The notes under the pieces: model-generated
What the model was told of the DNA's origin: nothing
Database searches by the model: none
The model's input: only the letters and a program-made list of their open reading frames with translations
Position numbers and translations under genes: made by a program
Assembly: GCF_001982615.1 (NCBI RefSeq)
Contig: NZ_MLCO01000031.1
Span: 1 to 57,707, forward strand
DNA: 57,707 nucleotides
Reading direction: 5' to 3'
DNA from: Teichococcus deserti
Lineage (GTDB): Bacteria > Pseudomonadota > Alphaproteobacteria > Acetobacterales > Acetobacteraceae
Shown here: positions 1 to 57,707 of the stretch, piece after piece
Position numbering within the stretch: position 1 is the first letter of the stretch
Layout of the letters: every line of letters begins with the position of its first letter

Positions 1-38
1 ACCGTCACCAGCGCAACCTTGCCGTCCAGCCGTAGCAT
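1..38 (-). CDS. SDR family oxidoreductase, N-terminus only (runs off window)
   Basis: An ATG on the minus strand at 38 opens the reading frame MLRLDGKVALVT, the typical first beta strand of a short-chain dehydrogenase/reductase leading to the TGxxxGxG cofactor loop. A purine-rich Shine-Dalgarno (GAGGGAGAG) lies just upstream, and the stop of the next SDR gene (52-54) is only 13 bases before the start, so the two are probably co-transcribed tandem SDRs. Only 12 codons are visible, so substrate and subfamily cannot be judged. Confidence 0.7.
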   Translation of the reverse strand, partial: MLRLDGKVALVT

Positions 39-51
39 CCAACGCTCTCCC

Positions 52-861
52 TCAACCGCGCACCGCGGCGCATAGCCCGCCATCCACCAGCAGCTCCGTG
101 CCGGTGATGTATTTCGCCTCGTCCGAGGCCAGGAACAGCGCGGCATTGGCCACGTCCCAGGCCTCGCCCATGCGGCCGATCGGCACCTGGTCGTGGCGGC
201 GCTGGAAGAAGGCGTCGCGATCCATCCCCGTCTCGCGGCTGGCAAAGTCTTCTGCCAGCTTCTCGACCAGCGGCGTGTTCATCAGCCCCGGCAGCACGCA
301 GTTCAGCCGCACGCCGCGGCGGGCATAGTCGACGGCGACGACGCGGCTGAACTGCACAAGCCCGGCCTTGGCGGCGGCATAGCCGGCCTGCGGCTTGCCG
401 GTGTAGCGGATCGCCGCGGTGGAGGCGATCGAGACGATGGCGCCGGCGCCCTGCGCTTCCATCAGCGGCAGCACCGCCTTGCAGCAGAGGAAGGCGCTCT
501 TCAGGTTGATGTCGATCTGCGCGTCCCAGTCTTCCTCGCTCATCGTCGCGGGGTCGCCGGGGCGCGACAGGCCGACATTGTTGACCAGCACATCGACGCG
601 GCCGAAGCGCGCGACGCAATCGGCGACCAGCGCCTCGACGCTGGGCTTGTCGGTGACATCGCCGATGCCGAAAGCGAAGTCCTTGCCCTCGGCCCCGATC
701 AGCTGCGCGGTTTCCTCCGCCGCGGCGCGGTTGCGCTCGACGCCATAGACCGAGGCGCCCTGCCGCGCGAAGGTCACCGCGATCGCCTTGCCATTGCCCC
801 AGCCCGGCCCCTGCGAGCCGCAGCCGGTGACGATGGCGACCTTGCCCTCAAGCCTTCCCAT
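52..861 (-). CDS. SDR family NAD(P)-dependent oxidoreductase
   Basis: A 269-residue classical short-chain dehydrogenase/reductase, the usual length for the family. It starts MGRLEGKVAIVTG. The glycine-rich cofactor loop carries a short insertion (TGCGSQGPGWGNGKA). NNVG at about 94-97 replaces the common NNAG, and the catalytic set is Ser147, Tyr161 and Lys165 (YAAAK). I chose the ATG at 861 because the upstream in-frame extension is Arg/Pro-rich and lies inside the preceding gene; this start overlaps that gene's end by 14 bases, suggesting translational coupling. It probably oxidises or reduces an alcohol/carbonyl intermediate in the same pathway as the neighbouring aldehyde dehydrogenase; the substrate is unknown. 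Confidence 0.9.
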   Translation of the reverse strand: MGRLEGKVAIVTGCGSQGPGWGNGKAIAVTFARQGASVYGVERNRAAAEETAQLIGAEGKDFAFGIGDVTDKPSVEALVADCVARFGRVDVLVNNVGLSRPGDPATMSEEDWDAQIDINLKSAFLCCKAVLPLMEAQGAGAIVSIASTAAIRYTGKPQAGYAAAKAGLVQFSRVVAVDYARRGVRLNCVLPGLMNTPLVEKLAEDFASRETGMDRDAFFQRRHDQVPIGRMGEAWDVANAALFLASDEAKYITGTELLVDGGLCAAVRG

Positions 862-1423
862 CGGGGGCGGCCTTCGGCTGCGCCAGCGGGTCGGCGGCAT
901 CGATCCCCAGCGCCTCGAGGAAGCGGGAGACCATGTTGTAGGCGCCGATGGTTGCCGTCAGCTCCACCAGCAGCCGCGGCTCCAGCCGCGGGCGCAGCGC
1001 CTCGAAGACGCCTTCGGGAACGTGCACATGCTGGGTCATGGCGTCGCAATAGGCCAGCACCGCCTGCTCGGTGGCGTCGAACAGGGCCGATTGCGCGCGC
1101 CAGTCGACCAGCGCCTCGACCTGGTCCTGGCTAAGCCCTTCCTTCAGCGCGATCGGCGCATGCTGCGCGGCCTCGTAGGGCGCGGCGTTCAGATGGGCGA
1201 TGCGCATGATCACCATCTCGCGCAGCTTGCCCGGCAGCGCGCATTCATGGCGGATGGCGGTCAGGTAGCGCAGCCAGCCTTCGGCCACCGGCGCGCTGTG
1301 CAGCAGCATGGCATAGAGATGCAGGACGGAGCCGCGCTCCCGCACGATGCGGTCGACGAGCGGGCGCGTCTCGGGCCGATCCGGATCGGCATAGGCGATG
1401 CGGGCCAAGGGCGTGTTCCTCAC
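848..1423 (-). CDS. Carboxymuconolactone decarboxylase/AhpD-like family protein
   Basis: A small all-alpha protein resembling the carboxymuconolactone decarboxylase family. The segment EMVIMRIAHLNAAPYEAAQH matches the conserved helix where AhpD proteins carry a Cys pair; here the first Cys position is Asn/Ala, so a peroxidase function is unlikely. I placed the start at a GTG at 1423 (about 191 residues, the family norm). A further in-frame GTG at 1483 would add 20 residues with no family resemblance. It overlaps the SDR downstream by 14 bases and follows an aldehyde dehydrogenase terminator, so SDR and this gene form one unit. Members in such catabolic contexts are often of unknown reaction. 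Confidence 0.75.
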   Translation of the reverse strand: MRNTPLARIAYADPDRPETRPLVDRIVRERGSVLHLYAMLLHSAPVAEGWLRYLTAIRHECALPGKLREMVIMRIAHLNAAPYEAAQHAPIALKEGLSQDQVEALVDWRAQSALFDATEQAVLAYCDAMTQHVHVPEGVFEALRPRLEPRLLVELTATIGAYNMVSRFLEALGIDAADPLAQPKAAPDGKA

Positions 1424-1511
1424 GATCTCGCCGCGTCGCGTGCCGCGCGGCGTTGCGATCCACGGAACACCAAGCCTCGCCACGCGTCAACGACCGCAGG
1501 GCGGCCCCAGG

Positions 1512-1546
1512 AAAAAGGGCCGCGGCAGGATGCCCCGCCGCGGCCC
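1512..1546 (-). terminator. Rho-independent terminator after the aldehyde dehydrogenase gene
   Basis: Perfect 10-bp arms GGGCCGCGGC (1517-1526) and GCCGCGGCCC (1537-1546) enclose a 10-base loop. Read on the minus strand the stem is followed by five T residues (1516-1512). It lies just after the stop at 1565 and before the start at 1423, as expected for an intrinsic terminator separating the two transcripts. Confidence 0.8.
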
Positions 1547-1564
1547 CCTGCGCCGCCCGGACGG

Positions 1565-2992
1565 TCAGGCGGCCGCGTAGCCGATGATCGCCTTGGTCTC
1601 GAGGAACTCCTCCAGGCCGAAGGCGCTGTATTCGCGGCCATTGCCCGACTGCTTGTAGCCGCCGAAGGGCGCGCCCCAGTCCCAGGCCGGGTAGTTGATG
1701 CGAACGTCGCCGGCGCGCATCTGCGCCGCCACCTTGCGCGCCGCCGCCAGGTCGGCCGACTGCACGTAGGAGGACAGGCCATAGACGGTGTCGTTGGCCA
1801 TGGCGACCACCTCATCCACCGTCTCATAGGGCAGGATGGCGAGGACTGGCCCAAAAATCTCCTCGCGGGCGATGCGCATCGAGGGCTTCACGTTGGCGAA
1901 GACGGTGGGGCGGATGAAATAGCCGCGGTTCAGCCCCTCCGGCCGGCCGGTGCCGCCGGTCAGCAGCTCGGCGCCTTCGTCGATGCCGGACTGGATCAGG
2001 TCCTGGATCTTGTCGAACTGGATCTGGCTGACCACCGGGCCGAGCTTGGTGTCGGCGGCACGCGGGTCGCCGACCTTGTAGGTCTCGGCAGCGGCCTTCG
2101 CGATCTTCTTGACGTCATCCATCTTGGAAGACGGGACGAACATGCGCGTAGGGGCATTGCAGGACTGGCCGCTATTGCCGAAGCAGCCGGCAATGCCCTT
2201 GGTCACCGCCTTCTGGAAATCGACATCGGCCAGGAGGATGTTCGCCGACTTGCCGCCGAGCTCCTGGCTGACGCGCTTGACGGTGTCGGCCGCGGCCTTC
2301 GCCACCTGGATGCCGGCGCGGGTCGAGCCGGTGAAGGACATCATGTCCACATCCGGATGCGCCGACAGCGCCGCACCGGCCGTCGGGCCGTCGCCATTGA
2401 CCAGGTTGAACACGCCCTTCGGCACGCCGGCCTCGTGCAGCACCTCGGCAATCAGCAGTGCGTCGATCGGCGCGATCTCGGAGGGCTTCAGCACCATGGT
2501 GCAGCCGGCGGCGAGCGCGGGGCCCACCTTGCAGGCGATCTGGTTGATCGGCCAGTTCCAGGGGGTGATCAGGCCGCAGACGCCGATCGGCTCGCGCACG
2601 ATCATGGTGCTGCCGCGCATCTCCTCGAACTCATAGGTCTCGAGCACGCGGATCAGCTCGCGCAGATGGCCCGGGCCCATTGCCGCCTGGGCGTCGCGGG
2701 CGAGCGAGACGGGCGCGCCCATCTCCTGGCTGATCGCCTGGACGAATTCCTCGTAGCGGCGCTCATAGATCTCGACGACGCGCTTCAGCAGGGCCACGCG
2801 CTCGGCGCGGCTGGTGGCGGCGAAGGCCGGGAAGGCCGCCTTGGCCGCGGCGACGGCGCGGTCGATATCGGCGGCGCTGCCCATGGAGATCTGGGTATAG
2901 GCCTCCTCGGTGGAGGGATCGATCACATCCAGCGTCTTCGGCGTGATCGGGTCGACCCAGGCGCCGTCGATGTAGAATTTCAGGTTGTTCAT
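1565..2992 (-). CDS. NAD(P)-dependent aldehyde dehydrogenase
   Basis: A 475-residue aldehyde dehydrogenase superfamily enzyme that oxidises an aldehyde to its acid. Key residues are visible: Asn146 (PWNWP), Lys169 (VLKPSE), Glu244 (ELGGKSA) and catalytic Cys278 (GQSCNAPTR). The ATG at 2992 is preceded by a strong GGAGGAA. The terminator at 1512-1546 ends its transcript. The overall look (MNNLKFYIDGAWVDP; C-terminal PFGGYKQSGNGRE) fits the broad betaine/aminobutyraldehyde group, but the sequence does not settle the substrate. Its SDR neighbours suggest an alcohol to aldehyde to acid sequence. Confidence 0.93.
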   Translation of the reverse strand: MNNLKFYIDGAWVDPITPKTLDVIDPSTEEAYTQISMGSAADIDRAVAAAKAAFPAFAATSRAERVALLKRVVEIYERRYEEFVQAISQEMGAPVSLARDAQAAMGPGHLRELIRVLETYEFEEMRGSTMIVREPIGVCGLITPWNWPINQIACKVGPALAAGCTMVLKPSEIAPIDALLIAEVLHEAGVPKGVFNLVNGDGPTAGAALSAHPDVDMMSFTGSTRAGIQVAKAAADTVKRVSQELGGKSANILLADVDFQKAVTKGIAGCFGNSGQSCNAPTRMFVPSSKMDDVKKIAKAAAETYKVGDPRAADTKLGPVVSQIQFDKIQDLIQSGIDEGAELLTGGTGRPEGLNRGYFIRPTVFANVKPSMRIAREEIFGPVLAILPYETVDEVVAMANDTVYGLSSYVQSADLAAARKVAAQMRAGDVRINYPAWDWGAPFGGYKQSGNGREYSAFGLEEFLETKAIIGYAAA

Positions 2993-3082
2993 GCCGTGTT
3001 CCTCCAGCGCGGCGCCGTCGCCATTTGCGACTGCGTTCCATTATCAGTTGTGCGCTCCCGGCGCCGGGCCGGCAAGCCCGGG

Positions 3083-3132
3083 AACGGTCAACAGACTGGC
3101 CACGTTATTCCGTGCTGGATATGACGGTCAAC
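3083..3132. repeat. Direct repeat ACGGTCAAC in the gap upstream of the aldehyde dehydrogenase
   Basis: The 151-base gap 2993-3143 holds no gene. It contains ACGGTCAAC at 3084-3092 and again at 3124-3132, start to start 40 bases. On the minus strand each copy reads GTTGACCGT, and the distal copy supplies a TTGACC that could serve as a -35, although the -10 region 17 bases on (ATAACG) is poor. A palindrome CCCGGCGCCGGG lies at 3058-3069. Any operator or promoter role is inference. Confidence 0.3.
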
Positions 3133-3143
3133 CGCGGGCGGCG

Positions 3144-4730
3144 TCAGCTCCACCGAACGTCATAGAACTGCGGAAAGCCGCTGCGCAGCCCGGTCAGCCG
3201 CCTGGAGAAGATGGTGGGCTGGTAGTAGACGCCGAGCGGCAGATAGGGAACATCCTCCCAGAACTGCCGCTGGATCGCCTCGCCCACCTGCTTCTGGGCG
3301 GCCAGGTCCGGCGCGTCGAACCAGTCCTGGCGCAGCGCCTCCAGCCGCGGCAAAGTCGGCCAGCCAAACCAGGCGCCGGCGCCATTGCCGCGCAGCCCGA
3401 GATGGCTGGCCGGGTCGAAATTGTTGGTCCCCGTCAGGAAGGTGATGAAAAGGTTCCAGCCTCCGGCTTGCGGTGCATCCTTCTTGGCGCGGCGCTGCAC
3501 CACCGTGCCCCAGTCCAGCACCTGCAGGTCGACATTCAGCCCGCCGCGCTTCAGCGCATCGGCGGCCACCAGCCCCATGGCGCTCTGCGCCGGGTAGTCG
3601 CCGGCGACCATCATCACCACCGGCTCGCCCTTGTAGCCGGCGGCGGCCAGGTCGCGCTTCACCTTGTCATAGTCGCGCCTGCCGCTGATCACCTCGAGGC
3701 CGGCGCTGTTGGCCAGCGGCGTGCCGGGCGGGAAGGGGCCGACGCCGTCCTTCCAGAGGCTGGCATCGTTGCCGGCGATGGCCTGCATGCAATCGGCCTG
3801 GCTGATGGCGCCGAGCAGCGCGCGGCGGATCGCCGCATTGTCGAAAGGCGGCAGCAGGTGGTTGAAGCGCAGCGTGCCAAGATTGCCGCTCACATCCTGC
3901 ACCATCGACGAGAAGCGGTTGCCGCGGGACAGCATCGGCATCAGGTCGATGGCCGCCTGCTGCCACCAGTCGACCTCGCCATTCATCAGCGCGCCCGCCG
4001 CCGTCGCCGGGTCGGGGATGATGCGCCACTCGATGCGGTCGAAATGCACGGTCTTGGGGCCCGCGGTGAAGCTGGCCGGGCCGCCCTCGCGCGGCTTGTA
4101 GCCCTCGAACCGGCCATAGGCGGAGAAGGCGCCGTCGACATGCTCGCGCGCGAGATACCGGAAGGGGCCGGAGCCGACCATCTCGGTCACCCGCGTGCCG
4201 GGGTCGGTCTTCGCCAGCCGCTCCGGCATGATCGCGGGCATCGAGGTGCCGGTCTTGCCGAGCGCATTCGGCAGCAGCGGGAATCTTTTCTTCAGCCGGA
4301 AGACGATGGTGCGGTCGGTCGGCGCCGACAGTTCTTCCGTCGCCGCCATCAGCGCCGCGGTGAAGGCGTCGCGGGCGGCGATGCGGCGGATGCTGGCGAT
4401 GCAGTCGACGCCGCGCACCGGCTCGCCGTCATGGAAGCGCAGGCCTTCGCGGAGCGTCAGGGTCCAGCGCAGCCCATCCTCCTCGACGACATGGCCTTCG
4501 ACCATCTGCGGCTGGACGGAGAAGTCATCGGCCTGGCCATAGAGCGTGTCGAAGACCAGGTAGCCATGGTTGCGGGTGACCGTCGCCGTGGTCCAGACCG
4601 GGTCCAGCACGGTCGCGTCGCTTTCGGGGACGAAGCGCAGCACGCGGCTGCCGGGGCCGCTCTGCGCGGCGGCCAGGCGGGGTGCCGCCAATGCGGCAGC
4701 GGTGGAGGCAAGGAAGGCACGGCGCTCCAT
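3144..4730 (-). CDS. ABC transporter substrate-binding protein, family 5 (dipeptide/oligopeptide type)
   Basis: A 528-residue periplasmic binding protein of SBP family 5. It begins MERRAFLASTAAALAAPRLAAAQ, a twin-arginine-like/Sec signal peptide with likely cleavage after AAA. The family pattern is clear (PQMVEGHVVEEDG, LREGLRFHDGEPV, GSGPFRYL, PPFDNAAIRRAL). The start at 4730 has GGAG upstream; earlier in-frame codons have no signal-peptide logic. No permease or ATPase is adjacent, so it is an orphan in this window. It is a close paralogue of the product at 35984-37570: same length and shared motifs throughout. The adjacent AbgB-like amidohydrolase suggests an amide or peptide-like ligand, which is inference. 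Confidence 0.9.
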   Translation of the reverse strand: MERRAFLASTAAALAAPRLAAAQSGPGSRVLRFVPESDATVLDPVWTTATVTRNHGYLVFDTLYGQADDFSVQPQMVEGHVVEEDGLRWTLTLREGLRFHDGEPVRGVDCIASIRRIAARDAFTAALMAATEELSAPTDRTIVFRLKKRFPLLPNALGKTGTSMPAIMPERLAKTDPGTRVTEMVGSGPFRYLAREHVDGAFSAYGRFEGYKPREGGPASFTAGPKTVHFDRIEWRIIPDPATAAGALMNGEVDWWQQAAIDLMPMLSRGNRFSSMVQDVSGNLGTLRFNHLLPPFDNAAIRRALLGAISQADCMQAIAGNDASLWKDGVGPFPPGTPLANSAGLEVISGRRDYDKVKRDLAAAGYKGEPVVMMVAGDYPAQSAMGLVAADALKRGGLNVDLQVLDWGTVVQRRAKKDAPQAGGWNLFITFLTGTNNFDPASHLGLRGNGAGAWFGWPTLPRLEALRQDWFDAPDLAAQKQVGEAIQRQFWEDVPYLPLGVYYQPTIFSRRLTGLRSGFPQFYDVRWS

Positions 4731-4762
4731 GGCACACTCCCTCGACCGGCTTTTTTCCCGTG

Positions 4763-4786
4763 GGGGCGGACTCGTTGGTCCGCCCC
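4763..4786. repeat. Perfect 9-bp hairpin between amidohydrolase and SBP genes
   Basis: Arms GGGGCGGAC (4763-4771) and GTCCGCCCC (4778-4786) with loop TCGTTG lie in the 113-base gap. In the minus (gene) direction the stem is followed by an A-run, not a T-run, so it is not a standard intrinsic terminator. It could shape the leader of the downstream SBP mRNA or protect the upstream transcript end. Confidence 0.4.
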
Positions 4787-4843
4787 GCGTTACGCCCAGC
4801 ATGCACCGCGCGGCGGCGCTCAGGAAAGCCCCGCGGCGCGGCG

Positions 4844-6268
4844 TCAGCCCTTGGCCATGTCGAGCGGCGGCGGGATCTCGGCCGGGATCGGGCTGGCATA
4901 GGTCTGGCCCTGCAGCCGCTCGGCCAGCTCCGCCTTGGCGCGGGTGATCAGCCCCTGGTCCTGCAGCGCGGCGACGGCGGTGGCGGCCATCACCTTGGCG
5001 GCATGCACCATGCCCTTATGCGCATGCGGGCTCTTGCCCTGGGCGGTCAGCTGCCAGGAATGGAAGGGCGTGCCCACGGCGCAGGTCGCGCCATGCGCCT
5101 GCACCGTCGGCACCACCCAGGAGACGTCGCCGACGTCGGTCGAGCCCACCATCGGCTTGCGCGGCGCGTCCAGCGGCACGACGGTGCTGCACAGCGCCAT
5201 GTCGCCGTCGAAAGGCAGGCCGGCGCCGCGGAAGGCGGCGCGGATGTCCTCCGGATCCAGCGTCGCGCGGATCTGGTTGGCATAGTCCCGGTCGGCGGCG
5301 TCGAATTCCGGCGCGCCCAGCCGGTCGAACTCGGCCTGCATCGCCTGCTCCAGCACCTTGTTGCCGACCAGGTTGGAGAAGGCGGCGACGATGCGCATCT
5401 CGACCTTGGTCTCGGTCATCAGCGCGGCGCCCTCGGCGATCTTGCGCACCCGCTCGACCAGCGCGCGCATGCCGGCGAGATCGGTGTTGCGCACGGCATA
5501 GCGCACCTTGGCGCGGCCCTGCACGACGTTCGGCGCGATGCCGCCGGCGTCGAGCACGGCGTAATGGACCCGCGCCTCGCTGTTCATGTGCTCGCGCATG
5601 TAGTTGACGCCGACATTCATCAGCTCCACCGCATCCAGCGCCGAGCGGCCCAGATGCGGCGCCGCAGCGGCATGGCTGGAGCGGCCGGTGAAGGTGAAGT
5701 CGACGCGGGTGTTTGCCAATGCGATGGCGGGGGCGACGCCGGCGAAGGAATCCGGGTGCCAGGTGATAGCCAGGTCGACATCGTCGAACAGGCCGGCGCG
5801 CACCATGAAGGTCTTGCCGGCGCCGCCCTCTTCGGCCGGGCAGCCATAGTAGCGGACACGGCCCTTGATGCCCTGCGCCGCCAGCCAGTCCTTCACCGCG
5901 GTCGCGGCCAGCATGGCGCCGGCGCCCAGCAGGTTGTGGCCGCAGCCATGGCCGGCGCCGCCCTGGCCCTCGACCGGGCGGTGCTCGGCGATGCCGGCGG
6001 TCTGGCTCAGCCCCGGCAGCGCGTCATATTCGCCGAGGATGGCGATGACCGGGCCTTCATCGCCGGCCTCGGCGACGATGGCGCTGGGGATGTCGGCGAC
6101 GCCCTGGCGCACGGCGAAGCCCTGGCGCTGCAGCTCCTCGACATGCGCGGCCGAGGAACGGGCCTCGGTGTAGAGCACCTCGGGCGTCTCCCAGACGCGG
6201 TCGGCCAGCGCCACCATGGCCTCGCGCTTGGCCTCGACCAGTGCCCAGATATCGGGGGTGTTCTGCAT
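4844..6268 (-). CDS. abgB: M20 family amidohydrolase, AbgB-like (p-aminobenzoyl-glutamate hydrolase subunit B type)
   Basis: A 474-residue M20D metallopeptidase/amidohydrolase. It follows E. coli AbgB along its length as I recall that sequence: ILGEYDALPGLSQTAG, GHGCGHNLLGAGAM (metal site), YGCPAEEGGAGKTFMVR, DLAITWHPDSFAG, HLGRSALDAVELMN, STDVGDVSW, CAVGTPFHSWQL and AHKGM. AbgB pairs with AbgA to cleave p-aminobenzoyl-glutamate; no abgA partner is present here, so it may act alone on another N-acyl amino acid or amide. It has no signal peptide, so it is cytoplasmic. It precedes the SBP gene on the same strand, suggesting that the SBP delivers its substrate. Start ATG 6268. Confidence 0.88.
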   Translation of the reverse strand: MQNTPDIWALVEAKREAMVALADRVWETPEVLYTEARSSAAHVEELQRQGFAVRQGVADIPSAIVAEAGDEGPVIAILGEYDALPGLSQTAGIAEHRPVEGQGGAGHGCGHNLLGAGAMLAATAVKDWLAAQGIKGRVRYYGCPAEEGGAGKTFMVRAGLFDDVDLAITWHPDSFAGVAPAIALANTRVDFTFTGRSSHAAAAPHLGRSALDAVELMNVGVNYMREHMNSEARVHYAVLDAGGIAPNVVQGRAKVRYAVRNTDLAGMRALVERVRKIAEGAALMTETKVEMRIVAAFSNLVGNKVLEQAMQAEFDRLGAPEFDAADRDYANQIRATLDPEDIRAAFRGAGLPFDGDMALCSTVVPLDAPRKPMVGSTDVGDVSWVVPTVQAHGATCAVGTPFHSWQLTAQGKSPHAHKGMVHAAKVMAATAVAALQDQGLITRAKAELAERLQGQTYASPIPAEIPPPLDMAKG

Positions 6269-6289
6269 GATGACGTGTCTCTCCGGTGG

Positions 6290-8281
6290 TCAGATCAGGC
6301 CGCGGGCACGCAGCAGGGCGTCTTCCTGCGGCGGGCGGCCGCGGAAGTCCAGATAGAGCGCCATGGGATCGCGCGATCCGCCGGCGGCGTAGATTTCTCG
6401 TAATTTCTGCGACAGGCGCGGATCGAAGACGTCGCCGGACTCTTCGAAGGCCGCGAACCCGTCCGCATCCAGCACTTCCGCCCAGAGATAAGCGTAGTAG
6501 CCGGCGGCATACATGGAGCCGCCGAAGAGATGGCTGAAATGCAGCGTGCGATGCCGCAGCCCGACGGCCTCCGGCATCTTTCTGTCGGCCAGGAAGGCAG
6601 CCTCAAACGCGGCGGGGTCGAGCGTCGAGGGATCGTCCAGGCTGTGCAGCGCCATGTCGAGCAGCGCCGAGCCCACCAGGGCCGTCGTGAAAAAACCCTG
6701 GTTGAAGGTGCGGGCGCCGAGCACGGCGTCGCGCAGCGCGGCGGGGATCGGCGCGCCCGTCTCGACATGGCGGGCATGGCGGTCGAGCACGGCCGGCGTC
6801 GCCAGCCAGTTCTCCAGCACCTGGGAGGGGAACTCGACGAAGTCGTGCTCGACATTGGTGCCGGATTGCGAGGGGTAGCGCACCGTGCTGATCAGCCCGT
6901 GCAACGCATGGCCGAGCTCATGGAAGACGGTGCGCGCATCGTCCCAGCTGAGCAGGGTCGGGTTGCCGCGGGCGATGTTGTTGTCGTTGGTGACCACGGC
7001 GCGGGCGCCGGTCAGCGCGGCCGCATCCGACAGGCTGGACATCCAGGCGCCGGAGCGCTTGCCGGGCCGGGCATAGTTGTCCATCACGAAAAGACCGAGC
7101 GTTTCCGCCCCGGACTTCACTTCAAAGCTGCGCGCATCGACGTGCCAGGCGGGCAGGTCGTCTCGCTCGACGAAGGTGACGCCGAACAGGCGATGCGCGG
7201 TGTCGAAGGCGGCCTCCAGCACGCGGGGCAGCGGCAGATAGGGCTTGAGGGCGGCCTCGTCGATGCCGTGGCGCTGCTGGCGCAGCCGCTCGGCATAGAA
7301 GGCCCAGTCCCAGGCGGCGATCGTCCCGCCGAGACCGTCGGCATCGGCCAGGGCCTGCAGGTCGGCCTCCTCGACCAGGGCGCGGGCGCGGCCGGCCTCC
7401 CACAGCTTTTCCAGCAGCGCCATTGCGGCCTTGGGGCTGCCGGCCATGGAGCCGTCGAGTGCGTATTCCGCGTGGTTCGAGAAACCCAGCAGCCGGGCAC
7501 GCTCGGCCCGCAGCGCCAGCAGGCGCGGCACCAGGGGGGCGTTGGCCTCCGCGGCGCGGACCGACCAGGCCTGGTGCACCGCCTGGCGCAGGTCGCGCCG
7601 GGTGGATTGCGCCAGGAACTGCTCCATGACGCTGCGCGACAGGGTGACCAGCCAGCCCTGTTCCCCGCGTTCGTCCGCGGCGGCCTGCAGCGCGGCGCGG
7701 AAGTCGTCGGACAGGCCGTCGAGATCGGTGGCCGACAGGGACAGCGTCCAGTCGCGCTCGGCGCGCGTCACGTTCTGGGCGAATTCGGTCTCCAGCCGGC
7801 TGGCCTCGCCGGCGATGGCCAGCATCCGGGCGCGGCCGGGGGCGTCCAGCCCGGCGCCGGCGCGGCGCATCTGCCGGCGATGCTGCGCCAGCAGGCGGCG
7901 CTGGTCCTCTTCCCGCCCGTCCTCGGGCACCGCCATCAGCCGGGCGTACAGAAAAGAATCACCGGTGATGGCGGCGTCGTGCTCGGCCAGCACCGGCGAC
8001 CATTCCAGCTCCAGCGCCTCGATCGCCGGGTCGCCCAGGTTGCTGGCCAGGGTGTCCAGGCAGCGCGAGACCAGGCTGAGCTGGCGGCCGGCGCGCTCCA
8101 GCGGCTCCAGCGTGTTGGCGAAATCGGCCGGATCGCGACTGGCCAGGATGGCGGCGATCTCGGCCTTGTGGGCGGCCAGCGCCGCGGTCAGGGCCGGCGG
8201 GAAATGCTCGGGGCGCAGCCGCGGGAAGGGCGGCAGGCCGGCAGCGCTGTCCCAGGTCTCGAAGAAGGGGTTGTCGGCCAT
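6290..8281 (-). CDS. M3 family oligopeptidase (Dcp/oligopeptidase A type)
   Basis: A 663-residue zinc metallopeptidase of family M3. The zinc motif HELGH is at residues 454-458 (FHELGHALHGL), and the C-terminal end (FRGRPPQEDALLRARGL) closely resembles peptidyl-dipeptidase Dcp and oligopeptidase A. It has no signal peptide, so a cytoplasmic role in degrading imported or internal short peptides is expected. I took ATG 8281 because GAGGAG lies eight bases upstream and the protein then begins NPFFETWD, as family members do; the longer open frame is Arg/Pro-rich noise. Its stop is 21 bases before the amidohydrolase start, so the two are probably one transcript. Confidence 0.92.
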   Translation of the reverse strand: MADNPFFETWDSAAGLPPFPRLRPEHFPPALTAALAAHKAEIAAILASRDPADFANTLEPLERAGRQLSLVSRCLDTLASNLGDPAIEALELEWSPVLAEHDAAITGDSFLYARLMAVPEDGREEDQRRLLAQHRRQMRRAGAGLDAPGRARMLAIAGEASRLETEFAQNVTRAERDWTLSLSATDLDGLSDDFRAALQAAADERGEQGWLVTLSRSVMEQFLAQSTRRDLRQAVHQAWSVRAAEANAPLVPRLLALRAERARLLGFSNHAEYALDGSMAGSPKAAMALLEKLWEAGRARALVEEADLQALADADGLGGTIAAWDWAFYAERLRQQRHGIDEAALKPYLPLPRVLEAAFDTAHRLFGVTFVERDDLPAWHVDARSFEVKSGAETLGLFVMDNYARPGKRSGAWMSSLSDAAALTGARAVVTNDNNIARGNPTLLSWDDARTVFHELGHALHGLISTVRYPSQSGTNVEHDFVEFPSQVLENWLATPAVLDRHARHVETGAPIPAALRDAVLGARTFNQGFFTTALVGSALLDMALHSLDDPSTLDPAAFEAAFLADRKMPEAVGLRHRTLHFSHLFGGSMYAAGYYAYLWAEVLDADGFAAFEESGDVFDPRLSQKLREIYAAGGSRDPMALYLDFRGRPPQEDALLRARGLI

Positions 8282-8294
8282 GGGACGCTCCTCG

Positions 8295-8336
8295 GGCTGG
8301 CGGCGGGGGGAGTAGCAATCCCCCGCCCCGCCAGCC
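8295..8336 (-). terminator. Terminator-like GC hairpin after the TRAP SBP gene
   Basis: GGCTGGCGG (8295-8303) pairs with CCGCCAGCC (8328-8336), and the inner G-run and C-run can extend the stem with a bulge. It lies between the stop at 8344 and the M3 peptidase start at 8281. No T-run follows on the minus strand, so it may only attenuate or stabilise the transcript end. Confidence 0.45.
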
Positions 8337-8343
8337 TTGTCCA

Positions 8344-9357
8344 CTAGCCCAGCTTGCCGACCGCGGCCTCGAGCTGGCCCCAGGCCTCGGCGCCGTAGCG
8401 GGTCTTCCACTGCTCGTAGAAGCCGGCCTGCTGCAGCTTCTGGCGGAAGGGCGCGGGGTCGGGGGCGTTGAAGCGCAGGCCGCGGGCGGCCAGCGTGCCC
8501 TCCAGCGCGGTGGAGAGGGTCGCCAGGTCCTCGCGCTCGCGCAGCGCGGCGGCGTCGAGCTCCTGCTGCACCATCTCCTGCTGGCCGGTCGTGAGGCCTG
8601 CGAAGGCGCGGCGGTTGGCCAGCAGCCAGAAGCCGTCCCACATGTGGTTGGTCATGGCGCAGAATTTCTGGACCTCATAGAGGCGGGCGGTCTCGATGAC
8701 GGGCAGCGGGTTTTCCTGGCCGTCGACCAGGCGGGTCTGCAGCGCCGAATAGGTCTCGGCGAAGTTGATCGAGGCGGGCGCCGCGCCGAAGGCCCGGAAC
8801 AGCGAGGTCCAGAGCGGGCTGACGGGCACGCGGATCTTGAAGTTGGCCAGGTCCTCGGGCTTTTCCACCGGCTTGGCGGCCGAGGTGATCTGGCGAAAGC
8901 CGTTGTCCCAGATGCGGGTCATCGGCGTCAGCCCGGCCTTGGCGATCTCGCCGCGCAGGAAGGCGCCCAGCGCCCCGTCCATGGCGCGCCAGACGGTCGG
9001 ATAGTCGGGGAAGGCGAAGCCGACGCCGTTCAGCGAGGCCACCGGCACCAGGGTCGAGAGGATCAGCCCCGACAGCGTCATCATCTGCACCGCGCCGGAG
9101 CGCAGCTGGCTCAGCACGTCGGTGTCGGCGCCGAGCTGGTTGGCCGGGAACAGCCGCAGCTCCAGCTTGCCATCGCTGCGGCTTCCGATGGTGGCCGCGG
9201 CCTCCAGCAGCCGCTGGTTCAGCGGGTGGCTGGGGGGCAGGTTGGTGGAGAGGCGCAGCACGGTCTCGGCCGCCAGGGGGCGGCGCAGCGCCGGCAGCGC
9301 CAGGGCCAGGCCCAGCGAGGCCGCGCCGAGATGGCGGCGGGTCAGCAAGTCAGTCAT
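8344..9357 (-). CDS. TRAP transporter solute-binding protein, DctP family
   Basis: A 337-residue periplasmic protein for tripartite ATP-independent uptake of an organic acid. It starts MTDLLTRRHLGAASLGLALALPALRRPLAA, a twin-arginine-type signal. It then has the DctP-like opening (TVLRLSTNLPPSHPLN), WDNGFRQITSAAKPV in mid-protein (the conserved R-x-x-T region) and GQENPLPVIE. The ATG at 9357 follows AGGGAAA. No DctQ/DctM membrane subunits are in the window, so it is either an orphan or works with a distant transporter. The ligand (C4-dicarboxylate, keto acid or similar) cannot be read from sequence. Confidence 0.88.
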   Translation of the reverse strand: MTDLLTRRHLGAASLGLALALPALRRPLAAETVLRLSTNLPPSHPLNQRLLEAAATIGSRSDGKLELRLFPANQLGADTDVLSQLRSGAVQMMTLSGLILSTLVPVASLNGVGFAFPDYPTVWRAMDGALGAFLRGEIAKAGLTPMTRIWDNGFRQITSAAKPVEKPEDLANFKIRVPVSPLWTSLFRAFGAAPASINFAETYSALQTRLVDGQENPLPVIETARLYEVQKFCAMTNHMWDGFWLLANRRAFAGLTTGQQEMVQQELDAAALREREDLATLSTALEGTLAARGLRFNAPDPAPFRQKLQQAGFYEQWKTRYGAEAWGQLEAAVGKLG

Positions 9358-9454
9358 CCGGTCGTTTCCCTGGTCGCCCGGGGTTTTTGGACGGTCCCGG
9401 GTCGCGCGCCGCGCCAGACTGCGCCCGGCGCGGCGACACTCCAAGGGGGAAAGC

Positions 9455-10870
9455 TCAGCCCCGGCTGGTGCCCATGGCCTGACCGAGCTCGGCAATGGCC
9501 GCCAGCTTGGCCTCGAAGAGCGACCAGTCGTCGGATTCGGCGATCGGGGCCCAGAGCGCCTCGAGCTCGTCGATCAGCAGGCGGGCGGCGGGGATGGCGC
9601 GGTGGAAATAGGGGTGCTCCAGCCGGGTGGTGTCGACGGCGCGGAAGTCCTCCAGCCGCTCCTTGAAGGCGGCGAAGGCCGGGGTCGCGTAATGCGCGGC
9701 CGAGGGGCTGGCGGCCGCGCGGACGCCACTGGCGAGACCCCCCTGCCAGTCGAAGACCGCCTGCTCGAAGGGCGCCTGGCTTTCGCCCAGGAAGCTCTCC
9801 CAGAGGACGCAGAGCTGGGTGTCGGCCTCCTGCCCCAGGCTGCGCAGGCCCAGGCGCTGCAGCCAGGCCTCGGTCCAGGCGGCCTCGAAGGCGGGGGCGA
9901 AGCCTTCCAGCGTGCCCTGCAGCGCGTCCATGCTGGAGAGTGGCAGGAGGCATTCGGCCAGCCGCGCCAGGTTCCACAGCAGGGTCTGCGGCTGGCGGCC
10001 ATAGGCGTAGAGGCCGTTATAGTCGAAATAGGCGGCGGTGAAGTTCGGGTCGTAGGTCGGCAGGAAGCGCCAGGGGCCGTAGTCGAAGCTCTCGCCGGTG
10101 ATGTTGATGTTGTCGGTGTTCAGCACGCCATGGACGAAGCCGGCGGCCATCCATTGCGCGCCGGTCCGGGCCACCCGGCGCATCACGGCTTCCAGGAAAG
10201 CGGTGGCGTCGCGGCCGGCGGCCTCGGGCAGGTAGTTGTCCAGGCAGTATTCCATCAGCCGCTGCACGCCGGCGGTGTCGCGGTTGAAGGCCAGGCGCTG
10301 AAAGCTGCCGATGCGGACATGCGAATGGTTCAGCCGCACCAGCACGGCGCTGCGGGTGGGGGAGGGCTCGTCCTGGCGCACCAGGTTCTCCCCGGTCTCG
10401 ACCAGGCTGAAGGGCTTCGAGGTGTCGACGCCCTGGGCCTCCAGCAATTGCGCGGCCAGCACCTCGCGCACGCCGCCCTTCAGGGTCAGGCGGCCATCGG
10501 CGCCGCGCGACCAGGGGGTTGTTCCAGTCCCCTTGGTGCCGAGGTCCAGAAGCCGCCCGCCCTCTTCCTCCAGCTGAGCGAACAGAAAACCGCGGCCGTC
10601 GCCGAGCTGCGGGTTGAAGCTGCGGAACTGGTGGCCGTGGTAGCGCAGCGCCAGCGGCTGCTCGAAGCTGCCGAGCAGGGGCCGGAAGCGGCCGAAATGG
10701 TCGGTCCATTCGGCCTCGGTCAGGCCGCCGAGCCCGAGCGCCGCCGCCCAGGGCTGGTTGCGGAAGCGGATGCGGTGCTGCGGGAACTCGGCCGCGGCGA
10801 CCACGTCGAAGAAATCATCGCCGAGCTGGGCGTGGCGGATGGCCGGGCGGAAGCGTGCATCGAAGGGCAT
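9455..10870 (-). CDS. selO: Protein adenylyltransferase SelO (YdiU family)
   Basis: A 471-residue pseudokinase-fold enzyme that transfers AMP from ATP to Ser/Thr/Tyr of target proteins, known in E. coli for redox homeostasis. Signature blocks are all present: YHGHQF and QLGDGRGF, KGTGTTPWSRGADGR, GGVREVLAAQ, RLNHSHVRIGSF, FVHGVLNTDNINITGESFDYGP and LWNLARLAE. Length matches E. coli SelO (478). The C-terminus (GQAMGTSRG) has no Cys or Sec, unlike the C-terminal Sec/Cys of many homologues. Start ATG 10870 follows GGAAGGA closely. It is divergent from the thioesterase gene. Confidence 0.93.
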   Translation of the reverse strand: MPFDARFRPAIRHAQLGDDFFDVVAAAEFPQHRIRFRNQPWAAALGLGGLTEAEWTDHFGRFRPLLGSFEQPLALRYHGHQFRSFNPQLGDGRGFLFAQLEEEGGRLLDLGTKGTGTTPWSRGADGRLTLKGGVREVLAAQLLEAQGVDTSKPFSLVETGENLVRQDEPSPTRSAVLVRLNHSHVRIGSFQRLAFNRDTAGVQRLMEYCLDNYLPEAAGRDATAFLEAVMRRVARTGAQWMAAGFVHGVLNTDNINITGESFDYGPWRFLPTYDPNFTAAYFDYNGLYAYGRQPQTLLWNLARLAECLLPLSSMDALQGTLEGFAPAFEAAWTEAWLQRLGLRSLGQEADTQLCVLWESFLGESQAPFEQAVFDWQGGLASGVRAAASPSAAHYATPAFAAFKERLEDFRAVDTTRLEHPYFHRAIPAARLLIDELEALWAPIAESDDWSLFEAKLAAIAELGQAMGTSRG

Positions 10871-10988
10871 TCCTTCCAGTTAGGCGCGCCCGCTGGGCGC
10901 GTAAAGCGCCGGCTGCTTGACCTTGGGGGGGAGGGGTCCATACTCAGCTACAACGACTGGAACGATATTCTGCGGAGCGGAATTGCGC

Positions 10989-11423
10989 ATGGCGCTTGGG
11001 ACGGCGGAATTCGATCCGGTCACGGCGGGGTGGTCGGAGCGGGAGGCGGGGGGTTTCACCGACCTGGTCGGGCCGCTCTGGGCCAGGCGCGACAGCGAGG
11101 GATGGGCCTATGGCCTGCTGGCCGGGCCGCAGCATGCCAATGTGCATGGCATCGTGCATGGCGGGATGCTGATGACCTTGATCGACAACGCGCTGGGCCT
11201 GACCGTGTGGGAGGCGACGGGGCGGCAGCCGGCGGTGACGATGCAGCTGAACACGCAGTTCATCGCCGCGGCGCGGCCGGGCGACTTCATCGAGGCGCGG
11301 GGCGAGGTTCTTCGTGTCGCACGGTCGGTGGTCTTCGTCCGCGGTGTTCTGTCTGTCCGTGGCGAGACTGTCCTGGCGGCGGATGGCGTGTGGAAGGTGA
11401 TCAGATCTTCTAATCAAAAATAG
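10989..11423 (+). CDS. PaaI-like hotdog thioesterase
   Basis: A 144-residue single hotdog-fold protein. NVHGIVHGGMLMTLIDNALG contains the HGG motif of PaaI/YbgC-type acyl-CoA thioesterases, and TMQLNTQFIAAARPGDFIEARG is the conserved second half. It probably hydrolyses an aryl- or acyl-CoA, releasing CoA. I chose ATG 10989; an upstream in-frame extension lacks family similarity. The gap to SelO (10871-10988) holds a 7-bp hairpin CGCGCCC/GGGCGCG near 10884-10898 and a TTGACC near 10917, with no convincing -10. A palindromic terminator-like repeat follows its stop. Confidence 0.88.
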   Translation: MALGTAEFDPVTAGWSEREAGGFTDLVGPLWARRDSEGWAYGLLAGPQHANVHGIVHGGMLMTLIDNALGLTVWEATGRQPAVTMQLNTQFIAAARPGDFIEARGEVLRVARSVVFVRGVLSVRGETVLAADGVWKVIRSSNQK

Positions 11424-11453
11424 ATGGGGGTTCGGGGGAATACTTCCCCCTGA
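11421..11453. terminator. Palindromic terminator-like repeat, copy 1 (after thioesterase)
   Basis: GGGGGAA (11434-11440), loop TAC, TTCCCCC (11444-11450), flanked by an outer GGT/ACC pair. The tail ATAGATGGGGGTTC lies on the left, so the ACCCCCATCTATTTTT tail reads on the minus strand and overlaps the thioesterase stop codon. It belongs to the same sequence family as the elements at 30646, 30838, 33384 and 38479. Confidence 0.65.
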
Positions 11454-11504
11454 CCTTTCTGAAACAGGCGAAACAGCCGCAGCCTTGGGAGGGGCGTTCT
11501 GGTC

Positions 11505-12182
11505 ATGCTGGACAGGCGTGTCGCGGATTTTGCGCAGGCCATTGCCGGGATCGGCGACGGCGCGACGATCTTGCTGGGCGGCTTTGGCGGCGCGGGCACG
11601 CCGCTGGGCCTGGTGGCGGCGGTGCATGCGGCAGGGCTGAAGGACCTGACGGTCATCGCCAACAACGGCGGCAGCGCCGAGCCGGATCTGAGCCTGTGGC
11701 TGGCGGCGGGACAGGTGCGCAAGCTGGTCTGCTCCTATCCCAAGTCCAAGCTGAACACGACGGCGAGCTTTTCCGAGCTGTATCTGGCCGGGAAGATCGA
11801 GCTGGAGCTGGTGCCGCAGGGCACGCTGGTCGAGCGCATCCGCTGCGGCGGCGCGGGCCTCGGCGGGTTCTACACGCCGGTGGGCGCCGGCACCGCGCTG
11901 GCCGAGGGCAAGGAGACCCGCATGATCGACGGGCGCGAGCATGTGCTGGAGAAGCCGATCCGGGCCGATGTGGCGCTGCTGCGGGCGCGGCAGGCGGATC
12001 GCCTGGGCAACCTGACCTACAACATGGCCGCGCGGAACTTTGCGCCGGTGATGGCGACGGCGGCGGAGCTGGTGGTGGCCGAGGTCGAGGAATTCGTCGA
12101 GCCGGGCGCGATCGATCCGGAAGCGGTGGTGACGCCGGGCATCTTCGTCGACCGCGTGGTGCTGAAGGGGGCGCCGCGATGA
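11505..12182 (+). CDS. 3-oxoacid CoA-transferase, subunit A
   Basis: A 225-residue alpha subunit of a family I CoA-transferase. It shows the N-terminal glycine-rich GGFGGAGTPLGLV, then IANNGGSAEPDLSLW, and PQGTLVERIRCGGAGLGGFYTPVG typical of succinyl-CoA:3-ketoacid CoA-transferase and the PcaI/ScoA/AtoD group. It transfers CoA from succinyl-CoA or acetyl-CoA to acetoacetate or another 3-oxoacid. The stop overlaps the start of the beta subunit (ATGA), as usual for these pairs. GGGAGG lies about a dozen bases upstream of ATG 11505. Whether it acts on acetoacetate or 3-oxoadipate cannot be decided. Confidence 0.93.
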   Translation: MLDRRVADFAQAIAGIGDGATILLGGFGGAGTPLGLVAAVHAAGLKDLTVIANNGGSAEPDLSLWLAAGQVRKLVCSYPKSKLNTTASFSELYLAGKIELELVPQGTLVERIRCGGAGLGGFYTPVGAGTALAEGKETRMIDGREHVLEKPIRADVALLRARQADRLGNLTYNMAARNFAPVMATAAELVVAEVEEFVEPGAIDPEAVVTPGIFVDRVVLKGAPR

Positions 12183-12841
12183 GCACGCCCTTGACCCGCG
12201 AGCAGCTGGCCCGCCGCATCGCCCGCGCCATTCCGGACGGCGCCTTCGTCAATCTGGGCATCGGGCTGCCCGACCAGATCCCCGACCACATCCCCGCCGG
12301 CCGCGAGATCTTCCTGCACAGCGAGAACGGCATCCTGAACATGGGACCGCGGCCGCCGGCGGGCGAGGAGAACTGGGACCTGATCAATGCGGGCAAGCAG
12401 CCGGTGACGCTGCGCACCGGCGGTTCCTTCTTCGATTCCTCGCTGAGCTTCGCGATGATGCGGGGCGGGCATCTCGACATTTCTGTGCTCGGTGCCTTCC
12501 AGGTGTCGGAGAGGGGCGACCTGGCGAACTGGTCGACCGGCATCGGCGAGGGCGTCCCCGCGGTCGGCGGCGCGATGGATCTGGCGGTGGGCGCCCGGGA
12601 GATCTGGGTGATGATGGAGCATACCTCGCGGCACGGGCATGCGCGGATCGTACGCGACTGCACCTATCCGCTGACCGCCCGCGGCGTGGTGAAGCGGATT
12701 TTCTCCAACCTCGCCGTCATCGCCGTCACCGCGGACGGGCTGGAGGTCGAGGAAATCCTGCCGGGCCTCAGCCTCGACGCGCTGCGCGCCCAGACCGAGG
12801 CGCCGCTGCGCCCCGGCGCGATGCGGCCGCTGGAGGGCTGA
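12179..12841 (+). CDS. 3-oxoacid CoA-transferase, subunit B
   Basis: A 220-residue beta subunit. The catalytic glutamate lies in SENGILNMGP (Glu49), which forms the glutamyl-CoA thioester. FVNLGIGLPDQIPDHI and GGHLDISVLGAFQVSERGDLANW are classic family blocks, and GMARHTS is replaced by MMEHTSRHG. It starts at ATG 12179 inside the alpha-subunit stop, so translation is coupled. The pair precedes a MocR-type regulator by ten bases on the same strand, so that regulator may control or read the product of this pathway. Confidence 0.93.
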   Translation: MSTPLTREQLARRIARAIPDGAFVNLGIGLPDQIPDHIPAGREIFLHSENGILNMGPRPPAGEENWDLINAGKQPVTLRTGGSFFDSSLSFAMMRGGHLDISVLGAFQVSERGDLANWSTGIGEGVPAVGGAMDLAVGAREIWVMMEHTSRHGHARIVRDCTYPLTARGVVKRIFSNLAVIAVTADGLEVEEILPGLSLDALRAQTEAPLRPGAMRPLEG

Positions 12842-12850
12842 CGCGCGCCC

Positions 12851-14242
12851 ATGGCAGCCGAAGGCAGCCGCGTCGCGCGCATCGTGGCGCGGCTGTCGGG
12901 ATCGATCGCGGCAGGGACGCTGCGCGCCGGGGAGCGCATCGCTTCCGTCCGTCAGGCGGCGCGCGACCAGGGCGTGTCGAAGAACACCATGGCCGAGGCC
13001 TATGACCGGCTGGTCGCCGCCGGATGCCTGGAAGCCCGCCGCGGTTCAGGCTTTTTCGTCACGTCGCAGCCGGTCGTCGCCACCCCGCAGGCCAAGCCGC
13101 ATCTCGCCGAGGCGCTCGACCTGGTCTCGCTGCTGCGCGAGCAGGGCGAGGCGCATTATGCCGTCCGCCCCGGCGATGGCCGCCCGCCGCCGGCCTGGAT
13201 GGAACGCTCGGAGCTCGCCGCGCATTTCCGCCTGCCGCGCCAGGCCGCCGGCGAGGCGCCGGGCCAGGCGCATGACTATGGCAGCGCCTGGGGCTACGCG
13301 CCGCTGCGCGAGCGGCTGTCGCTGACGCTGGCCGAGCGCGGCATCGCCTGCCCGCCGGACCGGCTGCTGCTGACCCAGGGGGCGAACCATGCGCTGGACC
13401 TGATCATCCGCCAGCTGGTCGAGCCGGGCGACACGGTGCTGGTCGACGATCCCGGCTACTACCCGCTCTTCGCCAAGCTCAGCCTGGCCAAGGCGCGGAT
13501 CATCGGCATCCCGCGCGGGCCGGAAGGGCCCGACCTGGCCGCGCTGGAACGGGTTCTCGCGGGTTGCCGGCCACGCGCCTTGTTCACCCAGTCGCTGGCG
13601 CACAACCCGACCGGCGGCGGGCTTTCGCTCCCCGTGGCGCATGCCCTGCTGCAGGCCGCCGAGCGCGCCGGCTTCCTGATCGTCGAGGACGATGCCTTCG
13701 CCGACATCCTGCCCGCCGCCCTGCCGCGCCTCGCGGCGCTGGATGGGTTGCGGCGGGTTCTCTATGTCGGCACCTTTTCCAAGACACTGTCGGCGTCGCT
13801 CAGGGTGGGCTTCGTCGCGGCGCCGCCGGGGCTGGCGGCGACGCTGGCCGACCTGAAGCTGCTGACCGTCGTCGCCACCTCGCAATATGCCGAGCGGCTG
13901 GTCTGCGGGCTGATCGCCGCCGGGCATTACCGCCGCCACCTGGCGCGGCTGCAGCGCCGCGTCGCCGCCGCGACCGAGCGCGCCGTCGCCGACCTGTCCG
14001 CCATCGGCCTCGCCGCCCGCGCGCCCCCCGGCGGCGGTTTTTATCTATGGATCGAGTTGCCCGGCGGCGTCGACGAGGCCGCGTTGTGTCGTGCCGCGGC
14101 GTCGGAAAGCATCTTCCTCGCCCCTGGCAGCGTCTTCCGCATCGAGCGGGAGGGCGCCGTCGCAGCGCTGCGCTGCAACGTCGCCCATGCCGCCGATCCG
14201 CGCTTCCTGCAGTTCATGCGCGGGCAGTTCGGAGCGCGTTAG
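12851..14242 (+). CDS. MocR/PdxR-type regulator: GntR winged helix fused to class I aminotransferase fold
   Basis: A 463-residue protein with an N-terminal GntR DNA-binding domain (about 5-75; GERIASVRQAARDQGVSKNTMAEAYDRL) and a fold-type I PLP aminotransferase domain (about 115-455). The PLP-lysine is Lys311 in YVGTFSKTLSASLRVGF. MocR proteins bind PLP or an amino-acid adduct to regulate transcription; most act on a neighbouring promoter. It sits ten bases after the CoA-transferase pair on the same strand. Its stop overlaps the stop of the convergent HMG-CoA reductase gene by three bases. Its ligand is unknown. Confidence 0.92.
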   Translation: MAAEGSRVARIVARLSGSIAAGTLRAGERIASVRQAARDQGVSKNTMAEAYDRLVAAGCLEARRGSGFFVTSQPVVATPQAKPHLAEALDLVSLLREQGEAHYAVRPGDGRPPPAWMERSELAAHFRLPRQAAGEAPGQAHDYGSAWGYAPLRERLSLTLAERGIACPPDRLLLTQGANHALDLIIRQLVEPGDTVLVDDPGYYPLFAKLSLAKARIIGIPRGPEGPDLAALERVLAGCRPRALFTQSLAHNPTGGGLSLPVAHALLQAAERAGFLIVEDDAFADILPAALPRLAALDGLRRVLYVGTFSKTLSASLRVGFVAAPPGLAATLADLKLLTVVATSQYAERLVCGLIAAGHYRRHLARLQRRVAAATERAVADLSAIGLAARAPPGGGFYLWIELPGGVDEAALCRAAASESIFLAPGSVFRIEREGAVAALRCNVAHAADPRFLQFMRGQFGAR

Positions 14243-15513
14243 CCGCGCAGCTGCGCCAGCACCTCGGTCGCCGCGTCCTGGCGGACCTGGCGGCGCTCGA
14301 CCAGGATGGCGGCGACGCGGCCGACCTCCTCCCCCACCGCGCCGGCGGCGATGGCCACGTTATGCGCATGCAGCGCCATATGGCCCTGCTGGATGCCGAC
14401 GGTGGCCAGCGCCTTCATCGCGCCGAAATTCTGCGCGAGGCCGACGGCGGCGATGATGCGGGCCAGGCGCTCGGCGGTCTTGACGCCCAGGATCTTCAGG
14501 CAGGCCTGGGCGGTGGGGTGGATCTTGGTGGCGCCGCCTACCAGGCCCACCGGCATCGGCAGCTCGATCATGCCGGCCAGCTCGCCCTCCGCCGTCATCT
14601 CCCAATGCGTCAGGCTGGTGTAGCGGCCGGCGCGCGCGGCATAGGCATGGGCGCCGGCCTCGACCGCGCGGGTGTCGTTGCCGGTGGCCAGCACCACCGC
14701 CGAGACGCCGTTCATGATGCCTTTGTTGTGGGTGGCGGCGCGATAGGGATCGGCCTCGGCGAAGTGGTAGGCGGCCAGCATGCCGTCGCGCACCGCCTCG
14801 CCGCCGATCGCCTCCACCGGCCAGACGGCGCGGGCGCGGGCCAGGCGGCGGTCGGCCAGGTTGGAGAGAATGCGAAGGAGAGAGCGGCCGCCGCTCCATT
14901 CGGCCAGTCGCGGGGCCAGCGTCTCGGCCATGGTGTTGACCGTGTTGGCGCCCATGGCGTCGCGGGTGTCGACGATCAGATGGACGATGACCATGGTGCC
15001 GCCGCGGCTCGGCAGGATGCGCACCTCGAGGTCGCGGAAGCCGCCGCCGAGGCGCACCAGCATCGGGTCGCAGGCGTCGCAGAGCGCGCCGATCTCGGCC
15101 CGCCGCTCCAGGATGCGCAGCCGCGCGCTTTCCGGGTCGGCGACGCCCAGCAGCTGCACCTGGGCGATCATCTCGCCGCCGGACATCGAGGTGGTGAAGC
15201 CGCCGCGGTCATAGCATTGCCGCGCCGAATTGCAGACGGCGGCGACCACCGAGCTTTCCTCGGTCGCCATCGGCACCAGCACGTCTTCGCCGTCGATGCG
15301 CAGGTTGGTGGCGACGCCGACCGGGATGGCGATGCTCGAGACCACGTTCTCGATCATATGCTCGGCCAGATGCGGGTCGATGTTGCCGTCGCGCGCCAGC
15401 TGGGCGGTGGCGGCGCCGTCCAGCCCGGCGAAGGCGGCGACGGCCTCGCGCCGCTCCTCGGCGGACATGCGGTGGAACCCGCTGATGCGGGACGTCAGAT
15501 TGCTGATCGACAT
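14239..15513 (-). CDS. mvaA: Hydroxymethylglutaryl-CoA reductase, degradative (class II)
   Basis: A 424-residue class II HMG-CoA reductase. In bacteria without the mevalonate pathway it oxidises mevalonate plus CoA to HMG-CoA with NAD(P). Family blocks are ENVVSSIAIPVGVATNLRIDG, MATEES (catalytic Glu, about 85), DTRDAMGANTVNTMAE, THNKGIMNG (Lys264), TGNDTRAVEAGAHAYA (Asp280) and GHMALHAHN (His378), matching the known Glu/Lys/Asp/His quartet of Pseudomonas mevalonii. Start ATG 15513 follows GGAAGA. It lies 47 bases after a Bug-type SBP gene on the same strand, so both are likely co-transcribed. No HMG-CoA lyase gene is in the window. Confidence 0.94.
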   Translation of the reverse strand: MSISNLTSRISGFHRMSAEERREAVAAFAGLDGAATAQLARDGNIDPHLAEHMIENVVSSIAIPVGVATNLRIDGEDVLVPMATEESSVVAAVCNSARQCYDRGGFTTSMSGGEMIAQVQLLGVADPESARLRILERRAEIGALCDACDPMLVRLGGGFRDLEVRILPSRGGTMVIVHLIVDTRDAMGANTVNTMAETLAPRLAEWSGGRSLLRILSNLADRRLARARAVWPVEAIGGEAVRDGMLAAYHFAEADPYRAATHNKGIMNGVSAVVLATGNDTRAVEAGAHAYAARAGRYTSLTHWEMTAEGELAGMIELPMPVGLVGGATKIHPTAQACLKILGVKTAERLARIIAAVGLAQNFGAMKALATVGIQQGHMALHAHNVAIAAGAVGEEVGRVAAILVERRQVRQDAATEVLAQLRG

Positions 15514-15560
15514 TGTTCTTCCAGACAGCAGAGGAGCGGCGGTGGCGAGGCGGGGCGCGG

Positions 15561-16544
15561 TCACTCCAGGCGGATATTCGCGGCGCGGATCAGGTCGCCC
15601 CATTTCTGGGTGTCGTCGACCAGCCGCTGCTTGGTCGTGGCCGCGTCGCCGCTGACCAGCTGCACGCCCTGCTCGGCCAGGCGGCTGCGCAGGCCAGCGT
15701 CGTCGGTGGCGGATTTCAGCGCGCGGCCGGCCCGCGCCAGCACCGGCGCCGGGGTCTGGGCGGGGGCGAAAAGGCCCTGCCAGAAGAACACCTCGAAGCC
15801 CGGCAGGGTCTGCGCCACCGGCGGCAGCGCCGGGTAGTTGGCGATGGGGGCGGTGGCGGTGACGGCCAGCCCCTTGGTGCCGCCGTCGGACAGCGTCGTC
15901 GCCGCCTCCTGGATCGCCTGGAAGACGGCATGGATGCGGCCCTGGCGCAGGTCCAGCGCTGCCGGCGCGCCGCCGCGATAGGGAACATGGACGATGTCGA
16001 TGCCGGCCCGCGCCCGGAACAGCTCCAGGCACAGATGGCTGACCGAGCCGGTGCCCGGCGAGCCGAAAAGAAGCTTGCCCGGATTGGCCTTGGCGAAGGC
16101 GATCAGCTCGGCGACGTTGTTCACCGCCAGGCCGGGATGGATATGCAGGATGAAGGGCGTCTGAAAGACCATGCCGATGGCCTCCAGCTCCTTCACCGGC
16201 TCCTTCGGCGTCAGGCCGGGCTGCAGCGTCGGGTTGATCGCCAGCGTCGTGGTGCCCATCACCAGCGTGTAGCCGTCGGGCCGGGCGCGGGCGGCATAGG
16301 TGGCGGCGACCGAGGTGGCGGCGCCCGGGCGGTTCTCCACCACCACGGTCTGGCCGAGCTCGCGCGACATCGGCTCGGCGACGGCGCGCGACGCCAGGTC
16401 GGTGACGCCGCCGGGTGGATAGCCCTCGACCAGGGTGATGGCGCGGCTCGGCCAGGAATCGGGCGCCTGCGCGGCGGCGGTGCGGTGCAGCAGGATCGCG
16501 GGCGCAGCGAGGACGCAGCCGAGCAGGGGGCGGCGGTGCAGCAT
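15561..16544 (-). CDS. Tripartite tricarboxylate transporter substrate-binding protein (Bug/TctC family)
   Basis: A 327-residue periplasmic Bug protein. Signal peptide MLHRRPLLGCVLAAPAILL is followed by the family pattern WPSRAITLVEGYPPGGVTDLASRAVAE, VVVENRPGAATSVAA, GYTLVMGTTT, FGSPGTGSVSHL, VPYRGGAPAALDL and GLFAPAQTPAPVL. ATG 16544 follows GGGAGA. There are no TctA/TctB membrane genes nearby. Because it precedes the HMG-CoA reductase in the same transcript, its ligand may be mevalonate, HMG or another branched hydroxy acid; this is inference from position. Confidence 0.9.
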   Translation of the reverse strand: MLHRRPLLGCVLAAPAILLHRTAAAQAPDSWPSRAITLVEGYPPGGVTDLASRAVAEPMSRELGQTVVVENRPGAATSVAATYAARARPDGYTLVMGTTTLAINPTLQPGLTPKEPVKELEAIGMVFQTPFILHIHPGLAVNNVAELIAFAKANPGKLLFGSPGTGSVSHLCLELFRARAGIDIVHVPYRGGAPAALDLRQGRIHAVFQAIQEAATTLSDGGTKGLAVTATAPIANYPALPPVAQTLPGFEVFFWQGLFAPAQTPAPVLARAGRALKSATDDAGLRSRLAEQGVQLVSGDAATTKQRLVDDTQKWGDLIRAANIRLE

Positions 16545-16595
16545 GGACGTCTCCCGAGGTGTTTTGTCGGTTTGTTTTTGTCGTGCAGCGCTATC

Positions 16596-16654
16596 ACTGT
16601 CCCGTGTGCAGCGGCGCGAAAAGGGACAGTTCCGCGGTTTTTCAGTGGGACAGT
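16596..16654. promoter_or_regulatory. Three GGGACAGT boxes in a divergent promoter region
   Basis: The 159-base gap between the Bug SBP (minus) and the GGDEF gene (plus) holds ACTGTCCC at 16596-16603 (inverted) and GGGACAGT at 16623-16630 and 16647-16654. Spacing is 27 and 24 bases start to start. The repetition in a divergent promoter gap suggests an operator for an unidentified regulator. The stretch just left of it is unusually T-rich (about 16561-16580). Confidence 0.45.
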
Positions 16655-16703
16655 CGGTGGCCTGCGAGAATGGCCGAGGCTTCGCGCCGGCCACGCCTCG
16701 GCT

Positions 16704-18359
16704 ATGCTATCGATCGGGCAACGAAGTCGGAGGCCGGGCTTGGGCGGATGGCGGGGCGGTCTGGGATGTCTGGTTCTCTGCCTGCTCGGCCTGCTGGCCG
16801 CGTGGCCCGCCGCGGCGCAGGAACGCGTCAGCCTGCAGTTGCGCTGGACGCATCAGTTCCAGGGCGCCGGCTTCTACGCCGCCATCGCCCGCGGCTATTA
16901 CCGCGAGGCCGGGCTGGAGGTGACGCTGCTGCAGGGCAGCGCCGAGCGCAATCCGGTCAGCGCCGTGCTCGACGGCCGCGCGCAATTCGGCATCGGCAAT
17001 GCGGCGCTGCTGCAGGATTTCGCCGCCGGTCGGCCGGTCACCGTGGTGGCGCCGCTGATGCAGCATTCGCCCTTCGTGCTGCTGGCGCGGCGCGGCGCCG
17101 ATCTGCGATCGCCGCGTGACCTCGCCGGCCGCGGCCTGGCGCTGGAGGCGCATGCCGCCGAATGCCTGGTCTTCCTGCACCGCGCCGGGCTGAAGCCGCA
17201 GGCGATGACGCTGCTGCCCTATCCCGACAGCCCGCTGCGGCTGGGGCAGGGCGGGCTCGATGCCATGACCGCCTATTCCACCGACGCGCCCTTCGACCTG
17301 ATCCAGGCGCGGCATCCCTACCAGCTGTGGAACCCGCGTGAATCCGGCATCGACTTCTATGGCGACACGCTGTTCGTCCATGCCGATTTCGCCCGCGCCC
17401 GGCCCGACCTGGTGCGGGCCATGCGCGACGCCACGCTGCGCGGCTGGGCCTGGGCGCTGGACAATCCGGAAGCGGCGATCGACCTGATCCTGGCCGACTA
17501 CGCCCCGGGCGCCAGCCGCCGCAAGCTGGAATTCGAGGCGGGCGAGACGCGGCGGCTGATGCTGCCGGAGATCGTCGCGCTGGGCTACAGCAACCCCGCC
17601 CGCTGGCGCGGGATCGCCGAGGCCATGGCCGGCGCCGGGCTGGTGCCGGAGGAGCTGTCGCTGGACGGGCTGGTCTTCGAGGCCGAGGCGCCGCGCCCTG
17701 GCCCCTGGATCTATGCCGCCATCGCCGGGCTCAGCCTGCTGCTGCTGGCGGCGCTGCTGCTGGCGCGCCGCTTCTGGGGGCTGAGCCGCGCGCTGCAGGG
17801 GGAGGTGACGCGCGGCGCCGTGCTGCAGGGGCAATTGGCGGAGCTGGCGCGCACCGACCCGCTGACCGGCCTGGCCAATCGCCGCAGCTTCCTCGACGGT
17901 GCCGAGGCGGTGCGGAAGCAGGGCCAGGCCTATAGCCTGGTGGCCTTCGACCTCGACCATTTCAAGGCGATCAACGACCAGCACGGCCATGCCGCCGGCG
18001 ACGCCATGCTGCGCCATTTCGCCGCGCTGTGCCGGCAGAACCTGCGCGCCGGCGACCTGGCCGGGCGGCTGGGCGGCGAGGAGTTTTCCCTGTTGCTGCA
18101 GCTGGAGGAAGCGACGGCGGTGGAAGTGGCGCGGCGCATTGCCGGGCTGCTGGCCGCCAGCCCCGTCGCCGTCGGCGGCCGGCTGGTGCAGGGCACCGTC
18201 AGCGCCGGCGTCTTTTTCTGCGCCGACCCCGCCATGCCGCTGCAGCAGGCGTTGGCCGAGGCTGATGCGCGGCTCTATGCCGCCAAGCGCGCCGGCCGCA
18301 ACCGGGTGCAGGCCGGCGGCACGCTGTTCTCGCCAGCGGGACGCTCATCGGTCCGCTAG
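16704..18359 (+). CDS. Membrane diguanylate cyclase with NMT1/THI5-like periplasmic sensor domain
   Basis: A 551-residue predicted inner-membrane sensor. The signal/TM segment at about 15-38 is followed by an NMT1/THI5-like SBP domain (about 40-320; LQLRWTHQFQGAGFYAA, FGIGNAALL). A TM helix lies at about 334-355 and a GGDEF domain at about 380-540. The active site is GGEEF (457-461) with an intact product-inhibition site RAGD (448-451) exactly five residues before it, so it should make c-di-GMP. The periplasmic ligand is likely a small heterocycle or amine-type compound as in NMT1 proteins, but it is unproven. ATG 16704 is chosen because the signal peptide starts there. Confidence 0.88.
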   Translation: MLSIGQRSRRPGLGGWRGGLGCLVLCLLGLLAAWPAAAQERVSLQLRWTHQFQGAGFYAAIARGYYREAGLEVTLLQGSAERNPVSAVLDGRAQFGIGNAALLQDFAAGRPVTVVAPLMQHSPFVLLARRGADLRSPRDLAGRGLALEAHAAECLVFLHRAGLKPQAMTLLPYPDSPLRLGQGGLDAMTAYSTDAPFDLIQARHPYQLWNPRESGIDFYGDTLFVHADFARARPDLVRAMRDATLRGWAWALDNPEAAIDLILADYAPGASRRKLEFEAGETRRLMLPEIVALGYSNPARWRGIAEAMAGAGLVPEELSLDGLVFEAEAPRPGPWIYAAIAGLSLLLLAALLLARRFWGLSRALQGEVTRGAVLQGQLAELARTDPLTGLANRRSFLDGAEAVRKQGQAYSLVAFDLDHFKAINDQHGHAAGDAMLRHFAALCRQNLRAGDLAGRLGGEEFSLLLQLEEATAVEVARRIAGLLAASPVAVGGRLVQGTVSAGVFFCADPAMPLQQALAEADARLYAAKRAGRNRVQAGGTLFSPAGRSSVR

Positions 18360-19048
18360 TCGCGCGGCAGGCGGAAGCGGAACATCGTCTTGGTCTCGGC
18401 GACGTAGCGCAGCGCTTCCTCGACGTTCTTGGTCCAGGCGCCGAATTTCAGCGGCACGAAGCCCTCGAAGCGGAACTGCTTGGCCGAGACCTCGAAGCCG
18501 GCCTCGGCGAAGGCCTGGTAGAAGTCGTCGAGCGAATGGTCCTGCGGCGGGGTGTTGGTGATCTCGGCCACCAGCCCGCGCCAGCGCGGCCAGAGCGGAC
18601 TGCCGGTGTGGCAGCCGGTGACCGCGTAATAGATGCCGCCCGGCCGCAGCGCCGCGCGGATCTCCGCCGCATGGGCGGCCAGGTCGGGCAGCAGGTAGAT
18701 GACCTCGTGGCTGAGGGCGAGGTCGAAGCGTGCCGGCTGCTCGGCCAGGGCCGCGGGCGTGGCGAAGGCCAGCGGCAGGCCGGTTGAAAGCTCCTGGGCG
18801 CGGGCCACCGCCTCCCGCGCCACGTCGACGCCGAGCCCGGCGCGGAACGGCCGCAGCCCGTGCAGCAGCCGCAGCAGCCCGCCCTGGCCGCAGCCATAGT
18901 CGAGCACCGTCGCGGCCGAGAGATCCTGCTCCGGGATATGCGCGATCATCTGCCGCCAGACCGGGTCATGGCCGGGGGTCATGCGGCTGTCGGCGGTGGC
19001 GTCGCGATACCAGGAGGGGATGGAAAGCGGCTCGGCGGGCTGGGACAT
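18356..19048 (-). CDS. Class I SAM-dependent methyltransferase
   Basis: A 230-residue Rossmann-fold methyltransferase. Motif I is VLDYGCGQGGLLRLL (about 48-62), followed by GVDVAREAVARAQ (motif II), FDLALSHEVIYLLPD (motif IV region) and LRPGGIYYAV (motif VI). The N-terminus SIPSWYRDATADSRMTPGHDPVWRQM and the C-terminal Phe-rich end give no clear substrate. Its stop overlaps that of the convergent GGDEF gene by two bases. I chose ATG 19048; the longer frame upstream lacks motifs. The target could be a small molecule or protein; unknown. Confidence 0.85.
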   Translation of the reverse strand: MSQPAEPLSIPSWYRDATADSRMTPGHDPVWRQMIAHIPEQDLSAATVLDYGCGQGGLLRLLHGLRPFRAGLGVDVAREAVARAQELSTGLPLAFATPAALAEQPARFDLALSHEVIYLLPDLAAHAAEIRAALRPGGIYYAVTGCHTGSPLWPRWRGLVAEITNTPPQDHSLDDFYQAFAEAGFEVSAKQFRFEGFVPLKFGAWTKNVEEALRYVAETKTMFRFRLPRD

Positions 19049-19243
19049 CGGCGGACTCGCGCGGAAGGTGTGGTGCGGCGGATTGGAGGCCCGATCGCCG
19101 GGGGCGTCCAGCCCGGCATCCTTCAGCCCAGGGGCGCCGCCATGCGCCAGCAGCGCCTCCGGCCTGGAACCGCCCCCACCCTTAACCACCCTTCAAGGAA
19201 GATCGCGCAGTCTCCAGCGGTCCTTCTTGCCGGTCCTGCCGCC

Positions 19244-21154
19244 ATGCGCCTTCGCGAGCTCTCCGTTCCCGTGCTGATCCTGTTGCAGGGGGTGCTGGTG
19301 CTGGGCGGGCTCGGGCTCGCCTGGCCGGCCGCCGGGGACAGCTGGGGCGAGGCGGCGCGGCAGATTTGGCTGCTGCTGGCCCAGGCCGGGCTGCTCGGGC
19401 TGCTGGCCTGGCGGCTGCGCGCCTCCCGCCATGCCCAGGTGGAGCGGCTGACGGCCTTGAACCTGCAGCTCAACCAGGCGCTGAAGCGGGCGCAGGACGT
19501 GGTCGAATGCTCCAACGACCTGGTCTGGGAGGTTGATGCCAGCGGCCGCTTCACCATCGTCTCCGACCATAACGGGGTGGAGGGGGTGAAGATCGGCGAT
19601 TCCGTCGCCGACCTCGCCGCCAAGGATCCGGTCACCCCGCCCGAGATCTGGGTGAAGCAGATCGCCAGCAACGCCGCCGGCGAGCCGTTCCGCGACTTCC
19701 GCTACAGCCTGCGCCGGGCCGATGGCAGCATCGCGCATTTCCTGGTCAACGGCGTGCCGATCCACGGCGCAGACGGGACGGTGATCGGCTTCCGCGGCGC
19801 CTCGCGCGACCGCACGGTGGAGATCGAGGCGCTGCAGGCGCTGAACTACCAGGCGCTGCACGACACCCTCACCGGCCTGCCCAACCGCCGCTCGCTGACC
19901 CGCCGGCTGGATCCGGCGACCCGGCTGGAGGGGGAGCGCGCGGCGGTGCTGCTGCTCGACCTCGACGGCTTCAAGACGGTGAACGACGTGCAGGGCCATG
20001 CCGCGGGCGACGCGCTGCTCTGCCTGGTGGCCGGGCGGCTGAACGCGGCGCTGCGCCCGGGCGACATCGCCAGCCGGCTGGGCGGCGACGAATTCGCCCT
20101 GGTGCTCGCCGGCGCCGATGCCGGGGAGGCCATGGCGCTCGCCCAGTCCCTGGTCCAGGCGCTCGTCGCCCCCTATGCGCTGGAGGACGGCACGCCGCTG
20201 CGCATCGGCGTCTCCATCGGCATTGCCCTGCTGCCCGAGCATGGCCAGGGGGCGGACGCGCTGCTGCGCTGCGCCGATCTGGCGCTCTACGCCGCCAAGC
20301 ATGGCGGCGGCAGCGGCGCGCGGCTCTACGGCCCGCCCAGCCAGGCCGGCCTGCCGCCGCCGCCGAGCCCGGCCGCGCCCCCGGTGCTGCAGCAGCTGCG
20401 CGGCCTGGCGACCCTGCCGGCCGAGCTGCAGCAGGCCATCGCTGAAAATGCCCTGGCCCTGGTCTACCAGCCGATCCGCCGCTGCGCCGACGGCTCGGTC
20501 GCAGCGATCGAGACGCTGCTGCGCTGGCACAGCCCCGGCCGCGGGCCGGTCGCCGCGGATGTCTTCATCCCGGTGGCGGAGGAGACCGGGCTGATCGTGC
20601 CGATCGGCGCCTGGGTGCTGCGTCAGGCCTGCGGCGCCGCGGCACGCGCGGGCGGCAGTTGGCGGCTGTCGGTGAACATCTCGCCGGTGCAGTTCAGTCA
20701 GCCGGAGCTGGTGCCGCTGGTCGCCGGCATTCTGCGCGACACCGGCCTGCCGGCCGAGCGGCTGATGCTGGAGCTGACCGAGCAGATGCTGCTGTCGCGC
20801 TTTCCCTCGGCGGCCGAGAAGGTGCGCAAGCTGCGCGCCATGGGCGTCTCGCTGGCGCTGGACGATTTCGGCGCCGGCTTCGCCAATCTGGCGGCGCTGC
20901 GCGACATCCGCTTCGACCTGCTGAAGCTGGACCGCTCGGTGCTGCGGCTGACCGCGGCGCAGCGCGGGCCGGTGCTGGCCTCGCTGCTGCAGATTGCCCG
21001 CGCCTTCGACCTGCCGAGCGTCGTCGAAGGCGTCGAGCAGAGCGAGGACTGGGCGCTGGCGCGGCAGCTCGGCAGCGACTATGCGCAGGGCTATCTGCTC
21101 GGTCGGCCGCAGCATGATCTGGGCGAGGCGCTCGCCCTGCCGGTTCCCGGCTAG
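19244..21154 (+). CDS. PAS-GGDEF-EAL membrane protein (c-di-GMP turnover)
   Basis: A 636-residue protein with two predicted TM helices (about 8-28 and 40-58), a PAS-like domain (about 82-192), GGDEF (about 200-362) and EAL (about 385-630). The cyclase site is GGDEF (280-284) with I-site RPGD (271-274). In the phosphodiesterase domain the signature reads ETL instead of EAL (423-425), but catalytic Glu423, Asn478, Glu510, Asp540/541, Lys561, Glu595 and Gln615 are all in place, so it may be bifunctional. ATG 19244 begins the membrane segment. The 195-base gap on the left is divergent from the methyltransferase and shows no clear promoter. Confidence 0.92.
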   Translation: MRLRELSVPVLILLQGVLVLGGLGLAWPAAGDSWGEAARQIWLLLAQAGLLGLLAWRLRASRHAQVERLTALNLQLNQALKRAQDVVECSNDLVWEVDASGRFTIVSDHNGVEGVKIGDSVADLAAKDPVTPPEIWVKQIASNAAGEPFRDFRYSLRRADGSIAHFLVNGVPIHGADGTVIGFRGASRDRTVEIEALQALNYQALHDTLTGLPNRRSLTRRLDPATRLEGERAAVLLLDLDGFKTVNDVQGHAAGDALLCLVAGRLNAALRPGDIASRLGGDEFALVLAGADAGEAMALAQSLVQALVAPYALEDGTPLRIGVSIGIALLPEHGQGADALLRCADLALYAAKHGGGSGARLYGPPSQAGLPPPPSPAAPPVLQQLRGLATLPAELQQAIAENALALVYQPIRRCADGSVAAIETLLRWHSPGRGPVAADVFIPVAEETGLIVPIGAWVLRQACGAAARAGGSWRLSVNISPVQFSQPELVPLVAGILRDTGLPAERLMLELTEQMLLSRFPSAAEKVRKLRAMGVSLALDDFGAGFANLAALRDIRFDLLKLDRSVLRLTAAQRGPVLASLLQIARAFDLPSVVEGVEQSEDWALARQLGSDYAQGYLLGRPQHDLGEALALPVPG

Positions 21155-21391
21155 CTTGCCGACATCGCTGTCTGCAACAAAAGGATTCACTTAGGTTAAG
21201 TCGCGGTCATCGCCCTGAAACGGGCGGCTGCAACCCGCGCGGGCCGCCCCCGTTGCCGTCGCGGCAGCCCTGCGGTGGGCGGGCGCGCCCGGCCTTGCCC
21301 TGACGGGCCGGGCCTGCGCATGCTGCCGCCCCTTGGTGGGCCCTGGCGCGCCGGGGGGCGCTCGCGCCACCAACAAAGGAGGAAAAACACC

Positions 21392-21601
21392 ATGTCCGAC
21401 ATGGATCAGCTGCGCATGCTGAAGCAGTCGGCCGAAGAGGCCCGCCGCCAGCATATTTCCAACACCCTGGGCACCGAGCATCCGCCCGCCAGCACCGAGC
21501 GCCTGCCCGGGCTGCAGCGGATGCTCAGCAAGGTCGGCCAGGCGCTTGGCGAGACGCCGCGCGAGGCCGCGCGCGACGGCGATCCCAGGGGTCAGACCTG
21601 A
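21392..21601 (+). CDS. Small conserved-looking hypothetical protein (69 aa)
   Basis: ATG 21392 is preceded by a near-perfect Shine-Dalgarno (AAAGGAGG) with good spacing, better than almost any other gene here. The product MSDMDQLRMLKQSAEEARRQ... is hydrophilic and helical at the N-terminus, with LPGLQRMLSKVGQALGE near the end. It has no signal peptide, TM helix or Cys. The 237 bases upstream are very GC-rich and can fold strongly; an AT-richer patch at about 21176-21202 is the most promoter-like piece. I do not recognise the family. Confidence 0.65.
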   Translation: MSDMDQLRMLKQSAEEARRQHISNTLGTEHPPASTERLPGLQRMLSKVGQALGETPREAARDGDPRGQT

Positions 21602-21628
21602 AGGGCGCCGACCCCGCGGCCATCCGGC

Positions 21629-21970
21629 TCAGCGCGGCTGCGCGGGCAGGGATGGCCGCAATGGCGGCGTCCCCGGCGACGGCAGGCTGCCCGGGGGCGG
21701 CGGGATGACCAGCGTGGTGCCCGGATCGGGCACCGGCGCCGGCCGGCTCAGGCCGGGATCGACATTGCCGGGCGGGCGGATCAGCCCCCGCTCGGGTGGC
21801 GGCAGGGTGGGTGAGGGCGTGGCCGGCGGTATCGGCCGCTCCGGCATCGGCCGCTCCGGCACCGGCCGCTCCGGCACCGTCTGCCCCGCGGCACCGGGTG
21901 CGAAGGCGCCGGCGGCCAGGCCGAGCAGAAGCCCGGCCCGCCAGCCGCGGCGTGGCCATGGCTCGGGCAT
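21629..21970 (-). CDS. Proline-rich exported hypothetical protein (113 aa)
   Basis: ATG 21970 with AGGAAAGGA upstream opens an N-terminal signal peptide (RRGWRAGLLLGLAAGAFAPGAAG) followed by a Pro-rich mature part. This contains a short tandem repeat (VPERP, VPERP/MPERP, then IPP) and PPPP runs. It is probably exported, unfolded and perhaps cell-wall or outer-membrane associated. It faces the 69-residue gene tail to tail with 27 bases between. No enzyme motif is visible. Low-complexity coding in this GC range makes the call moderate. Confidence 0.55.
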   Translation of the reverse strand: MPEPWPRRGWRAGLLLGLAAGAFAPGAAGQTVPERPVPERPMPERPIPPATPSPTLPPPERGLIRPPGNVDPGLSRPAPVPDPGTTLVIPPPPGSLPSPGTPPLRPSLPAQPR

Positions 21971-22057
21971 CGGCTGTCCTTTCCTGCTGTGACATCCAGG
22001 AGAACCCCGCGCGCGGCGGCGGGTTCCGTGGATCTGTGCCTCAGCCCCCTGGCTGCC

Positions 22058-22927
22058 TCAGCTTTCGTCGCGCAGCGCCAGGGCGTCGGCCAGGTGCAGC
22101 CGCATCAGCAGCGCCGCTCGTTCCTGATCGCCGCCCTCCAGCGCGTCGAGGATGGCCAGGTGCTCGCGCACCGTCACCGCCACGCGCGCGGCGCCCACCC
22201 GCCAGGAATAGTTGGACAGCAGCCGCACCCGGTTCTGCTGCGCGACCGCGGCGGCGATGAAGCGGTTGCCGGAGGCGTCGGCCAGGCCTTCGTGGAAGGC
22301 CGCATTGATCCGGTAGAGGGCCACCGCATCGTCATCCTGCCAGGGCTTCTGCAGGAAGCGGCGGTGCTCGGCCCGCATCCGCGCGGCGAAGGCGGCGGGC
22401 AGGGCGAATTGCGGCTCCAGCAGTGCCGGTGGCTCGATCAGCATGCGGAAGCGGTAGGAGGCGGCGCGCTCGGCCCGCGAGGCGAAGCCGGCGGTGAAGC
22501 GCCAGCCATGGCCGCGGTTGCGGCTGGCGACCCCGGCCTCGGCCAGCTGCGCCAGGGCCTGGGCCACGGCGCCACGCGGGGCGGCGAATTGCTGCGCCAG
22601 CTGCCGCTCGGAGACCTCGTCGGGCACGGTGCCGTCGGAGCGCCCCTGGGCGATGGCCACCAGCAGCCGGTCGACGCCGCTCTTCTCCGCATGGCCCTCG
22701 GGCGGCAGCTCGGCGGCCGGGTCGACCAGCAGCAGGGCACGGCCCTCGGTGGCCACCGCCCCCAGCGCCTCCAGCAGGGCGACGGCACCGTTGACCGGGG
22801 TGCGGGAGACGCCCAGCGCCTCGGCCAGGGCCGCGCGGCTGATCCGCTCGCCGGCGGCGGCGCCGCGGTCGCGCAGCAGATCCAGGATGTTGCGCGCCAG
22901 CTCGCGCTGCAGGGGGGTGGCGGTCAT
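22058..22927 (-). CDS. GntR/FCD-type regulator with two N-terminal winged helices
   Basis: A 289-residue regulator. A first winged helix (about 6-66; ISRAALAEALGVSRTPVNGAVALLEALG) is followed by a second (about 84-145; VSERQLAQQFAAPRGAVAQALAQLAEAGV), then an all-helical FCD ligand-binding domain (about 150-285) with metal-site-like residues (FHEGLADASGN, VREHLAILDAL). Ordinary FadR/VanR-type GntR proteins have one DNA-binding domain and about 220-240 residues. It lies 51 bases upstream of nothing on its own strand but directly after the ABC importer operon, so it likely controls peptide or acyl-amino acid uptake genes. Start ATG 22927. Confidence 0.88.
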   Translation of the reverse strand: MTATPLQRELARNILDLLRDRGAAAGERISRAALAEALGVSRTPVNGAVALLEALGAVATEGRALLLVDPAAELPPEGHAEKSGVDRLLVAIAQGRSDGTVPDEVSERQLAQQFAAPRGAVAQALAQLAEAGVASRNRGHGWRFTAGFASRAERAASYRFRMLIEPPALLEPQFALPAAFAARMRAEHRRFLQKPWQDDDAVALYRINAAFHEGLADASGNRFIAAAVAQQNRVRLLSNYSWRVGAARVAVTVREHLAILDALEGGDQERAALLMRLHLADALALRDES

Positions 22928-22978
22928 GCGGGGGGCGCCATAGCGGAGGGAGGCGGCGGAGAAAAGCGCAAAGCGGTG

Positions 22979-24592
22979 TCAGTCGATGCGCGGCGTCGCG
23001 TCCAGCAGGGCGCGGGTATAGGGATGCTGCGGCGTGTCGAAGATCGCGTCACGGCTGCCCTGCTCGACGATGCGGCCCTGCTGCAGGACGACGACGCGGT
23101 CGGCGACCTCGGCGACCGCCCCAAGATCGTGCGAGATGAACAGGCAGGCGAAGCCGCGCTCGGCCTGCAGCTGCCGGATCAGCGCCAGGATCTGTTTCTG
23201 GACGGTCATGTCCAGGGCCGAAACGGGCTCGTCGGCGACCACCAGCGCCGGCCGGCGGACGATGGCGCGGGCGATGGCCACGCGCTGCCGCTGCCCGCCG
23301 GAGAGCTGGTGCGGCAGGCGCTGGTCCATGCCGGGCAACCCGACGGCCTCGAAGGTCTCGGCGACCCGGGCGGCGCGCTGGGCGCCGGAGAGCCCCGGCT
23401 CATGGCGCAGCGGCTCGGCGACGATCTCGCCCACCCGCATGCGCGGATCGAGGGAGGAATAGGGGTCCTGGAAGACGATCTGGCAGGCCAGCCGGAATTC
23501 GCGATACGGCCCATCCTTCCGGGTGGTGATGTCGGCGCCATTGAAAAAAAGCTGGCCGCCGCTGGGCTGCACCAGCCGCAGCATGGCCCGCCCCAGCGTG
23601 GTCTTGCCGGAGCCGCTGCCGCCGACCAGGGCCACGGTCTCGCCGCGGGCGATGGCCAGGTCGACGCCCTGCACCGCCCGCTTCGCCGCCGCGCGGCGGA
23701 ACAGCCGGGCGCGGCCGGGATAGTCGACCACCAGCCCGCGCGCCTCCAGCAGGGTCTCGCCCACCGGGCGCGGCGGGCGGGGGGAGCGCTGCGGCATGGC
23801 CTCGACCAGCAGGCGGGTATAGGCCTCGCGCGGCGCGGTCAGCAGGCGGCGGGCCGGGCCTTCCTCGACCACGCGGCCCTGCTGCATGACCAGCGCGCGG
23901 TCGGCATAGCGGGCGACCAGGCCGAGATTGTGGGTGACCAGCAGCACCGCGGTGCCGTTGTCGCGGGCCAGCTCCACCATCAGGTCGAGGATCTCGGCCT
24001 GGACCAGGTTGTCCAGCGCCGTGGTGGGCTCGTCGGCGATCAGCAGGCGCGGCTTGGGCAGCATCACCGCGGCCAGCATGATGCGCTGGCGCATGCCGCC
24101 GGAGAATTCATGCGGATAGGCGCGAAGGCAGCCCTCGGGATCGGGGATCTGCACCCGCTTCAGCATGGCGATCTTGGCCGCATGCAGCTCGGCGGCGGAA
24201 AGATCGCTGTGCAGCGCCAGGGCTTCCCCCAGCTGCTTGCCGATCGTCATGGCGGGATTCAAGGACACCATGGGTTCCTGGAACACCATGCCGATGGCGC
24301 CGCCGCGCAGCTGGCGCAGCCTGGCCGGGGGGATGGCGGTCAGGTCTTCCTCGCCCAGGCGGATGCGGCCGGCGCTGCGCTCCAGCCCCGGCGGCAGCAG
24401 GCCGAGGATGGCGCGCCCCGTGGCCGTCTTGCCGGAGCCGCTTTCGCCCACCAGCGCCAGGATTTCTCCCGGGGCGACACTGAAAGAAACATCGGCGACG
24501 GCGACGTTGTTCCCGGCCTGGACGCGCAGGCCCTCGACGGCAAGCAGCGGCGCCAGGCTGGCGGCGGCGGGACGGTCCAGGGTCATGCTCAT
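22979..24592 (-). CDS. Dipeptide-type ABC importer, fused dual ATPase (DppD-DppF/GsiA-like)
   Basis: A 537-residue protein with two complete ABC domains in one chain, as in GsiA. Domain 1 (about 17-265) has Walker A GESGSGKT, signature FSGGMRQR and Walker B LLIADEP. Domain 2 (about 285-535) has [17 protein letters not shown] and LVVADEP, with the C-terminal HPYTRALLDA typical of oligopeptide ATPases. It powers import through the two permeases encoded just upstream in the operon. Its ATG (24592) overlaps the permease stop (ATGA), indicating translational coupling. Confidence 0.94.
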   Translation of the reverse strand: MSMTLDRPAAASLAPLLAVEGLRVQAGNNVAVADVSFSVAPGEILALVGESGSGKTATGRAILGLLPPGLERSAGRIRLGEEDLTAIPPARLRQLRGGAIGMVFQEPMVSLNPAMTIGKQLGEALALHSDLSAAELHAAKIAMLKRVQIPDPEGCLRAYPHEFSGGMRQRIMLAAVMLPKPRLLIADEPTTALDNLVQAEILDLMVELARDNGTAVLLVTHNLGLVARYADRALVMQQGRVVEEGPARRLLTAPREAYTRLLVEAMPQRSPRPPRPVGETLLEARGLVVDYPGRARLFRRAAAKRAVQGVDLAIARGETVALVGGSGSGKTTLGRAMLRLVQPSGGQLFFNGADITTRKDGPYREFRLACQIVFQDPYSSLDPRMRVGEIVAEPLRHEPGLSGAQRAARVAETFEAVGLPGMDQRLPHQLSGGQRQRVAIARAIVRRPALVVADEPVSALDMTVQKQILALIRQLQAERGFACLFISHDLGAVAEVADRVVVLQQGRIVEQGSRDAIFDTPQHPYTRALLDATPRID

Positions 24593-25401
24593 TGCGGCCT
24601 CCCGCGCGGGTCGAGCCGGTCGCGCAGCGCGTCGCCCAGCATGTTCACGCCGAGCAAGGCCAGCGCGATGCAGGCGCCGGGGCTCAGGCTCAGCCAGGTG
24701 GCGGTTTCCAGATAGGGGCGGGCGGCGGCCAGCATGTTGCCCCAGGTCGGCGCCGGCGGCGGCACGCCGAGGCCGAGGAAGGACAGCGCGCTTTCCGCCA
24801 GGATCGCCCAGCCGAACATGCTGGTGGCCAGCACGATCAGCGGCGAGGCGGTGCCGGGCAGCACATGCCGCCACAGCGTGTAGAGCTCCGAATTGCCGAT
24901 GGCGCGGGAGGCCTCGACGAATTCGCGCTCGCGGATCGACAGCACCGAGCCGCGCACGATGCGGGCGACGGTCGGCGCATAGGCCAGGCCCAGCGCCGCG
25001 ACGATGCCCCATTGGCTGGCGCCGAGCACCGCCAGCAGGCCGAGCGCCAGCAGGATGCCGGGAAAGGCCAGCAGCGCGTCGTTGACCAGCATCAGCAGCC
25101 GGTCCGTCCAGCCGCGGGCGAAGCCGGCGACCAGGCCGATGGCGGTGCCGAGCGTGACGGCCACTGCGACGGTCAGCAGCGCCACCAGGCAGGAGGTGCC
25201 GGCGCCCGCCATCAGCCGGCTGACCACGTCGCGCCCGACCTCGTCGGTGCCGAGCCAGTGCAGCGCGGAAGGCGCCTGCAGCCGGGCGCGCAGCGCGACG
25301 CCGAGCGGGTTGAAGGGGGTCCAGACCGTCGACAGCAGGGCGGTGGCCAGCAGCAGGGTCATCAGCAGCCCGCCGATGACGGCGTTCAGGCGGAAGCGCA
25401 T
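24589..25401 (-). CDS. Dipeptide-type ABC importer permease (DppC family)
   Basis: A 270-residue inner-membrane permease with an N-terminal TM helix (NAVIGGLLMTLLLATALLST) and HWLGTDEVGRDVVSRLMAG, the conserved DppC opening. The EAA loop is EFVEASRAIGNSELYTLWRH, which contacts the ATPase. About six TM helices are predicted. ATG 25401 lies seven bases after the DppB-type stop, and the stop overlaps the ATPase start. It is shorter than many DppC (about 290-300), with a short cytoplasmic N-tail. Confidence 0.93.
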   Translation of the reverse strand: MRFRLNAVIGGLLMTLLLATALLSTVWTPFNPLGVALRARLQAPSALHWLGTDEVGRDVVSRLMAGAGTSCLVALLTVAVAVTLGTAIGLVAGFARGWTDRLLMLVNDALLAFPGILLALGLLAVLGASQWGIVAALGLAYAPTVARIVRGSVLSIREREFVEASRAIGNSELYTLWRHVLPGTASPLIVLATSMFGWAILAESALSFLGLGVPPPAPTWGNMLAAARPYLETATWLSLSPGACIALALLGVNMLGDALRDRLDPRGRPQ

Positions 25402-25408
25402 GGCGGGG

Positions 25409-26356
25409 TCACTCGGCCGTGACGCGCGGGTCGAACAGCGGGTAGAGCAGGTCCACCAGCAGATTGACCAGCACGTAGATGGTGGCGACGAAGAGCATGG
25501 TGCCCTGCACGACCGGATAGTCGCGGGCATAGATGCCGTCGACCAGCAGCCGGCCGAGGCCGGGCAGGGTGAAGACGGTCTCGATCACCGCGATGCCGCC
25601 GAGCAGGTTGCCCAGCACGATGCCGAGCAGGGTGAGCGTCGGCGCGAAGGCGTTGGGCAGCACGTGGCGCCCGAGCACCGCGGCCTCCGACAGGCCCTTG
25701 GAGCGGGCATGGGCGACATATTCGAGGCGCAGCACGTCGATCGCGGCGCTGCGCGCCATGCGGGTCAGCACGCCGGTCTCGATCAGCATCAAGGTCAGCA
25801 CCGGCAGCACGATATAGAGCGCCGCCTGCCAGGGATTCTCTCCAAACGTGACGTAGCCGACGACCGGGACCCAGCCGAGGTTCAGCCCGAACAGGATCAG
25901 CAGCAGCAGCCCGAGCCAGAAGCTGGGGATCGACAGCAGCAGGGTCGCGCCGCCGACGACCGAAAGGTCGAGAAAAGAATTCTGCTTCCAGGCGGCGATG
26001 GTGCCCAGCGGCACGGCGATCATCCCGGCCAGCAGCACCGCCAGCAGCACGATCGCCGCCGTCACCTGGAACCGGTCGAGGATCAGCGGCAGCACCGCCT
26101 CGCCATTGGCCAGCGAGACGCCCAGATTGCCCTGCAGCGCATGGCCGAGCCAGGTGGCGAATTGCAGCCAGAGCGGGCCTTCCAGCCCCATGCTGCGGCG
26201 GAGCTCTGCCAGCTGCGTGGCGTCGGCGGCGTCGCCGAGCATCAGCTGCGCCGGGTCGCCGGGCACCAGCCGCAGCAGGCCGAAGACGGCGACCGCCACC
26301 AGCAGCAGCGTCGGCAGCGCCAGCGCCAGGCGCTTCAGCGCGTAGAGCGGGGTCAT
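25409..26356 (-). CDS. Dipeptide-type ABC importer permease (DppB family)
   Basis: A 315-residue permease with the standard DppB layout: an N-terminal TM helix, FGLLRLVPGDPAQLMLGD, an external domain, then five TM helices. The EAA loop is EYVAHARSKGLSEAAVLGRH and the conserved GGIAVIETVFTLPGLGRLL is present. ATG 26356 follows the SBP stop by 21 bases. It forms the membrane channel with the DppC-like subunit. Confidence 0.94.
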   Translation of the reverse strand: MTPLYALKRLALALPTLLLVAVAVFGLLRLVPGDPAQLMLGDAADATQLAELRRSMGLEGPLWLQFATWLGHALQGNLGVSLANGEAVLPLILDRFQVTAAIVLLAVLLAGMIAVPLGTIAAWKQNSFLDLSVVGGATLLLSIPSFWLGLLLLILFGLNLGWVPVVGYVTFGENPWQAALYIVLPVLTLMLIETGVLTRMARSAAIDVLRLEYVAHARSKGLSEAAVLGRHVLPNAFAPTLTLLGIVLGNLLGGIAVIETVFTLPGLGRLLVDGIYARDYPVVQGTMLFVATIYVLVNLLVDLLYPLFDPRVTAE

Positions 26357-26377
26357 GTCGCCGTCCTCCCGTCGCGC

Positions 26378-27943
26378 TTACTGGCGCCAGACGCCCCAGA
26401 GGCGCGTCTGCCCCGAGGCCCAGGGCTGCACGCCGTTGATCCCCGCCCGCGTCGCCACATAGTCGGGCTGGTTGTAGAGCGGGATGGCCGGCACCTCGGC
26501 CATGAAGCGGCGGAACAGCTCCTCGAAGATGCCCTGGCGTTCCGCCGCGTCGGTGACGCGCATCGAGCGCTGGATCAGGGCGAGTGCTTCCGGCGTCTCC
26601 CAGACCTTGCGCGCCTGGGTGTCCTTCGGGCCGGAGATCATCTCGTAGGAGAGCGACGGCTCCAGCCGCGACGAATAGATGAAGGACATCATCTGGTAGT
26701 CGCCGCGGGTGTAGCGGTCGAGCTGCGTCGCCCAGTCCAGCACCTCGAGCTCGATCTTGATGCCGGCCTCGCTGGCCATGGCCTGGGTGGCGACCGCCGC
26801 GTCATAGACGTTCGGATAGCGGCGGTTGGTGATCATGCGGATGGTCTGGCCGCGATAGCCGGCCTCGGCCAGCAGGCGCTTCGCCGCCGCCACGTCGCGC
26901 GCCGGCCGGGCGTTCTGCGCCTCGGAATGGAAGGCGCTGGCGCTGGGCACCGGCGAAGGGTTCGACGGCGCGTCGCTGCCGATCATGCTGGAGACCAGCT
27001 CTGGCACGTCGATCGCCAAGGCGAGGGCGCGGCGGATGCGCACATCCTTCAGCAGCGGGTCGCGCGTCTGCATCAGCAGCGCCGTCATGCCCATGCTGGG
27101 CGCGGCCTGAACGATGATCCCAGAGCGCGCGCGCAGGTCGGGCAGCTCGGGCGAGGGAACGTCGCCCTGCACGTCGATATTGCCGGCGAGGAGCGCCGCC
27201 TTGGTGGCGGAGGAATCCGGGATGACGACGAAGCGGAGGCGCGCGGCATAGGCCTGCTTGCCACCCGCAAAGCCGTCGCGCGCGCCGGGCAGCGACGCAT
27301 AGCGGTCGAAGCGTTCCAGCTCGATGTATTGGCCACGACGCCACTCGCCCAGGCTGTAAGGCCCGGTGCCGATCGGCTTGGCCCAGGCGCCGTCCGCGCC
27401 GACCGAGGAGGGGTGCATGATCCCCGTCGAGCCGCAGTCAGGCCGCGCCAGGATCGACAGGAAGAGGGCCGCCGGCTGCTCCAGCGTGATGGTGACGGTG
27501 CGGGCGTCGGGCGCCGCCACGTCGGTGATCTTGGCCAGGCCCGAGCTGCCATTGACGTCGGGCAGGCAGCGCCATTGCGTCGCCGGGTCCAGATAGCGCT
27601 TCAGGCTCCACAGCACCTCGGCCGAGGTCAGCGGCGCGCCGTTGTGGAAGCTGACACCGTCTCGGATGGTGAAGCGGTAGGTGCGGCCATCCTCGGAGAG
27701 ATCGACCTTCTCCGCCAGCATCGGCACCACGGCGATCTTCTCGGACAGCGCGACCAGGCCTTCGACCACATGCAGCATGACGCTGTCGGTGTTGAAGTCG
27801 CGGTTGCCGCCGGGCTGGGTGCTGCGGATGTCGGAATTCAGCGAGGCCCGCAGCATATAGTCGCCGCGCGCCGGCTGCTGCGCCAGCGCGGTGGTGGCGG
27901 CGAGCCCGGCGATGGCCAGGCTGGCGATGGTGCAGCGGATCAT
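26378..27943 (-). CDS. ABC importer substrate-binding protein, family 5 (cognate to the dipeptide-type importer)
   Basis: A 521-residue periplasmic protein. Signal peptide MIRCTIASLAIAGLAATTALAQ has predicted cleavage after ALA. The mature protein has the family-5 pattern: PMLAEKVDLSEDGRTYRFTIRDGVSFHNGAPLTS, GTGPYSLGEWRRGQYIEL, LLKDVRIRRALALAIDV and IPLYNQPDYVATRAGINGVQPW. It is the first transporter gene in an operon that continues with DppB, DppC and the fused ATPase. Its ATG overlaps the stop of the C45 hydrolase gene (ATGA), which ties the ligand to that enzyme's substrate. Confidence 0.94.
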   Translation of the reverse strand: MIRCTIASLAIAGLAATTALAQQPARGDYMLRASLNSDIRSTQPGGNRDFNTDSVMLHVVEGLVALSEKIAVVPMLAEKVDLSEDGRTYRFTIRDGVSFHNGAPLTSAEVLWSLKRYLDPATQWRCLPDVNGSSGLAKITDVAAPDARTVTITLEQPAALFLSILARPDCGSTGIMHPSSVGADGAWAKPIGTGPYSLGEWRRGQYIELERFDRYASLPGARDGFAGGKQAYAARLRFVVIPDSSATKAALLAGNIDVQGDVPSPELPDLRARSGIIVQAAPSMGMTALLMQTRDPLLKDVRIRRALALAIDVPELVSSMIGSDAPSNPSPVPSASAFHSEAQNARPARDVAAAKRLLAEAGYRGQTIRMITNRRYPNVYDAAVATQAMASEAGIKIELEVLDWATQLDRYTRGDYQMMSFIYSSRLEPSLSYEMISGPKDTQARKVWETPEALALIQRSMRVTDAAERQGIFEELFRRFMAEVPAIPLYNQPDYVATRAGINGVQPWASGQTRLWGVWRQ

Positions 27944-29070
27944 TCGGCGGCCCTCGCGGTGGCGGTGTCGAAAAGATCGTAGCGGGTGAAGTGGCGGTTC
28001 AGCGCCGGCAGCGGCGCGATCTCGAGGATGCCCTTGGCCGGCTGCATCACCAGCATGGCGACGGTGGCCGAGAGATTGCCGGCCGAATTCAGCCGCGGCG
28101 GGCGGCAGACCGACCAGGGCGCCTGGTAGTCGTCGAACAGCGCCTGCTTGACGTCCTCGACGCCCAGCTTGCGGCCGCCGGCCTGCAGCAGCTCGCGCAC
28201 CCGCATGTCGCGGTAGAGGCTGTCAGGCGTCGTATTGATTCCGGTGTCCTGCAGCTTGCCCAGGGCGACCGGGCTCTGCCAGTGGTTGGCATGGACGATC
28301 AGCCCGCGCTCGGCATGCACCTGGAAGCTTTCGTCGGGCGCGCATTCGAAGTCGATGGCGATACCGCCGGCCTGACTGACGATGATGTTGTTCGAGGCCG
28401 ATTTCCGCGTCGTGTAGACGGCGTGGAAGGCCTGCGCGACGAACTCTTTCTCCAATACCTTGCGGCGGATCAGCGACAGGGGGACGCCCATGTCGCGATA
28501 ATCCCTGTCGCTCTCGAGATAGTTGGCCGTCACCGCGACGCCGGCGGAATTCAACCCAGCGCGGGCCAGGCCACCGGCCTCGACAAAGGTCAGAATGTCA
28601 GGGCCGTCGTCGCGGCGGATGCGCAGCACCACGCCGGTCTCGGCGCATTCCGACTTCCAGTCCCAGTTCTGCGCATGGATCAGCGACCCGTCGGTAGACG
28701 CCTCCGGCAGCACCACCACGCCGGTGCAGCCATCGGGATCGCGCTTGGCGATGGCCTCGGCGGCGGCGCGGCGCTTGCCCAGCTGCAGCACCTCGGTCCG
28801 CGCATTGATCAGCACGATATCCTCGAAGGCGACATCGGCGCCCTCGGCGATGCCGCGCATCTCGACGACGTAATCGGCGTCGAAGGCCTCGATGCGGGGG
28901 ACGAAGTCCAGCGCCCAGGCGCGGATCTGCGCCTGGCTCTGCCCCGATCCGGTCAGCTGCGCCGTGTAGTGGCCGATGCTGCGGCGGATGCGCTCGGCCG
29001 CCTGGCGGCCATAGAGACGGCCGCGCTGCTCGGCGGTGCCGGTGAGGTCAATGAGCGGAAAGGGTTCCAA
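27940..29070 (-). CDS. C45 family peptidase/acyltransferase (isopenicillin N acyltransferase-like)
   Basis: An Ntn-hydrolase of the acyl-CoA:6-aminopenicillanic acid acyltransferase family, which mature by self-cleavage before a catalytic Cys. The motif DGCTGVVV places the nucleophile at Cys115; HAQNWDW follows about 20 residues on, and GLNSAGVAVTANYL is conserved. Bacterial members are mostly amidases of unknown N-acyl substrates. I chose a TTG at 29070 (376 residues; AGGGGGA upstream), because family members begin near PFPLIDLTGTAEQRGRLYG; upstream codons look non-coding. It has no signal peptide, so it likely acts in the cytoplasm on material brought in by the following ABC genes. Confidence 0.83.
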   Translation of the reverse strand: MEPFPLIDLTGTAEQRGRLYGRQAAERIRRSIGHYTAQLTGSGQSQAQIRAWALDFVPRIEAFDADYVVEMRGIAEGADVAFEDIVLINARTEVLQLGKRRAAAEAIAKRDPDGCTGVVVLPEASTDGSLIHAQNWDWKSECAETGVVLRIRRDDGPDILTFVEAGGLARAGLNSAGVAVTANYLESDRDYRDMGVPLSLIRRKVLEKEFVAQAFHAVYTTRKSASNNIIVSQAGGIAIDFECAPDESFQVHAERGLIVHANHWQSPVALGKLQDTGINTTPDSLYRDMRVRELLQAGGRKLGVEDVKQALFDDYQAPWSVCRPPRLNSAGNLSATVAMLVMQPAKGILEIAPLPALNRHFTRYDLFDTATARAAE

Positions 29071-29111
29071 GGCGCGGACGTCCCCCTGTCTGGGTGGCTG
29101 GATCTGGATGG

Positions 29112-29129
29112 ACTTTGACCGTCCAAAGT
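29112..29129. promoter_or_regulatory. Inverted repeat ACTTTG-N6-CAAAGT upstream of the C45 gene
   Basis: Perfect 6-bp arms at 29112-29117 and 29124-29129 lie in the 248-base divergent gap between the C45/ABC operon (minus) and the aminotransferase gene (plus). It sits 40-60 bases upstream of the proposed TTG start. It is a candidate operator for the local GntR or another regulator. No convincing -35/-10 pair was found for either gene. Confidence 0.4.
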
Positions 29130-29318
29130 GCAAGCATCGAACCGCATCGACCGGGGAAGCGCAAGCAGGATCATGCCCGTCGCCTTCTTTTTCCTCCAAC
29201 GCAGGGCTGACGGATTGGCGAAGAATGCGCGCCGGCTCGGCCGCACCATCCTGCCACCCATCCTGCATTTTGTGCAACGCAACACAGACCGCCCCGGCCA
29301 CCACCAGCCAGGAATCCG

Positions 29319-30644
29319 ATGATGGACGCCCCCGAGGCGCGCTTCGCCGCGCCGCCCAATGCCCTCGACGCCTTCTGGATGCCCTTCACGCCGAACCGCG
29401 CCTGGAAGCGCGACCCGCGCTTCGTCACGCAAGCCCAGGGCATGCATTACGTCGCGCCCGATGGCCGCCGCATCCTCGACGCCATCGCCGGGTTGTGGTG
29501 CGTCAATGCCGGCCATTGCCACCCGAAGATCGTCGAGGCCGTCCGCGCCCAGGCCGGGCAGCTGGACTTCGCCTCCTCCTTCGGGCTCGGCCACCCGGCG
29601 GCTTTCGAATACGCCAACTGCCTGACCGAAGCGGCGCCGGAGGGCTTCAACCGCGTCTTCTTCGCCGGCTCCGGGTCGGAGGCGGTGGACACCGCGCTGA
29701 AGCTGGCGCTGGCCTTCCACGCCGTGCAGGGCCAGGGCCAGCGGACCAAGCTGGTCGGCCGTCAGCGCAGCTATCACGGCGTCGGCTTCGGCGGCCTGTC
29801 GGTCGCCGGCATCGGCAGCCAGCGCAAGCATTTCGGCCCGCTGCTGCCCGGCGTCAGCCACCTGCCGCACACCCACGATCCGCGGCAGAACGCCTTCAGC
29901 CGCGGCCGCCCCGAGCATGGCGGCGAAGCCTTCGCCGACGCGCTGGAAGGCATTCTCTACGCCCAGGATCCCAGCACCATCGCCGCGGTGATCGTCGAGC
30001 CGGTGGCCGGCTCCACCGGCGTGCTCGTCCCGCCCCAGGGCTATCTGGAACGCTTGCGCGCCATCTGCGACCGCCACGTCCTGCTGCTGATCTTCGACGA
30101 GGTGGTCACGGGTTTCGGCCGGCTCGGCGCCGCCTTCGGCAGCCAGGCGCTGGGCGTCATGCCGGACCTGATCTGCTGCGCCAAGGGCATGACCAACGGC
30201 GCCGTGCCGATGGGCGGCGTGCTGATCAACGACCGCGTGGCCGAGGGCCTCTACAGCCAGCCCGAGACCACCAGCGAGTTCATGCACGGCTACACCTATT
30301 CGGGTCACCCGCTCGCCGCCGCCGCCGGCCTGGCCACGCTGGAGGTCTATCAGGAAGAAGGCCTGTTCCAGCGCGCCGCCGAGACCGCGCCGCGCTGGGA
30401 AGCCGCCCTGCACAGCCTGCGCGACGCCCAGGGCGTGACCGATATCCGCAACATCGGCCTGCTCGGCGCCATCGAGTTCGGCAGCCCCGCGGCGGCGAAA
30501 GCCATCGCGGCCCGCTGCTTCGATGACGGCGTGCTGATCCGCGCGGTCGGGGAGGCGCTGGTCCTGTCGCCGCCGCTGGCCATCGAAGACAGCCAGATCG
30601 ATCAGATCGTGTCGACGATCAGGAAGTGCGCAGGGGAAGTCTGA
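29319..30644 (+). CDS. Class III aminotransferase (omega-amino acid:pyruvate type)
   Basis: A 441-residue PLP enzyme of fold type I, class III. LDAIAGLWCVNAGHCHPKIVEA, FFAGSGSEAVDTALKLA, RQRSYHGVGFGGLSV, IVEPVAGSTGVLVPPQGYL and IFDEVVTGFGRLG are all present; the PLP-lysine is Lys289 (CAKGMTNGAVPMGG). The closest named group by look is beta-alanine/omega-amino acid:pyruvate transaminase. ATG 29319 follows AGGAA. It is divergent from the C45/ABC operon, and I infer that it removes the amino group from the amine freed by the hydrolase. A terminator-like repeat follows the stop. Confidence 0.93.
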   Translation: MMDAPEARFAAPPNALDAFWMPFTPNRAWKRDPRFVTQAQGMHYVAPDGRRILDAIAGLWCVNAGHCHPKIVEAVRAQAGQLDFASSFGLGHPAAFEYANCLTEAAPEGFNRVFFAGSGSEAVDTALKLALAFHAVQGQGQRTKLVGRQRSYHGVGFGGLSVAGIGSQRKHFGPLLPGVSHLPHTHDPRQNAFSRGRPEHGGEAFADALEGILYAQDPSTIAAVIVEPVAGSTGVLVPPQGYLERLRAICDRHVLLLIFDEVVTGFGRLGAAFGSQALGVMPDLICCAKGMTNGAVPMGGVLINDRVAEGLYSQPETTSEFMHGYTYSGHPLAAAAGLATLEVYQEEGLFQRAAETAPRWEAALHSLRDAQGVTDIRNIGLLGAIEFGSPAAAKAIAARCFDDGVLIRAVGEALVLSPPLAIEDSQIDQIVSTIRKCAGEV

Positions 30645-30645
30645 A

Positions 30646-30689
30646 GGTTGGGGGAATGAATTCCCCCAAACCCCCATCTTTTTTCTGTC
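30646..30689 (+). terminator. Palindromic terminator repeat, copy 2 (after aminotransferase)
   Basis: TTGGGGGAA (30648-30656) and TTCCCCCAA (30661-30669) form a perfect 9-bp stem with a TGAA loop, followed by ACCCCCATC and six T residues (30679-30684), then CTGTC. It starts two bases after the stop codon. This is the clearest full copy of the family and a good intrinsic terminator. Confidence 0.85.
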
Positions 30690-30764
30690 CTAACGGCCGT
30701 TGAACGCCCAGCCGCCTCAACACCAGCGGCACCAGGGCATCACGGCGGGACGCATCATACGAAA

Positions 30765-30791
30765 ACAGCGCGACCTCAAAGGTCGCGCTGT
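30765..30791. repeat. Perfect 12-bp hairpin in a convergent gap
   Basis: ACAGCGCGACCT (30765-30776), loop CAA, AGGTCGCGCTGT (30780-30791). It lies between the two palindromic terminators in the 251-base gap 30645-30895, which otherwise holds no gene I can support. No T-run follows on either side. It may be a REP-like unit or an RNA-stabilising stem. Confidence 0.5.
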
Positions 30792-30837
30792 GCATTGGCC
30801 GTTTCACGTACCGTCTCCACGTGGACACGGCAGTCAC

Positions 30838-30881
30838 CGCAGAAAGAAGAAGGGGGTCCAGGGGGAATTCATTCCCCCTGG
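30838..30881 (-). terminator. Palindromic terminator repeat, copy 3 (after gamma-glutamyltransferase)
   Basis: CCAGGGGGAA (30858-30867) and TTCCCCCTGG (30872-30881) form a perfect 10-bp stem with a TTCA loop. Read on the minus strand the stem is followed by ACCCCC and a T-rich tail TTCTTCTTTCTGC, parallel to the tail of the copy at 30646. It lies 14 bases after the GGT-like stop at 30896. Confidence 0.8.
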
Positions 30882-30895
30882 TCTGCCCCTGCCTT

Positions 30896-32500
30896 TCACT
30901 TGACCCAAAGAGCCATTCCGTCCCGCTGCGGATCGGCGCCGCCCGAGAACTTGCTATCCTGGATCAGGATCCCGTGCAGCGCGGCGAAGGCGTAGCTCTG
31001 CCAGCTGCGCTTGATGTCGTAGCCCTGGGCGGCGAGCTCGTCGGTGACGTAGTGGGGCACGCGGTTGGCGACGTCGATGCTGTCCGAGACCGCCACGATG
31101 CGCGGGGCGGCGACGGCTTCCAGCATCGACATGCCGAAGTCGATGACGTTCATGATGCCCTGGGCGACCGCGGGGGCGATGTAGCTGCCGCCAGGGGCGC
31201 CGATGACGATCTTGGGGCGGTCGCCGTCGAAGACGATGGTCGGCGCCGCCGAGCTGGCGCGGCGCTTGCCGGGCGCGATGGAGGCGGCGCGGCCGGGGCG
31301 GGGGTCGAAACGGCTCATGGTGCCGTTGTAGATGAAGCCCAGGCCGGGGCTGATCGCGCCCGACGGGCTGCCCAGGGTGTGGGTCAGGGCGACGGCGTTG
31401 CCGGCATCGTCGACCACCGAGATATGGGTGGTCTCGCGCTGCGACCTGTCGAGGCGCTTCACCGTGGCGCGCTCGCCGGCGCGGATCGAGGCGGCGAGGC
31501 CTGCACAATAGTCGCGGGAGATCAGGCGCTCGACGGGGACATCGACATAGGCGGGGTCGCCCATGTGGCGGTCCTTGTCGATGGTCATGCGCTTCATCGC
31601 CTCGGCGAGGAGGGCGATGTGCTCGGCGCTGTTGTGGTCGAGGCGGCCGAGCTCGAAGTTTTCCAGGATGTGCAGGATCTGCAGCATCAGCATGCCGCTG
31701 GCCGGCGGCGGGCTGGTGGAGATGCGGTGGCCGCGATACGCGCCCCAGAGCGGCTGCACGACGGACAGCTCGTAGGCGGCGAAGTCTTCCTTGCGCAGCA
31801 GGCCGCCGGCGGCCTGGAAGTCGGCGGCCATCTCCTCGGCCAGGGCGCCGTGGTAGAAGCTGTGGGCGCCCTCGGCGGCCAGGCGCTCCAGGCTGCGGGT
31901 GTGGTCGGGGTTGTGGATCTTGTCGCCGGGGCGCTTGACGCTGCCGTCGGGGCGGAAGAAGACCTCGCGGCCGGTGGGCGTCAGGCGCAGCTTGTCGGCG
32001 GTGTTGACCTGGCCGCTGCCGCCCTGGTCCTGGCTCCAGAACCAATGCATGTGCGGGCGCACCATGACGCCGCGCTTCGCCTGGGCGATGGCGGGCGCCA
32101 TGGCCTCGGCCCAGTCGAGCGTGCCGTAGCGGGTCAGCGCCTCGGCATAGCCCTTGACGTTGCCGGGGGTGCAGACGGCAAGGTGGCCCTGCTCGCTGAT
32201 GCCGCCTTCGAGCAGGAAGGCGAAGCCGTCGCGCGACTGGCCGAGCAGCTTGTCGGTCCACATGTCGGGCGTGGCCGCCAGGGGGGCGCGGGCGTAGAAT
32301 TCCAGCACCTCGTGCAGGCCGCGCTTGGGCATGAAGACCTGCATGGAGCCGAAGCCGCCGATGCCGCACATCAGCGGGTCGACGACGCCCTGGACGAAGG
32401 CGGCGGCGATGCCGGCATCGACCGCGTTGCCGCCCCGCTTGAGCACCAGCGCGCCGGCTTCCACCGCTTCCGGCTGAGGCGCGACGATCATGCCGCCCAT
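30896..32500 (-). CDS. Gamma-glutamyltransferase family protein, cytoplasmic type
   Basis: A 534-residue Ntn-hydrolase of the GGT family. The self-cleavage/nucleophile threonine is Thr357 in RETTHISVVD. GGNAVDAGIAAAFVQGVVDPLMCGIGGFG, PPPASGMLMLQILHIL and APGGSYIAPAVAQGIMNVI are family blocks. It starts MGGMIVAPQPEAVEAG with no signal peptide, unlike periplasmic GGT, so it resembles cephalosporin acylase/YwrD-like intracellular members. Substrate: a gamma-glutamyl or glutaryl amide. Two bases separate its start from the alpha/beta hydrolase stop, so they are one operon. A second ATG three codons in is possible. Confidence 0.9.
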   Translation of the reverse strand: MGGMIVAPQPEAVEAGALVLKRGGNAVDAGIAAAFVQGVVDPLMCGIGGFGSMQVFMPKRGLHEVLEFYARAPLAATPDMWTDKLLGQSRDGFAFLLEGGISEQGHLAVCTPGNVKGYAEALTRYGTLDWAEAMAPAIAQAKRGVMVRPHMHWFWSQDQGGSGQVNTADKLRLTPTGREVFFRPDGSVKRPGDKIHNPDHTRSLERLAAEGAHSFYHGALAEEMAADFQAAGGLLRKEDFAAYELSVVQPLWGAYRGHRISTSPPPASGMLMLQILHILENFELGRLDHNSAEHIALLAEAMKRMTIDKDRHMGDPAYVDVPVERLISRDYCAGLAASIRAGERATVKRLDRSQRETTHISVVDDAGNAVALTHTLGSPSGAISPGLGFIYNGTMSRFDPRPGRAASIAPGKRRASSAAPTIVFDGDRPKIVIGAPGGSYIAPAVAQGIMNVIDFGMSMLEAVAAPRIVAVSDSIDVANRVPHYVTDELAAQGYDIKRSWQSYAFAALHGILIQDSKFSGGADPQRDGMALWVK

Positions 32501-32502
32501 GG

Positions 32503-33360
32503 TCAGCGGCCCCGCTTGGTGGCGAGGACGCCGGCGAGGAAATCCTTCACCCGGTCCAGCACCTTGATGCGGTCATGCGAGACGCCGGGCACCAGGTCGA
32601 GCTGCACCGTGACGCCGGCTTTCTCGAAGGAGGCCGCCAGGGTCTTCAACCGATCGGGACGGGTCTTGCCGGCGTCGTTGGCGCCTTCCATCCAATAGGT
32701 GCCGCCGGGCTTGTGGGTGATTTCCCAGGTCTCGAGATCGGCGTCGCCGACGACCATCTGCACGGGGACTTTCTTCAGCGCCTCGCCGTCGAAGGTGATG
32801 CCGAACTTCTCGCCGATGTTGCGGATGCCGACCCACCAGTCGCGGTCGGGATCGAGCAGCGTCACCGAGCCCGGCGCGCCGATGCAGGCGGCCCAGAGCT
32901 TCTTCGGGTGCATGATGGCGAAGCGGTGGGTGAAGTGGCCGCCGCCGGAGAAGCCGAACATGGCGAAGGTCGACCAGTCCTGGCCGTATTTCTCGGCGAC
33001 TTCCTTGACCATCTCGAGGACGAGCAGGTCGTAGCGGATATCGCCCTCAGCCATGTATTTGTAGCCGCTGCGGGCACCGTCGCCGCGGACGCCGACGGGA
33101 AAGATCGGGCAGAGGATGGCGACGTCGTTCCACTTGCCGAATTCCGAGAAGCCGTCGCGGAAGTCGAGGAAGGAGGTGCGCCCGGTGCCGTGCACCGCGA
33201 CCAACAGATCGACCTTGGTGCCGCGGCCGACCTGGGGCGGCACGTAGAGGCAGTATTGGAAGCGGGGATCGGCCTTGCAGGAGAAGATGACGGTGGGGCC
33301 GAGGTCATAGATGGCCTTGGCGCGTGCCGTGGCTTCGGCTGTCGCGGGAGCGTCGGTCAT
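32503..33360 (-). CDS. Alpha/beta hydrolase (esterase/depolymerase-like)
   Basis: A 285-residue alpha/beta hydrolase. Oxyanion-loop HGTG (57-60), nucleophile elbow GFSGGGHF with Ser138, an acid around VVGDADLETW (Asp) and catalytic His in GVSHD near 268. The layout resembles PHB-depolymerase/feruloyl-esterase-like and dienelactone-type proteins. No signal peptide is present, so it is cytoplasmic. It leads the two-gene operon with the GGT-like enzyme. The start at 33360 is chosen because the longer frame runs through the terminator repeat at 33384-33414. Substrate unknown. Confidence 0.87.
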   Translation of the reverse strand: MTDAPATAEATARAKAIYDLGPTVIFSCKADPRFQYCLYVPPQVGRGTKVDLLVAVHGTGRTSFLDFRDGFSEFGKWNDVAILCPIFPVGVRGDGARSGYKYMAEGDIRYDLLVLEMVKEVAEKYGQDWSTFAMFGFSGGGHFTHRFAIMHPKKLWAACIGAPGSVTLLDPDRDWWVGIRNIGEKFGITFDGEALKKVPVQMVVGDADLETWEITHKPGGTYWMEGANDAGKTRPDRLKTLAASFEKAGVTVQLDLVPGVSHDRIKVLDRVKDFLAGVLATKRGR

Positions 33361-33383
33361 GCGGACAATTTCCAGAAATAGAT

Positions 33384-33414
33384 GAGGGGTCTGGGGAGAA
33401 TACCTTCTCCCCAG
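33384..33414 (-). terminator. Palindromic terminator repeat, copy 4 (after family-5 SBP)
   Basis: CTGGGGAGAA (33391-33400), loop TACC, TTCTCCCCAG (33405-33414): a perfect 10-bp stem. On the minus strand the tail is ACCCCTCATCTATTTCTGG, again the family tail. It sits 10 bases after the SBP stop and before the alpha/beta hydrolase start, so it probably separates their transcripts. Confidence 0.75.
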
Positions 33415-33424
33415 CCTTGCTTGC

Positions 33425-35044
33425 TTAGCCGCCGACGCCCACCGCCAGCGTGTACTGATCCGCCCGCGTGGCGTAGGTGATCCCCTGCCGCCCCGCCCAG
33501 ACCGACACCTCATGGTGCAGCGGCAGGATGGCGAAGTCGCGGAAGGCGATTTCCGAGGCCTCGGCCAGCAGCTTGTTGCGGGCCGCGTCGTCCATGGTGC
33601 GCAGCGCTTCCTGCAGCCGCTTGTCGAGCTCGGGGTTCGAGTATTGCCCGTTGTTCGAGGCGCCCATGCCGGCCTTGGCGTCGCGGGTGGCCAGCAGCGC
33701 CTTCAGCGGGTTGGAGGTCTCGCCGGTGTTCACGCCCCAGGCGCCCAGGTTGAAGCTGAACTCGCTGCGGGAGGAGCGGGCGGCATAGACCGACCAGGGC
33801 ATGACGTCGGCCGTGGTCTCGATGCCGATGCGGGTGAACATCTGCGCCACGGCCTGCACGATCTTGGCGTCGTTGATGTAGCGGTCGTTCGGCCCGTGGA
33901 TGGTCATGCGGAAGCCTTCCGCATAGCCGGCCTCGGCCAGCAGGGCCTTGGCGCGGTTGGGGTCGTAGGCGGGGACGGCCAGCGCGTCGGAGGTGCCGGC
34001 GGCGCCCTTCGGCAGCAGCTGGGAGGCGGGGACGGCGTCGCCCTCCATGACGCGATCGGCGATGGCCTGGCGGCTGATGGCGAGGCTCAGCGCCTGGCGG
34101 ACGCGGGCATCCTTCAGCGGGTTCTTCGCCAGCGGCTTGCCGGCGCGGTCGGTGATGAAGGGGGTGACGTCGCGGTGCTGGTCCATCGACAGATAGACGA
34201 CGCGGCTGGAGATGCCGCGGATCAGCTGGAAGCGCGGGTTCTCCTTGACGCGGCCGGTGCTCTGGGAGGGCACGGCCTCGATGATGTCGAAATCGCCGGA
34301 GAGCAGCGAGGCCAGGCGGCCGCCATCATCGGTGGCCGGCACAAGCAGAACTTCTTCCCAGGGAAGCTGGCCGCCCCACCATGTCGGGTTGCGCGCCAGC
34401 AGGATGCGGCTGCCCGGGGTGTATTGCTTCAGGACGAAGGGGCCGGTGCCGATGGCGCCGCTGCCGTCGTTGAACTGCGGCGTGGTCGCGTCCTTGGCCG
34501 AAGCGCGGATGATGCGGATGCGGCTGAGCGAATTCGGCAGCAGCGGGTCGGGCCCGTCGGTCTCGATGACCAGGGTATGCGGGTCAGGCGCGGTCATCGT
34601 CTTGATGCTGCGCGTGTAGGTGCGGAAGGAGGCGGTGCTGGGCAGGTCGTTGGCCCGGCGCAGCGAAACCATCGCGTCTTCCGCGGTGAAGGGGGACCCG
34701 TCGGTGAAGGTGACGCCCTGGCGGAGCTTGAGGACCCAGCGGGTGTCGCTCTCGGCGGTCCAGCTTTCGGCGAGGCCGGGGAGGGAGCGGGAGGCCGGGT
34801 CGTTGGTCACCAGCGCGTCGAAGATATGGCTGGCGACGGCGTTGTTCGGCGCGTTGCTCTGGAAATGCGGGTCCAGCGTGGTGTTGGGCGCCGCCATGCC
34901 GATGCGCAGGCGCTTGCCGCCGCCAGGCAGGGTCTGGCCGGAAGCCCCCTGGGCCAGGGCGGCCTCCAGCCAAGTGGTGCCGGCCAGCGCGGCGCCGAGC
35001 GTCGCCCGGGTCAGGAAGCGGCGGGTGGGGGTGAAGCCGGGCAT
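33425..35044 (-). CDS. ABC transporter substrate-binding protein, family 5 (orphan)
   Basis: A 539-residue periplasmic protein. MPGFTPTRRFLTRATLGAALAGTTWLEAALAQ is a twin-arginine-like signal. The mature part shows TLDPHFQSNAPNNAVASHIFDALV, LKLRQGVTFTDGSPFTAEDAM, GTGPFVLKQYTPGSRILL and LPLHHEVSVWAGRQGITY. ATG 35044 follows GGAGGA. A good promoter (35081-35109) lies directly upstream, so this gene is transcribed on its own even though it follows a GntR gene. No permease or ATPase is adjacent. The GntR neighbour probably controls it. Confidence 0.92.
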   Translation of the reverse strand: MPGFTPTRRFLTRATLGAALAGTTWLEAALAQGASGQTLPGGGKRLRIGMAAPNTTLDPHFQSNAPNNAVASHIFDALVTNDPASRSLPGLAESWTAESDTRWVLKLRQGVTFTDGSPFTAEDAMVSLRRANDLPSTASFRTYTRSIKTMTAPDPHTLVIETDGPDPLLPNSLSRIRIIRASAKDATTPQFNDGSGAIGTGPFVLKQYTPGSRILLARNPTWWGGQLPWEEVLLVPATDDGGRLASLLSGDFDIIEAVPSQSTGRVKENPRFQLIRGISSRVVYLSMDQHRDVTPFITDRAGKPLAKNPLKDARVRQALSLAISRQAIADRVMEGDAVPASQLLPKGAAGTSDALAVPAYDPNRAKALLAEAGYAEGFRMTIHGPNDRYINDAKIVQAVAQMFTRIGIETTADVMPWSVYAARSSRSEFSFNLGAWGVNTGETSNPLKALLATRDAKAGMGASNNGQYSNPELDKRLQEALRTMDDAARNKLLAEASEIAFRDFAILPLHHEVSVWAGRQGITYATRADQYTLAVGVGG

Positions 35045-35080
35045 GTCTTGGTCCTCCGCCGGGACGCCCGGCCGGGATGC

Positions 35081-35109
35081 ATCAAAACTGGTGCCAATTT
35101 TGGTGTCAA
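35081..35109 (-). promoter_or_regulatory. Sigma70-type promoter with direct-repeat operator candidate
   Basis: On the minus strand TTGACA (35109-35104) is followed by a 17-base spacer and TTTGAT (35086-35081), close to the housekeeping consensus and rare in this GC context. The plus strand over the spacer carries two copies of TGGTGYCAAT (35089-35098 and 35101-35110), 12 bases start to start. The -35 overlaps the last codon of the GntR gene. The predicted leader to ATG 35044 is about 30 bases with GGAGGA inside. Confidence 0.7.
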
Positions 35110-35792
35110 TCCGGCTTCGCGCGGCGAGGGGCAGTGGGGGAGGGCGAGCGGATATGCGCCCGCACCAGCGCGCGGTAGCGGGCGGCGTCGGCCTCGGCCA
35201 GGGCATCGACCATGGCATGGTGCTGCCGCGCCGATTCCGCCACCCAGCCCTGGCGGCCCCATTGGCTGAGGGGGGCGGCGGGCATGCGCAGCCTTGTCTC
35301 CATCACCTGGCGGGCCAGCTCCCGGTTCGGGCAGAGCTCCAGCAGCCCGGCATGGAAGGCCAGATTGGCCTCGTTCTGGTCCAGGATCGAGCGGTTTTCG
35401 GCGGCGTCGGAGAATTCCTGCGCCAGCGCCCGCAGCCGGGCCAGCTGCTCGGGCGTGGCGGGCAGGGCGACCATCTCGGCGGCGGCGACCTCGAGGATCA
35501 GCCGGACCTGGCGCAGCTCCTCCAGCCGGCGCGGGTCCAGCTGGTGCACGCGGTAGCCGTAGTTGGGCACATGCTCGACCAGGCGCTGCGCCACCAGCCG
35601 GTCCAGCACGCGGCGGACATCGCCGCGGGAATGGCCGTAGCGCTCCTGCAGCAGGATCTGCTTCAGCCACATGCCGGGGGCCAGCAGGCCGGCATGGATA
35701 TCCTCGGCGATGGCCGTCTCCAGCGCGCGCACCGGGTCGGGCAGCACTGTCGGCAGCGGCGCAGGCTCGGCGAGGACGGCGGGGTCGGTCAT
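35106..35792 (-). CDS. GntR family regulator with FCD domain
   Basis: A 228-residue FadR-type regulator. The winged helix is at about 20-85 (GMWLKQILLQERYGHSRGDVRRVLDRLVAQRLVEHVPNYGYRV) and the FCD helical domain at about 92-220 with NEANLAFHAGLLELCPN and SARQHHAMVDAL, where His residues could bind a metal plus a small carboxylate. The recognition helix reads SRGDVRRVLDRL. It lies between two family-5 SBP genes, 62 bases from one and divergent from the other across 191 bases; both promoters carry palindromic or repeated sites, so it probably controls both. Start ATG 35792. Confidence 0.9.
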   Translation of the reverse strand: MTDPAVLAEPAPLPTVLPDPVRALETAIAEDIHAGLLAPGMWLKQILLQERYGHSRGDVRRVLDRLVAQRLVEHVPNYGYRVHQLDPRRLEELRQVRLILEVAAAEMVALPATPEQLARLRALAQEFSDAAENRSILDQNEANLAFHAGLLELCPNRELARQVMETRLRMPAAPLSQWGRQGWVAESARQHHAMVDALAEADAARYRALVRAHIRSPSPTAPRRAKPD

Positions 35793-35870
35793 GCAAGGCT
35801 CCTCGGTCTGCAGGACTGGTAGAGCCTGGGACCCCGCCGCGCCAAGCCCTGCAGGCGTGGCGGCGGGCGG

Positions 35871-35915
35871 TTGACATCCGGCGCGCTTGGCCGGCTAAAT
35901 CGAAACGGAATTCCG
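35871..35915 (+). promoter_or_regulatory. Promoter with CGGAATTCCG palindrome upstream of the family-5 SBP gene
   Basis: TTGACA (35871-35876), 18-base spacer, CTAAAT (35895-35900), then the perfect palindrome CGGAATTCCG (35906-35915) where transcription would start, flanked by AAA on both sides. This is the expected place for a repressor site. The -35 is perfect; the -10 is weak. The region is the divergent gap shared with the GntR gene. Confidence 0.55.
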
Positions 35916-35983
35916 AAATAGGAACGCCCCGACCGCGCCGAGAGGCGCTGGGAGGGGAAAAGCTGGGAAGGAAACTGACAAAG

Positions 35984-37570
35984 ATGCGGCGTCGGCAATT
36001 GCTGGCGGCGGTGCCGGCGGGGCTTCTGCTGCCCCTGGCCCGCCCCTCCCTGGTGCGGGCCCAGTCCGAGCGCGTGCTGCGTTTCGTCCCCTTCGTCGAC
36101 CTGTCGCTGCTCGATCCGGTGGCCACCACTGCGACGCCGACGCGCAACCATGCCTTCCTGGTCTATGACACGCTCTATGGCCTGGATGCCGAGTTCAAGC
36201 CGCAGCCGCAGATGGTCGCCGGCCATGTTGTCGAGGATGACGGCAAGCTGTGGAAGCTGACGCTGCGCCCGGGGTTGATGTTCCATGACGGCAGCAAGGT
36301 CACCGCGCGGGATTGCGTGGCCAGCATCCAGCGCTGGGCGTCGCGCGATTCCTTCGGCCAGGCGCTGACCGCGGCGACGGCGGAGCTCTCCGCCCCCGAC
36401 GACACCACCATCCAGTTCCGGTTGAAAAAACCCTTCCCGCTGCTGCCGGCGGCGCTGGCCAAGGCCTCGCCCAGCATGTGCGCCATCATGCCGGAGCGTC
36501 TGGCCAAGACCGACCCGGCGCGGCAGGTGACCGAGATCATCGGCAGCGGCCCCTTCCGCTTCCTCGAGCGCGAACACCTGGCGGGTGCGAAGGCGGCCTA
36601 TGCCCGCTTCGAAGGCTACCAGCCGCGGGGCGACGGCCAGGTTGGCGGCACCGCGGGGCCCAAGGTCGCGCATTTCGACCGCGTCGAATGGATCACCATG
36701 CCCGATCCTTCCTCGGCCTCCGCCGCGCTGCGGGTGGGCGAGATCGACTGGTGGGAGACGCCGTCCCCCGACCTGGCGCCGCTGCTGAAGCGCGACCGCA
36801 ATGTCCGCGTCGAGGTGAAGGACCGCCAGGGGCTGACGCCGATCCTGCGCTTCAACTGCATCCAGCCGCCCTTCGACAATGTGGCGCTGCGCCGCGCCGT
36901 GCTGCGCGCCGTCGACCAGTCGGAATTCATGCAGTCCTACAGCAGCGATCCCGACACCTGGCACGTCAAGCTGGGCATGTTCTGCCCCGGCACGCCGATG
37001 GCCAACAATGCCGGCCTGGATGAGCTCTTCGGCCCCACCGACCTGGCCCGCGCCAAGAAGGAGATCGCGGAATCGGGGTATAAGGGCCAGAAGATCGCCT
37101 TCATGCTGCCGATGGACCATCCGGTCAGCGCGCCGCTCGGCCAGCTCGGCATCGACCTGTTCAAGCGCCTCGGCCTGAACGTCGAGGTGCAGGCGGTCGA
37201 CAGCGGCACCCTGTTCCAGCGCCGCAACTCGCGCGAGCCGGTGGAGAAGGGCGGCTGGAGCATCTTCCCCTCGATGGTCTCGGGCCTGAACATCCTCGAC
37301 CCGGCGGTCACCAGCGTCGCCCGCGCCAACGGGCTGCAGGGCTGGTACGGCTGGCCGGAAAGCCCCGAGGCCGAGCGCCTGCGCGACGCCTGGCTGGAGG
37401 AGCGCGACCTGGCCGCGCAGCAGAAGCTGGCCGCCGAGATCCAGCTGCAGGCCTGGCGCGACGCCACCTTCCTGCCGACCGGCCAGATCTTCCAGCCCAT
37501 GGCCTGGCGCCGCAACATCGACGGCGTGCTCGACGGCTTCGTCAAGTTCTGGAACGTCCGGCGTGTCTGA
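35984..37570 (+). CDS. ABC transporter substrate-binding protein, family 5 (paralogue of the 3144-4730 product)
   Basis: A 528-residue periplasmic binding protein with signal peptide MRRRQLLAAVPAGLLLPLA. It shares length and long blocks with the product of 3144-4730: VLRFVP opening, TRNHAFLVYDTLYG, PQMVAGHVVEDDGKLWKLTLRPGL, MPERLAKTDP, GSGPFRFLEREH, AHFDRVEW and PPFDNVALRRA. The two probably arose by duplication and bind related ligands. It follows a TTGACA promoter, and its stop lies 16 bases before an NAD(P)-dependent oxidoreductase gene, so the pair is an operon. No importer membrane genes are near. Confidence 0.92.
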   Translation: MRRRQLLAAVPAGLLLPLARPSLVRAQSERVLRFVPFVDLSLLDPVATTATPTRNHAFLVYDTLYGLDAEFKPQPQMVAGHVVEDDGKLWKLTLRPGLMFHDGSKVTARDCVASIQRWASRDSFGQALTAATAELSAPDDTTIQFRLKKPFPLLPAALAKASPSMCAIMPERLAKTDPARQVTEIIGSGPFRFLEREHLAGAKAAYARFEGYQPRGDGQVGGTAGPKVAHFDRVEWITMPDPSSASAALRVGEIDWWETPSPDLAPLLKRDRNVRVEVKDRQGLTPILRFNCIQPPFDNVALRRAVLRAVDQSEFMQSYSSDPDTWHVKLGMFCPGTPMANNAGLDELFGPTDLARAKKEIAESGYKGQKIAFMLPMDHPVSAPLGQLGIDLFKRLGLNVEVQAVDSGTLFQRRNSREPVEKGGWSIFPSMVSGLNILDPAVTSVARANGLQGWYGWPESPEAERLRDAWLEERDLAAQQKLAAEIQLQAWRDATFLPTGQIFQPMAWRRNIDGVLDGFVKFWNVRRV

Positions 37571-37586
37571 CAAGGATCAAGGCAAC

Positions 37587-38474
37587 ATGCGCAACCAGAT
37601 CCGCGTCGGCCTGGTGGGCTATGGCGAGATCGGCAGCACGCTCGGCGCCGGGCTGCGCGCCAACGGGCTGGTCGAGGTGCTGAGCTACGACAACGGCGCC
37701 TTCGACGGGCCTTACGCGGCGCTGATCCAGCAGCGAGCCGCTGCGGCCGGCGTCACCCTGGTGGACAGCCCGGCGGCCCTCGTCGCCCGGGTCGACATCA
37801 TCCTGGGCGTGACCCCCGGATCCTCCTCCGTCGCCAGCGCCGAAGCCTTCGCCCCGCATCTGAGGAGGGGGCAGATCTACGCCGACGTCGCCTCCGCCAC
37901 CCCCAAGGTGAAGCAGGCGGTGGAACGGATCCTGGCGGGCACCGGCGCGCTGCTCGCCGATGCCTCCATCATGGGCACGCCGAAGGACGGGCTGGCCCTG
38001 CCCATCCTGTCCAGCGGCCCGGCCGCCCGTGCCGTGGCGGAGGCGCTGACCCCCTGGGGCATGCGCATCGACCCCGTCGAAGGCCCGCTCGGCACCGCCT
38101 CCGGCATCAAGATCATGCGCTCGGTCCTCATCAAGGGCATCGAGGCGCTGCTCGACGAAATGCTGCTCGGCGCCCGCTACTACGGGCTGGCGGACACGGT
38201 GATGGCCTCGGCCGCCAGGACCCTGCAGAAGCCGCTGGACGAGCTGGCGGCGGGGATGCTCACCACCGGCGTCATCCACGCCAGGCGCCGCGCGGAGGAA
38301 GTGGCGATGGCGGCAGAAGCGCTCGCCGATGCGGGGGTCGAGCCGATGGTCACCCGGGGGACCGAAGCGCGGCTCCGCTGGGTCGAAAGCCTGGACCTGA
38401 AGACGCATTTCGAAGGCAAGGTGCCGGAAGATCTGGAGACGGCGCTTCAGGCCATCGAAAGCAAAAGCAGGTAA
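37587..38474 (+). CDS. NAD(P)-dependent oxidoreductase of the 6-phosphogluconate/3-hydroxyisobutyrate dehydrogenase superfamily (DUF1932 type)
   Basis: A 295-residue protein with an N-terminal Rossmann domain (VGLVGYGEIGSTLGAGLRANG, glycine-rich loop) and a helical C-terminal domain of the DUF1932 type (ASGIKIMRSVLIKGIEALLDE, Lys in the position of the catalytic lysine). It probably oxidises a beta-hydroxy acid or imine-type substrate. I prefer ATG 37587 with AAGG just upstream; a GTG at 37563 overlapping the SBP stop is possible and would add eight residues. A terminator-like palindrome follows. It likely handles the compound imported by the preceding SBP. Confidence 0.87.
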   Translation: MRNQIRVGLVGYGEIGSTLGAGLRANGLVEVLSYDNGAFDGPYAALIQQRAAAAGVTLVDSPAALVARVDIILGVTPGSSSVASAEAFAPHLRRGQIYADVASATPKVKQAVERILAGTGALLADASIMGTPKDGLALPILSSGPAARAVAEALTPWGMRIDPVEGPLGTASGIKIMRSVLIKGIEALLDEMLLGARYYGLADTVMASAARTLQKPLDELAAGMLTTGVIHARRRAEEVAMAAEALADAGVEPMVTRGTEARLRWVESLDLKTHFEGKVPEDLETALQAIESKSR

Positions 38475-38478
38475 GATT

Positions 38479-38501
38479 CCGGGGGCATTGAATGCCCCCG
38501 G
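38479..38501 (+). terminator. Palindromic terminator-like repeat, copy 5
   Basis: CCGGGGGCAT (38479-38488), loop TGA, ATGCCCCCGG (38492-38501), followed by ACCCCCAC as in the family tail but without the T-run. It fills the 36-base gap between the oxidoreductase stop and the convergent IclR stop, so it could serve both transcripts. Confidence 0.65.
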
Positions 38502-38510
38502 ACCCCCACG

Positions 38511-39224
38511 TCAGAAAGCGAGGCGGCTGCCCAGGCCGCGCGACAGCCCCCGCGCCATCTCCAGCAGCACCGGGCCCGCGACAGCCGCCGCCTCGCGCGT
38601 GAAGCGCGTCACCGGGCCACTCAAGGTCAAGGCGCCCACAAAAACATCCTCGGCACCGAAGACCGGCGCCGCCATCCCCGCCGCATGCGGATCATGCGCC
38701 CCCGAGGTGTAAAGCGGAAACCGCGTCGCCTCGGCCTCGCCCGCCAGCTCGACAGAAGAAAAAAGTCGCAGCACCTGCGCGATGGCCGAGGTATCCATCG
38801 GCAGCAGATCCCCAGCCCGCACATGCAGCCGCAAGCGCTGCGGGGAATCGACGCGGAACAGGCACAGCCGCTGCTCGCCGCGCCGGATGTAGAAGGCGGC
38901 ACTTTCTCCGGTCGCCGCCACCAGCCGCTCCAGCACCGGCATCACATGTGCCTCCAGCCGGAAGGACTGCTGGTAGATCGCGCCCAGCCGCAGCAGCTCC
39001 GCCTCCAGCCGGTAGCTGCCGTCCGGCAGCCGGCCGAGATAGCCATGCGCCTCCAGCGACACCGCCAGCCGCATGATCGTGCTCTTCACCAACCCGGTGC
39101 GGGCCGACAGCTCGGCCAGGCTCACCGCCCCGTCGCCCTTGCGGAAGGCGCTCAGCAGGGTGAGCGTGCGCTCGGCCGAGGCCACCCCCTCCAGTGCCGG
39201 CGCCTGGTCTGCGCTTCGTTTCAT
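38511..39224 (-). CDS. IclR family transcriptional regulator
   Basis: A 237-residue regulator. The N-terminal helix-turn-helix is at about 15-75 (AERTLTLLSAFRKGDGAVSLAELSARTGLVKSTIMRLAVSLEAHGYL), and the IclR effector domain at about 80-235 with ESAAFYIRRGEQRLCLFRVDSP and the usual GAGxxAP region changed to DPHAAGMAAPVFG. IclR proteins sense small aromatic or aliphatic acids. It is divergent from the RraA-like gene across 141 bases; there, an imperfect AAA-GC/GC-TTT inverted repeat at about 39273-39289 could be its operator. Confidence 0.9.
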   Translation of the reverse strand: MKRSADQAPALEGVASAERTLTLLSAFRKGDGAVSLAELSARTGLVKSTIMRLAVSLEAHGYLGRLPDGSYRLEAELLRLGAIYQQSFRLEAHVMPVLERLVAATGESAAFYIRRGEQRLCLFRVDSPQRLRLHVRAGDLLPMDTSAIAQVLRLFSSVELAGEAEATRFPLYTSGAHDPHAAGMAAPVFGAEDVFVGALTLSGPVTRFTREAAAVAGPVLLEMARGLSRGLGSRLAF

Positions 39225-39365
39225 GGTCGCGAGAGTTACTGGCCCGGCTGGCTCCCCGCAAGCACGACCCCGAAATGGCGTTGCGTTTTATCCAGCCTGC
39301 CCCCCTGTCCAGCCCGGCGCTTTGGCGCGAGACTGCCGGCCGCTTTCGAACGGAGAGACAAAGCC

Positions 39366-40040
39366 ATGCCCATCGGTTTCCGCATCCTGCCCCGCGCGCG
39401 CCAGGTCGATGCCGCGACGGCCGAGCGCTTCCGTGCGCTGCCGGTGGCCAATATCAGCGACTGCATGTCCCGCATGACCGCCGGCGGCCCGCGCCTGCGC
39501 CCGATGCATTCGGGTGGCGTGCTCTCCGGCCCGGCCCTGACGGTGAAGACCCGCCCCGGCGACAACCTGATGATCCACAAGGCCATCGGCCTGGCGCAGC
39601 CCGGCGACGTCATCGTCGTCGATGCCGGCGGCGACCTGACCAACGCCCTGATCGGCGAGCTGATGCTGGCCCAGATGGTCAAGAAGAACCTCGGCGGCAT
39701 CGTCATCAACGGCGCCATCCGCGACAGCGGCGCCATCCGCGCCCAGGATTTCCCGGTCTATGCCGCCGGCGTCACCCATCGCGGCCCCTACAAGGACGGT
39801 CCGGGCGAGATCAACGTCACCATCGCCCTCGACGGCATGGTGATCGAGCCTGGCGACCTGATCGTCGGCGACGAGGACGGCCTGCTCTGCGTCCCCTTCG
39901 ACGACGTGGCCGCGCTCGAGGCCGCGACGCTGGCCAAGAACGCCGCCGAGCAGAAGACCATCGCCGCCATCGCCGATGACAGCAACGACACGGCCTGGGT
40001 CGACGCCGCGCTGCGCCGGAACGGCTGCGAAGGTCTCTGA
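39366..40040 (+). CDS. RraA-like protein / 4-hydroxy-4-methyl-2-oxoglutarate aldolase-type
   Basis: A 224-residue RraA-fold protein. VANISDCMSRMTAGGPRLRPMH, GPALTVKTRPGDNLMIHKAI, GDVIVVDAGGDLTNALIGELM, GGIVINGAIRDSGAIRAQDFPVYA and the Gly-rich IVGDEDGLLCVP match HMG/CHA aldolases and dimethylmenaquinone-methyltransferase-like proteins. GAIRDS carries the Arg and Asp used for substrate and metal. It could split a hydroxy-oxo acid to pyruvate. ATG 39366 follows GGAGAGA. It is divergent from IclR, its likely regulator. Confidence 0.9.
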   Translation: MPIGFRILPRARQVDAATAERFRALPVANISDCMSRMTAGGPRLRPMHSGGVLSGPALTVKTRPGDNLMIHKAIGLAQPGDVIVVDAGGDLTNALIGELMLAQMVKKNLGGIVINGAIRDSGAIRAQDFPVYAAGVTHRGPYKDGPGEINVTIALDGMVIEPGDLIVGDEDGLLCVPFDDVAALEAATLAKNAAEQKTIAAIADDSNDTAWVDAALRRNGCEGL

Positions 40041-40050
40041 CGCCGATCGT

Positions 40051-40080
40051 CGGGGGGAGGGCGCCTTCCCCCCGGCTTCT
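40051..40080 (+). terminator. GC hairpin with short T-rich tail after the RraA-like gene
   Basis: CGGGGGGAGG (40051-40060) pairs with CCTTCCCCCCG (about 40064-40074) with one bulge, followed by GCTTCTCCT. It sits ten bases after the stop at 40040. It has the G-run/C-run core of the palindrome family but not the ACCCCCATC tail. Confidence 0.55.
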
Positions 40081-40136
40081 CCTGCCGCCGATCCGCGCCT
40101 AGTCTCGTGCTGCAACGCAGCGCATGGAAGGGCATC

Positions 40137-41573
40137 ATGGACAGGCAGCAAGCCGGGCTGGCGACGCTCGAGACGGACCTGGCCCGCGACCTGCAGCGCC
40201 TGACCCTGCCCGCCGCCGCCTGGCCCGCCGAGCGCCACGGCCCCGACGGCGCGCCGATGCCCGACGTGCTGGTGATCGGCGCCGGCATGTATGGCGTGGC
40301 CGCCGCCGCCGCCCTGACCTTCAAGGGCATCCGCAACATCCAGGTACTGGACCGCGCCCCCGAAGGCCTGGAAGGCCCCTGGGTCACCACCGCGCGGATG
40401 CGGACGCTCCGCAGCCCGAAGCACCTGCCGGGCATCGACCTCGGCATCCCCTCCCTGACTTTCCGCGCCTGGTTCGAGGCGGCCCACGGCGCCGAGGCCT
40501 GGGACCCGCTCTACAAGATCCTCAATGCCGAATGGCAGGACTACATCACCTGGGTCCGCCGCGCGCTGCGCCTGCCGGTCGCCAATGGCGTCGAGGTGCT
40601 GGCCGTCCACCCTTCCGCGGACCATGTCGGCGTCACCCTGCGCGACGCTTACGGCACCCGGCGGGTCGCGACCCGCCGCCTCGTCATGGCCAGCGGCCGC
40701 GCCGGCACCGGCGGGCCCAGCCTGCCGCCGGGCGTCGACCCGGCGCTGTTCCCGAAGCTGGCCGCCCACAGCAACGACGTCATCGACTTCGCGGCGCTGC
40801 GCGCGAAGCGCGTCGCGGTGATCGGCGCCGGCCCGTCCTCCTGGGACAATGCGGCGGCGGCGCTGGAGGCGGGGGCGGCGCGCGTCGACCTCTATATCCG
40901 CCGCCGCGTGCTGCCCCAGGTCAACAAGGGCCGTGGCTCGGCCAACCAGGGCTTCTTCGAGGGCTGGCCCTCCCTGCCGGCGGCCGAGAAATGGCGCCTG
41001 CTGGCCTATATGCACGACGTCCAGTCGCCGCCGCCGCATGAAAGCATTCTCCGCGTTCTCGACCAGCCGGGCTTCCATGTCCATCTTGGCACGCCGCTGC
41101 GGGGCGCGGTGGCGGGGCAGGGGGGTGGCGTCGCGCTCACCGTGGGCGATGGCCAGGCGGCCTCCGCGGATTTCCTGATCTTCGGCACCGGCTTCAGCAT
41201 CGACATGGCCCGCATCGCCGAGTTTGCCTCCTTCGCCGGCGACATCGCCCTCTGGGCCGACCGCTACACCCCGCCGCCCGGGCTGCAGCGTGCCGAGATC
41301 GCCCGCTTCCCCTGGCTCGACGCCGGCTTCGAGCTGACCGCGCGCGACCCGGCGGCGACCCCCGGCCTGTCGCGCATCCACCTGTTCAACCACGCCGCCA
41401 TGGCGAGCCTCGGCGCCATCGCTTCCGACGTTCCGGGCGTCTCGATCGGCGCGGGCCGGCTGGCGCGGCAGATCGCGGCGGCCATCTTCGCCGAGGATAT
41501 CGACGTGATGCGCGCCCGGCTGGAGGCCTTCGACGAGCCGGAACTCAAGGGCACCCCCTTCTTCGCCCTCTAA
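40137..41573 (+). CDS. FAD/NAD(P)-binding monooxygenase-like flavoprotein
   Basis: A 478-residue flavoprotein with two dinucleotide-binding motifs: FAD-site VLVIGAGMYGVAAAAAL (about 42-58) and NAD(P)-site VAVIGAGPSSWDNAAAAL (about 228-245), then FLIFGTGFSIDM near the C-terminal third. The layout resembles FMO/ornithine N-hydroxylase-like oxidases. It could oxygenate a nitrogen, sulfur or carbonyl compound; the sequence does not say which. ATG 40137 has GGAAGGG upstream. It follows the RraA-like gene by 96 bases and a hairpin, so it may be transcribed separately. Confidence 0.85.
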   Translation: MDRQQAGLATLETDLARDLQRLTLPAAAWPAERHGPDGAPMPDVLVIGAGMYGVAAAAALTFKGIRNIQVLDRAPEGLEGPWVTTARMRTLRSPKHLPGIDLGIPSLTFRAWFEAAHGAEAWDPLYKILNAEWQDYITWVRRALRLPVANGVEVLAVHPSADHVGVTLRDAYGTRRVATRRLVMASGRAGTGGPSLPPGVDPALFPKLAAHSNDVIDFAALRAKRVAVIGAGPSSWDNAAAALEAGAARVDLYIRRRVLPQVNKGRGSANQGFFEGWPSLPAAEKWRLLAYMHDVQSPPPHESILRVLDQPGFHVHLGTPLRGAVAGQGGGVALTVGDGQAASADFLIFGTGFSIDMARIAEFASFAGDIALWADRYTPPPGLQRAEIARFPWLDAGFELTARDPAATPGLSRIHLFNHAAMASLGAIASDVPGVSIGAGRLARQIAAAIFAEDIDVMRARLEAFDEPELKGTPFFAL

Positions 41574-41612
41574 ACCCGCTGCGCCGCGGGTATTTCCGCG
41601 GGGATGTTTTTC
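41574..41612 (+). terminator. Hairpin and T-rich stretch after the flavoprotein gene
   Basis: ACCCGC (41574-41579), loop TGCGCC, GCGGGT (41586-41591), followed by ATTTCC and further on GTTTTTC. It starts right after the stop codon. A competing stem CGCGG/CCGCG overlaps the right arm. Confidence 0.5.
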
Positions 41613-41695
41613 TCCGCGATGGCCAGCGGGGAGCATGGGCATCCTCCCCCGCCACCCCGCCGCGCAGAGAACTGTTTTTCGCCACATTTCCGTTT

Positions 41696-41710
41696 GACTC
41701 GAAAAGAGTC
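41696..41710. promoter_or_regulatory. Inverted repeat GACTC-N5-GAGTC upstream of the sulfonate-type SBP gene
   Basis: Perfect 5-bp arms (41696-41700 and 41706-41710) around GAAAA lie within an AT-richer patch 67-81 bases before ATG 41777. A TTGACT at 41694-41699 overlaps the left arm and could be a -35; the nearest -10-like GATAAG (41721-41726) is spaced too far (21 bases). Candidate operator of the sulfur importer operon. The rest of the 203-base gap is described by the terminator at its left end. Confidence 0.4.
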
Positions 41711-41776
41711 GTGCATTCCTGATAAGACGATCAGCCAACGTTAAACCCCTGGCTGGGAAGCTGTCAGGAGTTCCCG

Positions 41777-42856
41777 ATGTCCGACCCCGTCCTGCCGCGC
41801 CGCCGTCTCCTGGGTGCCCTCGGCGCCGCTGGCCTCGCGCTGCCGCTCGCCGGCTTCGCGCCGCTCGGCGCCGACCGCCGTGCCTTCGAGGCCATGCTGG
41901 CCGAGCAGGGCCGATGCCTGACACCTCTGCCCACGGCCGCCCCTGGCGCCGCGCCGAAGAAGCTGACGCTGGCGTGGAACGCCACCTCCATCTGCACCTC
42001 GCCGATCGAGGTCGCCCGCCGCTCCGGCATCCTGGCCCGGCATGGCCTCGAGGTGGAGCTGGTGAATTTTGGCGGCTCCACCGAGGCGCTGCTGGAAGCC
42101 ATCGCCACCCGCAAGGCCGATGCCGGCGTCGGCATGGCGCTGCGCTGGCTGAAGCCGCTGGAAATGGGCTTCGACGTCAAGATCACCGGCGGCACCCATG
42201 GCGGCTGCATGCGGCTGGCGGGGCCCGCGGCCAACCAGCTGACCACCGACATCAACTCGATCCGCGGCAAGACCATCGCCGTCAGCGACATGGCCGGCGC
42301 CGACAAAAATTTCTTTTCCATGCTGCTGAAGCGGCGTGGCATCGACCCGGACCGCGACGTCACCTGGCGCGTCTTCCCGGCGCATGTCTTCGGCCTGGCC
42401 ATCGAGCGCGGCGAGGCCCATGCCTTCGCCGCCGGCGACCCGATCGCCTGGACCCTGATCCGCGACAAGCAGTTCGTCGAGGTCGCCAGCAACCTGACCG
42501 GCGAATGGGCGCAGCGCGCCTGCTGCATCATCGGCGTCTCGGGCTCCCTGGTGAAGAACGAGCCGCAGGTGGCCGCCGCCCTGACCCGCGCGCTGATCGA
42601 GGCGCAGCAGCTTTCCGCCCATGACCCGAAGATCGCCGCCGACGCCTTCATGGACTATGCCCCCGGCCGCGTCAGCCGCGACGACCTGATCGCCATGCTG
42701 CAGAGCCACACCCATGGCCACACCCCTGCCGGCACCGACATCCGCCGCGAGATCGAGCTCTATGCCGAGGAGCTGAAATCGGTCGGCGTCATGCGCGCCA
42801 ACACCGACCCCAAGCGCTTCGCCGAGCGCGTCACCGCCGACGTGCTGAGCGTCTGA
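41777..42856 (+). CDS. ABC importer substrate-binding protein, NMT1/SsuA/NrtA-like
   Basis: A 359-residue protein with a twin-arginine-type leader (LPRRRLLGALGAAGLALPLAG). The mature domain follows the nitrate/sulfonate/taurine pattern: LAWNATSICTSPIEVARRSGILARHGLEVELV, FGGSTEALLEAIATRKADAG, IRGKTIAVSDMAGADKNF and YAPGRVSRDDLI. AGGAG precedes ATG 41777. It heads a three-gene importer operon (permease and ATPase overlap). With O-acetylhomoserine sulfhydrylase next in line, a sulfur-containing organic ligand such as a sulfonate is the best guess; nitrate is less likely. Confidence 0.9.
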   Translation: MSDPVLPRRRLLGALGAAGLALPLAGFAPLGADRRAFEAMLAEQGRCLTPLPTAAPGAAPKKLTLAWNATSICTSPIEVARRSGILARHGLEVELVNFGGSTEALLEAIATRKADAGVGMALRWLKPLEMGFDVKITGGTHGGCMRLAGPAANQLTTDINSIRGKTIAVSDMAGADKNFFSMLLKRRGIDPDRDVTWRVFPAHVFGLAIERGEAHAFAAGDPIAWTLIRDKQFVEVASNLTGEWAQRACCIIGVSGSLVKNEPQVAAALTRALIEAQQLSAHDPKIAADAFMDYAPGRVSRDDLIAMLQSHTHGHTPAGTDIRREIELYAEELKSVGVMRANTDPKRFAERVTADVLSV

Positions 42857-43851
42857 TGAGCGGCGCCGTCATCGCCGGTGGGTTGGGGGATGCTGCCTCC
42901 ACCCGCCCCGGGCCCTGGTTCGGCGGGGTCGTCGCCGGCCTGGCCTGGCTCGCCGCCGCCGCCATCACCAGCCTGGCCCCCGACGAGATCGAGGTCGGCC
43001 GCACCCAGGAGCTGGCGGCCTTCGCCCTGCTGCTGGGCGCCTCCCTGGTCGTCGCCGGCCTCGCCGCGCCGCTGCTGGGGCAACTCGGCCAGCGGCTGCG
43101 CACCCTCGGCCCCTGGCTGACCGTGCTCGGCCTCGCCCTGATCGGCTGGGAGCTGCTGACCGCCAAGCTGGCCATCCTGCCGCTGCCCTTCTTCGCCTCG
43201 CCCCAGGGGCTGCTGGAGGTCTATCTGGAGGACTGGCCGCGCCTCGGCGAAAGCGTCCTCCGCTCGCTCTGGCTGCTGCTGACCGGCTATGCCATCGGCG
43301 CCGCGGCCGGCTTCGTCGCCGGGGTGGCGCTCGGCTGGTCCAAAGCCATCGGCTACTGGGTGCATCCGGTGCTGCGCCTGGTCGGGCCGCTGCCGGCCAC
43401 CGCCTGGCTGCCCATCGCCTTCTTCGCCTTCCCCTCCAGCGGCAGCGCCAGCACCTTCCTGGTCGCGCTGGCCACCTGGTTCCCGGTCACCGTGCTGACC
43501 TGGTCCGGCGTCGCCGGCGTCAACCGCGCCTATTACGACATCGCCCGGACGCTGGGCGCCTCGCAGACCTTCCTGGTCCTCAAGGTCGCCATCCCCGCCG
43601 CCCTGCCGCAGGTCTTCGTCGGCCTCTTCATGGGCCTCGGCGCCTCCTTCTCGGTCCTCGTCGTGGCCGAGATGCTGGGCGTGAAGGCGGGGCTGGGCTG
43701 GTACCTGCAATGGGCCCAGGGCTGGGCCGCCTATGGCAACATGTATGCGGCCCTGCTGGTCATGGCGCTGATGTGCTCGACCCTGGTGACGCTGCTGTTC
43801 AAGGGCCGCGACCGCGTGCTCGCCTGGCAGAAGGGGACCGTCCGGTGGTGA
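42856..43851 (+). CDS. ABC importer permease (SsuC/TauC/NrtB type), with extended N-terminus
   Basis: A 331-residue permease. About 120 extra residues at the N-terminus form two or three additional TM helices (GVVAGLAWLAAAAITSL; ELAAFALLLGASLVVAGLAAPLLG; LTVLGLALIGWELL) before the standard domain. The EAA-like loop is YYDIARTLGASQTFLVLKVAIPAALPQ, and GLGASFSVLVVAEMLG is typical of the family. Usual SsuC proteins are about 260 residues. Its ATG overlaps the SBP stop (TGATG), so translation is coupled. Confidence 0.92.
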   Translation: MSGAVIAGGLGDAASTRPGPWFGGVVAGLAWLAAAAITSLAPDEIEVGRTQELAAFALLLGASLVVAGLAAPLLGQLGQRLRTLGPWLTVLGLALIGWELLTAKLAILPLPFFASPQGLLEVYLEDWPRLGESVLRSLWLLLTGYAIGAAAGFVAGVALGWSKAIGYWVHPVLRLVGPLPATAWLPIAFFAFPSSGSASTFLVALATWFPVTVLTWSGVAGVNRAYYDIARTLGASQTFLVLKVAIPAALPQVFVGLFMGLGASFSVLVVAEMLGVKAGLGWYLQWAQGWAAYGNMYAALLVMALMCSTLVTLLFKGRDRVLAWQKGTVRW

Positions 43852-44633
43852 GCGCAGCCGTCGCAGCGACGACCCAGGATGCCGCCGGCATGGCCGTCGA
43901 TGTCCGCCACGCCAGCCAGGCTTTTCTTCTCGAAGGCCAGCCGCTGCCGGTGCTCGACAACGTTTCTCTCAATGTGAAACCGGGCGAGTTCGTCGCCTTG
44001 CTCGGCCCCTCGGGCTGCGGCAAGTCGACCCTGCTGCGCCTGCTGGCCGGGCTGGACGCGCCCACCGGCGGCACGCTGACCGGCGACGGCGCCCCGATCG
44101 ACGCGCCCGACCCGTCCCGCGTGCTGGTCTTCCAGGACCCCACCCTCTACCCCTGGCGCACCGTGAAGGCGAACGTGGCCCTGGGCTTGGAGGCGCGGGG
44201 AATCCTGAAGCGCGAAGGCCATCGCGTGCAGCAGGCGATCGACCTGGTCGGGCTGACCGGCTTCGAGACCGCCTATCCGCACCAGTTGTCCGGCGGCATG
44301 TCGCAGCGCGTGGCGCTCGCCCGCGCTTTGGTCAACGACCCGCGCCTGCTGCTGCTGGACGAGCCGCTGGGCAAGCTCGACAGCCTGACCCGCCTGTCCA
44401 TGCAGGCCGAGCTGGTGCGCCTCTGGCAGCGCTCGGGCCTCACCGCCATCCTGGTCACGCATGACGTCGAGGAGGCGCTGATCCTGGCCCAGCGCGTCAT
44501 CATCTTCTCGCCCCGCCCGGCCCGCATCACCGCCGAGCTCATCGTCGACCGCCCCTATCCCCGCCACCGCGATGACCCGGAGCTGGTGGCGCTGCGCCGC
44601 GAGGCGCTGGGCCTGCTCGGCCTGGCCGACTGA
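43848..44633 (+). CDS. ABC importer ATP-binding protein (SsuB/TauB/NrtD type)
   Basis: A 261-residue ATPase. Walker A is GPSGCGKST, Q-loop VFQDPTLYPWRTV, signature LSGGMSQR, Walker B LLLLDEPLGKLD and H-loop LVTHDVEEAL. It starts at a GTG (43848) that overlaps the permease stop (GTGA); another GTG one codon earlier is possible. It completes the importer with the preceding two genes. Nineteen bases separate it from the sulfhydrylase gene, so the four genes are probably one operon. Confidence 0.94.
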   Translation: MSAAVAATTQDAAGMAVDVRHASQAFLLEGQPLPVLDNVSLNVKPGEFVALLGPSGCGKSTLLRLLAGLDAPTGGTLTGDGAPIDAPDPSRVLVFQDPTLYPWRTVKANVALGLEARGILKREGHRVQQAIDLVGLTGFETAYPHQLSGGMSQRVALARALVNDPRLLLLDEPLGKLDSLTRLSMQAELVRLWQRSGLTAILVTHDVEEALILAQRVIIFSPRPARITAELIVDRPYPRHRDDPELVALRREALGLLGLAD

Positions 44634-44652
44634 GCGCGAGGAAACCCTGCCC

Positions 44653-45969
44653 ATGACCGAGAAGACCCTGCATCCCGAGACCCTGGCGCTGCATGCCGGC
44701 TGGCGCGCCGCGCCCGGCCATGGCGCCGTCGCCGTGCCGATCTACCAGACCACCTCCTTCCAGTTCGACAGCAGCGAGCATGCCCGCAGCCTCTTCGCGC
44801 TGGAACAGGCCGGCTTCATCTATTCCCGCACCGGCAACCCGACGGTCGACGTGCTGGAGCAGCGCCTGGCCGCGCTCGAAGGCGGTGCGGCGGCGCTGGC
44901 GCTGGCCTCCGGCCAGGCGGCCTCCGCCTTCTCGATCCTGGCCCTGGCCCAGGCCGGCGACAACATCGTCTCCTCGACGGATCTCTACGGCGGCACCTGG
45001 AATCTTTTCGCCAACACCCTGAAGCGCCAGGGCATCGAGGTCCGCTTCGTCGACCCGTCCGACCCGGAAAACTTCCACCGCGCCACCGACGACCGCACCC
45101 GCGCCTATTACGGCGAGACGCTCCCTAACCCGAAGCTGGTGGTGTTTCCGATCGCCGAGGTCGCGGCCATCGGCCGGCCGCTCGGCATCCCGCTGATCCT
45201 GGACAACACGGCCGCGCCCCTGCTGGCGCGCCCCTTCGACCATGGCGCGGCGATCGTGGTCTACTCGGCGACGAAGTTCATCGGAGGCCACGGCACCAGC
45301 ATCGCCGGCGCGGTGATCGACGGCGGCAATTTCGACTGGCGCGCGGTCCCGGAACGCCAGCCCGCCCTCAACACGCCCGACGCCAGCTATCACGGCGCCA
45401 TCTGGACCATCGACGCGCCGAAGCGTGGCCTGCCGCCTTATGCGGTCGCCGTCCGCGCCTCGGTGCAGCGCGACCTGGGCGCGCCGCTCTCGCCTTTCAA
45501 CGCCTTCCAGATCCTGCAGGGGATCGAGACCCTGCCGCTGCGCATCGCCCGCCACAGCGCGACCGCGGCCGGCATCGCCCGATGGCTGGCGCAACGGCCG
45601 GAAGTGACCCGCGTCATCCATCCCTCGCTGCAGGCCGGCACCGCGCGCGCCCGGGCGGACAAATACCTGCAGGGCGGCTTCGGCGGCCTGGTCGGCATCG
45701 AGCTCGCTGGCGGGCGCGAGGCCGGCCAGCGCTTCATCGATGCGCTGGAACTGCTCTACCACGTGGCCAATATCGGCGACGCCCGCTCGCTCGCCATCCA
45801 CCCGGCCAGCACCACCCACAGCCAGCTCTCGGCCGAGGAGCAGGCGCTGACCGGCGTGACGCCGGGCTATGTGCGGCTGTCGATCGGGCTCGAGCACCCG
45901 GACGACATCAAGGCCGATATCGAAAGAGGCCTGAGCGCCGCAGGCCATCTAGCTCAGGCAGCAGAATAG
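44653..45969 (+). CDS. metY: O-acetylhomoserine aminocarboxypropyltransferase (sulfhydrylase), Cys/Met metabolism PLP family
   Basis: A 438-residue PLP enzyme. LHPETLALHAGWRAAPGHGAVAVPIYQTTSF and SRTGNPTVDVLEQRLAALEGG are the hallmark N-terminus; the PLP-lysine is Lys208 in YSATKFIGGHG, and IHPASTTHSQLS plus LTPGYVRLSIGLEH mark the C-terminus. The length and N-terminal GA-V-PIYQTTSF favour MetY-type sulfhydrylase, which makes homocysteine from O-acetylhomoserine and sulfide, over cystathionine gamma-synthase. GAGGAAA precedes ATG 44653. Placement after a sulfonate-type importer and before sulfate uptake genes supports sulfur assimilation. Confidence 0.92.
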   Translation: MTEKTLHPETLALHAGWRAAPGHGAVAVPIYQTTSFQFDSSEHARSLFALEQAGFIYSRTGNPTVDVLEQRLAALEGGAAALALASGQAASAFSILALAQAGDNIVSSTDLYGGTWNLFANTLKRQGIEVRFVDPSDPENFHRATDDRTRAYYGETLPNPKLVVFPIAEVAAIGRPLGIPLILDNTAAPLLARPFDHGAAIVVYSATKFIGGHGTSIAGAVIDGGNFDWRAVPERQPALNTPDASYHGAIWTIDAPKRGLPPYAVAVRASVQRDLGAPLSPFNAFQILQGIETLPLRIARHSATAAGIARWLAQRPEVTRVIHPSLQAGTARARADKYLQGGFGGLVGIELAGGREAGQRFIDALELLYHVANIGDARSLAIHPASTTHSQLSAEEQALTGVTPGYVRLSIGLEHPDDIKADIERGLSAAGHLAQAAE

Positions 45970-45972
45970 ACG

Positions 45973-46030
45973 GCTGCGGGAAGGAATTCTGCCCGCAAAC
46001 GTACAGGTTTGCGCCCATCTTTTTTCTGTC
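45973..46030 (+). terminator. Double hairpin terminator, divergent copy of the palindrome family
   Basis: A first stem TGCGGG/CCCGCA (45975-45980, 45992-45997) overlaps a second stem GCAAAC (45995-46000) and GTTTGC (46007-46012), so they exclude each other. The second is followed by CCCATC, six T residues and CTGTC. The 17-base tail 46014-46030 is identical to 30673-30689 in the aminotransferase terminator. Mutually exclusive stems resemble an attenuator, but it lies after a stop codon, so simple termination is likelier. Confidence 0.75.
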
Positions 46031-46059
46031 AGTCTGTGAAAGAGAAGCCAGGAACAACG

Positions 46060-47073
46060 ATGTCGACCACAGCAACCCTCGCGACGCTTCCCACCCTCGA
46101 CATCAGCCAGCTCGACGGGCCGAACCACAAGGACTTCCTGGATCAGCTCCGCACCGCCGCGCGCGAGGTCGGCTTCTTCTACCTCGCCGGCCACGGCGTG
46201 CCCGAGGAACTGGCCCAGCAGGTGCGCGACCTCTCGCGCGCCTTCTTCGATCTGCCCGAAGGAGAGAAGCTGAAGGTCCAGATGATCCACTCGCCGCATT
46301 TCCGCGGCTACAACCGCGCCGGCCTCGAGCTCACCCGCGGCAAGCCCGACTGGCGCGAGCAGTTCGACATCCACGCCGAGCGCGACCCACTGCCACAGAC
46401 GGCCGGCAGCCCCGCCTGGTCCCGCCTGCGGGGCCCCAACCTCTGGCCCGACGAAGCCCTGCCGGCGCTGCGGCCCACGCTGCTGGAATGGCAGGCCCGC
46501 CTGACCGAGGTCGCCATCCGCCTGGTCGGCGCCTTCGCCGAGGCGCTGGTGGGCGACCGCCAGGCGCTGGAAGCCATCTATGCCGGCAGCCCCAACCAGA
46601 CCATGAAGATCATCCGCTACCCCGGCCGCAGCTCGGACGAGCCCGACCAGGGCGTCGGCGCCCACAAGGACAGCGGGCTGCTGACCTTCGTGCTGCAGGA
46701 CGAGATCGGCGGGCTGCAGGTGCAGACCGAGGATGGCTGGATCGACGCCGTCCCCCGCCCCGGCACCTTCGTGGTCAATATCGGCGAGCTGCTGGAGCTG
46801 GCCTCCAACGGCTACCTCAAGGCCACCGTCCACCGCGTCGTCAGCCCGGCCGCCGGGCGCGAGCGCTTCTCCATCGCCTTCTTCCTCGGCGCCCGCCTCG
46901 ATGCCGAGGTCCCGCTGCTGGCCCTGCCGCCGGCGCTGGCCGCCGAGGCGCAGGGACCGGCCAGCGACCCGGACAACCCGCTGTTCCGCAATGTCGGCGC
47001 CAACTACCTGAAGGGCCGGCTGCGCTCGCATCCCGACGTGGCGCAGCGCTACCACGCCGATTTGTTGGGCTGA
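46060..47073 (+). CDS. 2-oxoglutarate/Fe(II)-dependent dioxygenase, isopenicillin N synthase family
   Basis: A 337-residue jelly-roll dioxygenase. The N-terminal DIOX domain has GFFYLAGHGV; the Fe(II) ligands are His202 and Asp204 (AHKDSGLLT) with distal His258 (TVHRVVSP), and Arg269/Ser271 (RFSIAFF) bind the 2-oxoglutarate carboxylate. In bacteria this family hydroxylates or desaturates diverse small molecules. It lies between sulfhydrylase and sulfate uptake genes. A role in releasing sulfur from an organic sulfur source, as TauD does with a different fold subgroup, is inference. ATG 46060 follows AGGAA. Confidence 0.9.
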   Translation: MSTTATLATLPTLDISQLDGPNHKDFLDQLRTAAREVGFFYLAGHGVPEELAQQVRDLSRAFFDLPEGEKLKVQMIHSPHFRGYNRAGLELTRGKPDWREQFDIHAERDPLPQTAGSPAWSRLRGPNLWPDEALPALRPTLLEWQARLTEVAIRLVGAFAEALVGDRQALEAIYAGSPNQTMKIIRYPGRSSDEPDQGVGAHKDSGLLTFVLQDEIGGLQVQTEDGWIDAVPRPGTFVVNIGELLELASNGYLKATVHRVVSPAAGRERFSIAFFLGARLDAEVPLLALPPALAAEAQGPASDPDNPLFRNVGANYLKGRLRSHPDVAQRYHADLLG

Positions 47074-47205
47074 TCCGCGCCCACTGGCCGGGCTTCGCGT
47101 TGAAGCAGGAGACCATCACCGCCGAAGCTTGGCCACGGGAACACGGCGCTTTCTGTTGCATCCCGGCGCGCCGCGCCGGATGCTCCCTCTGCCAGGAGGT
47201 TTCCC

Positions 47206-48261
47206 ATGACGGGTTCCGACGAACAGGCTTCGATCCACGCCGCCGCGCGCGCCTGGCGCCGGCGCGACCTGATGCTCGGCGCGGCGGCCCTGCTGCCGTC
47301 CGGCGTCGCCTTCGCCCAGGGCGGCGGGCAGCTGCTGAACGTCTCCTACGACCCGACCCGCGAATTCTACCGCGAGTTCAACACTGGCTTTGCCGAGCGC
47401 TGGAAGGCGCAGTCCGGCCAGGCGATCCGCGCCTCCTCCTCGCATGGCGGCTCGGGGCGGCAGGCGCGGGCGGTGATCGACGGGCTGCAGGCCGATGTCG
47501 TCACCCTGGCGCTGGCCTATGACATCGACGCCATCGCCGAGCAGGGGCTGATCGCCGCCAATTGGCAGTCCCGCCTGCCGCAGAACAGCGCGCCCTATAC
47601 CAGCACCATCGTCTTCCTGGTCCGCAAGGGCAATCCGAAGAACCTGCGCGACTGGGGCGACCTGGCCAAGCCCGGCGTCGCGGTGATCACGCCCAACCCC
47701 AAGACCTCGGGCGGGGCGCGCTGGAACTATCTGGCCGGCTGGGCCTGGGCGCTGCGCCAGCCCGGCGGCAGCCCGGACACCGCCCAGGCCTATATCGCGG
47801 CGCTGTTCAAGAACGTCCCCGTGCTCGACACCGGGGCGCGCGGCTCCACCACCAGCTTCGTCCAGCGCGGCCAGGGCGACGTGCTGCTGGCCTGGGAGAA
47901 CGAGGCGCATCTGGCCTTCGCCGAATTCGGCAACGACAAGTTCGACATCGTCTATCCGCCGCTCTCCATCCTGGCCGAGCCCCCGGTCGCCGTGGTCGAC
48001 CGCAATGTCGACCGCCGCGGCACCCGCGCCGCGGCCGAAGCCTATCTCCAGGCGCTCTACGCCCCGGAAGGCCAGGCCCTGGCCGCCAAGCATTTCTACC
48101 GCCCGCGCGATGCCGGCGTGCTGGCGGCCCATAAGGCGCGCTTCCCGCAGCTGGAGCTGGTCACCATCGACGACCCGGCCTTCGGCGGCTGGAAGACCGC
48201 CCAGGCGACGCATTTCAACGATGGCGGGCTGTTCGACCGCCTCTACCAGCCCGGACGTTAG
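47206..48261 (+). CDS. Sulfate ABC importer substrate-binding protein (Sbp/CysP)
   Basis: A 351-residue periplasmic sulfate-binding protein. The signal ([20 protein letters not shown]) ends before [17 protein letters not shown], the conserved mature start. [26 protein letters not shown] is the sulfate site signature, and [18 protein letters not shown] and [10 protein letters not shown] are family blocks. AGGAGG stands seven bases before ATG 47206. An imperfect GC hairpin at about 47157-47182 lies in the 132-base gap upstream. It is the first gene of a four-gene uptake operon. Confidence 0.95.
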
Positions 48262-48268
48262 CCAAAGC

Positions 48269-49078
48269 ATGCGGCAGCGCTCCTTGCCCGGCTTCGGCGC
48301 CAGCCTCGGCGTGACGCTGGTCTGGCTGGTCGGGCTGGTGCTGCTGCCGCTGCTGGCCCTGCTGCTGCGCCCCTGGGAGCTCGGGCCGCTCGGCGTCTGG
48401 AGGTCGCTCGCCGAGCCGCGGGTGCTGGCGGCGCTGCGCCTGTCCTTCCTCGGCGCGCTTGCCGCCTCGGCGGCCATGCTGCCGCTCGGGCTGCTGGTGG
48501 CCTGGGTGCTGGTCCGCTACCGCTTCCCCGGCCGCCGCCTGCTGGACGGGGTGGTCGACCTGCCCTTCGCCTTGCCCACCGCCGTCGCCGGCCTGGCGCT
48601 GACCGCGCTCTACGCCCCGAATGGCTGGCTGGGCGAGCCGCTGGCGGCGCTCGGCCTCAAGGTCGCCTACACGCCGCTGGGCGTCGGCCTGGCCATGGCC
48701 TTCGTGGGGCTCCCCTTCATCGTCCGCACCGTCGAGCCGGTGCTGCGCGACCTGCCGCTGGAGGCCGAGGAAGCCGCCGCCACCCTCGGCGCCAGCCGCG
48801 CCCAGGTGATCCGGCGCGTGGTGCTGCCGGCGCTCGCCCCGGCGCTGCTGGCCGGCTTCGCCATGGCCTCGGCGCGCGCCATCGGCGAATATGGCAGCGT
48901 CATCTTCATCGCCGGCAACATGCCCATGGTCAGCGAGATTGCCCCGCTTCTGATCGTCGTCCGGCTGGAGCAGTTCGACTACGCCGGCGCCGCCGCCGTC
49001 GGCCTGGCCATGCTGGCGCTGTCCTTCCTGTTGCTGCTGGCCCTGAACCTGGCCACCCGCTTCTGGCGCCGCGCATGA
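48269..49078 (+). CDS. cysT: Sulfate ABC importer permease CysT (CysU)
   Basis: A 269-residue permease with about six TM helices. It shows [25 protein letters not shown], the CysT signature, and the EAA loop [35 protein letters not shown] is also typical. ATG 48269 lies eight bases after the SBP stop. The stop overlaps the CysW start (ATGA). Confidence 0.95.
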
Positions 49079-49911
49079 CCCCGCGCCCCGCCATCGCCGA
49101 GCCGCGCTGGGCCCGCATTGTCCTCTGCGTGCTGGCGCTGGTGCTGCTCGGCCTGTTCCTGGTGCTGCCGCTGGCCGCCGTCTTCACCGAGGCGCTGCGC
49201 CGCGGCTGGGGCCCGGTCTGGCAGGCGCTGTCCGACCCGGACGCCATCGCCGCCATCGAGCTGACCCTGCTGGTCGCCGCCATCGCCGTGCCGGTGAACA
49301 CCATCGGCGGGGTGGCCGGCGCCTGGTGCATCGCCAAGTTCGACTTCCCCGGCCGCGCCCTGCTGCTGGCGCTGATCGAGCTGCCCTTCTCCGTCTCGCC
49401 GGTGATCTCCGGCCTGGTCTGGGTGCTGCTGTTCGGCGCGCATGGCTGGTTCGGGCCCTGGCTGCAGGCGCATGACCTGCAGATCGTCTTCGCGCTGCCG
49501 GGGCTGGTGCTGGCCACGCTGTTCGTCACCTTCCCCTTCGTCGCCCGCACCCTGATCCCGCTGATGCAGGAGCAGGGCCGCAGCGCCGAGGAAGCCGCCG
49601 CGACCCTCGGCGCCTCCGGCTGGCAGACCTTCTTCCGCGTCACCCTGCCGGAGATCCGCTGGGCGCTGCTCTCCGGCGTGCTGCTCTGCAATGCCCGCGC
49701 CATGGGGGAATTCGGCGCGGTCTCCGTCGTCTCCGGCCATGTGCGGGGAGAGACCAACACCATGCCGCTGCATATCGAGATCCTGTACAACGAGTACCAG
49801 TTCGTCGGCGCCTTCGCGGTGGCGGCGCTGCTGGCGCTGCTGGCCCTGGTGACGCTGGCGGCCAAGGCGCTGCTGGAACGCGGCGGCCCGCGCGGAAGCC
49901 TCGCCGCATGA
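49075..49911 (+). CDS. cysW: Sulfate ABC importer permease CysW
   Basis: A 278-residue permease. [25 protein letters not shown], the EAA loop [21 protein letters not shown] and [20 protein letters not shown] are CysW hallmarks. Both ends overlap their neighbours by four bases (ATGA), so translation runs through the operon. It pairs with CysT to form the membrane channel. Confidence 0.95.
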
Positions 49912-50975
49912 GCCTCGAGCTCCGCGGCCTCAGCCGCCGCTTCGACAACGCCCAGGCGCTGCGCGACATCGCGCTGCAGGTGGATGGCGGGGAATTCGTG
50001 GCGCTGCTGGGCCCTTCGGGCTCGGGCAAGACCACCTTGCTGCGCATCCTGGCCGGGCTCGACTTCCCCGACCAGGGCGAGGTGCGGATCGACGGCCAGG
50101 ACATGGCCCAGGTGCCGGCGCGGCACCGCCGCATCGGCTTCGTCTTCCAGCACTACGCGCTGTTCCGCCATATGACGGTCTTCGAGAACGTCGCCTTCGG
50201 CCTGCGCGTCCGCCCCCGCGCCAGCCGCCCGCCCGAGGCCGAGATCGCCGCCCGCGTCCGCCGCCTGCTGGAGCGGATGCAGATCGCCGAGCTCGAGCGC
50301 CGCCTGCCCGAGCAGATCTCCGGCGGCCAGCGCCAGCGGGTCGCGCTGGCCCGGGCGCTCGCCATCGAGCCGCGCCTGCTGCTGCTGGACGAGCCCTTCG
50401 GCGCCTTGGACGCCGAGGTGCGCAAGGGGCTGCGCCACTGGCTGCGGGCGCTGCATGTCGAGCTCGGCCTGACCAGCCTCTTCGTCACCCATGACCAGGA
50501 CGAGGCCATGGAGCTGGCCGACCGCGTCGCCGTCATGCAGGCCGGCCGCATCGTGCAGTTCGACACCCCGGCCCGCATCCTGGACCAGCCGGCCAATGGC
50601 TTCGTCGCCGGCTTCATCGGCCAGGCGCAACGCTTCGCTGGCCGGCTGACCAGCCAGGAGCTGATCTTCGAAGGCCTGCCCCTGGCCCCGCTGCCGCGCG
50701 CCCTGCTGCTGGGCGAGGCCGCCGCGGGAGCCGGGCAGGGGCCTGCCGAGGCGTTCGTGCGGACCCATGAATGGCAGGCGACGCCCGGGCCGGGCAATGC
50801 CGTGCTGCGCTCGGCGCGGGCCGCAGGCGGCCGGGTCCAGGCCGTCTTCGCCGTCGGGCCGGCGCTGATCGAAGCCGAGATCCCTCCGGGCCTGCTGGAG
50901 CCGGGGGAGACCTGCCAGCTGGACCCGCTGACCGCCCGCGTCTTCCTGGCCGATACGCCTTTCGCCACCGGCTGA
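49908..50975 (+). CDS. cysA: Sulfate ABC importer ATP-binding protein CysA
   Basis: A 355-residue ATPase with an N-terminal ABC domain (Walker [10 protein letters not shown], signature ISGGQRQR, Walker [14 protein letters not shown]-loop [10 protein letters not shown]) and a C-terminal TOBE-like regulatory domain (about 240-350) ending in [15 protein letters not shown]. It energises CysTW. It is followed within 50 bases by a ModE-like DNA-binding gene on the same strand. Confidence 0.95.
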
Positions 50976-51021
50976 GGCATTGCGCGAGAAAATCGACTAT
51001 AGCTCTCCCCGGACGGTGGTG

Positions 51022-51390
51022 ATGGTGGAAGCAATGGCCGAGGCGCGATTGAGCCTGCGCGTCGATCTGGGCGCGCGCCGGCTGGGACCCGGCAAGGTGC
51101 AGCTGCTGGAGGCGATCGCCCGCGACGGCTCGATCTCGGCCGCGGCGCGCAGCCTGGGCATGTCCTATCGCCGGGCCTGGGAGCTGGTGGAGGACCTGAA
51201 CACCACCTTCGGCGCCCCCGTCGCCGCCACGGCGACCGGCGGCAGCAAGGGCGGCGGCGCCCGGCTGACCGAACTGGGCGAGGCGGTGGTGGCGCAGTTC
51301 CGGGCGCTGGAGGCCGCCGCCGCGGCGGCCGCGGCGCCCCATCTCGCGGCGCTGCTGGCCCGCCTGCCAGCGGCCGCCGAAGAGGACTGA
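51022..51390 (+). CDS. ModE/LysR-type winged helix protein without effector domain
   Basis: A short regulator (122 residues from ATG 51022). The DNA-binding part matches the ModE N-terminal winged helix: GKVQLLEAIARDGSISAAARSLGMSYRRAWELVEDLN, then GGSKGGGARLTELGE. The molybdate-binding C-terminal domains of ModE are missing; an Ala-rich helix replaces them. Other starts are possible: ATG 51034 with GTGGAAG upstream, or TTG 50980 four bases after cysA. Because it trails a sulfate importer operon, it may sense sulfate or a related oxyanion by another route, or act as a simple autoregulator. No molybdate genes are nearby. Confidence 0.8.
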   Translation: MVEAMAEARLSLRVDLGARRLGPGKVQLLEAIARDGSISAAARSLGMSYRRAWELVEDLNTTFGAPVAATATGGSKGGGARLTELGEAVVAQFRALEAAAAAAAAPHLAALLARLPAAAEED

Positions 51391-51546
51391 GCCGCGCGTG
51401 GCAATTGAGAGCGATCGCAAGGCTGCTAGGCTGCGCGCGTCGGGCGCGCTGGCTTGCGAGTCGGGCAAGCCGGCCGGGCGCACGGGTTGTTGCGCAGTCT
51501 TCGGGGGCTTCCCATTTCCCCTGCGCCACCCGCGGCTTGCGCCGCT

Positions 51547-51566
51547 TTATCCCCAAGTCATCCACA
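51547..51566 (+). promoter_or_regulatory. Two DnaA-box matches upstream of nrdA
   Basis: TTATCCCCA (51547-51555) and TCATCCACA (51558-51566) each match the DnaA box TTATCCACA at 8 of 9 positions, in the same orientation and 11 bases apart, about one helical turn. DnaA is known to bind upstream of nrdAB in E. coli. The second box overlaps the first NrdR box by five bases. Confidence 0.5.
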
Positions 51567-51608
51567 ACAAGTAGCGTCAGCAGGGCAACCGGCCCCTAGA
51601 TATTGTGT
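51562..51608 (+). promoter_or_regulatory. Pair of NrdR boxes upstream of nrdA
   Basis: CCCCTAGATATTGTGT (51593-51608) matches the NrdR box pattern acaCwAtATaTwGwgt at 13 of 16 positions, and CCACAACAAGTAGCGT (51562-51577) at 11 of 16. Their starts are exactly 31 bases apart, the three-turn spacing typical of NrdR-controlled ribonucleotide reductase promoters. The NrdR repressor gene itself is not in the window. Confidence 0.7.
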
Positions 51609-51747
51609 TTTCGGGGTGGCATTCTCGGGGCCGAGGCATGGAGGTGACGCCCCTCCCGACCGGCTTCCGGCCCCGCCGCCCTTGGGCGCGCGCGGCCAGG
51701 ACCTGTCGTCCGAAATGCCCTCCGCAGCCCAGTTGAAGGCCACCGCC

Positions 51748-54672
51748 ATGTCCGCATACGACACGCTCGCCGATCCCCAAGCCACGTCCGCCGGCAAGCC
51801 CGGCGCCGCGCCGGCGAGCGCGCAGGTGATCCGCCGCGACGGCCGGGCGGCCCCCTTCAACCCGGGCAAGATCAGCATCGCGCTGACCAAGGCCTTCCTG
51901 GCGGTGGAGGGGCAGTCCGCCGCCTCCTCGCACCGCATCCATGAGATCGTGGCGGGGCTGACCGAACAGATCGTCGCCGGCCTGACGCGCCACACCGGCG
52001 CCGACCGGATCTTCCACATCGAGGATGTGCAGGACCAGGTCGAGCTGGCGCTGATGCGCGGCGGCCACCACAAGGTGGCGCGCGCCTATGTGCTCTACCG
52101 CGAGGACCGGGCGCGCGAGCGGGCGGCGGTGGCGGCCGTCAGCACCCCCTCGGCGCCGGCGCTGCAGGTCAAGGGCCGCGACGGCGTGCTGCGGCCGCTG
52201 GACGCCGCGGCCCTGGCGCGCGCGGTGGCCGAGGCCTGCGAGGGGCTGTCCGATGTGACGCCCGAGCCGGTGCTGGCCGAGACCCGGCGCAACCTCTATG
52301 ACGGCATCAGCGAGGACGAGCTGGCCCAGGCGCCGATCCTGGCCGCCCGCACGCTGATCGAGCAGGAGCCCAACTACAGCCAGGTCAGCGCGCGCCTGCT
52401 GCTGGCCGAGCTGCGCCGCGAGGCGCTGGTCTTCGTCGAGGGCACGCCCGCCACCAGCCAGGCCGAGATGGCCGCGCGCTACCCCGAGTATTTCGGCGCC
52501 TATATCGCCCGCGGCATCGAGCACCAGCTGCTGAACCCCGAGCTGGCGCAGTTCGACCTGGCCCGCCTCGGCGCCGCGCTGAAGCCGGAACGCGATCTGC
52601 AGTTCCAGTATCTCGGCTTCCAGACGCTCTACGACCGCTACCTGCAGCAGACCCAGGGCATCCGCTTCGAGATGCCGCAGGCCTTCTTCATGCGCGTCGC
52701 CATGGGGCTGGCGCTGCGCGAGATCGACCGCGAGGCGCGGGCGATCGAGTTCTACGACCTGATCTCCTCCTTCGACTTCATGTGCTCGACGCCGACCCTG
52801 TTCAACAGCGGCACGCGGCATTCCCAGCTTTCTTCCTGCTTCCTGACCAGCGTGCCTGACGACCTGGACGGCATCTTCGGCGCGATCCGTGACAATGCGC
52901 TGCTGGCGAAATATTCGGGCGGCATCGGCAATGCCTGGACCCGGGTGCGCGGCCTCGGCGCGCATATCCGCGGCACCAATGGCCAGAGCCAGGGCATCGT
53001 TCCCTTCCTGAAGGTCGCGAACGACACCGCGATCGCCGTCAACCAGGGCGGCAAGCGCAAGGGCGCGGTCTGCGCCTATCTCGAGACCTGGCATATCGAC
53101 GTCGAGGAGTTCCTCGACCTGCGCAAGAACACCGGCGACGACCGCCGCCGCACGCATGACATGAACACCGCCAACTGGGTGCCGGACCTGTTCATGCAGC
53201 GCGTCGAGGCCGATGGCGAATGGACGCTGTTCTCGCCGGACGAGGTGCCCGACCTGCACGAGCTCTACGGCATCCCCTTCCGCGAAGCCTATGAGCGCTA
53301 CGAGGCCAAGGCCCGGGCCGGCGAGATCAAGGTGCACAAGACGGTGCGCGCGCTCGAGCTGTGGCGCCGCATGCTGACCATGCTGTTCGAGACCGGCCAT
53401 CCCTGGATGACCTTCAAGGACCCGTGCAACCTGCGCTCGCCGCAGCGCCATGCCGGCGTGGTCCACTCGTCCAACCTCTGCACCGAGATCACGCTGAACA
53501 CGTCTGACAGCGAGGTCGCGGTCTGCAACCTGGGCTCGATCAACCTCGGCCAGCATGTGACGGAGAAGGGTCTGGATCGCGACCGGCTGGCGCGCACCAT
53601 CCGCACCGCCATGCGGATGCTGGACAACGTCATCGACGTCAATTTCTACACCATCCCGCAGGCCCGCCGCTCCAACCTGCGCCACCGCCCGGTCGGCATG
53701 GGGCTGATGGGCTACCAGGACGCGCTGCATGCGCTGCGCCTGCCGCTGGCCTCCGACGAGGCGGTGCGCTTCGCCGATGAGAGCATGGAGCTGATCAGCT
53801 ACCACGCCATCGAGGCCTCGGTGGAGCTGGCGGCCGAGCGCGGCGCCTATGCCTCCTTCCCCGGCTCGCTGTGGAGCCAGGGCATCCTGCCGCATGACAG
53901 CGTCGACTTCGTCGCCGAGGCGCGCGGCGGCCTGGACCTGGATCGCTCCGCCGCCCTCGACTGGACCGGCCTGCGCGAGCGGGTGAAGACCATCGGCATG
54001 CGCAACTCCAACGTGATGGCGATCGCGCCGACGGCGACGATCTCCAACATCGTCGGCGCCACCCAGTCGATCGAGCCGACCTTCCGCAACCTCTATGTGA
54101 AGGCCAACATGTCGGGCGACTTCACGGTGGTGAACCCGTCCCTGGTGCGCGACCTGAAGGCGCTGGAGCTCTGGGACCCCGTCATGGTCTCCGACCTGAA
54201 GTATTACGACGGCAGCCTGGGCGCCATCGACCGCATCCCCGCAGAGCTGAAGTCGCTCTACGCCACCGCCTTCGAGGTCGATGTCTCCTGGCTGGTCGAG
54301 GCCGCGGCGCGCCGCCAGAAGTGGATCGACCAGGCGCAGTCGCTGAACCTGTACCTGGCCAATCCGAACGGCCGCAAGCTGGACGCGCTGTACCGCCTGG
54401 CCTGGCGGCGCGGGCTGAAGACCACCTACTACCTGCGCACCCAGAGCGCGACGCATGTCGAGAAGTCGACGCTGAAGACCTCGGACGGCAAGCTGAACGC
54501 GGTGAAGGTGGCGCCCGCCGCCGCGCCGGCGCCGCAGCCCGCCGCCGTGGTCGCGGCCCCGCCGCCGCCGGCCCCCTCCGCCGTGGTGAACGCGGCGCCG
54601 AAGCCGGTGCCGGCGACCGAGGTCGGAAACTTCTGCTCGCTCGACGACCCCACCTGCGAAGCCTGCCAGTAA
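51748..54672 (+). CDS. nrdA: Ribonucleoside-diphosphate reductase class I, alpha (catalytic) subunit NrdA
   Basis: A 974-residue catalytic subunit that reduces NDPs to dNDPs. An ATP-cone lies at about 26-120 (VIRRDGRAAPFNPGKISIAL), and a second, more diverged cone-like region at about 138-228. The barrel follows, with Cys364 (LSSCF), Asn576/Cys578/Glu580 (SNLCTE) as radical site and Cys593 (AVCNLGSINL). The C-terminal redox pair is CEAC (970-973). The Cys364-Cys578 spacing of 214 equals that of E. coli (225/439). E. coli NrdA has 761 residues; the extra length is the second cone and an Ala/Pro linker before the C-terminal tail. ATG 51748 with GAAGG is preferred. nrdB follows after 12 bases. 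Confidence 0.95.
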   Translation: MSAYDTLADPQATSAGKPGAAPASAQVIRRDGRAAPFNPGKISIALTKAFLAVEGQSAASSHRIHEIVAGLTEQIVAGLTRHTGADRIFHIEDVQDQVELALMRGGHHKVARAYVLYREDRARERAAVAAVSTPSAPALQVKGRDGVLRPLDAAALARAVAEACEGLSDVTPEPVLAETRRNLYDGISEDELAQAPILAARTLIEQEPNYSQVSARLLLAELRREALVFVEGTPATSQAEMAARYPEYFGAYIARGIEHQLLNPELAQFDLARLGAALKPERDLQFQYLGFQTLYDRYLQQTQGIRFEMPQAFFMRVAMGLALREIDREARAIEFYDLISSFDFMCSTPTLFNSGTRHSQLSSCFLTSVPDDLDGIFGAIRDNALLAKYSGGIGNAWTRVRGLGAHIRGTNGQSQGIVPFLKVANDTAIAVNQGGKRKGAVCAYLETWHIDVEEFLDLRKNTGDDRRRTHDMNTANWVPDLFMQRVEADGEWTLFSPDEVPDLHELYGIPFREAYERYEAKARAGEIKVHKTVRALELWRRMLTMLFETGHPWMTFKDPCNLRSPQRHAGVVHSSNLCTEITLNTSDSEVAVCNLGSINLGQHVTEKGLDRDRLARTIRTAMRMLDNVIDVNFYTIPQARRSNLRHRPVGMGLMGYQDALHALRLPLASDEAVRFADESMELISYHAIEASVELAAERGAYASFPGSLWSQGILPHDSVDFVAEARGGLDLDRSAALDWTGLRERVKTIGMRNSNVMAIAPTATISNIVGATQSIEPTFRNLYVKANMSGDFTVVNPSLVRDLKALELWDPVMVSDLKYYDGSLGAIDRIPAELKSLYATAFEVDVSWLVEAAARRQKWIDQAQSLNLYLANPNGRKLDALYRLAWRRGLKTTYYLRTQSATHVEKSTLKTSDGKLNAVKVAPAAAPAPQPAAVVAAPPPPAPSAVVNAAPKPVPATEVGNFCSLDDPTCEACQ

Positions 54673-54684
54673 GGAACGGACCTG

Positions 54685-55830
54685 ATGGACACCAACATGC
54701 TCGACTGGTCCGATCCGGCGCCCGTGGCGCCGGCCCCTGGCGCGGCGCCGCAGCCCGCGCAGAAGCTCGAAGCCGGTGATGCCACCGGCCTCGGCGCCAT
54801 CGACGAGAGCGGCGGCCGCGTCTCGGTCGACGACAAGGCGATGATCAATTGCCGCGCCGACGTGAACCAGCTGCTGCCGCTGAAGTACCGCTGGGCCTGG
54901 GAGAAGTATCTCTCGGCCTGCAACAACCACTGGATGCCGACCGAGATCTCCATGCAGGCGGATATCGCCCAGTGGAAGTCGCGCGACGCGCTGACCGAGG
55001 AGGAGCGCCGCGCGATCAAGCGCAACCTTGGCTTCTTCGCCACCAGCGAGAGCCTGGTCGCCAACAACATCGTGCTGGCCGTCTACCGCCACCTGACCAA
55101 CCCGGAATGCCGCCAGTACCTGCTGCGCCAGGCCTTCGAGGAGGCGGTGCACACCCACACCTTCCAGTACATCGTGGAAAGCCTCGGCCTCGACGAGGGC
55201 GAGCTGTTCAACATGTATCGCGAGGTGCCCTCGATCACCGCCAAGGCGGCCTGGGCGCTCAAATACACGCAGAACCTGTCGGATCCGGCCTTCGCCACCG
55301 GCACGCCGGACAACGACCGCGCCTTCCTGCGCGACCTCATCGCCTTCTACGTCGTCTTCGAAGGCATGTGGTTCTACACCGGCTTCGCGCAGATCCTGTC
55401 GCTGGGCCGGCGCGGGCGGATGGTCGGCATCGCCGAGCAGTACCAGTACATCCTGCGCGACGAGAGCATCCACCTGAACTTCGGCATCGACGTGATCAAC
55501 CAGATCCGCGCCGAGAATCCGGGGCTCTGGACCCGCGAATTCGCGGAGGAGGTGCGCGGCATGCTGCGCGAGGCCTGCGAGCTGGAGGTGGCCTATGGCC
55601 GCGACACCATGCCGCGCGGCTTCCTCGGGCTGAACGCCGCGCTCTGCGAGCAGTACATGCATTTCATCACCAACCGGCGCTGCGCCCAGCTGGCGCTCGC
55701 CCCGGTCTTCCCGGAGGCGGAGAACCCGTTCCCCTGGATGTCCGAGGTGATGGACCTGAAGAAGGAGAAGAACTTCTTCGAGACCCGCGTCATCGAGTAC
55801 CAGAATGGCGGCGCGCTGAGCTGGGACTGA
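54685..55830 (+). CDS. nrdB: Ribonucleoside-diphosphate reductase class I beta subunit NrdB, class Ic-like (Phe at radical Tyr site)
   Basis: A 381-residue ferritin-fold radical subunit. Metal ligands align as Glu122 ([10 protein letters not shown]), Glu153 and His156 ([10 protein letters not shown]), Glu226 (VFEGMWF), and Glu260 and His263 (RDESIH). Compared with E. coli Asp84, Glu115, His118, Tyr122, Glu204, Glu238, His241, the first ligand is Glu instead of Asp, and the radical tyrosine position is Phe160. The 31-residue spacing from first to second ligand equals E. coli. Both changes mark class Ic enzymes like that of Chlamydia trachomatis, which use a Mn(IV)/Fe(III) centre. C-terminal Tyr372 (VIEYQNGG) for radical transfer is present. 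AAGGAA precedes ATG 54685. Confidence 0.95.
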
Positions 55831-55841
55831 CGCCGCGGCTG

Positions 55842-55864
55842 CGGGGCGGCCGCGCGCCGCCCCG
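55842..55864 (+). terminator. Perfect 9-bp GC hairpin after nrdB
   Basis: CGGGGCGGC (55842-55850), loop CGCGC, GCCGCCCCG (55856-55864), 11 bases after the nrdB stop. No T-run follows, so termination efficiency is uncertain. The rest of the 165-base gap to the next gene holds no recognisable promoter. Confidence 0.5.
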
Positions 55865-55995
55865 TGCCGGCCCTGGCGTTCCTGTGATCGTGACCTTGGC
55901 CGCCGGCGCTCGACCCGGCGGGCGCCCTGGTCGATGCTGCTTCCTCCGGTCTCGCAACGAGTCCATCCGCCCCTGCCGCGAGAGGAAGCCCTGCC

Positions 55996-57570
55996 ATGGC
56001 CCGCCCCCTTCCCGGATCCGCTCGTCGCCGGACGCTCGGCGCCCTGGCGGGGACCGGTCTGCTGGCGGCCTGCGGCGCCGCATCCCCGCGGCTGCGCCTG
56101 GGCGACAGCCCGCCCGAGGACGTGCCGCCGCTGGTCCCGGACGCGCTGGAGCGGGCGCTGGCCGCTCTGCCAGAGGATGTCGAGGCGATCCGCGGGCCGG
56201 CCGGCGTGCCCGGCGTCGCGGTGGCGGTGGTCGCCGGCGGCCAGCGGCGCTTCGCCCGCGGCTTCGGCCGGCGCCGCATCGACCAGGCCGCGCCGGTGAC
56301 GACCGAGACCGTCTTCCAGATCGCCTCGCTGTCCAAGCCGCTCGCCGCCAGCGTCGTCGCCACCCAGGTCGCCGCCGGCCGCTGCGCCTGGGACGATCCG
56401 GCGCAGCGCCATCTGCCCTGGCTGCGGCTGTCCGACCCCGGGATCGCCGCCCGCGCCAGCATCGGCGACTTCATGGCGCATCGCACGGGCCTGCCCGCCT
56501 ATGCCGGCGACCAGCTGGAGGATCTGGGCTTCGGCCGCCGCGCCATCCTGGAGCGGCTGCGGCTGCTGCCGCTGCGGCCGTTCCGCGCCTCCTACGCCTA
56601 CAGCAATTTCGGCCTCACGCTGGGCGCCGAGGCCGCCGCCGCAGCCGCCGGCCAGGACTGGGAAAGCCTGGCGGAGAGCGCGCTCTACCGGCCGCTCGGC
56701 ATGGGCGCCACCAGCTCCCGCCATGCCGATTTCCTGGCGCGCGCCGACCGCGCCGTCCTGCATGCCCGCACGCCCGAGGGGTTCCGCCCGCTCTACGACC
56801 GCGACGCCGATGCGCAGTCGCCGGCCGGCGGCGTGTCTTCCAATGTGCTGGACCTGGCGGCCTGGATGACCATGCTGCTGGCCGGCGGCGCGCCGCTGGT
56901 GCCGGCCGAGGCGCTGGCGCCGGCCTTCCAGCCGCAGGCCCTCTCCGCACCCGGCCATGTCCCCGGCGCGCGTCCCGGCTTCTACGGCTTCGGCTTCAAT
57001 GTCGGCGTGGGTCCTGGCGGACGCGTGATGCTGGGCCATTCCGGGGCCTTCCTGCTGGGCGGCGCCACGGCGATGCAGCTGCTGCCGGGCGAGGGCATCG
57101 GCATCGTCGTGCTGACCAATGCCGCGCCGGTCGGCGTCGCCGAGGCCATCGCCGCGACCTTCCTCGACCGGCTGCAATTCGGCGCGCCGCAGCGGGACTG
57201 GGCCGCCACCTTCGGAGAGGCCTTCGCCGCCTTCTTCGCGCCGGAGGGCGACCTGGCCGGGAAGACGCCGCCGGTCCCCGCCACCGCGCCGCGCGCGCCC
57301 GAGGCCTGTCTCGGCCGCTACGACAATGCCTTTCACGGCCCGGCCGAGGTGGTGCGTGGACCGTCGGGCCTGCTGCTGCGCCTGGGTCCGAAAGCGGTGG
57401 ACATGCCGCTGCTGCCCTGGGATGGCGATGACTTCGCCATGGCGCCGGGTGGCGAGAACGCGCCGCCAGGCTCGCTGGCCAGCCTCCGCTTCGACATGGC
57501 AGGCGGGCGGGCTGTCGGGTTTCGCGCGCAGTACTACGACGCCAGCGGGCTGGGCCGCTGGACGCGCTGA
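55996..57570 (+). CDS. Serine hydrolase of the class C beta-lactamase/penicillin-binding protein family, lipoprotein
   Basis: A 524-residue protein. The lipobox LLAAC (Cys26) after a twin-arginine-like RRRTLGALAG suggests a membrane-anchored exported lipoprotein. Catalytic motifs are SxxK (Ser111-Leu-Ser-Lys114) and YSN (202-204), with HSG in the third-motif position (MLGHSGAF) in place of KTG, as in esterases and peptidases of this family rather than true AmpC. A C-terminal beta domain (about 415-524) follows, as in D-aminopeptidase-like members. ATG 55996 follows GAGAGGAAG. It is probably a peptidase or esterase in the cell envelope. Confidence 0.9.
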   Translation: MARPLPGSARRRTLGALAGTGLLAACGAASPRLRLGDSPPEDVPPLVPDALERALAALPEDVEAIRGPAGVPGVAVAVVAGGQRRFARGFGRRRIDQAAPVTTETVFQIASLSKPLAASVVATQVAAGRCAWDDPAQRHLPWLRLSDPGIAARASIGDFMAHRTGLPAYAGDQLEDLGFGRRAILERLRLLPLRPFRASYAYSNFGLTLGAEAAAAAAGQDWESLAESALYRPLGMGATSSRHADFLARADRAVLHARTPEGFRPLYDRDADAQSPAGGVSSNVLDLAAWMTMLLAGGAPLVPAEALAPAFQPQALSAPGHVPGARPGFYGFGFNVGVGPGGRVMLGHSGAFLLGGATAMQLLPGEGIGIVVLTNAAPVGVAEAIAATFLDRLQFGAPQRDWAATFGEAFAAFFAPEGDLAGKTPPVPATAPRAPEACLGRYDNAFHGPAEVVRGPSGLLLRLGPKAVDMPLLPWDGDDFAMAPGGENAPPGSLASLRFDMAGGRAVGFRAQYYDASGLGRWTR

Positions 57571-57571
57571 G

Positions 57572-57707
57572 CTAGCGCGGCCCACCCGGCGGCGGACCGC
57601 CGCCCATCCCGCCCGGTCCCCCGAACGGCATGCGGGGCGGCAGAGCGCCGGGCCCAGAGCCCGGCGCTCTGCCGCCCCGCATGCCGTTCGGGGGACCGGG
57701 CGGGATG
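57572..57707 (-). CDS. Possible C-terminus of a Gly/Pro-rich protein (partial, overlaps the terminal palindrome)
   Basis: On the minus strand an open frame enters from the window edge and ends with ...LPPRMPFGGPGGMGGGPPPGGPR and TAG at 57574-57572, one base after the serine hydrolase stop. Gly/Pro/Met-rich tails like this occur at the ends of several bacterial proteins, including Ffh, but nothing upstream is visible. Because the outer 103 bases are a perfect inverted repeat, the part right of 57656 may not be real sequence of this gene. Confidence 0.3.
   Translation of the reverse strand, partial: IPPGPPNGMRGGRAPGSGPGALPPRMPFGGPGGMGGGPPPGGPR
57605..57707. repeat. Perfect 49-bp inverted repeat with 5-base loop at the window end
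   Basis: Bases 57605-57653 are the exact reverse complement of 57659-57707, with CCAGA between. The right arm ends on the last base, so the palindrome may extend further. It is far longer than any terminator here and crosses apparent coding sequence. Either a large natural palindrome or a fold-back artefact at a contig end. Confidence 0.95.

Follow-up and report, generated by a model that had tools for sequence, protein, structure and literature searches.

The nrdB gene at positions 54685-55830 of a 57,707-nucleotide stretch of Teichococcus deserti DNA (contig NZ_MLCO01000031.1, positions 1 to 57,707; this whole stretch is hereafter the window) raises the question of which class of ribonucleotide reductase it serves, and of what such an enzyme contributes to its host. 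An earlier note on this DNA had read a phenylalanine at the site of the radical tyrosine and a glutamate as the first metal ligand, and had assigned the protein to class Ic. Having compared the locus with solved structures, protein family models and related genomes, we consider it very probable that the window nrdAB (51748-55830) encodes an intact class Ic reductase with an NrdB of the Mn/Fe type, an accessory second enzyme beside a general class Ia reductase.

NrdB, its metal site and its gene context

The open frame at 54685-55830 on the forward strand encodes 381 amino acids and ends in a stop codon. The catalytic partner NrdA is encoded directly 5' of nrdB; its stop codon precedes the nrdB start by 12 bases, and the two genes probably form one operon. 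The locus has the following features:

51593..51608, +, NrdR-box-like site 5' of nrdA, with core CTAGATATTG at 51596-51605; putative function
51748..54672, +, nrdA, catalytic subunit, 974 aa if the ATG at 51748, picked by eye, is the start; NF005544 1658 bits (cut-off 965)
51823..52113, +, first ATP-cone of NrdA, 70.6 bits (cut-off 25.8)
52165..52419, +, second ATP-cone of NrdA, 32.9 bits (cut-off 25.8)
54685..55830, +, nrdB, predicted class Ic R2 subunit, 381 aa; PF00268 308 bits, NF005550 667 bits (cut-off 309)
55048..55050, +, Glu122 codon, first metal ligand (Asp in class Ia)
55141..55152, +, ligand motif E153-x-x-H156
55162..55164, +, Phe160 codon, at the site of the radical Tyr
55360..55362, +, Glu226 codon, metal ligand
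55447..55473, +, Y255 (activation Tyr position), D259 and ligands E260 and H263
55798..55800, +, Tyr372 codon, C-terminal radical-transfer Tyr (Chlamydia R2 Y338)

Both ATP-cones exceed their cut-off, in agreement with the earlier reading of extra ATP-cone sequence in NrdA. The nrdAB pair is adjoined by an ABC ATPase gene and a gene of the LysR-type HTH family. A protein of the beta-lactamase fold is encoded 3' of nrdB (55996-57570, +; PF00144, 185 bits), and an antisense open frame of 2002 aa (51577-57585, -), presumably an artefact of high GC content, spans the entire nrdAB region.

The NrdB site residues, as read from the translation, are E122, E153, H156, F160, E226, E260 and H263. On alignment with the R2 protein of Chlamydia trachomatis the six ligands fall on E89, E120, H123, E193, E227 and H230, and F160 falls on F127 (Chlamydia numbering is that of 4d8f minus its 20-residue tag). 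This bears out the earlier proposal of Glu122 as first ligand, Phe160 at the radical site and five other ligands kept, and places Phe, not Tyr, at the radical site. W83, F230, Y255, D259 and Y372 align in turn with Chlamydia W51, F197, Y222, D226 and Y338, among which we take W51, D226, Y338 and Y222 to be the radical transfer and activation residues. In the PDB alignment the radical-site column is Phe in 1syy and Tyr in 2ani, the latter presumably an engineered mutant.

A phmmer search of the PDB ranked 6y2n first (670 bits), followed by the Chlamydia R2 entries 4d8f, 1syy and 2ani (440-442 bits) and, next, 7ail (154 bits). According to PMC8463856, a Phe/Glu pair defines class Ic, Tyr/Asp classes Ia and Ib, and Tyr/Glu class Id; NrdB has Phe/Glu, and so neither the Tyr/Glu of class Id nor the Tyr/Asp of classes Ia and Ib. 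The pair, together with the top four PDB chains (6y2n and the three from Chlamydia), supports the class Ic assignment as far as sequence can carry it. Some likeness extends to the R2-like ligand-binding oxidases (R2lox), distant relatives which likewise have a Mn/Fe site: 7qbp and 3ee4 are among the PDB matches, and NF006200 scores 56 bits. That NrdB is such an oxidase and not a reductase subunit is nonetheless barely conceivable, since the best R2lox model reaches only 56 of the required 194 bits, the gene lies close behind a full nrdA, and Y372 and the surrounding tail are conserved.

For the class Ic reading we infer a cofactor, mechanism, allosteric control and role along the following lines. 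NrdB would take up Mn at site 1 and Fe at site 2, and reaction of this Mn/Fe form with O2 or H2O2 would yield a Mn(IV)/Fe(III) centre. The oxidising equivalent would then reach the NrdA catalytic cysteine by way of W83/D259 and Y372, with no tyrosyl radical involved, and the N-terminal pair of ATP-cones in NrdA would switch activity in response to ATP and dATP. In the genus, the class Ic enzyme would serve as an accessory second reductase and class Ia as the general one. Section 6 of PMC8463856 gives Mn(IV)/Fe(III) as the active state of the Chlamydia enzyme, arising by reaction with O2 or H2O2, and by analogy this chemistry may carry over to the window NrdB, at 56% identity and across a long branch; section 12 of a 2014 review (PMC4118035) states that Mn/Fe occupancy in vivo had, as of then, been demonstrated for no R2c. 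A tyrosine-free class I R2 that uses Mn2 or Fe2 instead of Mn/Fe is an improbable alternative: metal identity is unreadable from sequence and the Chlamydia scaffold is described as prone to mismetallation (PMC8463856, section 6), but Phe/Glu is the class Ic pairing, as opposed to Tyr/Glu in class Id and Tyr/Asp in classes Ia and Ib (PMC8463856), and 5olk scores only 64.5 bits against 670 for 6y2n and 442 for 4d8f.

Strictness and descent of the Glu/Phe pair

At least 419 relatives were confirmed in a scan of genome contigs, of which the best 80, a sample biased to close kin, comprise 78 with Glu/Phe and two with Asp/Tyr (L133 and L134); 68 of these 80 are, by record title, from alphaproteobacteria or actinomycetes. 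The pair is present in all seven genomes of the window's genus that have class Ic (its own and six others) and, because it recurs in these carriers and in all but two of the 80 best loci, it is neither chance nor a read error.

The first residue reading covered 128 of 134 loci, the remainder being L004, L005, L006 (no nrdB), L034, L048 and L052. A wider set of 213 rows, made up of the best relatives and loci from the genus, the family, the Pseudomonadota and plasmids, divided into 103 Glu/Phe rows, 67 Asp/Tyr rows with Tyr at the Y255 position, 37 Asp/Tyr rows with Trp there, which are ordinary class Ia, and six unreadable rows (L103, L107, L032, L002, L023 and L224, all but the last read earlier, and L224 being the L002 gene). 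Among the 156 rows with at least 50% identity, a count from which three copies of the window itself and any row that could not be read at site 122 had been removed, there were 99 Glu/Phe, 57 Asp/Tyr and no mixed pairs; these row counts include near copies, and hence number sequences, not events. Among 398 sampled Pseudomonadota genomes, 72 gave a match at 1e-60, counted without second copies in G452, G501 and G524: 10 were Glu/Phe, 60 Asp/Tyr and two unread (G343, G379). Trp229 was considered as a class Ic marker and rejected; it is carried by 99/99 Glu/Phe rows, but Chlamydia has Phe.

Related sequences also occur in phages and on a plasmid. Pseudomonas phages of the vB_PpuM group (H33-H41) encode NrdB relatives of about 45% identity whose match is broken into two parts across about 1.75 kb, as though an insert interrupted them. 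On Acidithiobacillus caldus plasmid p1 (L206), an Asp/Tyr nrdB lies near parA/parB, and its 5' neighbour is not nrdA, giving only a weak GntR match.

A tree of R2 proteins was built from 59 rows, that is, 51 of 166 candidates after an 88% identity filter plus eight others. With all columns, the Glu/Phe rows fell on one side of a single branch (93/93; 91% of bootstraps). When the two site columns were removed, the best tree required two changes, and a single change was recovered in 48% of bootstraps; when Chlamydia was removed as well, only 13% were compatible with Glu/Phe and Asp/Tyr having interchanged just once, so that the site may have arisen once or twice. Constraining the 30 Glu/Phe rows to one clade was not rejected (AU p 0.494). 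The Chlamydia R2 branch measures 2.76-2.92 changes per column and, because it is so long, the placement of Chlamydia is unsure.

Co-resident reductases and possible upstream control

The earlier statement that the window holds no second reductase extends to its whole contig (C234), where PF00268 and PF02867 searches gave no other match, and does not extend to the genome: a class Ia NrdB with Asp/Tyr was found by the PF00268 search on contig C419, and a class Ia NrdA by the PF02867 search on contig C6 (NF006577, 1023 bits, cut-off 620). Class Ia NrdA and NrdB were present in 12/12 genomes searched from the genus, and contamination as the source of the class Ia genes was rejected accordingly. 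Since a class Ia Asp/Tyr enzyme shares the genome, the class Ic genes do not imply that the cell depends on manganese or resists radical scavengers, and the consequences for the organism that the earlier note suggested are weakened. The manganese transporter Nramp (PF01566), tried as a marker of class Ic, does not discriminate carriers from non-carriers, being present in 12/12 genus genomes whether or not they have class Ic. As for the B12-dependent class II reductase NrdJ, the PF02867 search of the 12 genus genomes gave no full-length match. A weak barrel-domain match does occur in 11/12 of them, for example in G000 on contig C224 (L006), L228 and L229; two of the barrel frames, of 553 and 563 aa, reach 119 and 134 bits against the NrdJ cut-off of 1737, with barrel and TSCPD pieces, and these frames are perhaps a relic of a class II reductase or a repurposed one.

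Class Ic was found in 7/13 genomes of the genus, the thirteenth (G179) giving one match that is at class Ia level by score, and so it looks accessory there. In a sample of 200 genomes from the family, only G000, G007 and G160 gave matches as high as class Ic; a further family member (G032) has a Tyr-bearing cousin of 45% identity (L028), with Asp/Tyr and the order nrdA then nrdB. Relatives of the window's upstream flank, at 79-82% DNA identity, occur in six genomes (G001, G002, G006, G008, G009 and G010), where the match stops at window position 50710-50930, short of nrdA. Class Ic and this flank are 2 Mb apart on one contig in G008 and on separate contigs in G002, and only G011 has flank and nrdAB in one stretch like the window. 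The upstream DNA of the seven class Ic carriers is of several unlike kinds, which fits gain, loss or relocation of class Ic within the genus.

Cobalamin riboswitches (RF00174) were detected upstream of nrdA in 18/28 Glu/Phe loci and in L221 of G160; in all 19 the gap from the riboswitch end to the first nrdA match is 98-437 bases. One of the 10 loci in which none was detected, L120 of a Caldilineaceae MAG, has a Glu/Phe nrdB and no nrdA found on the same strand within 13 kb. The three Asp/Tyr loci scanned (L133, L134, L205) gave no riboswitch. One before the window nrdA was sought and discarded as a candidate, as none appeared in 49500-57707 down to E = 1, and none was found at the gathering threshold in L215-L220, where two of the contigs are those of L055 and L056.

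NrdJ exceeded the TIGR02504 cut-off in 17/21 class Ic genomes (in G618 one bit puts the class Ic NrdA over it as well, alongside a true NrdJ). With NrdJ present, a riboswitch precedes the class Ic nrdA in 14/17 genomes (the others being L070, L091 and L124), and with NrdJ absent in 0/4 (L055, L056, L072 and L132); these rows are related by descent, and the contrast is to be read as a pattern, not as a significance test. Among the class Ic genomes searched, only those of L055 and L056, which belong to the window's genus, also gave a class Ia NrdB; two class Ic sets occur in the genome of L063, and for L072 and L132 these searches detected no reductase other than class Ic. A B12-controlled class I enzyme that stands in for class II is known from earlier work and is not a new idea. 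A table in PMC3019208 lists archaeal Tyr-to-Phe R2 genes together with nrdJ, and our search of an open-access library returned no link between class Ic and the cobalamin riboswitch, the text it covered of a mycobacterial paper (PMC4428469) included. On a Methylocella tundrae plasmid (L207), class Ic nrdAB and metE are neighbours, each preceded by its own cobalamin riboswitch, so that one plasmid carries two enzymes independent of B12; G160 (L027) likewise has a metE-like frame 3' of its class Ic nrdB (793 bits to NF003556).

A different element precedes the window nrdA. The known NrdR box consensus was used in a search of the window and gave one match, at 51593-51608, with three mismatches (0.02 expected by shuffling). 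Its core, CTAGATRTTG, occurs at two places in the 6.25 Mb genome, the window and a position within open frames on contig C588, as against 13 for the reversed control pattern. A wider form, CTAGWYRTTG, lies 5' of nrdA in 6/7 genus carriers (absent in L218) and was not found in the class Ia loci examined, and nrdR is present in 12/12 genus genomes. These observations suggest that NrdR may bind the candidate site; the full consensus, at up to four mismatches on one strand, had no match in L215-L220 or the class Ia loci, which calls for caution in naming the site an NrdR box. Upstream of L072, in a Bradyrhizobiaceae MAG, there is an NrdR-box-like site with two mismatches, and no riboswitch was found there.

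A silent or decaying class Ic copy, with class Ia carrying the load, might be expected to look in part like this: class Ia in 12/12 genus genomes, class Ic in 7/13 amid varying surroundings, and at the window nrdA none of the riboswitch common in relatives. We regard decay as very unlikely, given that the nrdA and nrdB frames are both intact, that 11 scored NrdB sites are identical across all genus copies and that the upstream motif is kept in 6/7 genus loci.

What the class Ic enzyme is for may be approached from the same distribution. We put forward, tentatively and at less than even confidence, that class Ic is in most of the class Ic genomes tested a B12-independent stand-in for class II under cobalamin riboswitch control, and that in this genus it was rewired into a metal or oxidant backup. 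Were this true, a single cell would be able to supply its DNA precursors by either an Fe-Tyr or a Mn/Fe enzyme, and genus strains with and without class Ic would form a natural test of why the Mn/Fe centre evolved. Section 12 of PMC4118035, the 2014 review, leaves the reason for the Mn/Fe centre open between iron shortage and resistance to nitric oxide and peroxide, and describes class Ic as occurring primarily in extremophiles and pathogens. A genus with constant class Ia and variable class Ic permits strain comparisons and gene-removal tests.

Comparison with known class I reductases

The Glu122/Phe160 NrdB is, to judge from its residues and homologues, a further example of the known class Ic enzymes. 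Its closest solved structure, 6y2n, shares 84% identity over the aligned core, which starts after the first 43 residues of the window NrdB, and has the same Glu/Phe site and transfer residues; it comes from an actinomycete, being the R2 of Saccharopolyspora erythraea (PMC7467353), and the accessible text of that paper is silent on its metal and activity. By the definition in PMC8463856, class Id R2 proteins resemble the window NrdB in having Glu as first ligand but carry Tyr at the radical site.

The Pseudomonas-type class Ia NrdB proteins (L204 and the 56 other Asp/Tyr rows) are 55-68% identical to the window NrdB, and L204 has the same gene order, nrdA then nrdB. They differ from it in having Val64, Gln86 and Phe229 (57/57 rows) and Ala159 (55/57), and the Pseudomonas class Ia reductase works by a tyrosyl radical. 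The structure 5olk, of low score here, we take to be the Flavobacterium class Id R2. The class Ia NrdB of the window's own genome (L002, contig C419) belongs to the same PF00268 R2 family and shares the ExxH motifs, but is only 28% identical to the window NrdB and has Asp/Tyr, with Trp at the Y255 position.

Chlamydia trachomatis R2 (1syy, 4d8f) is 56% identical to the window NrdB and matches it at all compared site residues, but has Phe in place of Trp229. In Chlamydia, to our knowledge, class Ic is the sole ribonucleotide reductase, whereas the window's genome has class Ia as well; what this locus adds to the known systems is a class Ic enzyme that is optional within its genus and shares a genome with class Ia.
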